Origin: Fictibacillus terranigra | GTDB taxonomy: Bacteria > Bacillota > Bacilli > Bacillales > Fictibacillaceae | Length of the DNA stretch: 64,000 bases | Reading direction: 5' to 3' | Assembly: GCF_030412265.1 (NCBI RefSeq) | Contig: NZ_JAUHLN010000001.1 | Coordinates: 744,001 to 808,000 of the forward strand | Shown here: positions 1-64,000 of the stretch, in pieces | Layout of the letters: each line of letters begins with the position of its first letter | Position numbering within the stretch: the stretch's first letter is position 1 | Position numbers and translations under genes: made by a program | The notes under the pieces: generated by a model | The model's database searches: none | Seen by the model: only the letters and a program-made list of their open reading frames with translations | What the model was told of the DNA's origin: nothing

Positions 1-647
1 AGCTCCTGATAGCCTCTCATGGGACAGGCGTGCCGATCATGCGGACGAAAATGACCACCACCCGCCTGTCGAGCCGACTGACCAATTATCTGGAAAGCCG
101 TCTTGCACCAATGACCGCTGTTCATGGTGTTTTAGTTGATATATATGGAATCGGAGTGCTTATTAAAGGAGACAGCGGGGTAGGAAAAAGTGAAACCGCA
201 CTAGAGCTAGTGAAACGGGGCCATCGCCTCGTTGCGGATGATTCGGTAGAAATCCGCCAGGAAGATGAAGAGACACTCGTGGGGAGTGCACCCGAGCTCA
301 TCCAGCATCTGCTCGAGATCCGCGGTCTTGGCATCATAAATGTCATGACGCTGTTTGGTGCGGGAGCAGTCCGTAACTATAAAAAGATTTCTCTCATTAT
401 CAACCTGGAAACGTGGGATTCCAAAAAGGTCTACGATCGTCTGGGTCTTGAGGAAGAGACCATGCCGATACTTGACACTGAGGTGCCGATTCTAACGGTG
501 CCTGTTCGGCCGGGACGCAACCTTGCTGTCATTATAGAAGTTGCTGCGATGAACTTCCGCCTGAAACGGATGGGTATGAATGCAGCCAAGCAGTTTAACG
601 ACAGATTGACAGATGCGATCGCATCAGGAGACGATGAAGATTTATAA
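1..647 (+). CDS. hprK: HPr kinase/phosphorylase, C-terminal part (5' end outside window)
   Basis: Bifunctional cytosolic enzyme that phosphorylates HPr and Crh on Ser46 and removes that phosphate, the sensor step of carbon catabolite repression. The frame is open from base 3, so the gene starts upstream of the window; about 214 residues are visible of a family length near 310. The Walker A loop GDSGVGKSE lies at visible residues 56-64, and the family signature follows ([12 protein letters not shown], then [20 protein letters not shown] near the end). The stop is TAA at 645-647. lgt follows after 33 nt in the same orientation, as in B. subtilis. Its partner Crh is encoded at 21348. Confidence 0.97.
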
Positions 648-680
648 TCATAGAAAAGAAAGAAAAAAGGAAGTGGAAAC

Positions 681-1496
681 GTGGACTCTAGTATTCAACC
701 GATCGACAGGGTTGCTTTAGAACTAGGCCCCATAACCGTCTATTGGTATGGGGTGATCATCGGGCTTGGAGCTTTGCTCGGCCTTTGGATTGCCGTCAGG
801 GAATCTGAACGCCGCGGGCTCGGAAAAGATGCGTTCGTGGACGTCGTCATGTGGGCGGTGCCGATAGCGATCATCTGTGCGCGCATTTATTATGTCTCAT
901 TTGAGTGGGACTTTTACAGCAAGCATCCCAATAAAATCGTCGCGATCTGGGAAGGGGGCATCGCCATTCATGGTGCGCTCATCGGATCATTTTTAACAGC
1001 TTTTATTTTTTCAAAAATGAGCGGCATCTCCTTCTGGAAGCTTGCGGACATCGCAGCACCGAGCATCATACTGGGACAGGGAATCGGGCGCTGGGGCAAC
1101 TTTATGAATCAGGAGGCACATGGCGGGCCGGTGAGCCGGAGCTTTTTGGAGAATACGCTGCATCTTCCGGATTTTATCGTGAATCAGATGTACATTAACG
1201 GATCGTACTATCACCCTACTTTTTTATATGAATCACTTTGGGATTTAGCCGGATTTGTGATCCTCATGTTACTGAGAAAAGCAAACCTTAAACGGGGAGA
1301 GCTGTTTTTCAGCTATGTGATCTGGTACTCCATCGGGAGATTTTTCGTTGAAGGATTGCGGACGGATAGCCTGATGCTGACATCAAACTTAAGGATCGCC
1401 CAAGTGATCTCACTCGTCCTGATCGTCTTGTCGGTCAGTTTAATCATCTATCGACGCAAAACGGGCATGTCCGAGAAACGCTACCTGGAAGGGTGA
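681..1496 (+). CDS. lgt: prolipoprotein diacylglyceryl transferase
   Basis: Integral membrane enzyme that transfers diacylglycerol from phosphatidylglycerol to the lipobox cysteine of prolipoproteins, the first step of lipoprotein maturation. It has 271 residues, the normal length, with about seven hydrophobic segments. The Lgt signature [14 protein letters not shown] is at about residues 136-149, and an HGAL motif near residue 97 matches the conserved catalytic region. The start is GTG at 681, preceded by a purine-rich AAGGAAG site. It lies between hprK and ppaX in the order usual for bacilli. Lipoprotein substrates in this window include BtuF. Confidence 0.96.
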
Positions 1497-1545
1497 GCCG
1501 CTCGGCTGACCTTTACATAAAACAAAAAACAAGAAAGGAATTCTT

Positions 1546-2187
1546 ATGAAAATCAATACGGCTTTATTTGATTTAGACGGAACACTCATTAATACGAACG
1601 AGCTGATCATTGCCTCCTATCTTCACACGCTTGATAAGTTTTTTCCAGAACAGTACAACCGTGAACATATCATTCCCCTGATGGGTATGCCTCTGACAGA
1701 GACGATGGAACTCTTTGATAAGAACCAAGTGAAGGAACTCATAGAAACTTACAAAGATCATAACCTCTCTCATCACGATGAACTCGTTACAGAGTTTGAA
1801 GGGGTTATTGAAACGATAGAGACGCTGCATAAGAATGGCTATAAACTAGGTATCGTAACAACGAAAATGAGGAACTCGGTTCATTTGGGCCTTAAACTCG
1901 CAGGCCTTGACCGTTTCTTTGAGACGATCGTTACGCTCGATGATGTAGAGCGAGCGAAGCCGGATGCTGAACCTGTGGAAAAAGCGCTGGCACTGCTAAA
2001 TGCTAAACCAGAGGAAGCGATCATGATCGGCGACAGCAAGTATGATATTCTATCAGGAAAAAATGCAGGCACTAAAACAGCAGGGGTGGCCTGGACCATT
2101 CGAGGCCGAGAATATCTTGAAGAATTTTCGCCGGATTATATGCTTGATCACATGACAGACCTACTTGCTATTTTAGGGGAGAACTAA
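1546..2187 (+). CDS. ppaX: HAD-family pyrophosphatase PpaX
   Basis: Hydrolyses pyrophosphate, including that released when HPr kinase/phosphorylase works by phosphorolysis of P-Ser-HPr, which explains its place beside hprK. It has 213 residues. HAD motif I is FDLDGTL (Asp9, Asp11), motif II is the VTTK segment, and motif III/IV runs from KPDAEP to MIGDSKYD (about residues 145-168). The ATG has an AGAAAGGAA site upstream. The stop is 1 nt before the next start, so translation is probably coupled to yvoF. Annotation as a phosphoglycolate phosphatase-like HAD enzyme would be the main alternative; context favours PpaX. Confidence 0.92.
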   Translation: MKINTALFDLDGTLINTNELIIASYLHTLDKFFPEQYNREHIIPLMGMPLTETMELFDKNQVKELIETYKDHNLSHHDELVTEFEGVIETIETLHKNGYKLGIVTTKMRNSVHLGLKLAGLDRFFETIVTLDDVERAKPDAEPVEKALALLNAKPEEAIMIGDSKYDILSGKNAGTKTAGVAWTIRGREYLEEFSPDYMLDHMTDLLAILGEN

Positions 2188-2188
2188 A

Positions 2189-2704
2189 TTGAGGAAGACG
2201 GAACGGTATGCTGTCCAAGGCAAAAACTCACTCTACCAGGTCTATGCGACCGTGCCTTTTTGGAAGGTAGCGAAAAATTTCGTTGCCATCCAGGTATCGC
2301 GCTATACGCCCTTCCTGCCCGTGAAAAACTGGATCTGTCGGACGTTTCTTGGAATGAAGGTAGGAGAGGATACGGCAGTCGCTTTGATGGTCATGCTGGA
2401 TGTCATGTTTCCCGAACGGATTTCGATTGGCAGAAACACGGTGATCGGCTATAACACGACCATTCTCGCTCATGAATATTTAATTCGGGAGTACCGGCTT
2501 GGTGATGTGATCATTGGTGATGAAGTGATGATCGGTGCGAACAGCACAATCCTCCCGGGAGTGACGATTGGAAACGGTGCCGTTGTTTCAGCCGGTACAC
2601 TCGTTCATAAAGATGTGCCGGAAGGAGCCTTTGTCGGCGGGAACCCCATGCAGATCATTTATACGAAAGAGGAAATGGAAGGCCGGGAGCGGGAAAAAAG
2701 TTGA
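2189..2704 (+). CDS. yvoF: hexapeptide-repeat acyltransferase, YvoF-like
   Basis: Putative O-acetyltransferase of the left-handed beta-helix family; the substrate is unknown. It has 171 residues. Isoleucine-patch repeats occupy roughly residues 75-155 (IGDEVMIGANSTILPGV, then GNGAVVSAGT), ending in the usual VGGNPMQII cap. The start is TTG at 2189 with AGGGGA at 2175-2180. It begins 1 nt after ppaX, as yvoF does in B. subtilis. No signal peptide is seen, so it is probably cytosolic. Confidence 0.88.
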   Translation: MRKTERYAVQGKNSLYQVYATVPFWKVAKNFVAIQVSRYTPFLPVKNWICRTFLGMKVGEDTAVALMVMLDVMFPERISIGRNTVIGYNTTILAHEYLIREYRLGDVIIGDEVMIGANSTILPGVTIGNGAVVSAGTLVHKDVPEGAFVGGNPMQIIYTKEEMEGREREKS

Positions 2705-2791
2705 ATTTTGTCGTGCTTTCGGCTCTTGGGTTTTTATGATGAAAGGAGTATACTAGTAACAAGACAACTCGGTAAGCAGGAGGGAAGAAAT

Positions 2792-3373
2792 TTGAATCGG
2801 AAGTCTTTTTCCATATTTTTTGTAAGAGATACATTCAAAGTAGGCCATCTCATGGATGATTGCTCCATGAGTCAGCATTCTGCATCCCAAGCCAGCAACA
2901 ACACAGAACTTCTTGCAACTAGAGACGCTTACCGTTTTCGCACCGCAGTTTCCCGGTTAAAGGGAAGCTCGTTTGTTAAGCACTATGAGCTGCATGACGA
3001 TAAAGCCAGGATCTATTATTTTGGAGATTTTGCATCCTATCGCAGGCTGGTTCCGTATTCCGCACTAGCGAAAGAAGACTACCTACACTACTTAGGCACT
3101 GAAGGCGCAGTGTACCAACTACTCCTTGATTCCACGGTTTATCTGCTGAAAGAACTCCATTTCCTTAATCATGTAACCATCGAAATTCCGAACCATGGCA
3201 AAATATATACAGTGAATGTTTCACGAAAAGAATTAGACGAACACCTGGATTGCAGCCTGTCTGAAATGAAGGACGGACATCATCACCGGTTTTATTTATT
3301 GTACCGCGATTTAGAAGTTAAGAAGTTTGTCTCTCAATTTGTAAAAGTAAGGCGGCTGCGCAGAAAACATTAA
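2792..3373 (+). CDS. conserved hypothetical protein, 193 residues
   Basis: I do not recognise the family. The frame is open from 2708, but the convincing start is TTG at 2792, preceded by AGGAGGGAAG at 2778-2787. The product is soluble, mixed alpha/beta in appearance, with a basic C-terminus (KVRRLRRKH) and no membrane segment. The middle has a stretch rich in aromatic and acidic residues (YYFGDFASYRRLVPYS). It ends the hprK-lgt-ppaX-yvoF run and is followed by a strong terminator, so it is probably the last gene of that operon. Codon use resembles its neighbours. Confidence 0.7.
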   Translation: MNRKSFSIFFVRDTFKVGHLMDDCSMSQHSASQASNNTELLATRDAYRFRTAVSRLKGSSFVKHYELHDDKARIYYFGDFASYRRLVPYSALAKEDYLHYLGTEGAVYQLLLDSTVYLLKELHFLNHVTIEIPNHGKIYTVNVSRKELDEHLDCSLSEMKDGHHHRFYLLYRDLEVKKFVSQFVKVRRLRRKH

Positions 3374-3385
3374 ATTCTACTTGGA

Positions 3386-3420
3386 AAAATCAATGCTTGC
3401 AAAGGCGTTGATTTTTTTTA
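3386..3420 (+). terminator. rho-independent terminator of the hprK-lgt operon
   Basis: Inverted repeat AATCAATGC / GCGTTGATT around a short loop, followed by a run of seven T. It closes the operon ending with the 193-residue hypothetical gene. Confidence 0.85.
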
Positions 3421-3500
3421 TTTTGTTTAAAATACGGCCGTTCAAGGAATTCCGCATCATTTAGAGAAATAACTAAGGTAGCTGAAATGGAGGGTTTGAC

Positions 3501-3956
3501 ATGGAAAAGATGGTGGGAACGGTAAAAGAATTGATCGGAGCGTCCGAGTGCCTCAAGGGTTTTTCCGTGATGAAGGAGCTGAGAACGGCACTGTCCCAGG
3601 AGTATCTGTAGCTCATCAGTTCCATGTCCAAGGAGGGATACCGTCTTTTTGCCCTTGAACACGAAGGAATAACAGCAGCTGCAGCTGGTATTATCATACG
3701 AACCAATTTTTATAATAAAAAGCATATTTTTGTCTATGATCTCGTCACTCTTGCGGATTACCGATCAAAGGGGTGTGGAGAAAAACTGCTGGATTATGTG
3801 CATCATTGGGCGAATGAACAGGGCTGCGAATTTGCTACACTGGAGTCCGGTATTCAGAGGAAAGATGCCCATCGTTTCTATGAAAACAAGATGGGCTATG
3901 AACGCTATTCTATTCTTTTCGGAAAATACTGTAGGGAAACCGCCGAGAAAAATTAA
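3501..3956 (+). pseudogene. GNAT acetyltransferase, broken by an in-frame TAG
   Basis: Reading from ATG 3501 (GGAGG at 3489-3493) gives 36 codons, then TAG at 3609-3611, then 114 more codons in the same frame to TAA. The two parts join into a normal GNAT protein of about 151 residues. The first part ends in LRTALSQEYL and the second continues with a YRLFALEHEG strand, an acetyl-CoA loop (YRSKGCGEKLLDYV) and RFYENKMGYER at the C-terminus, all typical of the family. The TAG falls where the family has a polar residue after EYL. Either this is a recent nonsense mutation, or it is a base error in the sequence. An internal start at ATG 3624 would give an N-terminally truncated product. Confidence 0.82.
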
Positions 3957-3991
3957 GGCTACTATTCTTTCTGGAAAGAAATTGTGATGAT

Positions 3992-4996
3992 CTATGGAAG
4001 CAGCGATTCCATCGTGTCTGCATTCAGAGGGCCGATATGGAGCTGAGCAACTCTGCCGCTTTTGTCGATAACATAGGTCGTAGGCAGGGTAAAAGCATGA
4101 TATTTGCGACTGACTTTTCCCTGTTCATCCAACAATACCGGGAAGGTGACATGATGTGTTTGGGCAAATGCTCTGGCAGCTGTTCTTGAATCTTCAGACG
4201 TAAGATTCACTGCCAAAATGACCGCATCCCTGCCGCCGTGTTTCTTTTGAAACCGCTGCATTTCCGGGATCTCAGCCTGGCACGGAGGGCACCAGCTTGC
4301 CCAAAAATTAAGGAAGACTGTTTTTCCTTTATACTGGGAAAGGGAGAGTGTCCTTCCGTCAATTGTTTTCAGTGTAAACTCAGGCGGGATGTTGCCCCTT
4401 TTCAATCCTGATATTCCTGCTTCAGCGGCTGGGTAACTCTTCTCTCCGAATGGCGCTGCAGAGAATGAAAACAGAGCAAGAGCTGCAAAAACGATGGAGC
4501 TAAGTCTATGCACACGTTTGTTTTTCATGAATACAAGAACCATAAACAGCCCGAATACAACGGTGAAAAGCGCAGTGGACAAGATCGTTCTTTCACAGAA
4601 CGCATGAACACCTCCATAGAACAGGTAGAAGGCAGCTCCAGAGAGTGTGCCAGTGGATAACAACAAGGATACTGAAGCATTCGATCTGCTCAAAGAAACG
4701 AATACATACGAACCTGCTGTGATCACTCCCAAAACCAACCCCGGTGTGCCTCCTGAAAAATAAAGAAGGGAACTGGGATGCCTGAACGTCAGCAATGGAT
4801 GAAAAATGAAATAGCTGATCTTCCAAATGATCAGCAACAGGGTTACAGCATTCCATAAGAGATGGATTTCTGCAAACGCGGCCTTTTCCTTTTTTGCTTT
4901 AACATGCACCACTGCATAAGCAAACATTCCAGATAACAAGAGGAGCAAAAGCTGAGAGTTTAAATGCAGGGAACCCAGCTGAATAACTTCCGGCAT
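3992..4996 (-). CDS. membrane-anchored TlpA/ResA-like thiol-disulfide reductase
   Basis: It has 334 residues in two parts. Residues 1-180 are hydrophobic with about six membrane segments. Residues 200-334 are a thioredoxin fold of the TlpA/ResA type with the redox motif WCPPC (Cys236, Cys239) and the cis-proline segment TLPTTYVID. The C-terminal domain probably faces the outside and reduces or oxidises cysteines of exported proteins, for example in cytochrome c maturation. Ordinary ResA has one anchor only; here there is a polytopic domain I cannot assign. The gene stands alone on the minus strand. Confidence 0.8.
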   Translation of the reverse strand: MPEVIQLGSLHLNSQLLLLLLSGMFAYAVVHVKAKKEKAAFAEIHLLWNAVTLLLIIWKISYFIFHPLLTFRHPSSLLYFSGGTPGLVLGVITAGSYVFVSLSRSNASVSLLLSTGTLSGAAFYLFYGGVHAFCERTILSTALFTVVFGLFMVLVFMKNKRVHRLSSIVFAALALFSFSAAPFGEKSYPAAEAGISGLKRGNIPPEFTLKTIDGRTLSLSQYKGKTVFLNFWASWCPPCQAEIPEMQRFQKKHGGRDAVILAVNLTSEDSRTAARAFAQTHHVTFPVLLDEQGKVSRKYHAFTLPTTYVIDKSGRVAQLHIGPLNADTMESLLP

Positions 4997-5108
4997 CGGC
5001 CTTCACCGCCTTCTTCTAAACATAAGTGTTAGTCTTACTATTACCTTATCCATGGAAAAGGACAAGTATGTTAGAGAAAATACAAAAAGGAGAACGTTTT
5101 AGCACATA

Positions 5109-5142
5109 AAAAGAAGAAGGAAATGAACCAGTTCATCTCCTT
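5109..5142 (-). terminator. terminator of the Ca2+/H+ antiporter gene
   Basis: Read on the minus strand, arms GAAGGAGATGAAC and GTTCATTTCCTTC flank a 2-nt centre and are followed by TTCTTTTT. It is about 45 nt past the antiporter stop. Confidence 0.75.
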
Positions 5143-5185
5143 CGCCTGTGTTTTATAAACCTTTCAACTTAATCCAAGTCAGCTG

Positions 5186-6247
5186 TTACAGAAGATAAAA
5201 CCCGACACCCATGATCAGGTAGGCTGCAAGAAGGGTCAAGCCTTCGAACCAGTTGGTATCCCCGTCATTCGTCAGGGAGATGGTTAGGAACACGGCTAAA
5301 ACCATTGAGACGAGTTCAGGCAGGGAGAAGACGAGTGACATCTGCTTTTCGAACAATGCGGAAGCCAGAACAAGAACAGGAGCAACAAACATGGCGATCT
5401 GCAATGTGGAACCGACGGCGATTTCCACGGTCACGCCAACTTTGTTCTTGTAAGCCATCAATACTGCCGAGGCATGTTCAGCGGCGTTACCGACGATCGC
5501 GACGATGATGATCCCGATGAAGACTTCACTCCAGCCAAGTGTTTTTCCTACTTCTTCAAACGTGTGAACGAGGTTTTCTGAAATGTACGCAACTGCTAAA
5601 GTGGCGAGAAATAATATAATAATCGATTTCTTCTTTGTCCACTCTGCGGTTTCTTCTTCATCATGCGGCCCCGTTTCTTCTTCATAAGCATAAACACCGC
5701 GGTGGGTCACAAGCTTAAAATAGAGGGCTGCCAAGTAGAGGAAAATCATGATGGCTGACACCCAAACGCTCAATGTAAAAGATTCGTGGTTATCAAGCGT
5801 CAATGAGAAAACCTCAGGGAAAACAAAAGCTACGACAATGGCAAAAATCATTAATCCTGCGTTGTGCTGGGCATCATGCACATTAAATTTTTGCCGTTTA
5901 AACTTTAATCCGCCGATAAAGAAAGAAAGTCCCCCTACAAGCAAAAGGTTCCCCAAGACTGAACCTGTTAAAGAAGCGAGCACGACCGAAACTAATCCAG
6001 CTTTTAAGGCAAAAATAGAAATGATCAGCTCTACAGCATTGCCGAAGGTGGCGTTCAGGAGCCCTCCGATCCTTGGGCCGACCGTAATGGCGAGACTCTC
6101 CGTTGCTCTTCCCATGAAGGAAGCAAGAGCAATAATCGTGAAGCAATAAATAATGAATGATGCAACTGCCGGCCAATGCAACAGGCTGGCGGCCACTGAT
6201 AAAGGAATTCCTAATATAATTCCGATGAAAAAAATACGATTAACCAA
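5186..6247 (-). CDS. cax: calcium/proton antiporter, CaCA family (ChaA/YfkE-like)
   Basis: Integral membrane exchanger that exports Ca2+ in return for protons. It has 353 residues and about eleven membrane segments. The two alpha-repeats that form the ion site are present: GNAVELIISIFALK near residue 68 and GNAAEHASAVLMAYKNKVG near residue 252, each with its essential glutamate. An acidic cytosolic loop (EEETGPHDEEETAEW, about residues 195-210) separates the halves. It is monocistronic, with its own terminator at 5109-5142. Confidence 0.92.
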   Translation of the reverse strand: MVNRIFFIGIILGIPLSVAASLLHWPAVASFIIYCFTIIALASFMGRATESLAITVGPRIGGLLNATFGNAVELIISIFALKAGLVSVVLASLTGSVLGNLLLVGGLSFFIGGLKFKRQKFNVHDAQHNAGLMIFAIVVAFVFPEVFSLTLDNHESFTLSVWVSAIMIFLYLAALYFKLVTHRGVYAYEEETGPHDEEETAEWTKKKSIIILFLATLAVAYISENLVHTFEEVGKTLGWSEVFIGIIIVAIVGNAAEHASAVLMAYKNKVGVTVEIAVGSTLQIAMFVAPVLVLASALFEKQMSLVFSLPELVSMVLAVFLTISLTNDGDTNWFEGLTLLAAYLIMGVGFYLL

Positions 6248-6415
6248 TATGTATGCTCCTTTATAGTAGTGTTTTTTTCGTGTAATACTAAATTGTCTTC
6301 AAGATGTATCCTTTTGTTGCAGCTCCCATCAAGTATTCCCTTTTTCACTCGTATGTAACGTATTTTATCGATAAATTGGGATAGCCTGCAAGCTATTCCT
6401 TTTCTGCTCTTTCGG

Positions 6416-6444
6416 TTGACGAATCTATAAAAGAAGTGTAGACT
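6416..6444 (+). promoter_or_regulatory. probable SigA promoter of the his operon
   Basis: TTGACG at 6416-6421, a 17-nt spacer and TAGACT at 6439-6444, about 62 nt before the hisZ start. No T-box motif is seen in the short leader. Confidence 0.55.
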
Positions 6445-6506
6445 ACAACGTATATTTTATCTTGGTAGTATATTAGCGAACTAAAGCATAGTGAAGGTGT
6501 GAGACG

Positions 6507-7688
6507 ATGTCAAAGCCGTTTGTATTCGAAAAGCCAATGGGGATGAGAGATACTCTTCCCTTACTATATCAAGTAAAACAGCAGGTTCGTCAGGTGATGG
6601 AACAAGAAATTAAAGGCTGGGGGTATCAGTTCATTCAGACCCCTACATTAGAATATTATGACACGGTAGGCGAAGCATCTGCCATCCTGGATCAGCAGCT
6701 CTTCAAACTCCTGGATTCAGAAGGGAAGACACTCGTCCTAAGACCGGACATGACGGCCCCGATCGCCCGTGTGGTTTCTTCCAGTATGAAAAATGTTTCG
6801 TATCCTATCCGTTTGGCATATGATTCGGCTGTTTTCCGTTCACAGCAGCGGGAGGGCGGCCGGCCGGCGGAATTTGAACAAGTGGGCGTTGAACTGATCG
6901 GTGACGGAACTTCAAGTGCGGATGCAGAAGTCATCGCACTCATGGTGTCCGCTCTCTCTAAAGCTGGACTGGATGAATTTAAAGTGGCCGTGGGACATAT
7001 CGGCTTTCTTAATGAACTTTTTCTTGAAGTCCTTGGAAATGCAGAAAGAGCAGAAGAGCTTTTGAGGTTTTTATATGAAAAAAATTATGTCGGCTACGCC
7101 AGCCATGTGAAAAACCTGGCACTGTCGTCCATCGATAAAAAGCGATTGCTCGACCTGCTTCAGCTGCGTGGAAGCGAAGAAATCCTGGAAGAGGCCAAAC
7201 AAATCGCGGCAGCCGGCGGGCAAAAGGCAGTCGCTGATCTGCAGGAGCTATTCTCTATTTTAGAAATGTATGGAGTAAAAGATAAAGTGTTCCTCGATTT
7301 TACTCTCTTCAGCCATATGAGCTATTACACGGGAATCGTATTTGAAGGCTATACGAAAGAACTCGGTTTCCCGTTATGCAGCGGAGGAAGATATGATCAG
7401 CTGCTCGATGAATTTGGCAGGAGTGCTCAGGCTATTGGATTCGGGATACGCCTTGATTACTTAATCGAGGCACTGGACGTGAAGGAGCCTGTCAACCCCC
7501 GTACATGCATCGTATTTAGTCCGGAACGGAGAAAAGAAGCAATCGTAAAATCAAGAGAGCTTCGCGAAAAAGGGAAGTCTGCGGTTGTACAAGATATATC
7601 AGGTGTTGGAAATGTGGATGAATACAGCGGACGTTTCGAAGAAGTCATTTATTATATCGGTAAACCGGTGAAAGGGGAGGTAAAATGA
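6507..7688 (+). CDS. hisZ: ATP phosphoribosyltransferase regulatory subunit
   Basis: A histidyl-tRNA synthetase paralogue that has no charging role; it binds the short catalytic subunit HisG and allows feedback inhibition by histidine. It has 393 residues, with GMRDTLP at residues 12-18, class II synthetase motif 2 ([21 protein letters not shown] region, shown here only as its core [13 protein letters not shown]) and motif 3 ([11 protein letters not shown]). It begins the his operon and overlaps hisG by 4 nt. Its presence agrees with HisG here being the short form. Confidence 0.95.
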
Positions 7689-8329
7689 GCAGCTTATTAA
7701 CGGTAGCCATGCCTAAGGGGCGTATTTTTCAGGAAGCGGTAGAGCTTTTGCGCCAGGCGGATTATCCGCTGCCTCCCGAATTTGAAGATTCCAGAAAACT
7801 CATTATTGAATTAGAAGAAGCAGGAATGCGGTTTATCCTGGCCAAGCCGATGGACGTTCCGACTTATGTGGAACATGGGGTTGCCGATGTTGGGATCGCA
7901 GGGAAAGATGTGATGCTTGAAGAGGAACGGGACGTATATGAAGTCCTTGATTTAAAGATCAGCGACTGTTATCTCGCAGTGGCCGGCCTTCCCGGACAGA
8001 AGGAAAACTCGGTTGCTCCCAAGATCGCAACGAAATATCCGAATGTAGCGGCACAGTATTTCAGAGAGCAGGGAGAACAGGTGGAGATCATCAAATTAAA
8101 TGGTTCCATCGAGCTGGCTCCGCTGATCGGACTCGCAGATCGCATCGTGGATATTGTTTCGACCGGAAGAACGTTAAAGGAAAACGGCCTGGTAGAAATG
8201 GAAAAAATCCAGGGGATTACTTCCAGGATGATCGTTAACCCGGCCAGCTACCGAATGAAATCAGGGGTGATCGATGAGCTGGTCGAACGCCTCAGCAAAG
8301 TGGTGGAGAGCAAGGAGGAAGTACTGTGA
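7685..8329 (+). CDS. hisG: ATP phosphoribosyltransferase, short form
   Basis: Catalyses the first step of histidine synthesis, ATP plus PRPP to phosphoribosyl-ATP. It has 214 residues, lacking the C-terminal regulatory domain of the long form, so it needs HisZ. Visible signatures are [15 protein letters not shown] at the N-terminus and the PRPP-binding segment [16 protein letters not shown] (about residues 154-169). The start ATG overlaps hisZ by 4 nt, and the stop overlaps hisD by 4 nt. Confidence 0.96.
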
Positions 8330-9606
8330 AGATTGAGCGGGCGGTAGACATAAAAACTTTAAAGCGAAGCATCGATCAGGACTCTGAAGCTCAGCTGCTT
8401 TCTGTCCAGGACATTTTAAACCAGGTGAAGGAACAAGGAGATGCCGCGCTTTTTGAGCTGACCGGGAAGTTCGACGGGGTGATGCTCGAGGAACTGCGGG
8501 TGTCACCAGAAGAAATTCAGCAGGCCTATCAGGAAATGGACGATGAATTGGTCGAAATCATAAAAGAAGCCGCAAAGAACATCGAGGAGTACCATGTTCA
8601 GCAAAAAAAGCAATCGTGGTTCTTCACACGGCCGGACGGTACAATGCTCGGACAGAAGATAATACCTCTCGATTCGGTAGGAGTCTATGTTCCCGGGGGT
8701 ACTGCAGCATATCCATCTTCCGTGCTTATGGGTGTAACTCCGGCAAAAGTCGCCGGCGTAGAGCGGATCGTGCTGGTTTCACCACCTGACAAAAACGGTA
8801 AGCTCCCGGCAGGTGTACTGGTAGCGGCCAATGAAAGCGGTGTGGCTGCAATCTTTAAAATCGGAGGGGCACAGGCGATAGGAGCGCTGGCGTATGGTAC
8901 GGAAACGATCAAGAGCGTGGATAAAATCGTCGGGCCCGGAAATCTTTATGTGGCGCTGGCCAAACGTGAAGTATTCGGTACAGTTGATATTGACATGATC
9001 GCTGGCCCGAGTGAAATCGCTGTTTTGGCGGATGGAACCGCCAATCCTGCCTATATTGCTGCCGACCTGCTGTCACAGGCTGAACATGATCCGAGATCAG
9101 CCTCTGTCTTGGTTACCACGTCAGAAGCACTGGCAGAGCAAGTGGCTAAGGAAGTGGACAAACAGCTCCAGACCCTTCCTCGAAGAGAGATTGCAGAACG
9201 AGCAATACGCGATTATGGAGCCATCTATCTCGTGGAGAGCTTGAAAGATGGCATCGATTTGATCAATGAGATCGCTCCGGAGCATTTGGAGGTTATGACG
9301 CAAAACCCGACGGAACTGCTGGGGCAAATCAAACATGCGGGCGCTATCTTTCTCGGTCCGAACAGCTCAGAGCCTGTTGGCGATTATTTTGCCGGCAGCA
9401 ACCACGTCTTGCCGACGAGCGGAACCGCACGTTTTTCATCCCCGCTTAATGTAGACGATTTTACGAAAAAATCAAGTGTCATCATGTACAGTGAAAGAGC
9501 GATCCAGGATAACGCGAAAAAAATTGCCGCATTCGCCCGGCTTGAAGGACTTGAAGCACACGCACGGGCTGTGGAGAAACGATTGGAGGAAAAGGAAGAT
9601 GAGTAA
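8326..9606 (+). CDS. hisD: histidinol dehydrogenase
   Basis: Zinc enzyme that oxidises L-histidinol to histidine with two NAD+, the last two steps of the pathway. It has 426 residues. Motifs seen are [16 protein letters not shown] (about residues 123-138), the family signature [15 protein letters not shown] (about 223-237) and the metal/catalytic segment IAPEHLEVM (about 317-325). The start is GTG at 8326 inside the end of hisG; its end overlaps the hisB start by 8 nt. Confidence 0.97.
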
Positions 9607-10189
9607 CCGAACCTATTCAATAGAAAGAAATACAAAAGAAACCCAGATTGCTCTGAAGTTTTCTATTGATGGAGAGGGAGTGGCAGAAATTGATACGCCT
9701 GTTCCTTTCCTGAACCACATGCTGGACGGGTTTACCCGCCATGGACTATTTGATCTGACTGTGAAAGCTGCGGGCGACACGGAAATTGATGACCACCATA
9801 CGACGGAGGACGTCGGAATCTGTCTTGGAACAGCGATAAAAGAAGCGCTTGGTGATAAAAAGGGAATCAAACGTTACGGGAACGCTTTTGTTCCGATGGA
9901 TGAAACCCTTGCCCAGGTAGCCATCGATTTGAGCAACCGTCCTCATCTGGAGTTTCGTGCAGAATTTCCTTCTCAAAAGGTTGGAACATTTGATACGGAG
10001 CTTGTGCACGAGTTCTTCTGGAAGCTTGCACTGGAAGCTCGAATGAATCTTCATGTGATTGTTCACTACGGCACTAACACCCATCATATGATTGAAGCTG
10101 TCTTTAAAGCGTTCGCGAAGGCATTGGATGAGGCGACCCTCATCGATCCCCGCGTGAAGGGTGTTCCCTCAACAAAGGGGATGTTGTAG
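9599..10189 (+). CDS. hisB: imidazoleglycerol-phosphate dehydratase
   Basis: Dehydrates imidazole glycerol phosphate to imidazole acetol phosphate. The frame is open further upstream, but the start is ATG 9599 within GGAAGATGAG, giving 196 residues, the normal monofunctional length. Manganese-binding histidine clusters are visible: [13 protein letters not shown] and [11 protein letters not shown] in the first half, HLVHEFF-type ([11 protein letters not shown]) and [11 protein letters not shown] in the second. No histidinol-phosphatase domain is fused, unlike enterobacterial HisB. Confidence 0.96.
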
Positions 10190-10825
10190 ATGATCGGGAT
10201 CATTGATTACGGAATGGGGAACCTTCACTCCGTCAGTTCAGCCTTGAAACGTCTGGATCAGCCTTATTTTCTGTCGGATCGAAAAGAAGAGCTCGCAAAA
10301 GCGGATAAGCTTCTTCTTCCGGGTGTCGGCTCGTTTAGGGATGCGATGAGCATTTTAAATGGAACTGGATTAGCAGATTTTATAAAAGCCGAAGCGGCGG
10401 CAGGAAAGCCTCTTCTCGGTATATGCCTCGGCATGCAGCTTCTTTTTGAAGAAAGCGCAGAAAATGGCATCACCAAGGGGTTGGGTCTGCTTCCAGGAAC
10501 GGCAGAACGGTTCTCAGGAGTAACGTGCAGCGGGGAGACGTACAAAGTACCGCATATGGGCTGGAATAAACTTGAGTACAACCGGACGTCTCCTCTCACT
10601 GAAAATCTGGATGAAGGCTATGTTTATTTTGTTCATTCCTACGCCGTTCAGACGGATGACAGCGCGTGTGTGATCGCCCAGGCACATTACGGTGACCGAA
10701 GCGTGCCAGCGGTGGTCGGGCAAAACAACATATTCGGAACACAATTTCATCCGGAAAAAAGTTCAGAGACCGGCATGACGATTCTAAGCAATTTTTGCAA
10801 ACTGGCAGAGGGGGCGAAAGCATGA
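10190..10825 (+). CDS. hisH: imidazole glycerol phosphate synthase, glutaminase subunit
   Basis: Class I glutamine amidotransferase that releases ammonia and passes it through HisF to make IGP and AICAR. It has 211 residues. The nucleophile is in [13 protein letters not shown] (Cys about residue 81), and the His-Glu pair is in [12 protein letters not shown] (about residues 185-196). It starts immediately after the hisB stop and overlaps hisA by 4 nt. Confidence 0.96.
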
Positions 10826-11550
10826 GTGAATTTATATTGTATCCGGCCATTGATATGCGCGGCGGCAAATGCGTGAGGCTGCTGCAGGGAGATTATAGCC
10901 AGGAAACCGTGTATGGGGACTCCCCTTTTGATATGGCAAAGCAATTCGCGGAAGCAGGTGCAAAGTGGATCCATATGGTCGATCTCGATGGGGCGAAGGC
11001 TGGAGAACGGGTCAACCATCAGCATGCTGTCCGAGTCGCCAAGGAACTTGAGGTTTCTGTACAAGTTGGGGGAGGCATACGCACCGAAGAGGATGTGGCT
11101 TTCTATCTGGAAGAGGGAGTGGACCGGGTGATCTTAGGAAGCGCAGCGATCTCAGATCCAGCGTTTGTAATGAAAATGCTTCGTACGTATGGAGAGCAAA
11201 TTGCGGTCGGAATCGATGCTCGAGAAGGGTATGTGGCGACAGAAGGATGGCTGATTAATTCAGAGATAAAGGCTTCAGACCTGGCTGAGCGGCTGGCTGC
11301 TGAAGGAGCCGAAACGTTTATTTTTACCGATATTTCAAAGGACGGCACACTTCAAGGGCCGAACACAGAAGCCATTGGACAGCTTGCCGGTTTAACTGGT
11401 AAAAACGTGATCGCATCCGGAGGGATCAGCTCATTGGAGGATCTTCAAGTACTGAAAAACGATCACAGGGGCATCGGCGGTGCGATAATTGGAAAAGCCC
11501 TGTACACAGGCCGGTTTACATTACAGGAAGCACTGGAGAAGGTGAAATAA
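10822..11550 (+). CDS. hisA: phosphoribosylformimino-AICAR ribotide isomerase
   Basis: Amadori isomerase that converts ProFAR to PRFAR, a (beta/alpha)8 barrel. The start is ATG 10822 (GAGGGGGCGAAAGC before it), overlapping the hisH stop, giving 242 residues. Catalytic aspartates are in [19 protein letters not shown] (Asp10) and in the [13 protein letters not shown] segment of the second half. Phosphate-binding loops are VGGGIR and IASGGISS. Confidence 0.96.
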
Positions 11551-12309
11551 ATGCTGACAAAACGAATCATTCCCTGCCTGGATGTCAAAGAGGGCAGGGT
11601 GGTAAAAGGCGTTCAGTTCGTCAACCTCATTGATGCGGGCGATCCGGTCGAACTTGCTGCCTTTTATGACCGGGAAGGCGCGGATGAGCTTGTCTTTCTT
11701 GATATTTCTGCCTCTCACGAAGGCCGCCAGACGATGATTGACGTGGTTGAACGGGTGGCGAGCCAGCTGGCCATCCCTTTTACGGTAGGGGGAGGCATCA
11801 ATTCCCTTGAAGACATGAAACGTGTGCTGCGTGCAGGCGCCGACAAGGTGTCCGTGAATACGGCCGCTCTTTTGCGTCCTGAACTTATTACGGAGGGCGC
11901 TGATTACTTCGGTTCTCAATGTATCGTCACGGCCATCGATGCCAAGTATGATGAAACTCTTGGTTCGTGGCGTGTCTACACACACGGCGGCAGAAAACCG
12001 ACCGAGTGGGAAGTGACCGCCTGGGCGAAAGAGGCAGTGAAACGGGGTTCGGGCGAGATTCTGCTGACAAGCATGGACCAGGATGGAGAGAAGAGCGGAT
12101 TTAACCTGAAACTCACGAAGGCAGTAAGTGAAGCCGTTACGGTCCCAGTGATCGCATCTGGCGGAGCTGGAAACGCACAGCATTTTTACGAAGCCTTCAC
12201 TGAAGGAAAAGCAGATGCGGGGCTTGCTGCCAGCATCTTTCACTACAAAGAAACGTCAGTAAGGGAAGTAAAGAGAGAGTTAAAAGGAAAAGGAATGGTG
12301 ATCCGATGA
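11551..12309 (+). CDS. hisF: imidazole glycerol phosphate synthase, cyclase subunit
   Basis: Uses ammonia from HisH to cleave and cyclise PRFAR. It has 252 residues, a (beta/alpha)8 barrel homologous to His[19 protein letters not shown] holds Asp11, and the second catalytic aspartate is in [16 protein letters not shown]. The loops FTVGGGI and IASGGAG bind phosphate. It starts directly after the hisA stop and overlaps hisI by 4 nt. Confidence 0.97.
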
Positions 12310-13007
12310 AAGTGTCTTCCGTAAAGTTTGATGAAAAAGGGCTGGTGCCCGCGATTGTTCAGGATGCCCGTACGAAAACGGTACTCACCCTTGCCTATAT
12401 GAATGAAGAATCATTGAAAAAAACACTCGAGATTGGTGAAACGGTATTCTACAGCCGTTCCCGCCAGGAGCTCTGGCACAAGGGCGCCACATCCGGCAAT
12501 ATACAGAAAGTAGTGGATATCCGCATGGACTGCGACCAGGATGCCCTCGTCGTGTTTGTTGATCCACAAGGGCCGGCGTGCCATACGGGAGCAGAGAGTT
12601 GTTTTTCTAGCGAGGCTTCGCTTCGAGGTTCGGTGACAGCCGCCAACGTGCCGGCGGCCGATGGAACTACGTCGTACGGCGATGTGGTTCCGGGCAAGGC
12701 AGGAGGTAAATCTCCTGAAATACTTAATGTGCTGCAGCGGCTGATCGCTCAGAGAGAACAGCAGATGCCAGAAGGGGCGTACACCACGTATCTTTTCGAT
12801 AAAGGGGTGGACAAGATCTTGAAGAAGGTCGGAGAAGAGGCTTCAGAAGTGATCATTGCCGCTAAAAACCACGACAAGGAAGAACTGAAATGGGAAGCAG
12901 CCGACCTGATCTACCATCTGCTTGTTCTTTTGCAGGAACAAAAGCTTCCGTTTGCTGAGGTTTTAGGTGTTTTAGAGGAACGCCATACCTCCAAGGATCG
13001 AAAATAG
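12306..13007 (+). CDS. hisI: bifunctional phosphoribosyl-AMP cyclohydrolase / phosphoribosyl-ATP pyrophosphatase
   Basis: Fused HisI-HisE enzyme for steps two and three of histidine synthesis. It has 233 residues. The HisI domain (about 1-105) has the zinc/catalytic segment [11 protein letters not shown] and [12 protein letters not shown]. The HisE domain (about 138-228) has [20 protein letters not shown] and [13 protein letters not shown]. The linker of about 35 residues (103-138, rich in Ala, Gly and Ser) seems long for the family. It is the last gene of the his operon and is followed by a GC-rich terminator. Confidence 0.95.
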
Positions 13008-13019
13008 TGAGTAAATATG

Positions 13020-13048
13020 AAGCCGCCGGGTTGTCCGGCGGCTTTTTT
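13020..13048 (+). terminator. terminator of the his operon
   Basis: AGCCGCCGG / CCGGCGGCT around a GTTGT loop, followed by six T, beginning about 13 nt after the hisI stop. Confidence 0.9.
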
Positions 13049-13174
13049 GTGATGGGGAAATGCATAGTTAATTGAGCCCAACAAATCGATCCGTTCTGAA
13101 TATTCAGACTTTTCTCCGCGCACGACTTCCCATAAACAAACATACGAATCAGTAAAATAACCATTGGAATAAAC

Positions 13175-13203
13175 TTGAAATCCGCCTCCGAATACACTAA
13201 ACT
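13175..13203 (+). promoter_or_regulatory. probable SigA promoter of the tyrS T-box transcript
   Basis: TTGAAA at 13175-13180, 17-nt spacer, TAAACT at 13198-13203, directly before the T-box leader. Confidence 0.55.
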
Positions 13204-13207
13204 AGGG

Positions 13208-13478
13208 AGAAACTAAACGAGAAATAAGTAATGAGAGGAATGAGTAGTAGTTGTCTCCCTGTTTCAGAGAGCCGGTGGGTGGTGGAAACCGGTACACAGA
13301 CAGGTACGAATTACCTCCTTGAACTTTCTTTGTGAACCGGTCGGTTATTAGAGCCAGATCAGTAACAAAGAACGGCCCGGACCGTTAATTCGTGAGTGGG
13401 AGCTTTAATCAGCTTCAACAAGGGTGGTACCGCGTGCAAAACCACGTCCCTTTTTTATAGGGATGTGGTTTTTTATAT
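13208..13478 (+). promoter_or_regulatory. T-box leader, tyrosine-specific
   Basis: Transcription-attenuation leader that reads the charging state of tRNA-Tyr. The diagnostic T-box sequence AGGGTGGTACCGCG is at 13421-13434. A stem I with AGAG and GGTGG-type internal elements precedes it. The presumed specifier codon is TAC (Tyr) at 13312-13314 in GAATTACC, fitting the gene downstream. The leader ends in a terminator hairpin (AAACCACGTCCC / GGGATGTGGTTT, 13439-13472) followed by T residues. The exact 5' limit is estimated. Confidence 0.93.
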
Positions 13479-13543
13479 TTTATATAGCTGCAGCGCCCAG
13501 CTCGAGGTCGCTTCAGCTTTCAAATTAAGGAGGAATGATTACG

Positions 13544-14788
13544 ATGAAAGATTTTATTCAAACATTGTCTGCTGACCAAACGAAAGAGCTGGAGCGGCAA
13601 TATGCGCTGTATGCCAATGGTGTACAGGAGATCATTCCTGCTGACGAGTTTAAACAGAAGATCGCCAAATCATTGGTCGAGAAAAAGCCGTTAAAAGTGA
13701 AGCTTGGTTTAGATCCCTCGGCTCCTGACGTACATATCGGCCATACGGTCGTTCTGCAAAAGCTCAAGCAGTTTCAGGATAACGGCCATATCGTCCAGCT
13801 GATCATCGGTGATTTTACGGGTAGGATTGGAGATCCAACAGGCAAATCCACTGTGCGGAAGCAGCTGACGGATGAGGAAGTGAGGCACAATGCGCAGACC
13901 TATTTTGAACAGTTCGGCAAAGTACTGGATATGGACAAGGTTGAGCTTCATTACAACGCCGACTGGCTCTCCAAACTGAATTTTGAGGATGTGATCCAGC
14001 TCGCTGGGAAAATCACCGTTGCCCGTTTGCTGGAACGCAATGATTTTACGGCGAGGATCTCAACCGGCAAGCCGATTTCTCTGCATGAATTTTTCTACCC
14101 GCTCATGCAAGGCTACGATTCTGTCATTCTGGAAAGTGATCTTGAGCTGGGGGGGACAGATCAGCATTTTAACGTGCTGATGGGCCGGCATCTTCAGGAA
14201 CACTATGGGAAAGAAAAGCAGGTGGTGATGCTGCTTCCGTTGCTTGAAGGGCTAGATGGTGTGGAGAAGATGTCAAAATCCAAAGGCAACTATATCGGGA
14301 TCAATGAAGATCCGAATGAGATGTTCGGAAAAATGATGTCCATTCCAGATGAGCTGATGCCAAAGTACATCGAATTGGCCACCGACTACACGATGGATGA
14401 AAAGAACAAGCTGAAAGATGATCTACAGGCCGGCCGCCTTCACCCGCGCGATGCAAAAATTCGGCTGGGCAAGACCTTTGTTCGAATGTTCCATGGGGAA
14501 GAAGCGGCGGAAAAAGCGGAACAGCATTTTCGGGCTGTTTTTCAAAAAGGAGCTGTACCTGATGAGATCCCTTCCATGAAGTGGAACGGATCTGGCACTG
14601 CTGCCGTCGTCGATCTGCTCGTCGGCCTCCGGCTTTTAAGTTCCAAGAGCGAAGCACGGAAAATGATCCAGAATGGCGGAGTGAAACTTAATGGAGAAAA
14701 AGTTTCAGACATAAAACTTGAGATTGAGATAAAAGATGATACAATCGTTCAAGTAGGAAAAAGAAAGTTTGTAAAATTAACGCTATAA
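13544..14788 (+). CDS. tyrS: tyrosyl-tRNA synthetase
   Basis: Charges tRNA-Tyr in the cytosol; class I synthetase. The frame has ATG codons at 13535 and 13544. AAGGAGG ends at 13533, so 13544 has the workable spacing, giving 414 residues. HIGH motif at residues 64-67 (DVHIGHTV), KMSKS at 242-246, and a C-terminal S4 RNA-binding domain from about residue 345 ([20 protein letters not shown]). The classical KMSKS form suggests the TyrZ-like subgroup rather than the KFGKT subgroup. It is controlled by the T-box upstream and followed by its own terminator. Confidence 0.95.
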
Positions 14789-14790
14789 AT

Positions 14791-14830
14791 AAAAACCACC
14801 GTTTCTTCATACAGGAAACGGTGGTTTTCT
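14791..14830 (+). terminator. terminator of tyrS
   Basis: AAAAACCACCGTTTC / GAAACGGTGGTTTT hairpin starting 3 nt after the tyrS stop, ending in TTTTCT. Confidence 0.85.
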
Positions 14831-15049
14831 GTCAAAAGAACAGATATTTTTTATTTTGCTTGCTGTTTTTTAACGATTCATAGATTAAAATAAAATCTTC
14901 ATATAAGCTTTGTCGAAAGTTTCCTTGACTAAGTTATAAAAAGGGTATGCAACACGCATTTGGTGTGTGGTATACTTTTTTGGGTTGAAAACGAACGGCT
15001 AGAAATAAAGGCTATGTAATCTGCTTTTTACATAGAATTGGAGGAAAGA

Positions 15050-16651
15050 ATGAAAAAGGAAAATCACGCGGAAAGTGACATGCGCATACTTCCTTTCATG
15101 CAGGATGGTGAATATTACTTTCAACGGGGGATAAAAGCTTACCAGAAAAAGGATTTAGATAAAGCAAAAAAATTATTTGAACGAGCTGTATATTTGCAGC
15201 CCGAAGAACCGGCCTTTTATTGCCAGCTCGCATCCACATTAGCCGAGCTGGGTGAATATGATAAATCGAACCTGTATTTAGAGCAGGTGCTGGAAACCAT
15301 GGGACAGGATATTAGTGAGTGTTACTTTTTTATGGCGAATAACTATGCGCATTTGGGCATGTTTTCAGAAGCGGAGACGTACGCATCACTCTATATGAAG
15401 AAAGATCCTGACGGTGAATTCGTAGACGATGCCTTGGAACTGCTGGATCTCATTCATTTTGAGAACGGAAGTGAACCGTTAACAGAGGAAGAGGAATTGA
15501 TCATCGGCCATGAGGAGGCCCGCCACAGTATTGAAAAAGGCGAGTTGAAAGAAGCAAAAAAACAGCTGGCAGAACTCATCATCAAGCATCCAACGTTTTG
15601 GGCTGCTTATAATAATCTTGCTCTGACCCATTTTTATTTGAATGAGTATGAAGAAGCGTTGAATGTACTGACTTCGATCCTGGAGAAAAATCCGGGCAAT
15701 TTGAACGCACTTTGCAATCTTGCTATTTTTTATGAACAATTAGGCAAAAAAGAAGAAGCAGCTCAACTGGTTGAGGGGATGAAAAAGGTTTACCCGATTC
15801 ATCCTGACCACCGCTATAAGCTCGGCAGCACGTTCGGCATCTTTAATGAGCATGCCTGGGCAAACCGCTGGCTGGCATCCATCAACAAGCATTATTATTA
15901 CAGCGATCCTGCCTATCTTCATCTACTGGCTGTCTCATTCCATGCGCTTGGCCGTACCGAACGTGCGATCAACTGCTGGTCGAAAGCCCAGGAACTCGAC
16001 CCGAAAAGCCAGGTTGCTGCTTATTATCTTGAAAAATCCCAGAATGGGGAGCTTGCTGTTACGGGTGCTGATTATCAATACAGAGTACCTTCCTTCGTTA
16101 AGCAGGAGAATGTCCAAAAAAGAGATTTTATGCAGCGCTTCAACAATGTGGCACGCGAACTGCAAAAAAACAAATTGGTGCATTTAACCTTATTGCGTGG
16201 GAATAATAGCGAAGAAAACATTGAAATGCTTCAGGAATTTTGCACGAGGCAGGATGAGCATACCGTCCTTAAAGAAGTAGCCGCCAGTCTTTTAGTAGAG
16301 ATGATGCCGGGGACAAAGGTTACAATACAAGGTGAAGATGGAGCGCAGATCATAGAGACTGTCTCTGCAAGTGTGGCAAGGGGGCTTAGTATCCTTGCCA
16401 TCCTGAAGGAAAACGGAGTTTCCATCGACGATGATGTGACGTTCCTATGGCTGGAAACGATGATATTGGCTCGTTCTGACAGCTCTCTGCTCAGAAATGA
16501 TCAAGCGATTGCCGCAGCTATTGATTATGTTTCCAAAAAGAGAAAAGACGGTGCAACTCAAGCTGCGATTGCCGAACGGTACGGAATAACGGTTTCGATG
16601 CTTTCCTCACGGATTCAATTTATCAAAAGAGGCCTTGAACGCGTAGATTGA
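15050..16651 (+). CDS. yvcD: tetratricopeptide repeat protein, YvcD-like
   Basis: It has 533 residues. The start is ATG 15050 with GGAGG 5 nt upstream; a TTG four codons earlier overlaps that site and is unlikely. Several TPR units are visible, about residues 26-130, 170-235 and 280-330 (for example YFQRGIKAYQKKDLDKAKKL and AAYNNLALTHFYLNEYEEAL). The C-terminal third resembles a regulatory domain and ends in a short helix-turn-helix-like stretch (QAAIAERYGITVSMLSSRI). It probably mediates protein contacts; the partner is unknown. It precedes trxB in the same order as in B. subtilis. Confidence 0.85.
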   Translation: MKKENHAESDMRILPFMQDGEYYFQRGIKAYQKKDLDKAKKLFERAVYLQPEEPAFYCQLASTLAELGEYDKSNLYLEQVLETMGQDISECYFFMANNYAHLGMFSEAETYASLYMKKDPDGEFVDDALELLDLIHFENGSEPLTEEEELIIGHEEARHSIEKGELKEAKKQLAELIIKHPTFWAAYNNLALTHFYLNEYEEALNVLTSILEKNPGNLNALCNLAIFYEQLGKKEEAAQLVEGMKKVYPIHPDHRYKLGSTFGIFNEHAWANRWLASINKHYYYSDPAYLHLLAVSFHALGRTERAINCWSKAQELDPKSQVAAYYLEKSQNGELAVTGADYQYRVPSFVKQENVQKRDFMQRFNNVARELQKNKLVHLTLLRGNNSEENIEMLQEFCTRQDEHTVLKEVAASLLVEMMPGTKVTIQGEDGAQIIETVSASVARGLSILAILKENGVSIDDDVTFLWLETMILARSDSSLLRNDQAIAAAIDYVSKKRKDGATQAAIAERYGITVSMLSSRIQFIKRGLERVD

Positions 16652-16704
16652 GCAAATCGATGGACGAAAACGACTTTGGCCGATACCATGTAAATACAAT
16701 CTAA

Positions 16705-17697
<993 letters not shown>

Positions 17698-17800
17698 ATT
17701 CGTAATTCTGATTTAATCAGACTGTAACAGTGGTGAAATAAAAATGGGGTACTATTTATAATAAGAAATTGACCCCCTTTTTATAAATTGCAAGACTTTT

Positions 17801-17829
17801 GGCGCGGAATGCTTCCGCGCCCTTTTTTT
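17801..17829 (+). terminator. terminator of trxB
   Basis: GGCGCGGA ATGC TTCCGCGCC hairpin followed by seven T, about 100 nt past the trxB stop. Confidence 0.88.
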
Positions 17830-17935
17830 GTGGAATACTAGTTCCATCCCTTAAAATGGAGATGCGTGTTCATTGTGAGGGGTGGCATTTTTTAGTATAC
17901 TAAAGTTAATGTAACAGGTTATTGAGGTGAACATT

Positions 17936-18394
17936 GTGCAAAGAGTAACAAACTGTGTTTTGGTTAAAGAAAACGAAGTGCTTCTCTTGCAGAAACCGAG
18001 AAGAGGCTGGTGGGTTGCACCTGGCGGAAAAATGGAGTCAGAAGAGTCGATCCGAGATTCTGTCATTCGGGAATACCGTGAAGAAACAGGAATCTATATC
18101 AAAAACCCTCAGCTTAAGGGTGTATTTAACTTTATCATCAAAGAAAAAGAAAAGATTATCTCTGAATGGATGATGTTCACCTTTTTGGCAACCGAAGCTG
18201 AAGGAGAGGCGCTTGCCGAGTCCGATGAAGGAAAACTAGCCTGGAAACCAGCATCTGAAATCCGTTCATTGCCAATGGCGCCGGGAGATCATCATATTTT
18301 GGATTATGTTCTCACCGGGACGGGAATGATTTTTGGCACGTTTACTTACACACCGGATTTTGAATTGCTGTCCTATCGGCTTGATCCGGCGTGA
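17936..18394 (+). CDS. yvcI: NUDIX hydrolase, YvcI-like
   Basis: Hydrolyses nucleoside diphosphate-linked compounds; the substrate is unknown. GTG at 17936 follows TGAGGTGA at the right distance (the frame also has GTG 17927 inside that site), giving 152 residues. The Nudix box reads GKMESEE, then SIRDSVI, then REYREETG (about residues 32-54), a full match to GX5EX7REUXEEXGU. It is the first gene of the yvcI-rapZ-glmR-whiA-crh group. Confidence 0.9.
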   Translation: MQRVTNCVLVKENEVLLLQKPRRGWWVAPGGKMESEESIRDSVIREYREETGIYIKNPQLKGVFNFIIKEKEKIISEWMMFTFLATEAEGEALAESDEGKLAWKPASEIRSLPMAPGDHHILDYVLTGTGMIFGTFTYTPDFELLSYRLDPA

Positions 18395-18460
18395 TCACAG
18401 GCAGGGTCAAACACAAACCATACATCAACCGAATTTATAGAATAAGAGGGGGGAACGGTT

Positions 18461-19336
18461 ATGGAACAGCAGGACGTTCAAATGGTGATTATAACAGGGA
18501 TGTCAGGAGCAGGAAAAACAGTAGCGATGCAGAGTTTTGAAGACCTGGGCTTCTTTTGTGTTGATAATCTTCCTCCCGCACTATTGCCTAAGTTTGTGGA
18601 GCTTATGGAAGAGTCGGACGGAAAACTGAATAAAGTAGCGCTCGTTATGGACCTAAGGGGACGCGAGTTCTTTGACCAGCTGTTTACAACGCTTGATCAG
18701 CTGCCTGTCCACTCTCATATTCAGCCGCAGATCATCTACCTTGAAAGCAAGGATGCCACACTTGTCCGCCGATATAAAGAAACGAGACGGTCGCACCCTC
18801 TTGCGAAAAGCGGTAATCCGCTTCAGGGAATCATGCAGGAACGCGAAATGCTGGAGGAATTAAAAGGCCGTGCCCAACAAGTCATAGATACAACGGACCT
18901 TAAACCGATACAGCTCCGCGAAAAGATAATTGAGCGATTTTCTTCCGAGAAGGCCCACCCTTTTACCGTAAACGTGATGTCGTTCGGGTTCAAATATGGA
19001 ATGCCGATCGATGCCGATCTCGTATTCGATGTGCGGTTTTTACCGAACCCTCATTACATTGACCACATGCGGCCAAGGACTGGACTGGAACCGGATATTT
19101 CAGAATATGTATTGCGGTGGCCTGAAACTAAAACTTTTCTTGAAAAGCTTATCGACTTGCTGAATTTTATGATTCCTCAATATAAGCGGGAAGGAAAGAG
19201 CCAGCTGATTATTGGCATCGGCTGCACAGGCGGCAAACACCGTTCGGTTGCTCTGGCAGAATATATAAAGAATGCTCTGTCCAAAGAATTTGTAACATTG
19301 AGCAGCCACCGGGACATGGGAAAGGATAAGTCTTAA
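18461..19336 (+). CDS. rapZ: RNase adapter / nucleotide-binding protein RapZ
   Basis: P-loop protein (YvcJ family). In E. coli it targets a small RNA to RNase E; in B. subtilis the orthologue YvcJ binds and hydrolyses nucleotides and affects competence. It has 291 residues. Walker A is GMSGAGKT at residues 13-20, a Walker B-like VALVMDLRG lies near 60, and the C-terminal signature [13 protein letters not shown] is at about 246-258. Its stop is followed directly by glmR. Confidence 0.93.
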
Positions 19337-20290
19337 ATGAAACCAATATCAAAAATAGTCGTTCTGGGAGGAGGCACCGGGCTTTCCGTTCTTCTCAGGG
19401 GATTAAAGAGCTTTCCTGTAGACATTACGGCGATCGTAACTGTTGCCGATGATGGGGGGAGCTCCGGCCGCCTCCGAAAAGATTACGACATGCCTCCTCC
19501 AGGAGACGTGCGCAACGTCCTTGCCGCACTCTCAGAGGTAGAACCTCTAGTGGAACGGCTTTTTCAGCATCGTTTTACGACCGGTGACGGCATTACCGGG
19601 CATTCCCTTGGAAATTTGCTTCTGGCTGCCATGCATGACATCACCGGAGATTTTGTCATGGGGATCAGGGAACTGAGCAAGGTGCTGAATGTTCGCGGGC
19701 AAGTGCTGCCGGCGGCTAATAAAAGCGTCATTTTAAACGCAGAATATGAAGATGGTTCTTTTATTACGGGAGAGTCGAAAATCCCTCTTCGCAATAAAAG
19801 GATCAAGCGTGTGTTTCTTACGCCTGACCATATTGAGCCTTTAAAGGCGAGTGTTGATGCGATTAATGAGGCGGATCTGATTGTCATCGGACCCGGAAGC
19901 CTCTATACGAGCATTCTCCCCAATTTGCTGGTTGGCGGTATTCGGGACGCCGTTCTTAAGTCAACGGTGCCTAGAGTATATGTTTGCAACGCTATGACTC
20001 AAAAAGGAGAAACCAACCACTTCTCAGCCAGTGACCATGTACAGGCGCTGATTGATCACGTCGGGGATAAAATCGTTGACGTCGTCATTGTTAACAATGA
20101 AATCATTCCGGAAGAATTTTTAGAACTTTACCGGGAAGAGGGAGCCGAGCAGGTTACCTGGGATATGGACCGTTTAAAATCTTTTGGTTTTGACATCATT
20201 AGTGATAATATAATTCAATATGGTACTTTAGTGCGCCATGATGCGAAACGTGTATCTGAATTGCTTCTTTCTCTTCTTGAAAAGAAGTAA
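19337..20290 (+). CDS. glmR: gluconeogenesis factor GlmR (YvcK)
   Basis: UPF0052/CofD-like protein needed for growth on gluconeogenic carbon sources; in B. subtilis it binds UDP-GlcNAc and stimulates GlmS. It has 317 residues. The N-terminal nucleotide-binding loop is [16 protein letters not shown] (residues 9-24), followed by the conserved [13 protein letters not shown] (about 38-50) and [29 protein letters not shown] lies near residue 182. Start ATG follows the rapZ stop with no gap. Confidence 0.94.
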
Positions 20291-20367
20291 TCTTTTCAGA
20301 ATTGAAGGCTGTTGACCAGCTGTCTAACCCTTACGTTGCCAGAGTGGATAGAAGAGGGGTGAAAAAG

Positions 20368-21312
20368 GTGTCTTTTGCGGCAGAAACAAAGAAAGAACTG
20401 ACCAAACTGGATATGAAAGATTGCTGTGCCAAGGCAGAACTGGCAGCACTGATCCGAATGAATGGATCGATCTCTTTTTCGAACCGTCAGATCGTGCTGG
20501 ATATTCCAACAGAAAACGCTGCCATTGCCAGGCGGATCTATACATTGATTAAGAGAGTTTATTCCTTTCACGTGGAACTCCTGGTCCGGAAGAAAATGAG
20601 GCTGAAGAAGAACAACGTCTACATCGTCAGACTCACACAGGAAGCAAGAGCTCTGCTGGAGGATTTAAATATCATAGATGAAACCTTCACGTTCAACCGG
20701 GGGATTGCAGAAGAGATTCAAAAAAATTCCTGCTGCCGCCGCTCATACATGAGAGGAGCGTTTTTGGCGGGCGGATCGATCAACCATCCGGAAACCAGCT
20801 ACCATCTCGAGATTTTTTCAATGTATGAGGAGCATACAGCAGCCTTGTGCGAGCTGATGAACAGCTTTGATTTAAAAGCAAAAATGCTCGAACGCAAAAA
20901 AGGGTACATCATTTATTTGAAAGATGGGGAAAAGATATCTGAATTCCTGACGTTGATCGGTGCGCACAACGCTATGCTCTATTTTGAGGACGTCCGGATC
21001 TTAAAGGATATGAGGAACTCCGTTAACCGCCTTGTAAACTGTGAAACCGCCAATTTGAATAAAACGGTCGGCGCAGCCATGAGGCAGGTCGAGAATATCA
21101 AATTTATTGAAAATGAGGTTGGACTTGAAGTGCTTCCTGACAAGCTTCGCGAGATTGCAGAACTTCGAGTTGCCCATCAGGAAATTACACTAAAAGAACT
21201 CGGCGAGATGGTTTCATCAGGTCCCGTGAGTAAATCGGGTGTGAATCACAGGCTTCGGAAAATTGATGAAATCGCTAACAAAATCAGGCTAGGACAACCC
21301 ATTTCGAAATAA
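20368..21312 (+). CDS. whiA: DNA-binding protein WhiA
   Basis: Sporulation/cell-division regulator with an N-terminal LAGLIDADG-like domain and a C-terminal helix-turn-helix. GTG 20368 is preceded by AGAGGGGTGA and gives 314 residues, the family length; the frame also extends upstream to 20302. [10 protein letters not shown] is the usual N-terminus, [19 protein letters not shown] (about residues 120-138) is the LAGLIDADG core, and the HTH is [20 protein letters not shown] near 275-294. Confidence 0.95.
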
Positions 21313-21347
21313 CGAGTAAAAACTAAAATCTGTAAGGAGGAACAGCA

Positions 21348-21605
21348 ATGATTGAAAAGAAGGTAACTGTTCAATTGAAAACCGGACTTCAAGCCCGTCC
21401 GGCTGCCTTATTTGTGCAGGAAGCGAACCGTTACAACTCTGAAGTATTTGTAGAAAAAGACGGAAAACGAGTCAACGCAAAAAGCATTATGGGAATCATG
21501 AGCCTGGCGATTGGATCTGGAGTGGATATTACCATCTCTGTAAGCGGAAATGATGAAGAAGAAGCGATCAAAGGCCTGGAAGCCTTCATAACAGAACAGA
21601 ACTAG
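21348..21605 (+). CDS. crh: HPr-like catabolite repression protein Crh
   Basis: It has 85 residues. Residue 15 is Gln (GLQARPAA) instead of the phosphorylatable His of HPr, so it cannot take part in PTS phosphotransfer. Ser46 (NAKSIMGIM) is kept and is the target of HPr kinase, encoded at the start of the window; P-Ser-Crh is a CcpA co-effector. TAAGGAGG lies 8 nt before the ATG. It ends the rapZ-glmR-whiA-crh group. Confidence 0.96.
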
Positions 21606-21632
21606 AGTTTATTATGAAAATTAGATAAGTAA

Positions 21633-21694
21633 AAGGGCAAAAGCTGATTCGATGGCATGTATTCGTTGATCGAAGGGCTTTTGCCTTTTTTATT
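21633..21694 (+). terminator. terminator of the crh operon
   Basis: AGGGCAAAAGC and GGGCTTTTGCC(T) arms, with a nested ATTCGAT/ATCGAA pairing in the loop, followed by TTTTTTATT. Confidence 0.75.
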
Positions 21695-21815
21695 GGCCAT
21701 GGGTGTCCTATTTTAGTGAGCCGACACAGACGGCCATTTATGGGCAAAATAGGTGCAGTTCCAGCCAGAGTCATATGATGGATGCTGTCTGCTGCAACAA
21801 GGCTCGGAAAAACCA

Positions 21816-21902
21816 TTATCGTTTCGTCCGGGCAAACATCGCCAAAATAAAAATAAAGATGACAATGACTCCGATGGAAACGAGGACATTGTATAGGTTC
21901 AT
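21816..21902 (-). CDS. small single-span membrane protein, 28 residues (candidate)
   Basis: ATG at 21902 (minus) is preceded by GAGGAGAAGAAC, a good ribosome-binding site. The peptide starts MNLYNVLVSIG, has one long hydrophobic stretch of about 18 residues and ends in the basic ARTKR, followed by TAA. It lies just past the clpP terminator, so it would need read-through or its own promoter. Size and layout resemble small membrane peptides such as holin-like toxins or complex subunits, but I cannot name a family. Confidence 0.45.
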   Translation of the reverse strand: MNLYNVLVSIGVIVIFIFILAMFARTKR

Positions 21903-21914
21903 GTTCTTCTCCTC

Positions 21915-21950
21915 AAAATAAAAGCCGCTCGTCAAAAGATGAGCGGCTTT
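21915..21950 (-). terminator. terminator of clpP
   Basis: AAAGCCGCTC / GAGCGGCTTT hairpin; on the minus strand it is followed by TTTTATTTT. It lies about 19 nt after the clpP stop. Confidence 0.85.
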
Positions 21951-21968
21951 CTTGTTATAAATCTTGAA

Positions 21969-22568
21969 TTAAACGTTCTTAGGATCTTCAACGGAAGTGA
22001 TGACACGGTCAACGAGTCCGTATTTTACAGCATCCTCTGCCAGCATGAAGTTATCGCGGTCAGTATCGCGTTCAATGATTTCTAAAGGCTGGCCTGTTTT
22101 TTCAGAAAGAATTTTGTTCAGCTGTTCGCGCATTTGAATGATACGGCGAGCATGGATTTCAATATCTGCTGCCTGTCCGCGTGTTCCGCCCAGAGGCTGG
22201 TGAATCATAACCTCAGAGTTTGGAAGAACGTAACGTTTACCTTTTTCACCGGCTGCAAGCAAGAATGCTCCCATGGACGCTGCCATACCGATACAGATCG
22301 TAGAAACGTTCGGCTTGATGAAATTCATGGTATCATAGATCGCCATACCGGCTGTAATGGATCCGCCAGGACTGTTTATGTAAAGGGAGATATCCTTTTC
22401 AGGGTCCTCGGCAGCAAGGAAGAGCAACTGAGCTACAATTGAGTTGGATACATTATCGTCAATTCCGCTTCCCAGCATGATAATACGGTCTTTTAACAGA
22501 CGGGAGTAAATATCATATGCGCGTTCGCCACGGTTCGTTTGTTCAATTACTGTAGGAATTAAATTCAT
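21969..22568 (-). CDS. clpP: ATP-dependent Clp protease proteolytic subunit
   Basis: Serine peptidase that forms the 14-subunit barrel used by ClpX, ClpC and ClpE. The frame is open upstream, but ATG 22568 has AGGAGG 8 nt before it and gives 199 residues starting [10 protein letters not shown]. The catalytic triad is intact: Ser98 (GMAASMGAF), His123 (VMIHQPLGG) and Asp172 (RDTDRDNFM). The upstream promoter overlaps a CtsR operator, so it is heat-shock controlled. Confidence 0.98.
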
Positions 22569-22611
22569 GAATAATCCTCCTTTTATGGTGTGTTTTTCAT
22601 GTGTTACTGAC

Positions 22612-22641
22612 ATCATACAAAAAAGGTCAAACAAGGTCAAA
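22612..22641 (-). promoter_or_regulatory. clpP SigA promoter overlapped by a CtsR box
   Basis: On the minus strand TTGACC (22640-22635), a 17-nt spacer and TATGAT (22617-22612). The plus strand shows the CtsR operator as a perfect heptad direct repeat GGTCAAA-CAA-GGTCAAA at 22625-22641, covering the -35 and most of the spacer. CtsR binding should block RNA polymerase until heat or protein stress. Confidence 0.88.
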
Positions 22642-22780
22642 CGAAAAGCTTCTTTGATGATAATTCTATGTAGAGGCTTCACAATCCTTTATTTAACAAT
22701 ATGTTTAGACTATCATCATCATTCCCGCGTGACCGGGTTTTAAACGTGCAGCACATCAAAAGTTTTATAGATAATGTGGA

Positions 22781-22993
22781 TCAGCCATTTTTGATATTCA
22801 TATAAGCGGTTTCGAGATTTCGGATCCGGCGGACAATCTCTGCGTTCTTATTTAAATGGTCATTGATGAGGGTCCCGACGATGGAACGGTAATAGGCGTT
22901 CATTGCGTGTGATTTTGTAAATACGTCTTTGTTACGTTCGATGTATTGTTTGAAATTCTCCTCGAAAAAAGCAACTGAAAATTGTTCAGCCAT
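22781..22993 (-). CDS. conserved hypothetical protein, 70 residues
   Basis: I do not recognise the family. The ATG is preceded by AAGGAG with a 9-nt spacing. The product is a soluble, helical-looking, charged protein (FFEENFKQYIERNKDVFTKS, then LNKNAEIVRRIRNLETAYM) with no Cys and no membrane segment. It lies upstream of clpP on the same strand, about 212 nt from the clpP start, and the clpP promoter lies between, so it is probably a separate transcript. Confidence 0.6.
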   Translation of the reverse strand: MAEQFSVAFFEENFKQYIERNKDVFTKSHAMNAYYRSIVGTLINDHLNKNAEIVRRIRNLETAYMNIKNG

Positions 22994-23035
22994 GGTTGCA
23001 GCACTCCTTCATTTTAACTGTTTATATCGTATCAG

Positions 23036-23111
23036 ATTCCGGTGCCTGGCACCAAATTCCGGTGCCAGGCACCAAAACAGAAAATTTAATTATTGGTAGC
23101 AGGCACCCAAG
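23036..23111. repeat. tandem palindromic repeat GGTGCC(T/A)GGCACC
   Basis: Two 20-bp direct units, ATTCCGGTGCCTGGCACCAA (23036-23055) and its near copy with A in the centre (23056-23075), each holding a 13-bp palindrome. A degenerate third copy (GGTAGCAGGCACC) follows at about 23095-23107. The exact 13-mer also occurs inside cobC at 41528-41540, which suggests a dispersed repeat family in this genome. Confidence 0.7.
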
Positions 23112-23153
23112 CCGTTGGCAAAAGGTGTCCAGTAATAAATTCTGACCCTTGTT

Positions 23154-23182
23154 TTGACAATTGGAAATTCTCGTGATATAGT
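23154..23182 (+). promoter_or_regulatory. SigA promoter of the cold-shock gene
   Basis: TTGACA at 23154-23159, 17-nt spacer, TATAGT at 23177-23182. It leaves a leader of about 118 nt before the start codon, the long untranslated leader usual for cold-shock mRNAs. Confidence 0.8.
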
Positions 23183-23306
23183 TGTGCTGACCATAAACGT
23201 GTTATTACGACTGGATGTAAACAAAAGTTTTCTTTTAGTTTTTGTAGCATTGTCACATGGTTCCAATTTTTAAAGCGCTTTAATGCGCCGACAGGAGGAT
23301 ATACCC

Positions 23307-23507
23307 ATGCAAAACGGGAAAGTAAAATGGTTCAACGCAGAAAAAGGATTCGGCTTCATCGAAGTTGAAGGTGGAGACGATGTATTCGTACACTTTTCTG
23401 CTATCCAATCTGAAGGTTTCAAATCTTTAGACGAAGGTCAAGAAGTATCTTTCGAAATCGTTGAAGGTGCTCGCGGACCTCAAGCAGCTAACGTTACTAA
23501 ACTTTAA
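23307..23507 (+). CDS. cspB: cold-shock protein, CspB family
   Basis: Single-stranded nucleic acid chaperone. The start is ATG 23307 with AGGAGG 8-9 nt upstream, giving 66 residues, the normal length. RNP1 is KGFGFIEV (residues 13-20) and RNP2 is VFVHF (about 27-31). It is monocistronic, with a consensus promoter, a long leader and a strong terminator. Which of the csp paralogues it matches cannot be decided from this sequence alone. Confidence 0.95.
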
Positions 23508-23516
23508 TAGCGTGAT

Positions 23517-23544
23517 AAAAGGGCCAGTGACGGCCCTTTTTTTA
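23517..23544 (+). terminator. terminator of the cold-shock gene
   Basis: AAAAGGGCC AGTGA CGGCCCTTTTTTT hairpin immediately after the stop codon. Confidence 0.9.
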
Positions 23545-23670
23545 TTGTCCTTTTTTAGGCAGTGTGACAGCGGGAGGTAACCCGCTGGAAGAAACTTTAA
23601 TTCCATATCTCATCTTTTGGAGTGTTGCATTCTGTCATTCTATAGTATCATAGTTACAGGAGGGATTCGA

Positions 23671-24987
23671 ATGGAACTGGGATTATTTCAACAACAGAAT
23701 TTAAGCCTCGTCATGACTGCAGAGCTGCGCCAGGCCATTGCCATCCTGCAATATCCTTGCTATGAACTTTCTCAATTTTTACAAGAACAAGCGGTCGAGA
23801 ACCCACTCATTGAGTTATCGGAATCACCAGCCTTTTTTAATAACGATAAAAAGAAAGCGCTTCAAAAAAATAAAACAAACCAGGATGGCGATGTCATCAG
23901 TATGATGCAGCCTGCCGTTGTTTCCATGCATGACCGCCTTCTTTTTCAAGCTCTATCTATACCTGCATCAGACGAGATCGGATCCATCATTCGCTTTCTG
24001 ATCTTAAATATAGATCAAGCCGGTTACCTGGATATAACGGAAGAAGAGGTGAAGAAGCGATTCGGCATCAGTTCCGGAACATTTGAGAAAGCCGTTGATT
24101 CGCTTCATCAGCTGGAGCCGGCAGGCATCGGAGCCCGGAACCTGAGAGAATGCCTGCTTCTTCAATTAAAATCTCTAGGAATGGAAGAAGATCTTGCTTA
24201 CCGGATCGCCGACAACCATCTTGATCAGCTCGCAGCCCGAAAGCTGAAACAGATTGCTGCAGATCTAGGGACAACGGTTCAGGCTGTAGAGCAAGCGGCT
24301 GACTTTATCCAGACGCTCGATCCGAAGCCAGGACGGAAATTATCCAGCCATAGTGATTTAGGCTATTTGTACCCGGATCTCTCAGTAATCGAAGACAACG
24401 GAACGTATAAGCTTGCCATCAATGACCACTTCACACCGAAAGTGCAGTTAAATGAAAGCTATGCTCATCTCTTAAAGTCAAAGTCCAGCGGGGCGGCGCA
24501 ATATTTGCAGGAACATTATCAAAAGCTCCAATGGCTGCAGAAGAGCCTTGAACAGAGAAAAAATACCCTTATCATGATTGCCAAGGAAATTGTTTCGGCT
24601 CAGCAAAACTTTTTAAAAAGGGGTCCTGAACACCTCGTTCCCATGACATTGAGGGAAGTAGCAGAGCGGATCGGCATGCATGAATCAACCGTCAGCCGGG
24701 CGGTTAAAAACAAAGTGATTCAAACACCAAGGGGAGCGTTTGAACTAAAGGCGTTTTTTACGGCAAAGATCGAAACCGTAAGCGGTGAAAATGCCTCTTC
24801 CCAGACCGCTAAACTCGCGATCAAAAAAGTAATTGAAGAAGAAGATAAATCAAGGCCTTTATCGGATCAAGCGATCTCTGAACTATTGGCCAGTAAAAAG
24901 GGGCTCAGCATTTCACGGCGTACGGTGGCCAAGTACAGGGAGGAGCTGAACATCGCTTCCTCTTCCAAAAGAAAAAGATACTCCTGA
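23671..24987 (+). CDS. rpoN: RNA polymerase sigma-54 factor (SigL)
   Basis: Alternative sigma factor recognising -24/-12 promoters and needing an AAA+ activator. ATG 23671 has AGGAGGG 7 nt upstream and gives 438 residues; the frame is open further upstream. The N-terminal activator-interaction region is Gln/Leu-rich (LFQQQNLSLVMTAELRQAI), the central core-binding region follows, then a helix-turn-helix (LREVAERIGMHESTVSRAV, about residues 325-343) and the RpoN box (SRRTVAKYREEL, about 417-428). Gene order rpoN-glutaredoxin-cggR is typical of bacilli. Confidence 0.96.
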   Translation: MELGLFQQQNLSLVMTAELRQAIAILQYPCYELSQFLQEQAVENPLIELSESPAFFNNDKKKALQKNKTNQDGDVISMMQPAVVSMHDRLLFQALSIPASDEIGSIIRFLILNIDQAGYLDITEEEVKKRFGISSGTFEKAVDSLHQLEPAGIGARNLRECLLLQLKSLGMEEDLAYRIADNHLDQLAARKLKQIAADLGTTVQAVEQAADFIQTLDPKPGRKLSSHSDLGYLYPDLSVIEDNGTYKLAINDHFTPKVQLNESYAHLLKSKSSGAAQYLQEHYQKLQWLQKSLEQRKNTLIMIAKEIVSAQQNFLKRGPEHLVPMTLREVAERIGMHESTVSRAVKNKVIQTPRGAFELKAFFTAKIETVSGENASSQTAKLAIKKVIEEEDKSRPLSDQAISELLASKKGLSISRRTVAKYREELNIASSSKRKRYS

Positions 24988-25017
24988 AAAAAGCCCTGTT
25001 TAAATGGGCTTTTTTTA
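24986..25017 (+). terminator. terminator of rpoN
   Basis: AAAAAAGCCC / GGGCTTTTTTT hairpin directly after the stop codon. Confidence 0.85.
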
Positions 25018-25064
25018 TTTAAAATAAAAATGGAATAAAAATTTTTTGAATGGGGTACAACTAA

Positions 25065-25316
25065 ATGAGTCCACTTTCGATCACATTTTATACAAAATAT
25101 CATTGTCCTCTGTGCGACAAAGCACATAAGATATTACAGGAGCTTCAAGAGGAAATCCCGATGGAGATCCATAAGGTCGATATTTACGGATCAGATGAAC
25201 TCATCGAAAAATATGGGCTGATGATCCCGGTGATTGCAGCAGGGGATGAAGAGATTCAGTACGGGCAGATTCATAAGGAATCTTTAAGAAAGCGTTTACT
25301 AACAATTAATAAGTAA
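25065..25316 (+). CDS. glutaredoxin-family protein
   Basis: It has 83 residues with a thioredoxin-type start (ITFYTKYHCPLCDKAHKIL) carrying the dithiol CPLC at about residues 15-18, and a cis-proline region in LMIPVIAA. This is the short NrdH/YtpP-like class found between rpoN and cggR in many bacilli; the redox partner is unknown. No consensus Shine-Dalgarno is close to the ATG (only TGGGG), so expression may be low. Confidence 0.82.
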   Translation: MSPLSITFYTKYHCPLCDKAHKILQELQEEIPMEIHKVDIYGSDELIEKYGLMIPVIAAGDEEIQYGQIHKESLRKRLLTINK

Positions 25317-25322
25317 TTTTTG

Positions 25323-25351
25323 TTGAAATGTTGTCACAGGATTGTTAGAAT
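25323..25351 (+). promoter_or_regulatory. SigA promoter of the cggR-gapA operon
   Basis: TTGAAA at 25323-25328, 17-nt spacer, TAGAAT at 25346-25351, placed about 40 nt before the CggR operator. Confidence 0.75.
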
Positions 25352-25391
25352 GAAGGAGACTTAAACAAAGGTCATTTTTTTATAGATTCGT

Positions 25392-25427
25392 TGGGACGTA
25401 AAATGGCTATCCGGGACGATGAATGTC
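25392..25427 (+). promoter_or_regulatory. CggR operator
   Basis: Two direct repeats, TGGGAC-N6-TGGC at 25392-25407 and CGGGAC-N6-TGTC at 25412-25427, 4 nt apart. This matches the known B. subtilis operator layout of CGGGAC-N6-TGTC twice with N4 between. It lies downstream of the promoter, where CggR acts as a roadblock relieved by fructose-1,6-bisphosphate. Confidence 0.9.
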
Positions 25428-25482
25428 CCGTTGATTGTTGGACTCCTCTTAATGTTCTGCCTTACACAAGATAGGGGAATGC

Positions 25483-26508
25483 ATGATGGACGATTTAATA
25501 GAAATACAGAAGAAGCTTTTGCCGGATCTTCTGGAGGTAATGAGAAAACGATACAGCATTTTAAAAATTGTTCGCTTTCATGAACCCATCGGCAGACGAA
25601 GCCTTGCAGCCAACCTTAACATGACGGAAAGGGTTCTCCGTGCTGAGGTCAGTTTTTTGAAAGACCAGGGTTTGCTCTCCATCCTGCCGGGTGGTATGTC
25701 GCTGACGCCTGACGGTTTAAGTGTTCTAGAGAGACTCGAAGTTCTAATGAATGAACTGTCCGGACTTCGTGTTTTAGAAATGAAGTTGAGGGAAAACTTA
25801 AACCTGTCTGAAGTGATCATCGTTCCTGGCGACAGTGATGAAGATCCTTGGATTAAAAATGAAATGGGCAAGGCGGCAGTCATAAGGTTGAAACAGGAGT
25901 TAAACGGTAATAATGTCATTGCGGTGACAGGCGGCACAACCATTGCTGCTGTCGCGGAAATGATGACTCCTGGAAACAAAGATCAGGACCTTCTGTTCGT
26001 CCCAGCCAGAGGCGGTCTTGGCGAAAAGGTAGAAAATCAGGCAAACACCATCTGTTCTACCATGGCAGTAAAAGCAAGAGGTGAGTATCGCCTGCTTCAT
26101 TTACCCGATCAGCTGAGCAAAGAGACTTATCTTTCACTCATGGAGGAACCCGGGGTTAAAGAAGTCATGGAGCTGATACACTCAGCAAGTATAGTCATCC
26201 ATGGAATTGGCGATGCTAAAACAATGGCTAACCGGAGAAATTCTTCTGTGGCTGTTCTGGAAAAATTGGAACATGAAAAGGCAGTAGCTGAGGCTTTCGG
26301 CTATTACTTCAACCACCAGGGAGAAGTCGTGCATCGTGTTCGAACGATAGGTCTTCAATTGAATGACCTGAAACATAGTGATTTTATCATGGCTGTTGCA
26401 GGAGGTTCCTCGAAAGCGGAAGCCATCGCAGCATTTATGAAGCATGGCCCTAAAAAGGTGCTGATCACCGATGAAGGAGCGGCACGCAAGCTGCTTGCAG
26501 GCTCGTGA
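25483..26508 (+). CDS. cggR: central glycolytic genes regulator CggR
   Basis: SorC/DeoR-family repressor of its own operon (gapA to eno), inactivated by fructose-1,6-bisphosphate. It has 341 residues. There are two adjacent ATG codons (25483 and 25486); AGGGGA fits either. The N-terminal winged helix-turn-helix lies at about residues 20-75 (RRSLAANLNMTERVLRAEV), and the sugar-phosphate domain includes VTGGTTIAAVAEMM, FVPARGGLGE and the IGDAKTMANRR segment. gapA follows after 82 nt. Confidence 0.95.
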   Translation: MMDDLIEIQKKLLPDLLEVMRKRYSILKIVRFHEPIGRRSLAANLNMTERVLRAEVSFLKDQGLLSILPGGMSLTPDGLSVLERLEVLMNELSGLRVLEMKLRENLNLSEVIIVPGDSDEDPWIKNEMGKAAVIRLKQELNGNNVIAVTGGTTIAAVAEMMTPGNKDQDLLFVPARGGLGEKVENQANTICSTMAVKARGEYRLLHLPDQLSKETYLSLMEEPGVKEVMELIHSASIVIHGIGDAKTMANRRNSSVAVLEKLEHEKAVAEAFGYYFNHQGEVVHRVRTIGLQLNDLKHSDFIMAVAGGSSKAEAIAAFMKHGPKKVLITDEGAARKLLAGS

Positions 26509-26534
26509 AAGACTATGTAACTTGTTGTGTGACT

Positions 26535-26550
26535 AAAGGGCTATCCCTTT
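26535..26550 (+). other. stem-loop between cggR and gapA (probable mRNA processing/stabilising hairpin)
   Basis: AAAGGG CTAT CCCTTT hairpin, with no T-run after it, so not a terminator. In B. subtilis the cggR-gapA mRNA is cut by RNase Y near such a hairpin, leaving a stable gapA message. The position fits that role; the function here is inferred. Confidence 0.5.
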
Positions 26551-26590
26551 AACTATAATTTTCTTTCTAATTATAAGGAGGTCATTTTAA

Positions 26591-27598
<1,008 letters not shown>

Positions 27599-27618
27599 TA
27601 ATAGAGAGAAATAAAAGT

Positions 27619-27652
27619 AGAGGGGAAGGGTTGAAAGATGCCCTTACCCTCT
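27619..27652 (+). other. stem-loop after gapA
   Basis: AGAGGGGAAGGG and CCCTTACCCTCT arms with one mismatch around a 10-nt loop, 21 nt after the gapA stop. The following sequence is TTTCCCTTG rather than a clear T-run, so it may be a weak attenuator or a 3' stabilising hairpin giving a separate gapA message. Confidence 0.6.
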
Positions 27653-27660
27653 TTCCCTTG

Positions 27661-27810
27661 TAAGGAATTTTACCCAAGGAAAAAAAACGCGCAGTTGATA
27701 AATTCCAAAAAGAAGTTCACCAAGGAATTTTTACCCGTAGCAATGGCATGCAGTTCAAAAATTCCAGCGATGAAGTTGCCAGCAGTTAAAAATTCCAACG
27801 AAGTTAACCC
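27661..27810. repeat. 60-bp tandem repeat between gapA and pgk
   Basis: Units at 27661-27720 and 27721-27780 share AAGGAATTTT(T)ACCC, then GCAGTT, AAATTCCA and GAAGTT at matching positions. A third partial unit (27781-27810) repeats AGCAGTT, AAAAATTCCA and GAAGTTAACC. GGAATTTTT and AAAAATTCC within each unit are inverted, so each could fold. The rest of the 352-nt gap holds only the stem-loop at 27619 and the pgk ribosome-binding site. I see no convincing gene in the repeats. Confidence 0.75.
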
Positions 27811-27950
27811 GAACCAAAAGCATACTGCTATAACTCTTAGAAAGTTACACCTAGGAACTTCTCGTTTTCACCTGCGCATTTTAGGTTAAACTAGGGTGTG
27901 TAAAAGGGATTCTCTTCTTCTCTATTTAAGACTGTCAGGAGGTTATACTT

Positions 27951-29135
27951 ATGAACAAGAAAACAGTTCGTGACATCGACGTTAATGGAAAAGTGGTATT
28001 CTGCCGCGTTGACTTTAATGTACCGATGGAAAATGGGAAAATTACCGACGATACTAGAATCCGTGCGGCACTCCCAACGATCCAATACTTAACAGAGCAA
28101 GGGGCCAAAGTGTTATTGGCCAGCCATCTTGGACGTCCGAAAGGCCAAGTCGTTGAAGAGCTTCGCTTGACCCAAGTGGCACAGCGCTTGAGCGATCTTC
28201 TTGGCAAAGAAGTGTTAAAAACCGATGAAGCATACGGCGAAGAAGTCAAGAAGGCATTGGCGAGCATCGATAACGGAGGCGTTATCCTTCTTGAGAACGT
28301 CCGCTTTTATCCTGGAGAAGAAAAAAATGATCCTGAATTAGCAAAGAAATTTGCAGAATTTGCTGATGTGTATGTGAACGATGCTTTCGGTGCAGCCCAC
28401 CGTGCGCACGCATCCACGGAAGGCGTAGCAAAACATCTTCCGGCTGTTGCAGGTTTCTTAATGGAAAAAGAACTAGATGTGCTTGGAAAAGCTCTGTCTG
28501 ATCCTGACCGTCCGTTTACTGCCATCATCGGCGGTGCGAAAGTTAAAGATAAAATTGATGTGATCAATAACCTGCTCGATAAAGTAGATAACCTGATCAT
28601 CGGCGGAGGCCTTGGCTATACGTTCATCAAAGCGTTGGGCCATGATGTAGGTAAATCTCTTTTAGAAGAAGACAAAATTGAAACAGCAAAAGGATTCATG
28701 GAGAAAGCGAAGGAAAAAGGCGTTAACTTCCTTATCCCTGAAGACATTCTTGTAGCTGACGATTTTTCAAACGATGCCAACACGAAAGTGGTAAGCATTG
28801 ATTCCATCCCTTCTGATTGGGAGGGTCTTGATATCGGAACGAAAACGATTGAAAAGTACCAAAATACCATTAAGAATTCGAAGCTTGTAATATGGAACGG
28901 GCCAATGGGAGTCTTTGAAATTGAAGCCTTCTCCAAAGGAACCCGCTCTGTTGCAGAAGCATTGGCAGAAGCTAAAGATACTTATAGTGTAATCGGAGGC
29001 GGAGATTCAGCAGCTGCAGTTGAGAAATTTGGCCTCGCAGATCAAATGAGCCACATCTCAACAGGCGGCGGTGCTTCTCTTGAATTCATGGAAGGAAAAG
29101 AACTTCCTGGTGTCACAGCATTAAATGACAAGTAA
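27951..29135 (+). CDS. pgk: phosphoglycerate kinase
   Basis: Transfers phosphate from 1,3-bisphosphoglycerate to ADP. It has 394 residues. The N-terminal substrate segment is [11 protein letters not shown] (residues 16-26), followed by [11 protein letters not shown] (about 54-64) and [15 protein letters not shown]. The nucleotide domain has [12 protein letters not shown] and the [14 protein letters not shown]-terminal segment. CAGGAGG precedes the ATG. It is part of the cggR-gapA-pgk-tpiA-gpmI-eno operon. Confidence 0.98.
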
Positions 29136-29192
29136 TCCCGTTTGAAAAGAAATCGACGAAGAACTGTGCTATTGATCCGCGAGATCCCTTGA

Positions 29193-31521
<2,329 letters not shown>

Positions 31522-31533
31522 TTTTTGAAATAA

Positions 31534-32874
<1,341 letters not shown>

Positions 32875-32885
32875 GTTATTTTAGT

Positions 32886-32926
32886 AAACCGCTTGAGGCC
32901 TGATCAGTCGCAAGCGGTTTTTTTGT
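32886..32926 (+). terminator. terminator of the glycolytic operon
   Basis: AAACCGCTTG / CAAGCGGTTTTTTT hairpin, 11 nt after the eno stop. Confidence 0.9.
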
Positions 32927-32967
32927 TGGATCTGGGGGATTGCCGCATAAATATTTTCATCAGATTC

Positions 32968-33001
32968 GCGCGTATTTCATGGAGACTGGCGCGTATTTCA
33001 T
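32968..33001. repeat. direct repeat GCGCGTATTTCAT
   Basis: Two exact 13-mers at 32968-32980 and 32989-33001, 21 nt apart, in the eno-downstream intergenic region. Sequence between is GGAGACTG. It looks like part of an intergenic repeat family rather than coding sequence. Confidence 0.65.
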
Positions 33002-33099
33002 CCTTAGAGTATACCGCGCAAAATTTAAGTCGTTCTTGAGAAGGAAAAAAGGTGTTTTCCAGAGAAGATAACTCCAATAAAAAGAGGATTAAAAGGCGT

Positions 33100-33303
33100 T
33101 CATTGCCCTTCGTGCTTCGACTTTGGTATGTAAAAAACATATGCTGTTAAATGGCTTTGTCCATTCTGTAACCATTCCTCCGAACATGCCCACGTGTATT
33201 CTTTGGAAGGCTTTAAACTTCTCATTGGCTCAACAATCACCAATCGCGAACTCAAATTCTTTCTATCCCTCTTATCTCGTTCAATATCGGAAAAAATCTT
33301 CAA
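33100..33303 (-). CDS. possible small protein, 67 residues
   Basis: TTG at 33303 on the minus strand has GGAAGG 9 nt upstream. The product is basic at the N-terminus (IERDKRDRKNLSS) and contains YTWACSEEWLQNGQ, with a composition that looks protein-like. I cannot name a family. It is the only candidate gene in the 500-nt gap between eno and the acetyltransferase gene. It may also be a chance ORF. Confidence 0.35.
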   Translation of the reverse strand: MKIFSDIERDKRDRKNLSSRLVIVEPMRSLKPSKEYTWACSEEWLQNGQSHLTAYVFYIPKSKHEGQ

Positions 33304-33425
33304 ATCCCTAAACCTTCCCCAAACCGGAACCTATAAAGACAGGCGATATCATCTTTAAATTTGAGAAGCTGCATATTATGATAAAATAGATCATTCATAC
33401 TAGGGACAAATGGGAGGCCTGGAGC

Positions 33426-33992
33426 ATGACGAAAATGGAGCTGGAATTCGAAAGATTGAAGATCAGAGACATTTCGGTTAGTGATGCCTCTGTCATCGCA
33501 CAATGGAAAAGCGGCCCTTTATTCCGGAAAATGTCTACAGGAACGGCGACCATTATTAACGAAGGCAATCAAAGGCAGGATATCGAAAAAAGTTCAAGCT
33601 CTCCGAACGAATCATACTTGATGATCATCGAAAAGAGGAGCTCGCTTCCTGTGGGATATGTCCGGTTCAATTGGATGGGCGGCACCCGTCAGTTTGGCTG
33701 GCTGCGGTTCGGGCTCGGTGCCGAATCCGGAAAAGGGTATATGCAGGAAGCCCTGTCAGGAATCCTGGACCACCTGTTTGACCGTGAGACCTATCGAATC
33801 GATGCAGAGGTTTATGAATATAACAAAAAAAGCCTGAAACTCTTGACCGCTCTCGGCTTTAAAAAAGAGGGTGTCAGAAGGCAAGCCTATTTTGATGAAA
33901 ACGAGTATTATGATATTTATGTTCTCGGCCTGCTTAGGAGCGACTGGATTGCAGGGAGCCTTGAAGCTAAGAGATCACTGAATCTAAATTAA
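33426..33992 (+). CDS. GNAT-family N-acetyltransferase (RimJ/RimL-like)
   Basis: It has 188 residues. The RimJ-like layout is visible: an N-terminal ERLKIRDISVSDASVIAQW, a central strand LPVGYVRFNW, an acetyl-CoA loop (GLGAESGKGYMQEALSGIL, about residues 98-116) and a C-terminal NKKSLKLLTALGFKKEGVRRQ with YYDIYVLGLL. The substrate, a protein N-terminus or small amine, cannot be deduced. GGGAGG precedes the ATG. Monocistronic between eno and the B12 riboswitch. Confidence 0.85.
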   Translation: MTKMELEFERLKIRDISVSDASVIAQWKSGPLFRKMSTGTATIINEGNQRQDIEKSSSSPNESYLMIIEKRSSLPVGYVRFNWMGGTRQFGWLRFGLGAESGKGYMQEALSGILDHLFDRETYRIDAEVYEYNKKSLKLLTALGFKKEGVRRQAYFDENEYYDIYVLGLLRSDWIAGSLEAKRSLNLN

Positions 33993-34034
33993 ACTTTTCA
34001 TTTTGAACTTAAGAGGTATAATGGATATAGCTGA

Positions 34035-34215
34035 ATATGCGGTTAAGGTCCGTTTTATGATCAATAAAACGTTAAAAGGGAAGCTGGTTCAAGTCCAGCA
34101 CGGTCCCGCCACTGTAATCGGGAGATCTTCTTACATTTCCACTGTTCAAATCAAAGGATGGGAAGGAGAAGAAGATTGTTGATCGGAAGTCAGGAGACCT
34201 GCCTTAATTGCCTGT
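34035..34215 (+). promoter_or_regulatory. adenosylcobalamin riboswitch
   Basis: The conserved core is present: AAAAGGGAAGCTGGT with AAGTCC following, then CCCGCCACTGTAA (34105-34117) and the B12-box equivalent AGTCAGGAGACCTGCC at 34188-34203. It lies directly upstream of a terminator and the btuF operon, so it should reduce expression when adenosylcobalamin is plentiful. The outer boundaries are estimated. Confidence 0.93.
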
Positions 34216-34278
34216 GCGAACCTTCGAGGAAAAGGTGAAGTAATTGTAATCATTTCTTTTATGATTAACTGTTGATTC

Positions 34279-34303
34279 GCTCTCCGAAGGGAGGGCTTTT
34301 TTG
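34279..34303 (+). terminator. riboswitch-controlled terminator before btuF
   Basis: GCTCTCC GAAG GGAGGGC hairpin at 34279-34296, followed by six T. Position between the riboswitch and btuF indicates control by premature termination. Confidence 0.85.
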
Positions 34304-34346
34304 TTTGCACAACTGCAGCTAAACGATACATAGGAGCGTGAAGGAA

Positions 34347-35303
34347 TTGAAGAAGTTTACACAAATTGCGATGATGCTGATGCTCGTGATCGCCATCATC
34401 GCAGGCTGTTCGGCCGGCAATCAGTCAACAGACAAAAAAGAGAACGGCAGTCAGGCAAAGAGTGAATTCCCCGTAACGATTAAAGATGCGGCGGATGAGA
34501 ATGTGAAAATTGATAAAAAACCAAAGAAGATCGTCTCGCTCATACCAAGCAATACAGAGATCGCATTCGCGCTTGGACTGGATAAGGAGATTGTCGGCGT
34601 ATCGGACTTTGACAACTACCCTGAAGCGGCGACGAAAAAAACCAAGATCGGCGGTATGGAATTTAACGTCGAGAAGATTGTTGGCCTAAAGCCTGATCTC
34701 GTGCTCGCCCATGCCTCCGGCGCGCATACTTCCAAGCAGGGAATCGATCAGCTTAAGAATGCCGGCATCAAGGTCATCGTGATCAATGATGCACAGAACT
34801 TTGAGGATACGTACCATGCCATTGACATGATCGCTAAAGCAACAGGCACTCAAAAACAAGGGGATAAGATCGTAAAATCCATGAAGGATGATCTGTCAGC
34901 GATCAAGGAAAAAGCAAAACAAGTAAAGCAAGAGAAAAAGGTCTGGGTTGAGGTTGCACCGGCACCTGAGATTTATACAGCGGGTAAAGGAACATTTATT
35001 GATGAGATGCTGAACGCCATTCATGCAAAAAATGCGGCAGGCGATTTAAAAGGATGGGCGAAGGTTTCTGAAGAGCAACCTGTCAAATATCAACCGGATG
35101 CCATTGTAACGACGTACGGCTACTATTCGAAGAAGCCGATGGAACAGATTATGGCCCGTAAAGCCTGGAAGGACGTTCCTGCGGTAAAAAACAAAGAAAT
35201 TTATGATGTGCACTCCGATAAGGTAACACGTCCAGGACCGCGTTTGATTGAAGGAGTGGAGGAGCTTGCAAAAGCCATCTATCCGGAAGTATACAAAAAG
35301 TAA
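34347..35303 (+). CDS. btuF: vitamin B12 ABC transporter, substrate-binding lipoprotein
   Basis: Captures cobalamin or cobinamide outside the cell and hands it to BtuCD. The frame is open from GTG 34338; TTG 34347 is better spaced from AGGAG (34332-34336). The lipoprotein signal is LMLVIAIIAGCSAG, with the lipobox cysteine near residue 23. The type III binding fold includes KKIVSLIPSNTEIAFALGLD and ENVKIDKKPKK. First gene of the riboswitch operon; its 3' end overlaps btuC. Confidence 0.92.
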   Translation: MKKFTQIAMMLMLVIAIIAGCSAGNQSTDKKENGSQAKSEFPVTIKDAADENVKIDKKPKKIVSLIPSNTEIAFALGLDKEIVGVSDFDNYPEAATKKTKIGGMEFNVEKIVGLKPDLVLAHASGAHTSKQGIDQLKNAGIKVIVINDAQNFEDTYHAIDMIAKATGTQKQGDKIVKSMKDDLSAIKEKAKQVKQEKKVWVEVAPAPEIYTAGKGTFIDEMLNAIHAKNAAGDLKGWAKVSEEQPVKYQPDAIVTTYGYYSKKPMEQIMARKAWKDVPAVKNKEIYDVHSDKVTRPGPRLIEGVEELAKAIYPEVYKK

Positions 35304-36330
35304 AATCATCGTTTCATACACAGCTGTGCTCCTGCTTTTAGGCTTAGCTATTGCTCTGGGGATATCGGTAGGTTCAATACCTATCCCCCTTTTTCATGTG
35401 GTGCAGATATTGGGAGCAAAGCTTTTCCATTATCCCGTACCTGCTTCGATCGATTCATCCATCGTAAATATCGTCATGGAAATCCGCTTTCCCCGAGTCA
35501 TTCTCGCTATGCTTGTCGGCTGCTCACTGGCACTGGCAGGAACAGCATTTCAGGGGCTGCTGAAAAATCCGCTGGCCGATCCTTATACGCTTGGAGTATC
35601 GTCGGGTTCAGCGTTGGGTGCAGTGGCTGTCCTGTTCTTCGGTATTCAGCTTCCGGTACTCGGAAATTTCACTCTTCCGGTAGTGAGCATAATTACCGGT
35701 TTTCTTACCCTTGTCGGAGTAATTTATTTCGCTCGCCTTGTGCAGCGCAGCCTTGCGGTTGAGACGATTATTCTGGCAGGCATTTTAAGCAGTTCATTTA
35801 TAGGTGCTTTAACCTCTCTTTTAATCGCACTGACCGGGGATGAATTAAGGCAGATCATCGGCTGGCTGCTCGGCAGCGTATCCATGAGAGGCTGGCCGTA
35901 CGTTCAGCTGATCACTCCGTTTTTGGCTGCAGGGCTTATCATTCTCCTGGCAAGTGCACGTGAATTAAATGCACTTTCTTTTGGCCGGCAGGATGCAAGG
36001 TCAATTGGTGTGGACGTGAAAAAACATACGTCACTTGTGCTGTTCGGGGCTTCACTTTTGACAGGCTCGGCTGTAGCGGTGTCAGGCACCATCGGGTTTG
36101 TCGGCCTTGTCATCCCTCATATGGCGCGCATGATCTGGGGAGTGGATCATCGCCATTTACTGCCCCTTTCCACGATTCTGGGCGGGGTATTTCTCGTTCT
36201 GGTCGATCTCATCGCACGAACAATCATCTCGCCGACGGAGCTGCCGATCGGTGTATTGACGGCGATCATCGGAAGTCCGATTTTTGCCGTGATTTTTATC
36301 CGCTATCGTAGAAGGAAGGTGACTACATGA
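35266..36330 (+). CDS. btuC: vitamin B12 ABC transporter, permease
   Basis: FecCD-family permease with about ten membrane segments. No ATG is present near the start; TTG 35266 follows AAGGAGTGGAGGAGC and gives 354 residues, overlapping btuF by 38 nt (the frame also allows TTG 35248). Family signatures include RFPRVILAMLVGCSLALAG, NPLADPYTLGVSSGSALGA, and the ATPase-contact segment TIGFVGLVIPHMAR near residue 275. The end overlaps the ATPase gene by 4 nt. Confidence 0.93.
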   Translation: MQKPSIRKYTKSKIIVSYTAVLLLLGLAIALGISVGSIPIPLFHVVQILGAKLFHYPVPASIDSSIVNIVMEIRFPRVILAMLVGCSLALAGTAFQGLLKNPLADPYTLGVSSGSALGAVAVLFFGIQLPVLGNFTLPVVSIITGFLTLVGVIYFARLVQRSLAVETIILAGILSSSFIGALTSLLIALTGDELRQIIGWLLGSVSMRGWPYVQLITPFLAAGLIILLASARELNALSFGRQDARSIGVDVKKHTSLVLFGASLLTGSAVAVSGTIGFVGLVIPHMARMIWGVDHRHLLPLSTILGGVFLVLVDLIARTIISPTELPIGVLTAIIGSPIFAVIFIRYRRRKVTT

Positions 36331-37793
36331 TACAAATTCAGCAGCTTACTGGAGGCTATGACGGCAAGCCCGTGGTAAAAGATCTTTCGTTTTCCATTGA
36401 AAAAGGAAAAATAACCGGCATCATCGGACCAAACGGGAGCGGGAAGACCACTCTCATGAAGATGATAAACGGAATGCTGTCTCCGCAGTCCGGTGAAATT
36501 TTAATTAAAGGAATACCAGTCAGCAGCTATTCCGCCAAGGATTTAGCCAGGATCATCGCTGTTCTTCCTCAGCATGCGGAAAGTTCGTTCGACTTTACCG
36601 TCCGTGAAGTGGTAGCGCTCGGCCGGTATCCTTTTTACAAAGGCTTGCTGAAGCAATCATCGCCGAAGGACGAAGAGATGGTCCAGCGATCCATGGAGTT
36701 TACAGGAGTCCAGCATTTTGCGGAGAAAAGCATCCAGTCCTTGAGCGGCGGCGAACGGCAGCGGGTTCTTTTGGCTAAGGCGCTTGCGCAGGAACCAGAA
36801 ATCCTGCTGCTCGATGAGCCCACGAACCATCTTGACCTTTCCTATCAGATGAAACTTATGGACTTGCTGAAAGATTGGGTGCAGGGCTGCCAGCTGACGG
36901 TGGTTGCCATATTGCATGATTTGAATATTGCCAGTCTGTACTGTGACCAGGTTCTTCTTCTCGATGGAGGAAAAGAGAAGGCGATCGGAAAGCCTGGTGA
37001 CATTATGGACAGCAACCTGCTGGAAGGAGTGTATGATACGAAGCTGAGCAGGCAGGAGCATCCTCAGAAGCCGAAGCCCTTAATCGCGCTTGTGCCGGCT
37101 GAACGAGAGGAACAAAAGAAAATAGAAGATATTAAGCTTCAGGCCTCAAATGAATCAATGGTGTTCCGAAGCCCGTATTTTTTAAAAACAATGTCTTCGG
37201 CCCTGATCGGCGGAGGATTCGGTTGGGCGAATACATTTGTTAACCGTCACGTGGACAGGAACTACAATTGTGATGATGCTCATTCTGAATATGAAGCGTA
37301 CCTGCGCTCCCTTCCTGTCAATCCGAATGAAACGGTTGGAATGATGACAGCGGCACGGCTGGAGGATGCAGGAGTGGTTTCCATAGAAAAAGAAGGAATC
37401 AAGCTTCTTGCCGCAGCAACATCAGGGACATCCAATGCGGTAGATGCTGCTCAATCGTGGCAGAGGAAGGCTGGATCTGTGGCAGTTGGCACAATTAATA
37501 TCTGGCTTTTCCTGGAGGGACAGCTTACCGATGAGGCATTTGTCCAGGCGATGATGACAGCCACAGAAGCAAAGGCCAGTGCGCTCAGAGATTATGAGAT
37601 TAAAGATCCGATTTCAGGAACGATGGCTACAGGTACTTCAACGGACAGCCTTTGCATCGCGTCGACACAGCAAGGGAAAAGGATGAGCTACGCCGGTACG
37701 ATTACTCCGATGGGAAAAGCGATTGGCCATGCCGTCTATCAGACCGTTGGTAAAGCAATCGAAAACTATAGAAAGAGAATGCCACGATCATGA
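36327..37793 (+). CDS. fusion of B12 ABC transporter ATPase (BtuD) and adenosylcobinamide amidohydrolase (CbiZ)
   Basis: It has 488 residues. Residues 1-250 are an ABC ATPase: Walker A GPNGSGKTT (34-42), signature LSGGERQRVLLAKALAQ (about 139-155), Walker B EILLLDEPTNHLD and the switch His in VVAILHDLN. Residues about 280-482 are CbiZ-like (ALIGGGFGWANTFVNRHVD, then VGMMTAARLEDAG, AAATSGTSNA and GTSTDSLCIAS). CbiZ removes the nucleotide loop side chain, converting (pseudo)cobalamins to adenosylcobyric acid, which CbiB then rebuilds. The fusion couples import to remodelling in one polypeptide. Confidence 0.92.
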   Translation: MIQIQQLTGGYDGKPVVKDLSFSIEKGKITGIIGPNGSGKTTLMKMINGMLSPQSGEILIKGIPVSSYSAKDLARIIAVLPQHAESSFDFTVREVVALGRYPFYKGLLKQSSPKDEEMVQRSMEFTGVQHFAEKSIQSLSGGERQRVLLAKALAQEPEILLLDEPTNHLDLSYQMKLMDLLKDWVQGCQLTVVAILHDLNIASLYCDQVLLLDGGKEKAIGKPGDIMDSNLLEGVYDTKLSRQEHPQKPKPLIALVPAEREEQKKIEDIKLQASNESMVFRSPYFLKTMSSALIGGGFGWANTFVNRHVDRNYNCDDAHSEYEAYLRSLPVNPNETVGMMTAARLEDAGVVSIEKEGIKLLAAATSGTSNAVDAAQSWQRKAGSVAVGTINIWLFLEGQLTDEAFVQAMMTATEAKASALRDYEIKDPISGTMATGTSTDSLCIASTQQGKRMSYAGTITPMGKAIGHAVYQTVGKAIENYRKRMPRS

Positions 37794-38752
37794 TGATGGC
37801 CCTTCATCTGCTATCAATGTTAATCGCTTTGATCATCGACCAGCTCATCGGTGATCCTCGCTGGCTGCCGCACCCGGTAAGAGGTTTCGGCAAATTGATT
37901 TCTGTGATGGACCGGGTGCTGAACCGGGGAAAATGGAAAAAGCTGAAAGGTTCCATCATGCTTTTTATTATTCTATCTATTACCCTCGTACTGACTTTTA
38001 TCATCGTAAGGATTGCTTATTCCATAAACCATGTTTTAGGGGTTTTCATAGAATCGATGTTCATTTCCACGACCATTGCGGCCAGAGGGCTTAAAGAAGC
38101 AGGACTGTCAGTGCTTGTGCCTCTTAAGCGGGGAGATGTGCAAGAGGCTCGCAAAAAACTAAGCTGGATTGTCGGAAGAGATACAGAACATCTGCCTCCG
38201 GCTGAGATTGTGAGAGGGGCTGTCGAGACGGTCGCTGAAAATACGAGTGATGGAATCACCGCTCCTCTATTCTTTGCCTTTATTGGGGGGGCACCGCTCG
38301 CCTTGGTGTACAGGGCGGTCAATACGTGTGATTCCATGGTGGGCTACAAGAATGAGAGATATAAAGACTTCGGCTGGGCATCTGCCCGGTTTGATGATGT
38401 ATTAAATTACGTACCAGCCCGGCTTACTGCGCTTCTTATGGCAGCAGGATGGCTGGGGAAAAAACGGTTGACCCTCTCGTGGCTGAAGGAACAGGCGAAG
38501 AACCATCCCAGCCCGAACAGCGGATGGAGTGAAGCCGCGGTGGCAGGAGTTCTTGGTATACGGCTCGGCGGCACGAATTATTATAAAGGCCAGGTCTCTT
38601 ATCGCCCGTACATCGGCCGTCCAATCTACAGCTTGAAGGCTATACATATTGAAAGGACAATAGCGATCATGCAGCGTACTGTCCTGTGGTTTACTATCGT
38701 ATTAATTGCAGCGGGAGGGATGTATATTGTTGCTGCCCAATCATGGAGCTAA
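37790..38752 (+). CDS. cbiB: adenosylcobinamide-phosphate synthase
   Basis: Membrane enzyme that attaches aminopropanol (phosphate) to adenosylcobyric acid. It has 320 residues with several membrane spans. Signatures are IIDQLIGDPRWLPHPVRGFG (residues 16-35) and the conserved VETVAENTSDGITAPLF (about 145-161) and NTCDSMVGYKNERY. It overlaps the preceding gene by 4 nt and threonine-phosphate decarboxylase by 26 nt. It uses the product of CbiZ and the aminopropanol phosphate made by CobD. Confidence 0.95.
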   Translation: MMMALHLLSMLIALIIDQLIGDPRWLPHPVRGFGKLISVMDRVLNRGKWKKLKGSIMLFIILSITLVLTFIIVRIAYSINHVLGVFIESMFISTTIAARGLKEAGLSVLVPLKRGDVQEARKKLSWIVGRDTEHLPPAEIVRGAVETVAENTSDGITAPLFFAFIGGAPLALVYRAVNTCDSMVGYKNERYKDFGWASARFDDVLNYVPARLTALLMAAGWLGKKRLTLSWLKEQAKNHPSPNSGWSEAAVAGVLGIRLGGTNYYKGQVSYRPYIGRPIYSLKAIHIERTIAIMQRTVLWFTIVLIAAGGMYIVAAQSWS

Positions 38753-39806
38753 TCCGCAGCTGCTGGCAAAATCCTTGAAAACCAGCCTGGTTGAGAACAG
38801 CATAGATTTTAGTGTAAATGTAAATCCATATCCTGCACTGCCAAAAATGAAGGAAAAGTGGACCAGCCTTTATGAAGAAATTCTGGACTATCCCCATCCG
38901 TCCGCCGGTCCTTTCGTTCAAAGGGCGGCTGAAATAGAAGGGGTGGGGGCTGACCAGGTACTGGCAGGAAACGGAGCGGCTGAACTGATTTTTCTTATTG
39001 CCCAAGCTTACCGGGGTACGGACGTCCTCATTACAGCGCCAGCTTTTTCAGAGTATGAAGAAGCGTGTGCAGCGAACGATTGCACGGTGGACATCTATGT
39101 TACTTCAGAAGGTGAAGGCTGGCAGGCAAATCTCGATGAGCTGAGTGAAAAACTGATCGGGAAGCAGCTTTGTTTTCTTTGCAACCCGAATAATCCAACA
39201 GGAGTCGCATGGGATCTGGACACTTTGGAATCGATCGCTGCTTTGTGCGATCATCATCATGTTACACTCGTCGTGGATGAAGCCTTTGTCCACTTTTTGG
39301 AACAGCCAGTATCCACTGTTCGCTTGATGGAAAAGTATTCCAATCTGATTGTGCTTCGGTCGATGACCAAGATGTTTCATCTGCCCGGGCTCCGTTTAGG
39401 GTATGCCGTGTCATCCAAAGGGCAGATCGATCGATTGAAAAAGCATCAGCCTCCCTGGAGTGTGAACGGTCCCGCACAAAAGCTCGGTCTGTTCTGTCTG
39501 GAACAAGAGGATTTTGCAGCAGAGGCAGCTATGAAAACGACAGACGAGCGCAAGCGGATGTTGCCGATCCTCCTCAAGATGGGATTCGAAACCTCTCCTT
39601 CCGCTGTTAACTTTTACTTGTTAAGGGAGAGAGGAGAAGGAAAGGATCCGTTGGCCCTTATTAAATATCTGCTGAGCCGAGGAATTATCGTCAGGCATAC
39701 CTTTAATTTTAGAGGGCTCGACGGCCGGTATATCCGCATTGCCGTCCGAACGCCTCAGGAGAACGACCGTTTGCTGGCTGCACTTGAAGGGTGGAACTCG
39801 AGATGA
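38727..39806 (+). CDS. cobD: threonine-phosphate decarboxylase
   Basis: PLP enzyme making (R)-1-amino-2-propanol phosphate, the linker used by CbiB. TTG 38727 has GGGAGGGA 7-8 nt upstream and gives 359 residues; TTG 38706 in frame is less well placed. Class I aminotransferase features: DFSVNVNPYP at the N-terminus, CNPNNPTGVAWD, VVDEAFVHFL, and the Schiff-base lysine near residue 215 in RSMTKMFHLPGLRLGY. The substrate assignment rests on operon context plus family resemblance; histidinol-phosphate aminotransferase is the nearest alternative. Confidence 0.9.
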   Translation: MLLPNHGANPQLLAKSLKTSLVENSIDFSVNVNPYPALPKMKEKWTSLYEEILDYPHPSAGPFVQRAAEIEGVGADQVLAGNGAAELIFLIAQAYRGTDVLITAPAFSEYEEACAANDCTVDIYVTSEGEGWQANLDELSEKLIGKQLCFLCNPNNPTGVAWDLDTLESIAALCDHHHVTLVVDEAFVHFLEQPVSTVRLMEKYSNLIVLRSMTKMFHLPGLRLGYAVSSKGQIDRLKKHQPPWSVNGPAQKLGLFCLEQEDFAAEAAMKTTDERKRMLPILLKMGFETSPSAVNFYLLRERGEGKDPLALIKYLLSRGIIVRHTFNFRGLDGRYIRIAVRTPQENDRLLAALEGWNSR

Positions 39807-40405
39807 TGATCTTTATTACCGGAGGAGTCAGAAGCGGAAAAAGCTCTTTTGCCGAAATGTCTGCCATTTATCATGGAAAGAATGAGAAACGCCTTCATTA
39901 TATTGCAACGAACGAACATCTGGATGGAGAAATGGACGAACGGATAAAGAGGCATCAGGCGGATCGTATGAACAGCGGGTATCGCTGGAAGACGTGGGAA
40001 CAGCCGCGAAACATTCATGAACTAAGTGATGTATATGGGAAAAATGACGTCATCCTCCTTGATTGTTTGACCAATCTTGTCAGCAACGAGCTGTTTGACG
40101 GCTGGAAAGAAAACAGAAACCAGTGGGAAGATGAATTATTTCGATCCGGTGTATTCCTTAAGATCATGGATGGATTAAGAAGGCTTAAAAAAAACAGCAC
40201 CGCATTCATCGTCGTGTCAAACGAAGTGTTTCAGGGCCTCCCTTGTACGGATGAAGGGACCTTCTATTTTATGCAGATGCTGGGAAAGCTTCATCAGCAG
40301 ATTGTCTCTGAAGCTCATTGGGTGTACCAGGTGGAAATGGGCATGCCAATTTTAAGGAAGGGATATGTTGCGGATGAAAAACAATGCACATCCTGTCCGG
40401 TTTAA
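39803..40405 (+). CDS. cobU: adenosylcobinamide kinase / adenosylcobinamide-phosphate guanylyltransferase
   Basis: Phosphorylates adenosylcobinamide and transfers GMP to it to form AdoCbi-GDP. ATG 39803 overlaps the cobD stop and gives 200 residues. P-loop GGVRSGKSSFAE (residues 7-18), the guanylylation region YIATNEHLDGEMDERIKRHQ (about 34-53, with the His) and LLDCLTNLVSN follow the family. Overlaps cobS by 41 nt. Confidence 0.94.
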   Translation: MMIFITGGVRSGKSSFAEMSAIYHGKNEKRLHYIATNEHLDGEMDERIKRHQADRMNSGYRWKTWEQPRNIHELSDVYGKNDVILLDCLTNLVSNELFDGWKENRNQWEDELFRSGVFLKIMDGLRRLKKNSTAFIVVSNEVFQGLPCTDEGTFYFMQMLGKLHQQIVSEAHWVYQVEMGMPILRKGYVADEKQCTSCPV

Positions 40406-41186
40406 GGCGCTATACGGTTTGGGACTGGCTCTTCAGTTCTTAACCGCACTGCCGATCCGCACCGCTTTTCCATGGACAAAAGAGACAAGCAAGTGGAGTG
40501 TGCTTTCGTATCCTGCAGTCGGCTTGCTTCTTGGAGGGTTGGCTGGTGTACAAGCTCATTTCCTGTTGCAGCAAAGCGTCATCCCAGTGCTGATGACAAG
40601 TTTTTATCTTTTCTGTTTCTCGATTATTATGACAGGCGGCCTGCATCTTGACGGGTGGATGGATTGCAGTGATGCCTATTTTTCGTACGGCGATAAAGAA
40701 AAAAGGCTGCAGATCATGAAGGATCCCCGGACTGGAGCGTTCGGTGTACTGTCTGTTCTATTTCTATTGAGCTGGCGATTTCTTTTTATTTTTGAAACGA
40801 TGAAAATGGCTCCGAAGCTCGTTTGGCTGCTGTTTCTGCTCATTCCTTTCATCGCCCGTATCGGCATGGGTGCCCTGCTGATCTCAGCTCCTCTTGCCAG
40901 GGAGGAAGGTATGGCTTTTGCCATAAAGCAGAACATATCAACCCGTGCCTTTCCTGTATATGCCGCCTATCTCCTGCTGGCAGGCATTGGAGCATGGGCC
41001 GCGGGTGCGCTCCTTTTGTTCATCAGCTTGTTCTGTTTAGGCTCTGCCGTATTTTTAATAAGTAAAACATTCTTTGTCCGCCAGTTTGGAGGAATTACAG
41101 GGGATACATTAGGTGCACTATCGGAAGGGATGGAAACATGGCTATGGTTCGGAGGCTGGCTGTTACTCTCCTTCGCCACGGGCTGA
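40365..41186 (+). CDS. cobS: adenosylcobinamide-GDP ribazoletransferase
   Basis: Cobalamin synthase, an integral membrane enzyme joining AdoCbi-GDP to alpha-ribazole (phosphate). It has 273 residues from ATG 40365, about seven hydrophobic segments. The conserved segment GGLHLDGWMDCSDAYFSYG (about residues 92-110) carries the Asp residues that bind metal, followed by MKDPRTGAFGV. The alpha-ribazole phosphate it uses can come from CblS at 43342. Confidence 0.95.
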   Translation: MLRMKNNAHPVRFKALYGLGLALQFLTALPIRTAFPWTKETSKWSVLSYPAVGLLLGGLAGVQAHFLLQQSVIPVLMTSFYLFCFSIIMTGGLHLDGWMDCSDAYFSYGDKEKRLQIMKDPRTGAFGVLSVLFLLSWRFLFIFETMKMAPKLVWLLFLLIPFIARIGMGALLISAPLAREEGMAFAIKQNISTRAFPVYAAYLLLAGIGAWAAGALLLFISLFCLGSAVFLISKTFFVRQFGGITGDTLGALSEGMETWLWFGGWLLLSFATG

Positions 41187-41797
41187 CGGAGGAAAATAAG
41201 CAAAAGAAATATATCGGGCATTGTGATCCCCCATTATGTGAAGAGGGGCGGAAAGAGCTGTACATTTTGCATAGAGACGAAACGTTTCCTGAGGGAGCGA
41301 TCCTTGCAAGTGACAGAAAACGATGCATGGAAACCGCAGAAATTCTTTTCCCGGAGAGTAAGGTGAAGGTCAGCCCGGCACTCCGGGAGATGCATTTTGG
41401 AGAATGGGAAAGAAAAACATATGACGATCTTTGCGGCATTCAACGATACCGGGATTGGATTGACGATCCGTTTGGCGTAAGTCCTCCGGGAGGAGAGAGC
41501 TATCAAGACTTTGCAGATCGCCTTCATGGTGCCTGGCACCGTGAGATTTGGCCGGCTGCGAAAGACAGCGGGCATGTCATCGTTGTCACCCACGGCGGCC
41601 CGATCCGTTATTTATTGTCGGAGTTTGCTCCGGAACGAAAAGAAATGTGGTCATGGCTGGTCTCACACGGCAAAGGCTACACCCTTTACTGGAACGGGGC
41701 AGAAGGGAGGTTGAAAGATAGATGCATTTTGTTACAGGAGGCTCCTTTCACGGCAAAGCCAAATGGGTGCAGGAGCACTATTCTGCCTCGAGAGTAG
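41138..41797 (+). CDS. cobC: alpha-ribazole phosphatase, histidine phosphatase family
   Basis: Removes the 5'-phosphate from adenosylcobalamin phosphate or alpha-ribazole phosphate. It has 219 residues with the phospho-histidine motif LLRHGLTEEN (Arg13-His14-Gly15), a second catalytic region ASDRKRCMETAEIL, the Glu in FGEWERKTYDD and the C-terminal VVTHGGPIRYLL. It overlaps cobS by 49 nt. The 13-bp palindrome GGTGCCTGGCACC lies at 41528-41540 within it. Confidence 0.9.
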   Translation: MAMVRRLAVTLLRHGLTEENKQKKYIGHCDPPLCEEGRKELYILHRDETFPEGAILASDRKRCMETAEILFPESKVKVSPALREMHFGEWERKTYDDLCGIQRYRDWIDDPFGVSPPGGESYQDFADRLHGAWHREIWPAAKDSGHVIVVTHGGPIRYLLSEFAPERKEMWSWLVSHGKGYTLYWNGAEGRLKDRCILLQEAPFTAKPNGCRSTILPRE

Positions 41798-42150
41798 CAG
41801 AGGGCTGGTTCAACGGCTACGAAGACGCCAGCTGGGAAACGCGTGATTTTACAACTTCACTCGTTGTACTTGAAGGATTGGAGCAGCTCGTGAAGAAGGT
41901 TGTAGAGGAGAATGTAATCGGCGGAAGAGCAGCTCTTAGAGGGAAGCTTAAGCTCTGGCTGGATTGGGAAGCTTCTGAGCCAGACCGCCGGCTCGTTCTC
42001 ATCGGCACAGACATCGGAAAAGGAATTGTGCCGCTCGAGAAAGAGAACAGGCTATGGCGCGATGTGACTGGATGGTTTTATCAGGATGTCGTTATGGCAG
42101 CTGAAAGAGCCGATGTCATTTGGTACGGGCTGCCCCAGGCTTTAAAATAA
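41722..42150 (+). CDS. divergent CobU-like protein, 142 residues
   Basis: Looks like a shortened CobU relative. The N-terminus MHFVTGGSFHGKAKWV resembles the CobU P-loop but the Ser/Thr after GK is Ala, and the His-containing guanylylation loop of CobU is not evident. The C-terminal part (IGTDIGKGIVPLEKENRLWR, then DVVMAAERADVIWYGLPQALK) matches the CobU fold end. It overlaps cobC by 76 nt in another frame. Since an intact CobU is encoded at 39803, this second copy may be regulatory, may act on another substrate, or may be losing function. Confidence 0.72.
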   Translation: MHFVTGGSFHGKAKWVQEHYSASRVAEGWFNGYEDASWETRDFTTSLVVLEGLEQLVKKVVEENVIGGRAALRGKLKLWLDWEASEPDRRLVLIGTDIGKGIVPLEKENRLWRDVTGWFYQDVVMAAERADVIWYGLPQALK

Positions 42151-42280
42151 GCTGGCTGGATACATAAGGGGAAATTCCTGTGGGAAGGGCTCTCCCAAGC
42201 CGCAGTAAGCGTTGTTTGCCCTTAGTGCAGGTCCACTATGTGCTAACGCCAGGCCGCCAATAAAAAGGAGATGATGAAGG

Positions 42281-42868
42281 ATGAAGCTATACACTAGAAC
42301 AGGAGACGAAGGGAAAACAAGTGTCATTGGAGGAAGGCTGGATAAGAATCATATCAGGGTGAATGCCTACGGCACCCTTGATGAACTGAACAGCTTTGTC
42401 GGCGTTGCGGTTACAAAGCTGCAGGACGCAAAATTCGATGATATCCGCAATGAACTGGCAAAGATTCAGCATGAACTGTTTGACTGCGGAGGGGACCTGT
42501 CTTCCGTTAAAAAGGACTATCCTTATAAAGCGAAAGAGGACATGATTCTCTTCTTGGAAGAGCGAATTGACGAGTACATAAAAGAGGCGCCAGAGCTGGA
42601 GCGTTTTATACTTCCGGGAGGGTCGGAGGCGTCAGCTGCCATTCATGTCTGCCGTACGGTGGCAAGGCGGGGAGAGCGTGAAATCGTTGAACTCAAACAG
42701 GATCATGAGATCAATCCGGTGGTATTGAAATATGTGAACAGACTCTCTGATTACTTTTTCGCGGTTGCCCGTGTCATCAATTTCCGTGCGGGAGTAAATG
42801 ATGTTGAATACGAGCGGAGTGCCATTGTTTTCCGTGGAGGAAAACGTAAACCCAATGATGCGGAATAA
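42281..42868 (+). CDS. pduO: cob(I)alamin adenosyltransferase, PduO type
   Basis: Transfers the adenosyl group of ATP to cob(I)alamin or cobinamide, giving the coenzyme form used by the CbiZ/CbiB/CobU steps. It has 195 residues, with the N-terminal ATP site KLYTRTGDEGKTSVIGG, YGTLDELNSFVGVA (about residues 30-43) and the signature VCRTVARRGEREIVEL (about 127-142). AAAAAGGAGATGATGAAGG precedes the ATG. A gap of 130 nt before it breaks the otherwise overlapping operon. Confidence 0.95.
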   Translation: MKLYTRTGDEGKTSVIGGRLDKNHIRVNAYGTLDELNSFVGVAVTKLQDAKFDDIRNELAKIQHELFDCGGDLSSVKKDYPYKAKEDMILFLEERIDEYIKEAPELERFILPGGSEASAAIHVCRTVARRGEREIVELKQDHEINPVVLKYVNRLSDYFFAVARVINFRAGVNDVEYERSAIVFRGGKRKPNDAE

Positions 42869-43358
42869 AAAATTCACCTTATTTATCGCTTTTCTCTCCT
42901 TGTCGGTGGCAGGGTCTTTTATTAAGATTCCAGCTCTCGTCGGGAGTGTGGCATTTGATTCCATGCCGGCATTGGCCGCCGCAGCACTAATGTCTCCTCT
43001 GGCAGGAACCTCTGTTGCCTGTATAGGGCATCTCATGTCTGCCGGACTTTCCGGCTTTCCACTCGGCCCTCTGCATTTTCTGATCGCTGTTCAGATGGGC
43101 CTTCTAAGCTTTTGTTTTGGACTGCTCTATCAGAGAAAATTTAAAATCACTGCCATTCTGATCTTTATTTTAGGAAACGGAATAGGGGCACCGCTTTGTT
43201 TTTGGCCGATACTGGGAAAATCAGCGGTCCTCGCTTTTATACCAGGGCTGGCTGTGGGAGCAGTGTTCAACGGAATCACAGCCCAACTGCTCATTCCAAG
43301 GCTGAGCCCGGTCTTTAATCGGCCAAACGTAAGGATCCATCATGAAAACAAATCGTGA
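42855..43358 (+). CDS. cblT: ECF transporter S component, probable alpha-ribazole transporter CblT
   Basis: Small membrane protein of 167 residues from ATG 42855 (overlapping the pduO end; an earlier in-frame ATG at 42798 lies inside pduO). About five or six hydrophobic segments and the S-component-like region FDSMPALAAAALMSPLAGT. Adjacent to the predicted alpha-ribazole kinase in a cobalamin operon, as described for cblT-cblS in Geobacillus and Listeria. It would need the shared ECF energising module, not in this window. Confidence 0.82.
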   Translation: MMRNKKFTLFIAFLSLSVAGSFIKIPALVGSVAFDSMPALAAAALMSPLAGTSVACIGHLMSAGLSGFPLGPLHFLIAVQMGLLSFCFGLLYQRKFKITAILIFILGNGIGAPLCFWPILGKSAVLAFIPGLAVGAVFNGITAQLLIPRLSPVFNRPNVRIHHENKS

Positions 43359-44055
43359 TGTGACGTTAGCTGAGTTGGGTTCAGATGAATGGCTTGTAAT
43401 GGCAGCTGATAATTCGGGGGGCATCGGCAGCCTTCCTATGGATACGGTGCACGTTCCATACCCTGTCGTAGCAGCCTTTGGTGCCCGAGTCTGTGCCATG
43501 GAAGTGATGGCGGCTGGAGGAGAGCCGCATACCTTCCTCATTCATTCTTTCAACGGGGAAGAAGCATGGGCGGAACTGGTAAAGGGGACGGAAAGGACGT
43601 TTGGACAGCTGGATCTGAAAGGTGTGCAGATTACAGGGAGCACGGAAAGCAACATGAAAATGATGCAATCTGCTTCTTCGTTTACGATGATCGGAAAAGC
43701 AACTCAAGGGACTCTTCGGTTGAACTGTACTCCGCCGCATGCGAAATATGCGGTGATCGGCGCCCCGCTGGTCGGTGAAGAAGTGATTTCTCGCCATGAG
43801 GACGTTCTTCCGCTTTCACTTTTTCGAAGGCTTTTAACTACAAAAGGCATTTATGAAGTGCTTCCGGTCGGCTCGAAAGGGATCTCGCATGAAATGGAAA
43901 TTCTAACGAAAAGTTCCGCGGTATACACATGCGGCCTGCCGATGGAAAAGTCGGCTGGCCCTTCAACATGTGCACTGATCAGCTATGATCCCGAACACCG
44001 CTCCCACCTTTATAAACTTTGCGGCCGGTTTTTTCACGAGCTGATGAAAGCTTGA
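43342..44055 (+). CDS. cblS: alpha-ribazole kinase CblS
   Basis: AIR synthase/ThiL-like fold protein of 237 residues, probably phosphorylating imported alpha-ribazole to alpha-ribazole phosphate. Visible features are WLVMAADNSGGIGSLPMD (the metal/ATP region, about residues 19-36), the VCAMEVMAAGGEP segment and GVQITGSTESN. It overlaps cblT by 17 nt. With CblT it supplies the lower ligand without CobT, which fits the salvage character of the operon. Family assignment rests on fold motifs and context. Confidence 0.85.
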   Translation: MKTNRDVTLAELGSDEWLVMAADNSGGIGSLPMDTVHVPYPVVAAFGARVCAMEVMAAGGEPHTFLIHSFNGEEAWAELVKGTERTFGQLDLKGVQITGSTESNMKMMQSASSFTMIGKATQGTLRLNCTPPHAKYAVIGAPLVGEEVISRHEDVLPLSLFRRLLTTKGIYEVLPVGSKGISHEMEILTKSSAVYTCGLPMEKSAGPSTCALISYDPEHRSHLYKLCGRFFHELMKA

Positions 44056-44064
44056 GAACGGAAT

Positions 44065-44844
44065 TTATTTCAATTGTGCCCGTTCATTAAAAAACGTGCG
44101 GTATCCGTACTGGGCGAAGATGATGACACTGAAAGCAACAGAGCCTGCGATTCCAAGCATGATGGCAATCTGGTATTCGATCGCGGTGACCGGAGAGATT
44201 CCGGACAAAATCTGCCCGGTCATCATTCCAGGCAGGAACACGATTCCCATGCCGACCATCGAGTTGATCGTCGGCAGAATAGCAGAATCAAATGCCCGGT
44301 CCACGAGCTCTTTTGAAGCGGCTTTTGGAGAAGCGCCAAGCATGAGAGCCGCCTCTATGAGATCTTTTTGTTTCTCCATTCCCTCCACGAGATGATTCAC
44401 ACCGAGCGAGACGCCTGTCATGGCGTTGCCTATGATCATTCCTGCGATCGGAATGACATAACGCGGTTCGTACCACGGAGTAAACTGAATGACTACATAG
44501 TTGAAAAGCAGAAGGCTGATGAGAGTTCCGGCGATCATGGAAACGGCCACAACTTTTCTTAACTCAGCGGACAGCTCGTGTTTGATCCTTTTAAACACGT
44601 TATAAACGGCAAAGGCTTCCATAAGAGCAAGTATCAGAACCGTTAATACGGGGTGCGGGTGTTTAAATAAATAAGTTAATACATAACCTGCCAGCACCAG
44701 CTGAATCGTCATCCGCAGCGTTCCGATGACGATTTCTTTTTCCCTCGCTATTCCTCTCCACCTTACAATAACGGTTAAGATGACAATGAACAGGTAGGCA
44801 GAAAGAAGCTGCCATAATGTGATATCAATGATTTTATCCTTCAT
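44065..44844 (-). CDS. fetB: ABC transporter permease, FetB family
   Basis: UPF0014 membrane protein, 259 residues from ATG 44844 (AGAGG upstream; the frame is open further upstream within the ATPase gene). About seven membrane spans. Conserved segments are RMTIQLVLAGYVL, IPIAGMIIGNAMTG and the cytosolic EAALMLGASPKAA followed by LPTINSMVGMGIVFLPGMMTGQ (shown in part). In E. coli FetAB exports iron and aids peroxide resistance; the substrate here is inferred. The start overlaps the ATPase gene by 11 nt. Confidence 0.9.
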   Translation of the reverse strand: MKDKIIDITLWQLLSAYLFIVILTVIVRWRGIAREKEIVIGTLRMTIQLVLAGYVLTYLFKHPHPVLTVLILALMEAFAVYNVFKRIKHELSAELRKVVAVSMIAGTLISLLLFNYVVIQFTPWYEPRYVIPIAGMIIGNAMTGVSLGVNHLVEGMEKQKDLIEAALMLGASPKAASKELVDRAFDSAILPTINSMVGMGIVFLPGMMTGQILSGISPVTAIEYQIAIMLGIAGSVAFSVIIFAQYGYRTFFNERAQLK

Positions 44845-45481
44845 GGCTTTGGCCTCTTTTCTTTTGATTGATCTCTTTGAGCAGGATATTGACATCCGCA
44901 TAATGCGCAGCGATCCGTTTGGAGTGTGTGACCATGACAACCGTTTTATGCTTTTTTTTCGCTTTGTTCAGAAAGGAAGAAATCACCTCATCGGCTGTTT
45001 CGTCATCCAGGGCTGAAGAAGGCTCATCCAGGAGATAGGCTTCTGCATCCATTAAAAGCACGCGTGCGAGTGCAAGCCGCTGCTTTTCTCCTCCAGAAAG
45101 ACCACCGGCTTTTGTTTCCAAAGGCTTTTTTAGATATACCGTATGTAAGGCTTCCTCCAGTTCAGCATCTGCGGGTACGGTTTTTTCAGAAAAAGCGAGC
45201 CCTGCTATTAGATTATCTTTTACCGTTCCCGGAAAAATGGCAGGCATCTGCTGTAGCATGACTACATTTCTGCGGTGAAGCACTGGATTCAGAGCCTTTA
45301 CATCCTCTCCGTTGTAAAGGACGGTTCCTTCATCCGGCGTGATCATGTGGTTTAACAATTTTAAAAGGGTCGTTTTTCCGCTGCCGCTTTCACCGGTAAG
45401 GATACTCACCTTACCCTTTTCAATGGTTAATTCATCAAACCGAAGGATATCTTTATAGACAATTTTTGTTAGCTCAAACAT
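44834..45481 (-). CDS. fetA: ABC transporter ATP-binding protein, FetA family
   Basis: Partner ATPase of FetB. ATG 45481 has AAGGAGG 8 nt upstream and gives 215 residues. Walker A GESGSGKTT (about residues 30-38), signature LSGGEKQRLALARVLL (about 127-142), Walker B AYLLDEPSSALD and switch His in MVTHSKR. Divergent from secG, so the 148-nt gap must hold both promoters. Confidence 0.9.
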   Translation of the reverse strand: MFELTKIVYKDILRFDELTIEKGKVSILTGESGSGKTTLLKLLNHMITPDEGTVLYNGEDVKALNPVLHRRNVVMLQQMPAIFPGTVKDNLIAGLAFSEKTVPADAELEEALHTVYLKKPLETKAGGLSGGEKQRLALARVLLMDAEAYLLDEPSSALDDETADEVISSFLNKAKKKHKTVVMVTHSKRIAAHYADVNILLKEINQKKRGQSHEG

Positions 45482-45629
45482 GAGCCTGGCCTCCTTCTGA
45501 TCGTATTTTAGACTATTCCCTAAAACTCTTTGCGCTGCCATGGATAAAATAGCTGGAACACATTGCCTACAGAACAACTCGTATGGTACATTAAAGATAA
45601 GTGTAATGTTGTCCGTGGAGGTGTGACAA

Positions 45630-45860
45630 ATGGAAACAGCTGCAACAATTTTATTGGTAATCGTTTCAATCGCCCTGATCGTAGTTGTCGTTCTTCAATC
45701 TGGCCGTTCGGCAGGATTATCAGGAGCGATTACCGGGGGAGCGGAACAATTATTCGGAAAACAAAAAGCCCGCGGAATGGAAGCCGTGCTGAGCAAGATG
45801 ACTGTAATTTTAGCTACTTTGTTCTTCCTTTTGGCGATTGCCGTAGCTTATTTTATTTAA
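45630..45860 (+). CDS. secG: preprotein translocase subunit SecG
   Basis: Accessory subunit of SecYEG. It has 76 residues with two membrane spans (residues about 3-22 and 53-75) and the conserved loop LQSGRSAGLSGAITGGAEQL between. GTGGAGG lies 8 nt before ATG. Terminator follows. Order secG-est-rnr-smpB-ssrA is that of B. subtilis. Confidence 0.96.
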   Translation: METAATILLVIVSIALIVVVVLQSGRSAGLSGAITGGAEQLFGKQKARGMEAVLSKMTVILATLFFLLAIAVAYFI

Positions 45861-45868
45861 TGATACCT

Positions 45869-45908
45869 TAACAGCAGGTGAATTTTCACTTGCTGTTTTT
45901 ATTTTTTC
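45869..45908 (+). terminator. terminator of secG
   Basis: AACAGCAGGTGAA and TTCACTTGCTGTT arms followed by TTTATTTTTT, 9 nt after the secG stop. Confidence 0.85.
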
Positions 45909-45998
45909 AGCCACCCTGAGTCGAGCTTTTTCCAGCAGCGGTATGGTATGATTTTTTACGTGCATAAAAGGGTAACTTACTGGAAAAAAGGTGATAAT

Positions 45999-46691
45999 AT
46001 GATTGGCTGTCTATGTTTGCATGGATTTACCGGCAGTCCCTACGAAGTCGAGCCAGTTACGGATTATCTGCGGGAACATACCGACTGGCTGCTGTCTGTT
46101 CCCACCTATCCGGGGCACGGTGAGCAGCTGCAGCTGAGAGGCATAGACCATCAGCTTTGGATCGATGAAGCAGAGCGTGCTTTTCTGCAGCTGAGAAAAA
46201 AAAGCGACACCGTATATATACTCGGCTTTTCCATGGGCGGCATGATCGGGGGATATCTCGCTTCAAAGTATGGCTGCGACAAACTGATCCTTCTAAGTGC
46301 AAGTGCCTATTATATGAATCCTTCTCAAATGGTAAAAGACATAAAAGAGATGGTCAAACTGGGGCTGAAAGGGAACTTAAAAGACCATGAGCTCTATCAG
46401 CGGTACCGGAAAAAGTTTATGGATACACCTCTGAGTGCCACACTCGAATTTCGAAGGCTGGTCAACAAGTTAAGGCCGGCCTTTGAAAAGGTTCAGGCGC
46501 CAACATTAATCGTTCAAGGCGAGAGTGATGGCCTTGTGCCGAAAAAGAGCGCGGAATACCTGTATAAGACCATTCCTGCTCAGAAAAAGAAACTTTGTTA
46601 CTTGAAAGCGTCCAAGCATATGATCTGCCATGATTGTGAGCAGGATCAGCTGATTGAGGAAGTCTTTCAATTTTTAATGGAACAATCGTAA
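45999..46691 (+). CDS. alpha/beta hydrolase, carboxylesterase family
   Basis: It has 230 residues from ATG 45999 (AAAAAGGTGATAAT before it; the longer frame from 45948 lacks a good site). Oxyanion motif CLHGFTGSP, nucleophile Ser78 in GFSMGG, Asp in QGESDGLVP (about residue 172) and the His in ASKHMICHD. It is a paralogue of the next gene, Est30 type; the physiological ester is unknown. Confidence 0.85.
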   Translation: MIGCLCLHGFTGSPYEVEPVTDYLREHTDWLLSVPTYPGHGEQLQLRGIDHQLWIDEAERAFLQLRKKSDTVYILGFSMGGMIGGYLASKYGCDKLILLSASAYYMNPSQMVKDIKEMVKLGLKGNLKDHELYQRYRKKFMDTPLSATLEFRRLVNKLRPAFEKVQAPTLIVQGESDGLVPKKSAEYLYKTIPAQKKKLCYLKASKHMICHDCEQDQLIEEVFQFLMEQS

Positions 46692-46709
46692 TAAGGGAGA
46701 GAATGCATC

Positions 46710-47462
46710 ATGATCAAATTTACAGCACCTAAACCATTTATGTTTGAAGCCGGGAAGCGGGCGGTATTATTATTACATGGATTCACTGGCAGTTCGGCGG
46801 ATGTCCGGATGCTCGGCCGCTACTTGCAAAAAAAGGGCTATACATGCCATGCACCGCAATATAAAGGCCATGGTGTCCCGCCTGAAGAACTCGTACATAC
46901 TGGACCCTCTGACTGGTGGAGCGATGTGATGAGAGGGTTTAATCATCTGAAAGAGAACGGTTATGAGGAAATTGCCGTTTGCGGATTGTCGCTTGGAGGC
47001 GTTTTTTCGTTAAAGCTGGCGACAGAGCAGCCTGTAAAGGGAGTCATTCCAATGTGTGCTCCTATGCACATTAAAAGTGAGGAAACGATGTATAAAGGGG
47101 TTCTTGCCTACGCCCGAGAATACAAAAGCAGGGAGAATAAAACAGAGGAACAGATCGACCGGGAGATGGAAGCGTTCAAAAGCACGCCGATGAAGACACT
47201 TAAGGCGCTGCAGGATTTGCTTCGGGAAGTAAGAAATTCCATTGACATGGTATACGCACCTGCCTTTGTGGTACAGGCTAGACATGATGAGATGATCAAT
47301 ACAGAATCTGCGAATATCATTTACAACGAAGTAGAAAGCGATATGAAAGACTTAAAATGGTATGAACATTCGACCCATGTGATCACACTAGGAAAAGAAA
47401 AGGAACAGCTTCACCAAGATGTGTTCCATTTCTTGGAGAAGCTCGATTGGTCCGTGGAATAG
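46710..47462 (+). CDS. est: carboxylesterase, Est30/YvaK type
   Basis: Monoacylglycerol lipase/carboxylesterase of 250 residues. [12 protein letters not shown] is the oxyanion region, the nucleophile is Ser94 in CGLSLGGVF, the acid Asp is in QARHDEMIN (about residue 193) and the His is in HSTHVITL (about residue 223). The orthologue of Geobacillus Est30 lies in the same position before rnr. Separated by 18 nt from the preceding esterase. Confidence 0.93.
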
Positions 47463-47517
47463 GCGGAATGACTGCTGAAATGAGTCTTCAGCTTATGGCC
47501 TTAAAGGAGGAAATGTA

Positions 47518-49818
47518 GTGGATAAACAGCAATTGCTTGCGTTTATGAAAGAAGAAGCCTATAAACCGCTCACTGTTCAGGAATTGGAGGAAGCGTATGG
47601 CCTCAAGGAAGTGGATGAATTTAAAATTCTCGTCCGCACGCTGAATGAAATGGAAGAAGAAGGCCTGGTTGTCAGAACGAGGACGAACCGATACGGTCTG
47701 CCGGATAAAATGAATCTTGTCCGTGGAAAGGTACAGGCTCATGCGAAAGGGTTTGCCTTTGTTATTCCGGAAACAGGGGATGGGAAAGACGTTTATGTCT
47801 CCCAATCCGAAATGGGAAGTGCGATGAACAATGATGTCGTACTTGTTCGATTAAATACGAATTCAAAAGGATCACATCCGGAGGGTACAATTATCCGGAT
47901 TCTTGAACGCGGTGTTACAGAAACGGTTGGAACCTTTCAAGAAAGCCGCAGTTTTGGATTTGTCATTGCAGATGATAAACGGATTCCAAACGATATTTTC
48001 ATTCCGGCAGAGGGTGTCAATGGGGCGGTTGACGGTCATAAGGTCGTAGTGAAAATTACGAAATATCCAGAGGGAAGAAACAGTGCAGAGGGAGAAGTCA
48101 TTCACATTCTCGGCCATAAAAATGATCCTGGTGTGGACATTCTTTCCGTCATTTTCAAGCACAGCCTGCCTCGTGAATTTCCTGAAGCTGCACTAGAACA
48201 GGCGAACAATGTCCCGGATACGATTGATCCGGCTGACATTGAAGGACGCCGTGACCTTCGCGGGGAAACCATCGTTACGATTGATGGCGAAGACGCGAAA
48301 GACCTGGATGATGCCGTCAACGTGATCAAACTCGATAACGGAAACTACAAGCTCGGTGTACATATCGCTGATGTGAGCCACTATGTGACAGAAGGCTCTC
48401 CGATTGATGAAGAAGCACTCGAAAGGGGAACGAGCGTGTACTTGGTAGACCGTGTGATCCCGATGATTCCGCATCGATTGTCCAACGGAATCTGTTCCTT
48501 GAACCCGCGGGTGGATCGCTTAACGTTGTCCTGTGAAATGGAGATCACGCCAAAAGGTGAGGTTATCAAGCATGAAATCTTCCCAAGTGTCATCCGAACC
48601 GTTGAACGTATGACGTACACAAACGTTCGCAAAATCCTGCAGGAAGAGGATGAAGAAGTATTAAAACGCTATGAGCCGCTCATTCCGTTTTTCAAAGGAA
48701 TGGGTGAGCTGGCTGAAATTCTCCGAGAGCGCAGGTTCAAGAGAGGAGCCATAGACTTTGACTTTGCTGAAGCCAAAGTACTGGTCAACGAAAACAGCGA
48801 ACCACAGGATGTTGTTCTCAGAGAACGTTCTGTCGCAGAACGCCTGATTGAAGAATTCATGCTTTGTGCGAACGAAACCGTTGCTCAGCATTTCCATAAA
48901 GCAGAATTGCCGTTCATGTACCGGATCCATGAAGACCCTGATGCAGAAAAGCTTTCTCGTTTCTTGGAGTTCATCGCTCTGTTCGGCTACGTATTAAAGG
49001 ATGCGGTAACGGAGGTCCATCCGCTTGCTCTTCAAAAACTCCTCGAGGAAGTTAAAGGCGAGCCGGAAGAAATGGTGATCAGCAAAATTATGCTGCGTTC
49101 CATGAAACAGGCAAAATACTTCCCGGAAAGTCTCGGCCACTATGGCTTGGCAACTGAGTTCTATACGCACTTTACATCACCGATACGCCGTTATCCGGAC
49201 TTGATCGTTCATCGTCTGATCCGAACGTATCTTATTCATAAAAAAACAGATCCGGCAACTACAGCGAAATGGACCGCCAAGCTCGAGAAGATCGCAAAAC
49301 ATGCCTCAGACATGGAGCGCCGTGCCGTGGACGCGGAACGTGAGACCGATGATCTGAAAAAAGCAGAGTTCATGCAGGATAAGATCGGTGAAGAATATGA
49401 TGGTGTGATCAGCTCCGTCACCAATTTTGGCCTTTTTGTAGAACTTCCTAATACGATTGAAGGCCTCGTGCATGTGAGCTATCTGGCGGATGATTATTAC
49501 CGTTATGATGAAAAGCATATGGCCATGATCGGAGAACGCACGGGGAATGTGTTCAGAATCGGTGATGAGATTTCAGTTCGCGTGATTAATGTCAACCTGG
49601 AAGAACGTGCGATCGATTTTGAAATCGTAGGCATGAAGGGCACACCAAGAAAACGAGGGAAAGACCGTCCGAAAGTGATCGAAGGCGGTGCACGCAAACG
49701 AAAAACACGACGTCCGGAAAACGAACGCGGAGATAACGGCGGCTCAAAGAAGGGCAAGAAAAAGCCGTTCTATAAAGGGAACATCACGAAAAAGAAAAAG
49801 AAGAACAAAAAGAGATAA
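47518..49818 (+). CDS. rnr: ribonuclease R
   Basis: 3'-5' exoribonuclease that degrades structured RNA and works with tmRNA quality control. It has 766 residues. GTG 47518 follows AAAGGAGG. N-terminal winged helix (about 1-70), two cold-shock domains (about 70-220), the RNB catalytic domain with [15 protein letters not shown] (about 257-271) and [16 protein letters not shown] (about 552-567), an S1 domain ([20 protein letters not shown], about 624-643) and a Lys/Arg-rich tail of about 60 residues. Confidence 0.97.
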
Positions 49819-49923
49819 AGAATCGTGCGGGGAACGTTTTTGTGATGAAGTCCTGTTACATTGACGTTTCCTGACCAATTTAGTATAATTAGGTTCGCAC
49901 TGTTTTGGGGAGGTCAGGAACAT

Positions 49924-50391
49924 ATGCCAAAAGGAGAAGGAAAACTTGTCGCACAAAATAAAAAAGCGCGGCATGATTATCATATAGAAGAAACCTTTGA
50001 GGCTGGAATCGTCCTCCAGGGAACAGAAATTAAAGCCATTCGAGCTGGCCGGATCAATCTAAAGGATTCATTCGCCCGCGTGCAAAATGGGGAGTTGTTT
50101 CTTCACAACATGCACGTCAGCCCGTATGAACAAGGCAACCGATACAACCATGATCCGCTGAGAACGCGCAAGCTGCTTCTTCATCGGAAAGAGATCAACC
50201 GTCTGCTCGGTTCAACAAAAGAGCAAGGGTATTCCATCGTTCCATTGAAGCTTTATTTAAAGAACGGCTTCGCCAAAGTTCTGATCGGCCTCGCGAAAGG
50301 TAAGAAGAACTATGACAAACGCCAAGATTTGAAGAAGAAAGACGCGAAACGCGAGATCGAACGGGCCTTCAGAGACCGCCAAAAGGCATAA
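49924..50391 (+). CDS. smpB: tmRNA-binding protein SmpB
   Basis: Binds tmRNA and delivers it to stalled ribosomes. ATG 49924 gives 155 residues; the frame is open upstream. Family features are [35 protein letters not shown] (about residues 36-52) and the conserved [20 protein letters not shown]. The basic tail ([18 protein letters not shown]) enters the mRNA channel. Next to ssrA, its RNA partner. Confidence 0.97.
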
Positions 50392-50409
50392 ACTGGAGAG
50401 CTTGTCCGG

Positions 50410-50438
50410 TTGAATAAGCACCGTAAAAATGCTATAAT
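50410..50438 (+). promoter_or_regulatory. SigA promoter of ssrA
   Basis: TTGAAT at 50410-50415, 17-nt spacer, perfect TATAAT at 50433-50438. Transcription would start near 50445, leaving a 5' precursor of about 68 nt removed to form mature tmRNA. Confidence 0.8.
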
Positions 50439-50512
50439 GGCATTGTTGCTGACAATTGAATACACTGCAGCAGCTTTAACTTTTCCCGTAGATTCACCCC
50501 GGGACATTCCAT

Positions 50513-50873
50513 GGGGACGTTACGGATTCGACAGGGGTAGTTCGAGCTTAAGTTGCGAGTCGAGGGGGTCGGCCTCGTTAAAACGCCAACGCCTATAACT
50601 GGCAAAACTAACAACAACCTAGCTTTAGCTGCGTAATAGCACTTTAGCTGATCCTCCCTCCATCGCCCATGTGGTAGGGTAAGGGTCTCACTCTTAGTGG
50701 GCTACGCCGGCTGTCCTCCGCCTGAGGACGAAGGAAGAGCACAATCAGGCTAGCGCTTCAAACGCCTGTCGGTAGGCAAATGGAGCTGCGAAATGCCAAT
50801 GTATCGACTATACTCGTAGAAGCTTAAGTGCCGTTATCTTTGGACGTGGGTTCGACTCCCACCGTCTCCACCA
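50513..50873 (+). ncRNA. ssrA: transfer-messenger RNA
   Basis: The 5' end GGGGACGTTACGGATTCGACA and the 3' end GTTCGACTCCCACCGTCTCCACCA pair as the tRNA-like acceptor and T arm, with encoded CCA. Length is 361 nt. The tag ORF reads GKTNNNLALAA from GGC 50601 to GCG 50633, then TAA TAG. With the alanine carried by tmRNA the tag is AGKTNNNLALAA, 12 residues, ending in the LAA-type proteolysis signal recognised by ClpXP. It is shorter than the B. subtilis tag (15 residues). Confidence 0.97.
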
Positions 50874-50902
50874 ATACATATATTTGGTGGTTTTTTTATT
50901 TT
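50868..50902 (+). terminator. terminator of ssrA
   Basis: CCACCAATA / TATTTGGTGG hairpin overlapping the mature 3' end, followed by seven T. Confidence 0.8.
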
Positions 50903-50982
50903 TATGCTTTAGTTTTTTGTTAGACAAATTATGCTTAAGGTTTGAGTTTTGGATATTATTCATGCAGCATGATCATCAAGCA

Positions 50983-51015
50983 AAGACCGCTTAGGTTTTC
51001 CTAAGCGGTCTTTTT
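50983..51015. terminator. isolated bidirectional-type terminator
   Basis: AAAGACCGCTTAG and CTAAGCGGTCTTT arms around GTTTTC, T-run on the plus side and A-run before it. No plus-strand gene lies between it and ssrA. It may end transcription of the minus-strand 57-residue gene at 51075-51248, which stops 60 nt away. Confidence 0.75.
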
Positions 51016-51074
51016 ATTCTAAAGCGACGGCAACAAATGATGTTAATGACTCAATCCAAATCTTTTATACTTCC

Positions 51075-51248
51075 TTATGAGCACGCACAGCTGCAGCATG
51101 CTTCCACAGGCGATGCGGTTAGACCCTTGTTTCTTGTTTCACTTTTACTTTTTAGAACCTGCTGATGCATCCAAGCGTTGCGTGTGTCCCTTTCGACCTT
51201 TTCCTGACGAGCTTTCATCCATTGGTAAACCGCATACTCATGAAACAT
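51075..51248 (-). CDS. small protein with C-terminal cysteine cluster, 57 residues (arsenical module)
   Basis: ATG 51248 on the minus strand is preceded by AAAGGAGGAAGTTGT, an ideal ribosome-binding site. The product begins MFHEYAVYQWMKARQEKVER, is charged and helical in the first two-thirds and ends EACCSCACS: four Cys in six residues. It is placed directly after the ArsR-type gene (51323-51673), with two copies of the ATCAA-N6-TTGAT palindrome between them. The Cys tail echoes those of ArsR and ArsI here and suggests binding of trivalent arsenicals. I know of no named family; a metallochaperone or scavenger role is inference. Confidence 0.65.
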   Translation of the reverse strand: MFHEYAVYQWMKARQEKVERDTRNAWMHQQVLKSKSETRNKGLTASPVEACCSCACS

Positions 51249-51269
51249 ACAACTTCCTCCTTTGAATTG

Positions 51270-51307
51270 ATCAAATTATCTTGATATATTAATCAAAAAA
51301 AATTGAT
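51270..51307. promoter_or_regulatory. two ArsR-type operators (O1, O2) before the 57-residue gene
   Basis: Exact ATCAA-N6-TTGAT palindromes at 51270-51285 and 51292-51307, 6 nt apart, 22 nt upstream of the small gene start and just after the arsR stop. A -10-like GATAAT (minus strand) lies in O1, so binding would block initiation there. Confidence 0.7.
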
Positions 51308-51322
51308 TAATTAACGAAAAAT

Positions 51323-51673
51323 TTAACAACAGCTCGGTTTAAAGATGCAACAGAGCTCGTGGGACAACAAATGATTGATTTCTTCAGTGTTGATGTCGTA
51401 GTAGCTCCAAGTGCCTCTCGTTTCTTTGGTAAGGATGTTGGCATCCCATAAGATCTTTAAGTGATACGATAATTTTGATTGCGTCATGTTCATCATTGGA
51501 GCAAGATCACAAACACACATGCTTCCTTTTTGGGTAAGGATGTTCATAATCTGTAACCGCTTTTTGTCGGCCAGCGCTTTGAACTTGCTTTCATACAGCT
51601 CAAATTCTTTATCATTTGAAGGATCTACTGCCTTTTCACTGGAAACGGCAGTAAGTGGGATTTCTTTTTGCAC
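51323..51673 (-). CDS. arsR: ArsR/SmtB-family repressor with Cys-pair tail
   Basis: Winged-helix repressor, 116 residues from GTG 51673 (GAGGTGA 6 nt before it; ATG 51682 in frame lies too close to that site). LADKKRLQIMNILTQKGSMC starts the DNA-binding domain, with CVCDLAPMMNMTQSKLSYHL carrying the alpha-3 metal-site cysteines of ArsR and the recognition helix. The C-terminus ends LCCIFKPSCC, two extra Cys pairs that could take part in binding trivalent (organo)arsenicals. Divergent from the arsI side; promoter TTGACA-N17-TACTAT bracketed by operators. Confidence 0.9.
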   Translation of the reverse strand: MQKEIPLTAVSSEKAVDPSNDKEFELYESKFKALADKKRLQIMNILTQKGSMCVCDLAPMMNMTQSKLSYHLKILWDANILTKETRGTWSYYDINTEEINHLLSHELCCIFKPSCC

Positions 51674-51693
51674 GTCATTCACCTCGATTGAAT

Positions 51694-51709
51694 ATCAAAC
51701 TTTCTTGAT
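51694..51709. promoter_or_regulatory. ArsR-type operator O3 (downstream of arsR promoter)
   Basis: Exact ATCAA-N6-TTGAT, 6 nt downstream of the arsR -10 box on the minus strand. Confidence 0.7.
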
Positions 51710-51715
51710 GTACAT

Positions 51716-51744
51716 ATAGTATATCCAATATTTTCATCTGTCAA
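51716..51744 (-). promoter_or_regulatory. SigA promoter of arsR
   Basis: Minus strand: TTGACA (51744-51739), 17-nt spacer, TACTAT (51721-51716). Flanked by operator O4 7 nt upstream of -35 and O3 6 nt downstream of -10. Confidence 0.78.
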
Positions 51745-51751
51745 CTGATTA

Positions 51752-51767
51752 ATCAAAAATTTTTGAT
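51752..51767. promoter_or_regulatory. ArsR-type operator O4
   Basis: ATCAAAAATTTTTGAT, a perfect 16-bp palindrome, just upstream of the arsR -35 box. Confidence 0.7.
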
Positions 51768-51773
51768 GAAAAA

Positions 51774-51789
51774 ATCAAATTTTTTTGAT
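51774..51789. promoter_or_regulatory. ArsR-type operator O5
   Basis: ATCAA-N6-TTGAT, 8 nt upstream of the arsI-side -35 box. Confidence 0.7.
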
Positions 51790-51797
51790 AAAAAATA

Positions 51798-51826
51798 TTG
51801 CTATTAGCAAAAACTGCTAATATACT
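51798..51826 (+). promoter_or_regulatory. SigA promoter of the arsI transcript
   Basis: TTGCTA at 51798-51803, 17-nt spacer, TATACT at 51821-51826. The spacer is itself the inverted repeat TTAGCA-AAAAC-TGCTAA. Confidence 0.75.
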
Positions 51827-51834
51827 GTGGTTAA

Positions 51835-51850
51835 ATCAAAAAAAATTGAT
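51835..51850. promoter_or_regulatory. ArsR-type operator O6
   Basis: ATCAA-N6-TTGAT, 8 nt downstream of the arsI-side -10 box; mirror image of the O3/O4 layout at the arsR promoter. Confidence 0.7.
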
Positions 51851-51869
51851 TAATAAAGGAGGAAGTGAA

Positions 51870-51983
51870 ATAAACTTGTTTAAGAAATTAACGGGCAAGA
51901 GTTCTAAAAGCACAGAATGATGCTGTAAGGTCGAGATCAAGGAAGTTAAGGAAGAATCCAAAGATGCAACACATGCAGCATAA
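51870..51983 (+). pseudogene. small Cys-pair ORF with in-frame TGA
   Basis: AAAGGAGG at 51855-51862 sits 7 nt before ATA 51870, where an ATG would be expected; the first usable start is TTG 51876, 13 nt away. The frame reads LFKKLTGKSSKSTE, then TGA (51918-51920), then CCKVEIKEVKEESKDATHAA and TAA. The TGA directly precedes a Cys pair. It could come from a duplicated ATG triplet (GAATGCTG to GAATGATGCTG) or a Cys-to-stop change; recoding as selenocysteine is possible in principle, but I see no evidence for it. It is first in the transcript, before arsI. Confidence 0.55.
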
Positions 51984-52007
51984 ATAAACGTAGATGGAGG
52001 TTTTATG

Positions 52008-52451
52008 ATGAAAATGCATGTAGGTATTAATGTCACGGACTTAGAAAGATCTATTGAGTTTTACTCTCAAGTATTTGATTCTGAACCTGTAAAAGTGAAA
52101 GATGACTATGCAAAGTTCTTACTCGAGGATCCACGCCTTAACTTTACGTTAAACCTTAAAAACGAAGTCTCTGGTAATCAGGTTGGTCATTTCGGTTTCC
52201 AAGTGGAAAACGTGGAAGAGGTGCTAAAACACAAGGACCGCTTAGAGAAGTTAGGGTTCTTTGCTCGAGAAGAAATGGATGTTTCTTGCTGCTACGCCAC
52301 TCAGGACAAATTTTGGGTGACGGACCCGAACGGGAATGAATGGGAATTCTTTTACACGAAGAGTGATGTAGAGAGCATGCAAACCGAAGATTCAGCATGT
52401 TGTGCACCGCAGACCCAAAAGATTGAAATTAAAAACAGTTCTTGCTGTTGA
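52008..52451 (+). CDS. arsI: ArsI, carbon-arsenic lyase (organoarsenical dioxygenase)
   Basis: Type I extradiol-like VOC enzyme that cleaves the C-As bond of trivalent methyl- and aryl-arsenicals. ATG 52008 lies 7 nt after GGAGG and gives 147 residues. Probable Fe ligands are His4, His61 (GHFGFQ) and Glu113 (NEWEFFY). The arsenical-binding pair Cys94-Cys95 is in DVSCCYATQDKFW. The tail carries two more pairs (SACCAPQ and SSCC), as in characterised Bacillus ArsI. A terminator follows. Confidence 0.95.
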   Translation: MKMHVGINVTDLERSIEFYSQVFDSEPVKVKDDYAKFLLEDPRLNFTLNLKNEVSGNQVGHFGFQVENVEEVLKHKDRLEKLGFFAREEMDVSCCYATQDKFWVTDPNGNEWEFFYTKSDVESMQTEDSACCAPQTQKIEIKNSSCC

Positions 52452-52464
52452 GACGAATAAAGAG

Positions 52465-52495
52465 AGACCCTCTGAATAGGAGGGTCTTTTTTTAG
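52465..52495 (+). terminator. terminator of arsI
   Basis: AGACCCTC TGAATAG GAGGGTCT hairpin followed by seven T. Confidence 0.9.
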
Positions 52496-52548
52496 GGTTA
52501 GTTCTTTTTGTCCCTCTTTATCGCTGTTCATCATACGGTGGAATTTAG

Positions 52549-52709
52549 GTTAAAATCCAAATCATTGGTGGCTCAGGAACTGGCAAAGGCACTTTAGCAA
52601 AATATATGAGTGAAAATGAAAATATAAGTGGATTGATACAGATCATTATCTTTGGAAAGATGATTCTTTTTCAGAAAATCACCCAATCATTTTAGGAAAG
52701 AATTTTTCG
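52549..52709 (+). pseudogene. decayed P-loop kinase fragment (adenylate kinase/FlaR-like)
   Basis: Starting GTT 52549 (where ATG would be expected) the frame reads KIQIIGGSGTGKGTLAKYMS, a P-loop N-terminus. After SENENI the frame shifts by one base, and the adjoining frame continues WIDTDHYLWKDDSFSENHPI, the normal sequel in this family of small nucleotide kinase-like proteins. The match ends near 52690 and the convergent patatin gene follows. Lost start, a one-base deletion and a missing C-terminal two-thirds mark it as a relic. Confidence 0.72.
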
Positions 52710-52735
52710 GATCAAATACGCGCCGATCCGGACAA

Positions 52736-53692
52736 TCAGCCCCAATTTTTCCCTAAAAATTGAACGGCAGGCTGTAAATTGGTTTTGTTCGCAATTTCAA
52801 TGGCAGTGGGAACCACAGAAGGGTCCGTATAGGACAAGTTAGGGATCCGTGGATTTAACCGGAAAAAACGGTTTCCCAGAAGGTTAGAACTGACCATGGT
52901 CTCATAGTAACCGGATCCACTGCCGACAATCGAAAGAAATGGCAGTAAGGGTTCATTGGGCGATCGGTCCAAAAGGACTCCCCAGTTTGGAGGAAGGTCC
53001 TTCAGATTTTCGGGGCGTATGTTATCTGCACTCACCATTCCCCACCCGTGCGTATCTCTTTTTAACCGAGTGGGGGCTTCTCCTGTTCCAATGGATAATA
53101 CCGCAATTTGATCCAATGGCACTTTGGCTTTACCCACTGCAAACGAAATACTGGCTGTACTGGGGTTAGCTGCTACTACATATCCATCCACGTAGTTTTG
53201 ATAGGCTCGTTGATTCGCGGGAGCACCACTGCTCCGCAGTATGACATCACTCGCTTTTTCATCTAAATAGGGAGACCCGGGAAAGTTGTGAAATAGCACA
53301 GGAGTCCAACGATTCAGCTCCGGTGAATATAATTGAAATGCAGGGACTACTATTCGTTTTTTTAAGTTTTTGAGACGAAGATCTGATGGAAAAAAGGTTC
53401 GTACCGCATTAATGAAACCAGAATAGGGCAATTGCTGGTTAAAAACAGGTCCACCTGGCCGGGAAACGCTGAATGCCGGCAGGATTTTTTCCTTAAAATA
53501 CTGGAATATCTCTTTCGGCGATCTTCCACTTGCTAACGCAAGGGCAGTGAATGAACCGATTGAATTTCCGGCGAAAACGTGGGTGTTTCTAATTAATTTT
53601 GGGTTTTGCTGAACCAGTCTGTTCAAAAGCTGTAAACTTAAAGCACCTAAAGTGCCGCCTCCATCAAAGGTCATGATCCGGTATTTTGTCAA
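52736..53692 (-). CDS. patatin-like phospholipase
   Basis: Serine lipid acyl hydrolase, 318 residues from TTG 53692 (AAAGGAG upstream; the frame is open to 53767). FDGGGTLGALSLQLL is the oxyanion loop, GNSIGSFTALAL the nucleophile elbow (G-N-S-I-G), and YVDGYVVAANPS carries the catalytic Asp (DGY in place of the usual DGG/DGA). CBASS-type and lipid-remodelling patatins share these motifs, but no cyclase or other defence gene is adjacent. It sits between two ars units, in convergence with the relic above. Confidence 0.87.
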   Translation of the reverse strand: MTKYRIMTFDGGGTLGALSLQLLNRLVQQNPKLIRNTHVFAGNSIGSFTALALASGRSPKEIFQYFKEKILPAFSVSRPGGPVFNQQLPYSGFINAVRTFFPSDLRLKNLKKRIVVPAFQLYSPELNRWTPVLFHNFPGSPYLDEKASDVILRSSGAPANQRAYQNYVDGYVVAANPSTASISFAVGKAKVPLDQIAVLSIGTGEAPTRLKRDTHGWGMVSADNIRPENLKDLPPNWGVLLDRSPNEPLLPFLSIVGSGSGYYETMVSSNLLGNRFFRLNPRIPNLSYTDPSVVPTAIEIANKTNLQPAVQFLGKNWG

Positions 53693-53767
53693 AGGTGAAT
53701 TCTCCTTTCTCATCTGGCCACAAGTATCATTCAGTGTATGTTTATCTCGTGTCTGTTGTATGGGCAA

Positions 53768-53921
53768 ATGAATTTTAACCTATTACAGAAGGTGGATAAT
53801 TCACACATAAAGATACAAAAGAAGTTACAAACATGGACTGGATTTTGGCAGCTTCTTTTCCTAATCAACTAGAAGGTCCGTTTGTTGAAGATCCCAGATT
53901 GAGGGTGAACAAAGTTTATTA
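53768..53921. other. intergenic region with possible gene relic
   Basis: Between the patatin start side and the arsR2 promoter. The plus strand contains an open piece near 53830-53910 (MDWILAASFPNQLEGPFVED) that looks protein-like but has no ribosome-binding site and runs into none of its neighbours. Nothing else is recognisable. Confidence 0.3.
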
Positions 53922-53950
53922 TTGCACACATAAGAATATACTTATACAAT
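53922..53950 (+). promoter_or_regulatory. promoter and operator of the arsR-arsB-arsC operon
   Basis: TTGCAC at 53922-53927, 17-nt spacer, TACAAT at 53945-53950. The spacer holds the inverted repeat ATAAG-N6-CTTAT (53930-53945), a candidate operator for the adjacent ArsR. It differs from the ATCAA-N6-TTGAT sites of the arsI module. Confidence 0.7.
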
Positions 53951-53987
53951 GATGGAGTAAAAAGATGTTGTTAGGAGGTGTTTATCG

Positions 53988-54335
53988 ATGATATTCAATC
54001 AAACAATGGAATTAGAGACCGCAGCGAGCATTTTAAAGCTATTAGGCGATAAAACGAGATTAGCCATGGTAAAGATTCTCTCAGAAAACGAATGCTGCGT
54101 GTGTGAATTTGTCGATCTCTTTGAAATGAGTCAGCCTGCTGTTAGCCAGCATTTACGGAAACTAAGGGACAGCGGTTTGGTGAAAGAGCGTAGAAAGGGG
54201 CAGTGGATTTATTATTCACTCAACTCCTCCTATCCGTATCATCCGTACGTCCTACAAGTCATTCAGGGCGTACCGAGTCAACGTTATCGTATTGAAGAAT
54301 TAGAAACACAGGGAAAGCGAATTTCTTGTGATTAA
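53988..54335 (+). CDS. arsR: ArsR-family arsenite-responsive repressor
   Basis: It has 115 residues; ATG 53988 with AGGAGG upstream. LKLLGDKTRLAMVKILSENE starts the winged helix, the metal site is ECCVCEFVDLF (three Cys), and the recognition helix is SQPAVSQHLRKLRDSGLV. GQWIYYSLN forms the wing. It is a different subfamily from the ArsR at 51323 and probably senses inorganic arsenite. First gene of arsRBC. Confidence 0.93.
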   Translation: MIFNQTMELETAASILKLLGDKTRLAMVKILSENECCVCEFVDLFEMSQPAVSQHLRKLRDSGLVKERRKGQWIYYSLNSSYPYHPYVLQVIQGVPSQRYRIEELETQGKRISCD

Positions 54336-54353
54336 GTAGGAGGTATCAGTTCT

Positions 54354-55652
54354 GTGGGGTCAGTCATTATTGCCAGCATCATCTTCTTAGTCACACTGAC
54401 GCTTGTGATCTGGCAGCCGAGAGGCCTTAACATCGGATGGAGTGCATGTGGAGGAGCGATTCTTGCTCTTATCTTTCAAGTGGTCTCCTTCCAGGATGTG
54501 ATCGCCGTAACAGGCATTGTTTGGAATGCAACCCTTGCCTTTGTTGCTGTTATTATTATTTCACTCATTTTAGATGAGATCGGATTTTTTGAATGGGCCG
54601 CCCTTCATATGGCTAGCTTTGCCAAAGGGAACGGCATAAAGATGTTCTTGCTGGTGACGGTGCTCGGAGCAGTCGTTGCCGCTTTTTTCGCCAACGATGG
54701 AGCAGCGTTAATTTTAACGCCAATTGTTCTGGCCATGGTTCGAAATTTGAAATTCGAACACAAGATGATCCTGCCGTTCATCATGGCCAGTGGATTCATC
54801 GCTGATACTACATCGTTACCGCTCGTGGTCAGTAACCTGGTAAACATCGTTTCGGCTGACTTTTTCGGCATTAGTTTTTCGACCTATGCCAGCCGAATGA
54901 TTATTCCAAATATCTTTAGCTTACTGGCGAGTATTTTGGTGTTGTATCTTTACTTTAGAAAAAGCATTCCAAACACCTATGACGTCAACCAGTTAAAGAG
55001 GCCAGTGGATGCCATCAAAGATCGGAAGATGTTTAAATCGTCTTGGTTTGTATTGGCAGCGTTACTTGTGGGTTACTTTGTGGGGGAATTCTTCTCAGTA
55101 CCTGTTTCGGTTATCGCTGGAGTGATTGCGATTGTTTTCTTGCAAACGGCAAGAAAAAGCTCAGCCGTTCAAACGAAAACCGTCCTCAAAGGGGCACCGT
55201 GGGCCGTCGTATTCTTCTCGATCGGGATGTATGTGGTCGTGTACGGACTGCGTAACGTAGGATTGACCAATCTCTTAGCGGATCTCATTCAATCTGTGAC
55301 ACATCATGGATTGTTTATCGGAACCATCGGTATGGGCTTTATCGCTGCGATAATTTCGTCGGTTATGAATAACATGCCGACCGTCATGATTGACGCATTA
55401 GCAATCTCTGACACCCACACGACAGGAGCCATGAGAGAAGCCTTGATTTATGCGAACGTCATTGGATCGGACTTAGGACCAAAGCTGACACCAATCGGTT
55501 CATTGGCGACATTGCTTTGGCTGCATGTCTTAAACACAAAAGGCGTCAAGATCTCTTGGGGTTATTACTTCAAAGTGGGAATCGTCTTGACAGTACCGAC
55601 GTTATTCATTACCCTAACGGGCCTCTATATTTGGTTAACCACTATTCATTAA
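54354..55652 (+). CDS. arsB: arsenite efflux membrane protein ArsB
   Basis: Exports arsenite (and antimonite) using the proton gradient. It has 432 residues with about twelve membrane spans. GTG 54354 follows AGGAGGTATCAG. Conserved segments include [19 protein letters not shown] (about residues 105-123) and [18 protein letters not shown] (about 147-164). The alternative family ACR3 has a different N-terminus. It lies between its regulator and the reductase. Confidence 0.95.
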
Positions 55653-55674
55653 TTCTTTAAAGGAGTGTTTCACA

Positions 55675-56094
55675 ATGGCCATAAAAACAATTTACTTCTT
55701 ATGTACTGGAAACTCTTGCAGAAGCCAAATGGCTGAGGGATGGGCAAAGAAGCATTTAGGTGACGAATGGGACGTGAAAAGTGCTGGAATCGAAGCTCAT
55801 GGTCTTAACCCAAATGCGGTAAAAGCGATGAAAGAAGCAGGCATCGATATCTCAAAGCAGACTTCTGATATCATTGATCCAGAAATCTTGAACAATGCAG
55901 ACCTCGTCGTTACTCTTTGCGGGGACGCAGCAGACAAATGCCCAATGACACCACCTCATGTGAAACGTGATCACTGGGGATTTGACGATCCAGCGAAAGC
56001 TCAGGGAACAGAAGAAGAAAAGTGGAAGTTCTTCCAACGTGTACGGGATGAAATCGGGGCTCGCATCGCAACGTTTGCTAAAACGGGAGAGTAA
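55675..56094 (+). CDS. arsC: arsenate reductase, thioredoxin-coupled
   Basis: Reduces arsenate to arsenite for export by ArsB. It has 139 residues with the LMW-phosphatase-like loop CTGNSCRS (Cys10, Cys15) and the relay cysteines Cys82 and Cys89 ([14 protein letters not shown]), the full set of the thioredoxin-linked class. The electrons should come from TrxB/TrxA. AAAGGAGTGTTTCACA precedes ATG. Confidence 0.97.
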
Positions 56095-56095
56095 A

Positions 56096-56131
56096 AGGAA
56101 AGTGCCAAGGGGGAACTCTTGGCACTTTCTC
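56096..56131 (+). terminator. terminator of the arsRBC operon
   Basis: AAAGTGCCAAG / CTTGGCACTTT hairpin starting just after the arsC stop, then TCTCTAATT (weak T-run). Confidence 0.75.
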
Positions 56132-56297
56132 TAATTAATATATAATCAATTGCTTATATGAAAAAGGGATGGATATAAAGCGTTTAAACTCTGCAATTTA
56201 CGAAGCGATAAACCTGATGATCTATCAAAGGAAAATGGCTTTAGATAGAGAAGTTTTAGTGAGAATTAACCCCATTTTAAAGAAAAGGAGAGATCAA

Positions 56298-56723
56298 ATG
56301 ATGTACGAACAAAAAACAAAAGAGACCGACAGAAGTGTTGTTGAGTTCATTGAAAATGTGGAAAGCCCTAAAAAACGTGAAGACGCATATAAGTTATTAG
56401 ATATTTTTACTGAAACAACCGGTTATGAAGCAAAGATGTGGGGGCCCAGTATCATTGGATTTGGTTCATATCATTATAAATATGAATCCGGTCATGAAGG
56501 CGATGCGCCGTTAGTTGGCTTTTCACCCCGCAAAGCAAAAATCAGTTTGTATTTTGCCACGGGGGACACGAAACGGGAGGAATTGTTAAAGGACTTTGGG
56601 AAACATACCACAGGTAAAGCGTGTGTGTACATAAATAAAATGGCCGATATTGATGTTGATGTTTTAAAAACGTTAATCAGTCAATCCGTAAGGTTTTTGA
56701 AAGAGACGTATTCAATTTCTTGA
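56298..56723 (+). CDS. DUF1801-type protein (YdhG-like)
   Basis: It has 141 residues from ATG 56298 (AAAGGAGAG upstream); the frame extends back to 56169 but that part has no good start and does not match the family. Family features are KREDAYKLLDIFTETTGYEA, WGPSIIGFGSYHYKYESG and VGFSPRKAKISLYFA. Iron chaperone-like fold; function unknown. It is the first gene past the ars operon. Confidence 0.85.
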   Translation: MMYEQKTKETDRSVVEFIENVESPKKREDAYKLLDIFTETTGYEAKMWGPSIIGFGSYHYKYESGHEGDAPLVGFSPRKAKISLYFATGDTKREELLKDFGKHTTGKACVYINKMADIDVDVLKTLISQSVRFLKETYSIS

Positions 56724-56823
56724 CTGATTTTTTGCTTTCAGCTGGAGCGCCGGTTTCTGGTGATTCATCATAATTTGGCGGAGGAAGGGGGAATTAACGA
56801 AAAGAAGTTGTAAGGAGTGCCTT

Positions 56824-57276
56824 ATGAAACAATTTGTTTTGGTTATTTTTCTCATGGCTGCTTATAGTATTTATCCAACACACGCCAATGCGATTTCAAT
56901 GCCGTGCGGTTTAATTTTAGAACCAGTTGATAATAAATTGATCAATGCCAAGGGTGCAGCATTGATGTATAAAGTTCAGCTGCCCCCATCGAAGATCAGC
57001 AGAACAAATATAAGTATTCTCGCAGTTCACATCCCTGAACCATCCTCTTACGGCAATTACGATAGTTATGAGGGGTATGCGTCAATACCAGAAGAAATCA
57101 GCTGGAGGTTTAGGCTTTATCCTACCCGGGAAACGGATAGTCCGACTTGGGCTGGAAGATTCGATTTCATTTCTGCTGAAATGAAGAATGCTGACATTCA
57201 GGTACGGCCTTCTAATTCGAATACTCAAACATTAGGTCCCGCAATAATAACGAACAATATAGTTAACTGTAAGTAG
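56824..57276 (+). CDS. secreted hypothetical protein, 150 residues
   Basis: A signal peptide is clear: MKQFVLVIFLMAAYSIYPTH followed by ANA, cleavage likely after residue 23-24. The mature part has two Cys (PCGLI near the start and NCK at the end), which could form a disulfide, and is otherwise rich in beta-forming residues. I recognise no domain. GTAAGGAG precedes ATG. Confidence 0.65.
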   Translation: MKQFVLVIFLMAAYSIYPTHANAISMPCGLILEPVDNKLINAKGAALMYKVQLPPSKISRTNISILAVHIPEPSSYGNYDSYEGYASIPEEISWRFRLYPTRETDSPTWAGRFDFISAEMKNADIQVRPSNSNTQTLGPAIITNNIVNCK

Positions 57277-57459
57277 GATCTTCAACTAACAGATATTTCA
57301 ACATAAAATTTTGCCTATCCGCCATCTCATTGGCGGCTGTCTTTTAGAACAGGCTATGTTGATCTTGAAAAAATGATTAAATAATAGTTATTCATGTGGT
57401 TGAATATAATGAGGCTCGATGATTAAAAAACAAATCGTATGCTAAGGAGTCGGTTTATA

Positions 57460-57858
57460 ATGGGGAAGATTACACCATTCTTAATGTTCCAAAACGGCAA
57501 GGCAGAAGAAGCGATGAATTATTACACATCACTGATTGAGGATTCAGAAATTACGAGTATTGTCCGATACGGTGCCAATGAAAACGGAGACGAAGGAACT
57601 GTCATGAAGGCTTCCTTTTCCTTAAAAGGGCAAGAATTTATGTGCATCGACAGTAATGTGAAGCATGAGTTTTCCTTTACCCCTTCGTTCTCAATCTATG
57701 TTGCTTGTGATTCTGAAGAGGAGATTGGCCATCTTTATCAGAAACTCATTGAAGACGGACAAGCACTTATGCCATTAGACGATTATGGCTTCAGTACAAA
57801 ATTTGGCTGGCTTAATGACCGGTTCGGAGTTTCGTGGCAACTAGATTTGCCTAAATAA
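57460..57858 (+). CDS. VOC-family protein, PhnB/3-dmu-9_3-mt type
   Basis: It has 132 residues from ATG 57460 (AAGGAG upstream); the frame is open a little further. KITPFLMFQNGKAEEAMNYY at the N-terminus, IDSNVKHEFSFTPSFSIYV in the middle and GWLNDRFGVSWQLDLPK at the end are characteristic of the PhnB-like VOC family. No metal-ligand set for an enzymatic VOC is obvious. Function unknown. It stands alone. Confidence 0.85.
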   Translation: MGKITPFLMFQNGKAEEAMNYYTSLIEDSEITSIVRYGANENGDEGTVMKASFSLKGQEFMCIDSNVKHEFSFTPSFSIYVACDSEEEIGHLYQKLIEDGQALMPLDDYGFSTKFGWLNDRFGVSWQLDLPK

Positions 57859-58056
57859 ATTTGTAGAAAAGCGGCCAACCAGGAAAAGTAAATTCCATCG
57901 TATGGGTGAACGAAGAAAACGATTAAGAGCATACAGCTTTTCTTTAAGTCTTCGATTTCTTTTTCCAAGCGCCCAATCTTTTGGCTTAATTATATAAGGA
58001 TTTTATTTTACAGAACGGCACGATTTAACTAGCTGTCGTGGTCTTACATCACCATA

Positions 58057-58092
58057 AAAAAACATGGGCTAACAAATGCCCATGTTTTTTTA
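58057..58092 (-). terminator. terminator between VOC gene and monooxygenase gene
   Basis: AAAACATGGGC / GCCCATGTTTT hairpin with a T-run on the plus side and A/T-rich on the other, just past the minus-strand gene. It can serve both strands. Confidence 0.7.
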
Positions 58093-58386
58093 TTATTTGA
58101 TCTGTTTACCATTAAAAACTTTAAGCTCCATCGGACGTCTGAGATAATCACTCGCCTTGGCAACAAAAGAAGTAAAATGTTTGCTCTTATTGTGAGCATC
58201 CACTGCCTCTAAGTCTTCCCACACTTCAACCATCATGTAGGCATGTTCTTCTTCCGTATCTTTGAACAGGTCGTATGCCATATTTCCGCTTTCCGCTCTG
58301 GAAGCTGAAATCAGCCCCTGAATTTCTTGTACAAATGCCTCTTCTTTTTCTGGATTCACAAAATTTCTTGCATGAATAATAATCAT
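58093..58386 (-). CDS. antibiotic biosynthesis monooxygenase (ABM) domain protein
   Basis: YcnE-like small protein, 97 residues from ATG 58386 (GAAGGG upstream of the ATG 58398 leaves too little space). HARNFVNPEKEEAFVQEIQG at the N-terminus, SGNMAYDLFKDTEEEHAYMM in the centre and the DAHNKSKHF helix follow the ABM ferredoxin-like fold. Probably a quinol or heme-degrading monooxygenase type. It lies after the nitroreductase gene and the MarR gene and likely shares their control. Confidence 0.83.
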   Translation of the reverse strand: MIIIHARNFVNPEKEEAFVQEIQGLISASRAESGNMAYDLFKDTEEEHAYMMVEVWEDLEAVDAHNKSKHFTSFVAKASDYLRRPMELKVFNGKQIK

Positions 58387-58416
58387 TTTTGATTTCATCC
58401 CTTCGTTATTAACAAT

Positions 58417-59052
58417 TTATTTCCATTCTGCTACTTTTTCAACAGGCAATCGTACGGAAGGATAGCCAGGATTGGCTGCTTTTCCGATAGAAATCAGCAT
58501 AACAGGAACGTAGCGGTCTTTATCCATTCCGAACGCTTCGGCAATTTTATCCTTTTCAAAACCGCCGATTGGGCAAGTGTCATAGCCATGGGCACGGGCA
58601 GCCAGCATTAGATTCATTGAAACAAGTCCGCCGTCGATCAATACATTATTTTTATTATCCTCAGGATCCAAAGTGGAGAAATATCCACTGAGTTTAGCCA
58701 TCATCTTTTCTTTTACATCTTGAGGCATAAACCCAAGTTCCACGGCTTTGCTGTAGATTTCTTCTCCGTTGTCAAAGTTGTTTAAATCGCCAAATACAGC
58801 GATCATGGCAGCAGAAGTTTCCACTTGGGACTGATTGAAACGTGCAAGAGGCAATAATGTTTCTTTCGCTTCATCACTCTCGATGACGAGGAAACGCCAA
58901 GGCTGCATGTTGACAGAAGAAGGTGCCAATGTTGCTTTGGAAAGAATTTCAGTCATTTCTTCTTTGCTGATCTTAACGGATGGATCGTAATACCGAATAG
59001 AACGGCGTCCAGTTAAGATCTCGTTATAGTTATTCATCAGTGTTGTATACAT
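58417..59052 (-). CDS. nitroreductase family protein
   Basis: FMN-dependent oxidoreductase, 211 residues from ATG 59052 (AGGAGAG upstream). The FMN-binding start GRRSIRYYDPSVKISKEEM, APSSVNMQPWRFLV (about residues 44-57) and the C-terminal DTCPIGGFEKDKIAEAFGM with VPVMLISIGKAA match the family. Likely an oxygen-insensitive quinone or nitro reductase; it lies in a set with MarR and ABM, common in electrophile stress response. Confidence 0.9.
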   Translation of the reverse strand: MYTTLMNNYNEILTGRRSIRYYDPSVKISKEEMTEILSKATLAPSSVNMQPWRFLVIESDEAKETLLPLARFNQSQVETSAAMIAVFGDLNNFDNGEEIYSKAVELGFMPQDVKEKMMAKLSGYFSTLDPEDNKNNVLIDGGLVSMNLMLAARAHGYDTCPIGGFEKDKIAEAFGMDKDRYVPVMLISIGKAANPGYPSVRLPVEKVAEWK

Positions 59053-59100
59053 GAGCAAACTCTCCTCTTTCTAATGTTGTTTTTCTAAGATGTCCGAAGG

Positions 59101-59532
59101 TTAACCCTCAATTTGATCAGCATTGCGCTGCATACGTTCAAGCATGTCAACAAGGACAGGCAGTTCTTCCTCTTTAAAGCCCTTCAGAAGATTCGAGACG
59201 AACTGATCTCTTTCTTTTCGATAGGAAAGGATTTCATTGCGGCCCTGATCCGTAAGAGCGACCAGGGTTTCCCTGTTATCCTTCGGGTTTTTACGCCTTG
59301 ATACCTTGCCGGAGGCTTCAAGCTGCTTTAAATGTCGGGTAACAGCCGCAGGATCAATGTTCACTGCTTTTTGCAGTGAGGACTGGCTGATTTCTTTCAT
59401 CTCATATAAATGCTGAAGAAGTTCGAGGCGAGATTGGCTGATACCGGTACATCTCTCAAACTTCGGACTGATTTGATTGTGAAGTTCTCTTAATATATAG
59501 GCGATATGGGTTCTCGCACATGAATGATCCAT
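59101..59532 (-). CDS. MarR-family transcriptional regulator
   Basis: It has 143 residues. The winged helix spans about residues 30-110 (SQSSLQKAVNIDPAAVTRHL is the recognition helix; SRRKNPKDNRETLVAL the wing). Cys5 and Cys28 are present and could act as redox or electrophile sensors, as in YodB/OhrR relatives. Probably represses itself and the downstream nitroreductase and monooxygenase genes. Confidence 0.88.
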   Translation of the reverse strand: MDHSCARTHIAYILRELHNQISPKFERCTGISQSRLELLQHLYEMKEISQSSLQKAVNIDPAAVTRHLKQLEASGKVSRRKNPKDNRETLVALTDQGRNEILSYRKERDQFVSNLLKGFKEEELPVLVDMLERMQRNADQIEG

Positions 59533-59579
59533 GTTAAATCTCCTCTTTCGAATTCAAAAAATGATGAAAGAAATAATAT

Positions 59580-59606
59580 TTGACACCTCAATATTTGATA
59601 CGTCAA
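59580..59606. promoter_or_regulatory. pair of MarR-type operators TTGA-N4-TCAA
   Basis: TTGACACCTCAA at 59580-59591 and TTGATACGTCAA at 59595-59606, centres 15 bp apart, about 50 nt upstream of the MarR gene start. Their position before the operon makes them likely autoregulatory sites. Confidence 0.6.
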
Positions 59607-59684
59607 CTAATATAACGCTGCTTTTCAAAAAAATCAAGGGCAATGCTCAATTTAGGACATCAAGGCGATGATTTCAGCCATTGA

Positions 59685-59716
59685 TGAGACCTGCCGTATT
59701 CGGCAGGTCTTTTTGT
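59685..59716 (+). terminator. isolated terminator
   Basis: GAGACCTGCC / GGCAGGTCTTTTT hairpin with a T-run on the plus strand. There is no plus-strand gene for more than 1.5 kb upstream; it may be left from a lost gene. The rest of the gap from 59607 to 59903 shows nothing recognisable. Confidence 0.7.
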
Positions 59717-59903
59717 TATACCATGATTCAACTTTAGAAAGTTCTCATTCAACAATGCAATTCTGTAAGGGAAAAATTCAGAGGCCATGTGCTAATCGCG
59801 GAATCAGTTATAACGTATAGATAAATTGTTGTTGTGTCACTCGGAGGCTCCTTTCAAGTTAAAAAATGCTGAGCTTTTACCAGTGCAGCCCTTTGGTTTG
59901 GAA

Positions 59904-60791
59904 TTAAAGAAGCTCTATTCCCATGATCCTTGCAATGTCTTTCCTGTCGTTCTCCAGTTCCTTTACCCCTTTTAAGTTGGCTATCATGCCCTGGAACACC
60001 ATCTTATTCGGGTCTGTTTTTTCATTCTCACTCAGCAAAAATTCGATCACGCTTTTCAGTTCTTCCCTTTTTTCAGCGGGCAGGGGAAGCTTGTCCATCG
60101 TTTTGCCCATGTTTAAAAGCTTCTGATGAATGGTATCCTGAAGAGACTGTTCCGTATGCATATGAAGGCGTGAAAACAGGTTTTCTAAATTCTTCATGGA
60201 GATCATTATATCTTTCGATTTCTGAAGACCGGCAACGATGTCATCAAGCCTTTGAAGCAGGAATTCGGCTAATGCTTCCGGCTGAAGGAGCCCATGATCG
60301 AAAATAAAGATGCGAATGTACGTGTTTTGCAACCCTTGAGCCATTAAAATCAGATCTCCCAAATGTGGGGTGATTTCTTCTCCATACAGGGAAATTAAGT
60401 TATCTTCCAGCCATTTCATCGATTTATATTGCGTTTTCAGCATATGCTTCCGCATTTCTTCATTGATGGTCGAATTCTGTTCCCGAAAATGCATGATGAT
60501 AAAATTTTTATGCTCGGTAAAAGTGGTAAACAACGCGATCATTTGCCGTTTAATGGTCTCACGCGGAGGCAGATCCTGTTCTCCGATCTCTGATATTTTT
60601 TGGGTGATTTTATCGTTGTAATAGTGAAAGAGGGCAATCATCAATTCTTCTTTGGATGAAAAATAATTATAAAAAGCCCCTTTTGAGATCCCGGCATGGT
60701 CCGTAATGTCCTGAATGGATGTTGAATGAAAGCCTCTTTCCGCAAAAAGGGCAATGGCCGATTCAATAATTTTAATCTTTCTTTGTTTCAT
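59904..60791 (-). CDS. TetR-family transcriptional regulator
   Basis: It has 295 residues, longer than most TetR proteins (about 200). The N-terminal HTH is ESAIALFAERGFHSTSIQDI with GISKGAFYNYFSSKEELM (about residues 9-50). The long C-terminal part is helical. Divergent from the RND exporter gene, so it is probably its repressor. Confidence 0.9.
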   Translation of the reverse strand: MKQRKIKIIESAIALFAERGFHSTSIQDITDHAGISKGAFYNYFSSKEELMIALFHYYNDKITQKISEIGEQDLPPRETIKRQMIALFTTFTEHKNFIIMHFREQNSTINEEMRKHMLKTQYKSMKWLEDNLISLYGEEITPHLGDLILMAQGLQNTYIRIFIFDHGLLQPEALAEFLLQRLDDIVAGLQKSKDIMISMKNLENLFSRLHMHTEQSLQDTIHQKLLNMGKTMDKLPLPAEKREELKSVIEFLLSENEKTDPNKMVFQGMIANLKGVKELENDRKDIARIMGIELL

Positions 60792-60907
60792 TCCTTACCT
60801 CCAAGTTAATGTCTGATTCTATTATCCTAAGTACATAATTTTTCGTCAATTGCTGCTGATATTTATCCTTGCATTCCGGGAAAAGGTCCATTATATTTAT
60901 ATCTATT

Positions 60908-60950
60908 ATGACCATTCATTTATATCATAATACAATCCGACTGGTCAGTC
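60908..60950 (+). promoter_or_regulatory. promoter and TetR-type operator of the RND exporter
   Basis: ATGACC at 60908-60913, 17-nt spacer, TACAAT at 60931-60936, followed by the palindrome GACTG-GT-CAGTC at 60939-60950. The palindrome just after -10 is a likely TetR operator. Confidence 0.6.
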
Positions 60951-60975
60951 ATATGTTTGGAGGGAGCAGAAAGAA

Positions 60976-63900
60976 ATGAGTTCAATCATCAGATTCTGTC
61001 TGAAGAATAAATTTGCCGTATGGCTTTTAACGCTGCTTGTTGTTGCAGCCGGCTTGTATTCTGGTCTAAATATGAAATTGGAAACGATGCCGAATATCAA
61101 CACACCGGTCGTCACCGTATCCGCGGTTTATCCTGGTGCTACGCCGGAAGAGGTAGCGGACAAGGTGACCGTGCCGATTGAACAGAAGGTAAAGAATTTA
61201 TCGGGCGTAGATTCCGTAAGTTCCTCTTCGTATCAAAATATCTCTTCTGTCCAAATCGAATACAACTTCGACAAAGACATGGAAAAAGCCAAGGAAGAAG
61301 TGCAAGAAGCCCTTGCAAACATCAGTCTTCCTGATTCAGTCGATGATCCAAAAGTATCCCGTCAGAGCTTCAACGAATTCCCGATTTTATCTCTAAGTGT
61401 TTCAGATAAAAATAAATCTCTTAAAGACCTGACCAAGGCAGTAGAAGATGATGTTGTACCGAGAATTGAAGGTGTGGAAGGAGTTTCCTCCGTTCAGGTT
61501 GCCGGCCAGAACGTGGAGGAAGTTGAATTAGACTTCAAGCAAGAGAAATTAAAGGAAAAAGGGCTGACAGAGGACACTGTTGAGCAGTTCATTCAGGGTG
61601 CCAATTCTTCCATGCCGCTCGGTTTGTACAATTTTAATGACAAAGAAAAATCTGTCGTAGTCGACGGTAAGATCACAACGATCAAGGAACTGAAGAACCT
61701 TGAGATTCCAGCAGCTTCTCCCCCTGCTTCAGGAGCAGGAGCTGGCAATGCACAGCAGCAAGCAGGAAACACTCCTGGAGCCCCTGCCGGTAAAGCTGGA
61801 CAAAGCGCAGCACAAGCTGGAGGCACAGCCGGTGCTGGACAACAAGGAGCTTCAGCAGCTGGTTCTGCGCCGCAACAGGCACAGGCCACAGAGCTTCCTA
61901 CGGTTAAATTAAAAGATATCGCGTCGATCAGAACGGTAGGCAAAGCAGAATCGATCTCCAGAACGAATGGACAAGAATCGATTGGTATTCAGATTGTTAA
62001 GTCTGCGGATTCCAACACGGTAAACGTAGCAGACGATGTAAATAAAGAATTGAAACAGATTAAAAAAGATCACCGTGGATTAACAACGGTAAACGTGTTT
62101 GACCAGGCAACACCGATCAAAGAATCAGTCAGCACGATGCTGAACAAAGCATTGATCGGAGGCGTGTTCGCTGTAATTATCATCCTGCTTTTCTTACGGA
62201 ATTTCCGTTCAACGGTAATTGCAGTCATCTCGATTCCGTTATCCTTGTTAATGGCCATCCTGGCGCTGAAGCAGATGGATATAACGCTCAACATTATGAC
62301 GCTTGGTGCGATGACAGTAGCCATTGGCCGGGTAGTCGACGATTCCATCGTTGTTATCGAGAACATCTACCGCCGGATGTCACTGAAAGGCGAGAAAGTC
62401 AAAGGCAAGGAACTGATCACATCCGCGACCCGTGAGATGTTCATCCCGATCATGTCCTCGACGATTGTGACCATCGCGGTATTCTTGCCGCTCGGTCTCG
62501 TTAAAGGACCGGTCGGAGAACTCTTCCTGCCGTTCGCATTAACGATTGTTTTTGCCCTTGTCGCATCATTGATCGTGGCCATCACAGTCGTTCCGGCTTT
62601 TGCCGATTCCTTGTTTAAAAAAGGATTAACGAACAAGAAGGAAGTTGAACACGATAAACCAGGTGCACTTGCAGGCTTTTATAATAGAGTGCTGAACTGG
62701 TCGCTCAACCATAAAATTGTTACATTCAGCCTGGCCATTCTTCTTCTTGCTGGAAGTTTGTTCCTGGTTCCGAAGATCGGCGTGAGCTTCCTGCCGTCCG
62801 ATGATCAGAAAATGGTCATCGCAACGTTTAACCCAGAACCAGGACAGACGAGAAAAGATGTGGAAAAAGCATCTCTAAAAGCTGAAAAATTACTGATCGA
62901 CCGTAAACATGTGAAGACGATCCAGTATTCCGTTGGCGGAGAAAATCCGATGAATCCGGCAGCGAGCAACCAGGCAATGTTCTTTATGGAATACGACAAA
63001 GATACTCCGAACTTTGAAAAAGAACAGAAGCGTGTCATTGATGATCTGCAGAAAACAGCGGACATAGGGGAATGGAAGGCACAGGACTTCGGGGCAACAG
63101 GCGGAAGCAACAAGCTGGATGTTCAAGTCTATGGAAACAGCATCAAGGACATCAAGCCCGTAGCTGAGAAGATCCAGAACATCATGGATGATAATAACGC
63201 CTTGAGAAATGTGGACTCCAGCCTGTCCAAATCGTACCAGGAGTACACTATTGACGCAGACCAGAAGAAGCTGAGCAAGCTTGGAATGACAGCCGGCCAA
63301 ATTGGCATGGAACTGAATGAATCTGGCGACAAATCAGCGTTGACCACTCTGAAAAAAGACGGCAAGGAAATTAACGTCTATGTCAAAGCAGACAAAAGCA
63401 TATACAAAGACATAAACGACCTGACTGATAAAAAGCTTGAGTCCGCGACTGGAAAAGAAGTTGCGATCAGTGACGTAGCGAAAGTGAAAAAAGGGGAAAC
63501 CGCAGACACAGTAACGCGCAAAAACGATAAGATCTATGCGAGTGTAAGCGGCGACGTCACCAGCAAAAATGTAAACAAAGTATCGGCAGACGTGAAGAAG
63601 GAAATCGATAAGCTTGATCTTCCGAACGGTGTAGACGTGAAGATGGGCGGAGTGACCGAGGATATCAATGAGTCCTTCAGCCAGCTCGGTCTTGCGATGC
63701 TTGCTGCGGTTGCAATCGTTTATTTTGTACTCGTCGTAACATTCGGCGGAGCATTGGCCCCATTCGCTATCTTGTTCTCATTGCCGTTTACTTTGATCGG
63801 CGCACTGGCTGCACTTTATATTTCCGGTGAAAGTATTAGCATCTCTGCAATGATTGGTGCCCTCATGCTGATCGGTATCGTTGTAACGAATGCGATCGTG

Positions 63901-64000
63901 CTCATTGACCGCGTGATCCATAAAGAGAACGAAGGCCTCTCTACACGTGATTCACTGCTCGAAGCAGGAGCAACCCGTTTGCGTCCGATCCTCATGACCG
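60976..64000 (+). CDS. swrC: RND-family efflux transporter, SwrC/AcrB-like (3' end outside window)
   Basis: Proton-driven exporter; in B. subtilis SwrC (YerP) exports surfactin and bile-salt-like compounds. ATG 60976 (GGAGG upstream); 1008 codons are visible and the frame is open at the window end. The N-terminal FCLKNKFAVWLLTLLVVAAG is TM1. VPIEQKVKNLSGVDSVSSSS starts the first porter region, TM2-TM6 follow from about residue 394, with the proton-relay segment VAIGRVVDDSIVVIENIYRR near residue 451, and a second repeat begins near residue 570. Residues 246-305 are an unusual Ala/Gly/Gln-rich insert. Confidence 0.93.
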   Translation, partial: MSSIIRFCLKNKFAVWLLTLLVVAAGLYSGLNMKLETMPNINTPVVTVSAVYPGATPEEVADKVTVPIEQKVKNLSGVDSVSSSSYQNISSVQIEYNFDKDMEKAKEEVQEALANISLPDSVDDPKVSRQSFNEFPILSLSVSDKNKSLKDLTKAVEDDVVPRIEGVEGVSSVQVAGQNVEEVELDFKQEKLKEKGLTEDTVEQFIQGANSSMPLGLYNFNDKEKSVVVDGKITTIKELKNLEIPAASPPASGAGAGNAQQQAGNTPGAPAGKAGQSAAQAGGTAGAGQQGASAAGSAPQQAQATELPTVKLKDIASIRTVGKAESISRTNGQESIGIQIVKSADSNTVNVADDVNKELKQIKKDHRGLTTVNVFDQATPIKESVSTMLNKALIGGVFAVIIILLFLRNFRSTVIAVISIPLSLLMAILALKQMDITLNIMTLGAMTVAIGRVVDDSIVVIENIYRRMSLKGEKVKGKELITSATREMFIPIMSSTIVTIAVFLPLGLVKGPVGELFLPFALTIVFALVASLIVAITVVPAFADSLFKKGLTNKKEVEHDKPGALAGFYNRVLNWSLNHKIVTFSLAILLLAGSLFLVPKIGVSFLPSDDQKMVIATFNPEPGQTRKDVEKASLKAEKLLIDRKHVKTIQYSVGGENPMNPAASNQAMFFMEYDKDTPNFEKEQKRVIDDLQKTADIGEWKAQDFGATGGSNKLDVQVYGNSIKDIKPVAEKIQNIMDDNNALRNVDSSLSKSYQEYTIDADQKKLSKLGMTAGQIGMELNESGDKSALTTLKKDGKEINVYVKADKSIYKDINDLTDKKLESATGKEVAISDVAKVKKGETADTVTRKNDKIYASVSGDVTSKNVNKVSADVKKEIDKLDLPNGVDVKMGGVTEDINESFSQLGLAMLAAVAIVYFVLVVTFGGALAPFAILFSLPFTLIGALAALYISGESISISAMIGALMLIGIVVTNAIVLIDRVIHKENEGLSTRDSLLEAGATRLRPILMT

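Follow-up and report, generated by a model that had tools for sequence, protein, structure and literature searches.

The systems closest to the locus described here range from bacterial ars operons and roadblocks formed by the global regulators CcpA and CodY to the terminators of eukaryotic RNA polymerase I; ArsR, ArsI, palindromic operators and engineered ArsR roadblocks are all already known. In the skin ars operon of Bacillus subtilis (arsR-arsI-arsB-arsC), an inverted repeat has been suggested 2 bp upstream of the -35 element (accessible text of PMC12607644). In arsenic bioreporters of Escherichia coli, a second ArsR site behind arsR lowers the background while arsR keeps its feedback loop, an arrangement represented by the construct pPR-arsR-ABS-egfp (Stocker 2003, as cited in PMC3918153; both statements follow the available part of PMC3918153). 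A review (PMC10310618) counts ArsR among the roadblock proteins of E. coli, and CcpA and CodY among those of B. subtilis. For RNA polymerase I, a roadblock protein halts the enzyme in a T-rich stretch that lies 15 bp upstream on the non-template strand, and an RNA hairpin is also held to be needed for termination (both from the accessible part of PMC12366685).

The locus compared here lies in Fictibacillus terranigra, within a window of 64,000 nt that represents the whole stretch of DNA analyzed. Like the skin operon, it has an ArsR-type repressor and includes arsI in its regulon; it differs from the one suggested operator and one transcript given in the accessible text on that operon by two divergent, bracketed promoters and an intercistronic pair of sites, a comparison of layout and not of the repeat sequences. 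The arsR gene (51323–51682, minus strand) encodes an ArsR/SmtB repressor with a CVC motif, a conserved CC and a terminal CC, and its product matches HTH_5 (55.4 bits, cut-off 22) and NF033788 (91.5 bits, cut-off 55). The initial annotation had described this ArsR as Cys-tailed, but the tail is not the conserved feature of the protein, as the two terminal cysteines are retained in only 53 and 40 of 109 homologues, whereas the internal CC is present in 108 and both cysteines of the CVC motif in 99. As judged from this conservation, the CVC motif and the internal CC would provide cysteines able to bind trivalent arsenic.

Exactly six copies of the palindrome ATCAA-N6-TTGAT were identified in the window, beginning at 51270, 51292, 51694, 51752, 51774 and 51835, which confirms the count and the positions of the initial annotation; their arms are identical and their six core bases vary. 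Dinucleotide shuffles predict 0.21 copies per 64-kb window, and shuffles of the A+T-rich locus itself (51249–51870) averaged 0.009 copies and never exceeded one, against the six observed. Many copies at unrelated loci, which the initial annotation had named as an argument against its own reading, were not found: the whole genome (4.97 Mb) contains 14 copies, against three of the pattern read backwards as a control, and each of the eight copies off this locus lies inside a stop-free frame of at least 129 codons on the unannotated stretches of about 1 kb around them, so these eight look like chance. The six-copy layout itself does not stand out as had been claimed, since 12 of 63 named relatives carry six or seven exact copies.

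The sites track this arsR and not arsI, and for this reason we regard them as operators of this ArsR. Of the 63 named loci found with this ArsR, 62 have one or more exact sites, the exception being L097, where a partial ArsR match ends at the contig end; at least three are present in all nine family loci carrying this arsR, and an additional family locus (L144) has two. Among 20 family arsI loci without this arsR within 1.5 kb on either side, 17 have no site and three have one. This co-occurrence supports an operator function of the palindromes for the ArsR encoded among them, and the sites accompany one clade of Bacillales arsR genes. The operator role proposed by the initial annotation is thus upheld, as distinct from the looping that it attached to it, which is discussed below. 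A second ars operon (arsR2, arsB, arsC; 53988–56094) is located in the same window, and a different palindrome with the same 5-6-5 geometry, ATAAG-N6-CTTAT, occurs once in the window, upstream of its ArsR gene (palindrome 53930–53945; gene 53988–54335); the two arsR genes may therefore not share sites.

Four of the predicted operators bracket two divergent promoters. The arsR promoter (TTGACA-N17-TACTAT, 51716–51744, minus strand; TTGACA 51744–51739, TACTAT 51721–51716) has one predicted operator upstream of its -35 element (51752–51767, minus strand) and one just downstream of its -10 element, over the expected start site (51694–51709, minus strand). Correspondingly, the arsI-side promoter (TTGCTA-N17-TATACT, 51798–51826, plus strand; TTGCTA 51798–51803, TATACT 51821–51826) has predicted operators upstream of its -35 element (51774–51789, plus strand) and just downstream of its -10 element (51835–51850, plus strand). 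The gaps between site and promoter are 7 and 6 nt for arsR, and both measure 8 nt at the arsI-side promoter; the mirrored bracketing and the hexamers that had been described are real. A generic promoter scan of the region returned three promoter-like sites against a shuffle mean of 4.7, and with no excess from that scan we accept both promoters because they recur in relatives. There, the arsR promoter is bracketed by a pair of sites 57–60 bp apart in 59 of 73 loci (59 bp in 35 of 60 brackets), the remaining 14 being counted as misses under the rule, some of them cut off or with a single site. The opposite promoter is bracketed in 25 of 73 loci at 60–63 bp (62 bp in 16 of 25). TTGACA is the -35 element in 42 of the 60 arsR brackets and TATACT the -10 element in 23 of the 25 arsI-side brackets, counts that are not independent proof because the search rule required TTG and, on the arsI side, also a TATA-like hexamer. 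The same rule held the arms constant with one mismatch allowed; the six core bases differ by site class.

Looping of the DNA by ArsR bound at distant sites, leading to co-repression or a graded response of both promoters, had been suggested from this mirrored arrangement. It would accord with the several matching sites that flank each promoter on either side and with the spacing of the inner sites (22 bp between 51752 and 51774, close to two helical turns). The bracket distances, however, are 58 and 61 bp in the window and differ between the two promoters in relatives too, so they appear not to share one helical phase, and they are approximately what a 29-nt promoter with short gaps dictates. 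Within the genus, the divergent region also varies in how many sites it holds and in how far apart its promoters stand (the inner sites are a single shared site in L006 and are farther apart in L009), and two 22-bp tandems occur only in the genome of the window among 397 genomes of the order. Looping is thus not supported and seems very unlikely; simple occlusion at the -35 element and the start site explains the bracket arrangement, and looping is not called for.

We propose, with a probability of roughly 60%, that the six operators act in two layers, promoter occlusion and an intercistronic roadblock. The sequences show the sites, their spacing and conservation, their placement with respect to genes and promoter-like sequences, and the strand-specific T-run; binding, repression, transcription across the pair, the roadblock and any effect of the U-tract are inferred from these. 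In the first layer (four sites), an ArsR dimer just upstream of the -35 element and another over the start site of each promoter would occlude both divergent promoters until an arsenical releases ArsR. In the second layer (two sites), two dimers spaced by 22 bp, and thus facing roughly the same side of the helix, would sit in transcribed DNA and act as a roadblock to polymerase leaking through arsR, so that low basal transcription keeps the repressor supplied while the effector gene stays off. A T-run 10 bp before the blocked site would leave the polymerase stalled within or close to a U-tract and might favour release of the transcript, and arsenic would lift both layers simultaneously. The effector gene here encodes a 57-residue Cys-rich protein (MFHEY...EACCSCACS; 51075–51248, minus strand) and is the first gene behind arsR, preceded by a Shine-Dalgarno-like sequence at 51256–51263 on the same strand.

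The second layer comprises the last two sites, which are located between the stop of arsR and the start of the 57-residue gene, 6 nt apart. From arsR, polymerase would reach predicted intercistronic operator 1 (51292–51307, minus strand) first and predicted operator 2 (51270–51285, minus strand) second. Among the 397 genomes of the order, 42 contain this 22-bp tandem (site, 6 nt, site), and they represent 20 of 135 genera; the reversed control does not occur in any of the 397. Apart from G025, for which the locus was obtained separately, the tandems of the other genomes gave 40 places to examine, and 37 of these follow an arsR of this clade at a distance of no more than about 130 nt. The remaining three (L160, L163 and L185) have a bracketed, sigma-A-like promoter immediately upstream that is directed into the pair, with its downstream bracket site beginning 55, 116 and 66 bp ahead of the pair, respectively; the pair in these loci would therefore add to a promoter and not replace one. 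An arsR is present further upstream in L160, and none was found in the fetched stretches L163 and L185. The pair is followed by a Shine-Dalgarno-like sequence in 73 of 75 distinct elements. By its position, it probably sits in DNA transcribed from the arsR promoter or another promoter, just before the next gene, and a repressor site in transcribed DNA downstream of a promoter, the placement that characterizes a roadblock, is what the 37 cases behind arsR and the three behind a bracketed, promoter-like sequence appear to display.

The number of sites behind arsR is variable. No site was found there in 8 of 106 loci under the search rule, while Bacillus sp. FJAT-29814 (L040) has three at 22-bp steps (3344, 3366 and 3388). 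In L160, the pair precedes a frame (1606–2472) that by eye resembles a membrane permease and not a Cys protein, and it thus looks as if the element precedes effector genes of more than one kind.

These sites are often accompanied by a run of five or more Ts. In the window, T5 (51317–51321) on the coding, non-template strand of arsR has its last T 10 bp before operator 1, and the T8 core of operator 1 in turn ends 10 bp before operator 2. A run ending at -10 on the coding strand precedes 72 of 99 first sites behind arsR and 62 of 83 later sites, the T-run of a later site being as a rule the core of the preceding one. It precedes 0/105, 1/85 and 0/58 promoter-side sites, a contrast that is partly a matter of course, as the start-site operator closely follows a -10 box. 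The sides that hold no promoter box are for that reason the telling controls, and on them the run was found in 1 of 85 cases (upstream of the -35 site) and in 2 of 105 (beside the start-site operator, towards the gene). On the opposite strand, a T-run stands at -10 in 10 of 98 first sites, none of 83 later sites and 2/105, 0/86 and 0/58 promoter-side sites.

The T-run is strong in nearer relatives (60 of 64 loci of the named set and the family of the window) and weak further out (15 of 38 distant genomes of the order). It ends at -10 in L160 and L185 and at -12 in L163, as read from sequence, and it also stands at -10 in 22 of 25 sites behind arsR that lack a 22-bp partner. Of 34 family genomes, 26 were positive in a search for T5-N9-site that was not anchored on arsR, and 1 was positive with the pattern reversed, a control that tests composition and not whether the position of the T-run is special. 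We considered and rejected the T-run as part of the arsR stop region, because the distance from stop to site varies while the run stays at -10: the distance is 14 to 105 nt in the tandem class and up to 126 nt in the single class, which also holds L010–L012, L036 and L061 (a second site at another spacing), L049 and L068 (a degraded neighbour), and L084 and L160 (a further site outside the search window or the mismatch rule). An intrinsic terminator before the run was likewise rejected, since no general hairpin was found in the 34 nt of RNA upstream of it (mean z -0.47 with simple shuffles; -8 kcal/mol or lower in 13 of 75). The pair behind arsR with its T-run is the most conserved and most informative part of the arrangement, with the relatives in all these counts not independent of each other.

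The intercistronic pair could also be part of a third promoter, that of the 57-residue gene, which would make all six sites plain promoter operators, with the pair flanking or overlapping that promoter and the T-run serving as its UP element. Of 75 elements, 17 have TAATAT as the 6-nt spacer of the pair, its commonest form, and 9 have TATTAT, the commonest core of the second site (TATAAT in 4); all of these are -10-like, and the T-run is placed where an UP element might sit. On the other hand, no conserved -35 element accompanies them, and the best sigma-A match around the first site scores 8.24 of 12 against 8.60 in shuffled sequences (n = 98), compared with 10.14 against 8.83 upstream of arsR. 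The last base of the supposed -10 element (position 21) is A in 32, T in 27, C in 13 and G in 3 of 75 elements, and in three loci the pair closely follows a promoter-like sequence. Moreover, 12 of 24 loci inspected have a single site (two of them, L049 and L068, with a degraded site copy just before it) with a Shine-Dalgarno-like sequence only 17–24 nt from the site start, so that a promoter with the T-run as its UP element would lack room. We consider a third promoter rather doubtful and retain the roadblock as the preferred function of the pair.

Two further explanations concern the T-run alone. It may be a structural A-tract that bends the DNA or aids ArsR binding and plays no role in elongation, which would be compatible with a plain roadblock; the two T-runs of a pair are 22 bp apart, near two helical turns, and A- or T-rich cores are common in every site class. 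A palindrome, however, gives ArsR no preferred side, yet the run lies on the transcription-upstream side and on the coding strand, and it is nearly absent from the box-free sides of promoter sites given above; this explanation is unlikely. ArsR may simply favour T-rich cores, in keeping with T6 as the commonest core upstream of the arsR -35 element as well (19 of 60).

Beyond the roadblock itself, ArsR and the T-run together might constitute a ligand-controlled, protein-dependent terminator of Bacillales that needs no hairpin, in which the transcript would end in the U-tract and be released, and which arsenic would turn off. We advance this tentatively, as a possible rather than a probable extension of the two-layer scheme. 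It would share with the RNA polymerase I terminators (Reb1, Nsi1, TTF1) a protein roadblock and a T-rich stretch on the non-template strand, here placed at roughly -16 to -10. Those terminators are eukaryotic, are not ligand-controlled and are said to need a hairpin, according to the accessible text of PMC12366685, whereas no general hairpin was found here; the role of the U-tract is for this reason only a proposal. The CcpA and CodY roadblocks likewise involve a repressor in transcribed DNA that stops polymerase, and the accessible text of PMC10310618 names no fixed T-run for them.

Several neighbouring genes were also annotated. The gene of the C–As lyase family arsI (NF041414, 171.5 bits, cut-off 116) is located at 52005–52451 on the plus strand. 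Two small Cys-rich families recur in these regulons, one (MFNEYE...) behind arsR and another (FKKLxGK...CCxVEIKEV) on the arsI side or elsewhere; the 57-residue protein and a small Cys frame of the window have no match in Pfam or NCBIfam. The Cytobacillus plasmid pBO1 has two small genes, annotated as hypothetical, at corresponding positions, matched by position alone. A patatin-like phospholipase gene (52736–53767, minus strand) lies between arsI and the second ars operon; it has no match in eight fetched stretches of family relatives, and its similarity to CBASS phospholipase models is weak and far under the cut-offs. The ars cluster might be read as a mobile island with the tmRNA gene (50513–50873) directly upstream of it. 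SmpB-tmRNA is located beside the ars cluster in one of four same-genus genomes fetched (L143, G025) and not in stretches L140, L141, L142 and L144, and tmRNA is not beside the cluster in the fetched stretches of G020, G021 and G024.

The small Cys frame (51870–51983, plus strand) lies between the arsI-side promoter and arsI and contains an in-frame TGA (51918–51920) right before Cys-Cys. The source genome encodes SelB, tRNA-Sec and SelA over the cut-off, and a SelD-like frame with an in-frame TGA in KGGUGCK (stretch L131, 4705–5763) stands beside selA, selB and tRNA-SeC(tca), so that its set for selenocysteine decoding is complete-looking; among the 397 genomes of the order, 181 have a SelA over the cut-off. 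We nevertheless rejected a selenoprotein reading of the small frame, on the grounds of no hairpin, no TGA in relatives and an ATA start column. The hairpin z after its TGA is 0.74 (50 nt) and -0.65 (63 nt), compared with -2.21 and -1.80 for the SelD frame of the genome. Neither TGA nor Cys was found at this position in homologues aligned by eye, which have D, S, N, E, G, K, P or other residues before CC, and among matches with E of 0.01 or better in 397 genomes the TGA occurs only in the source genome. The start column reads ATA by eye, with an alternative TTG at 51876, in place of ATG in relatives (TTG in L009), and the C-terminal CC of many relatives is absent here as it is in L102, L103 and others. 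On selenoproteins and arsenic together, the open-licence literature gave a single review, on plants. This frame is very probably a decayed gene, and its use of selenocysteine is quite improbable.

In open-licence literature, searched by titles and opening abstracts, in which motifs are hard to find by word, we found no description of ATCAA-N6-TTGAT as an ArsR site or of a natural ArsR roadblock in Bacillales, nor, in the same literature, of a natural double site behind arsR with a strand-specific T-run. An ArsR site behind arsR is also what biosensor engineers added by hand in E. coli. The engineered site has E. coli sequence, as described in the available text of PMC3918153, whereas the site reported here is natural, often double at 22 bp and often accompanied by a T-run. 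These findings suggest that many Bacillales separate a constant supply of repressor from the silence of the effector gene by means of a repressor site within the operon. If the T-run helps to free the stalled polymerase, the element would be a simple ligand-controlled terminator, and T-runs before other operators within operons would be worth seeking. If true, the ArsR/T-run terminator would give bacteria a switchable equivalent of the RNA polymerase I terminators that combine a protein with a T-run.
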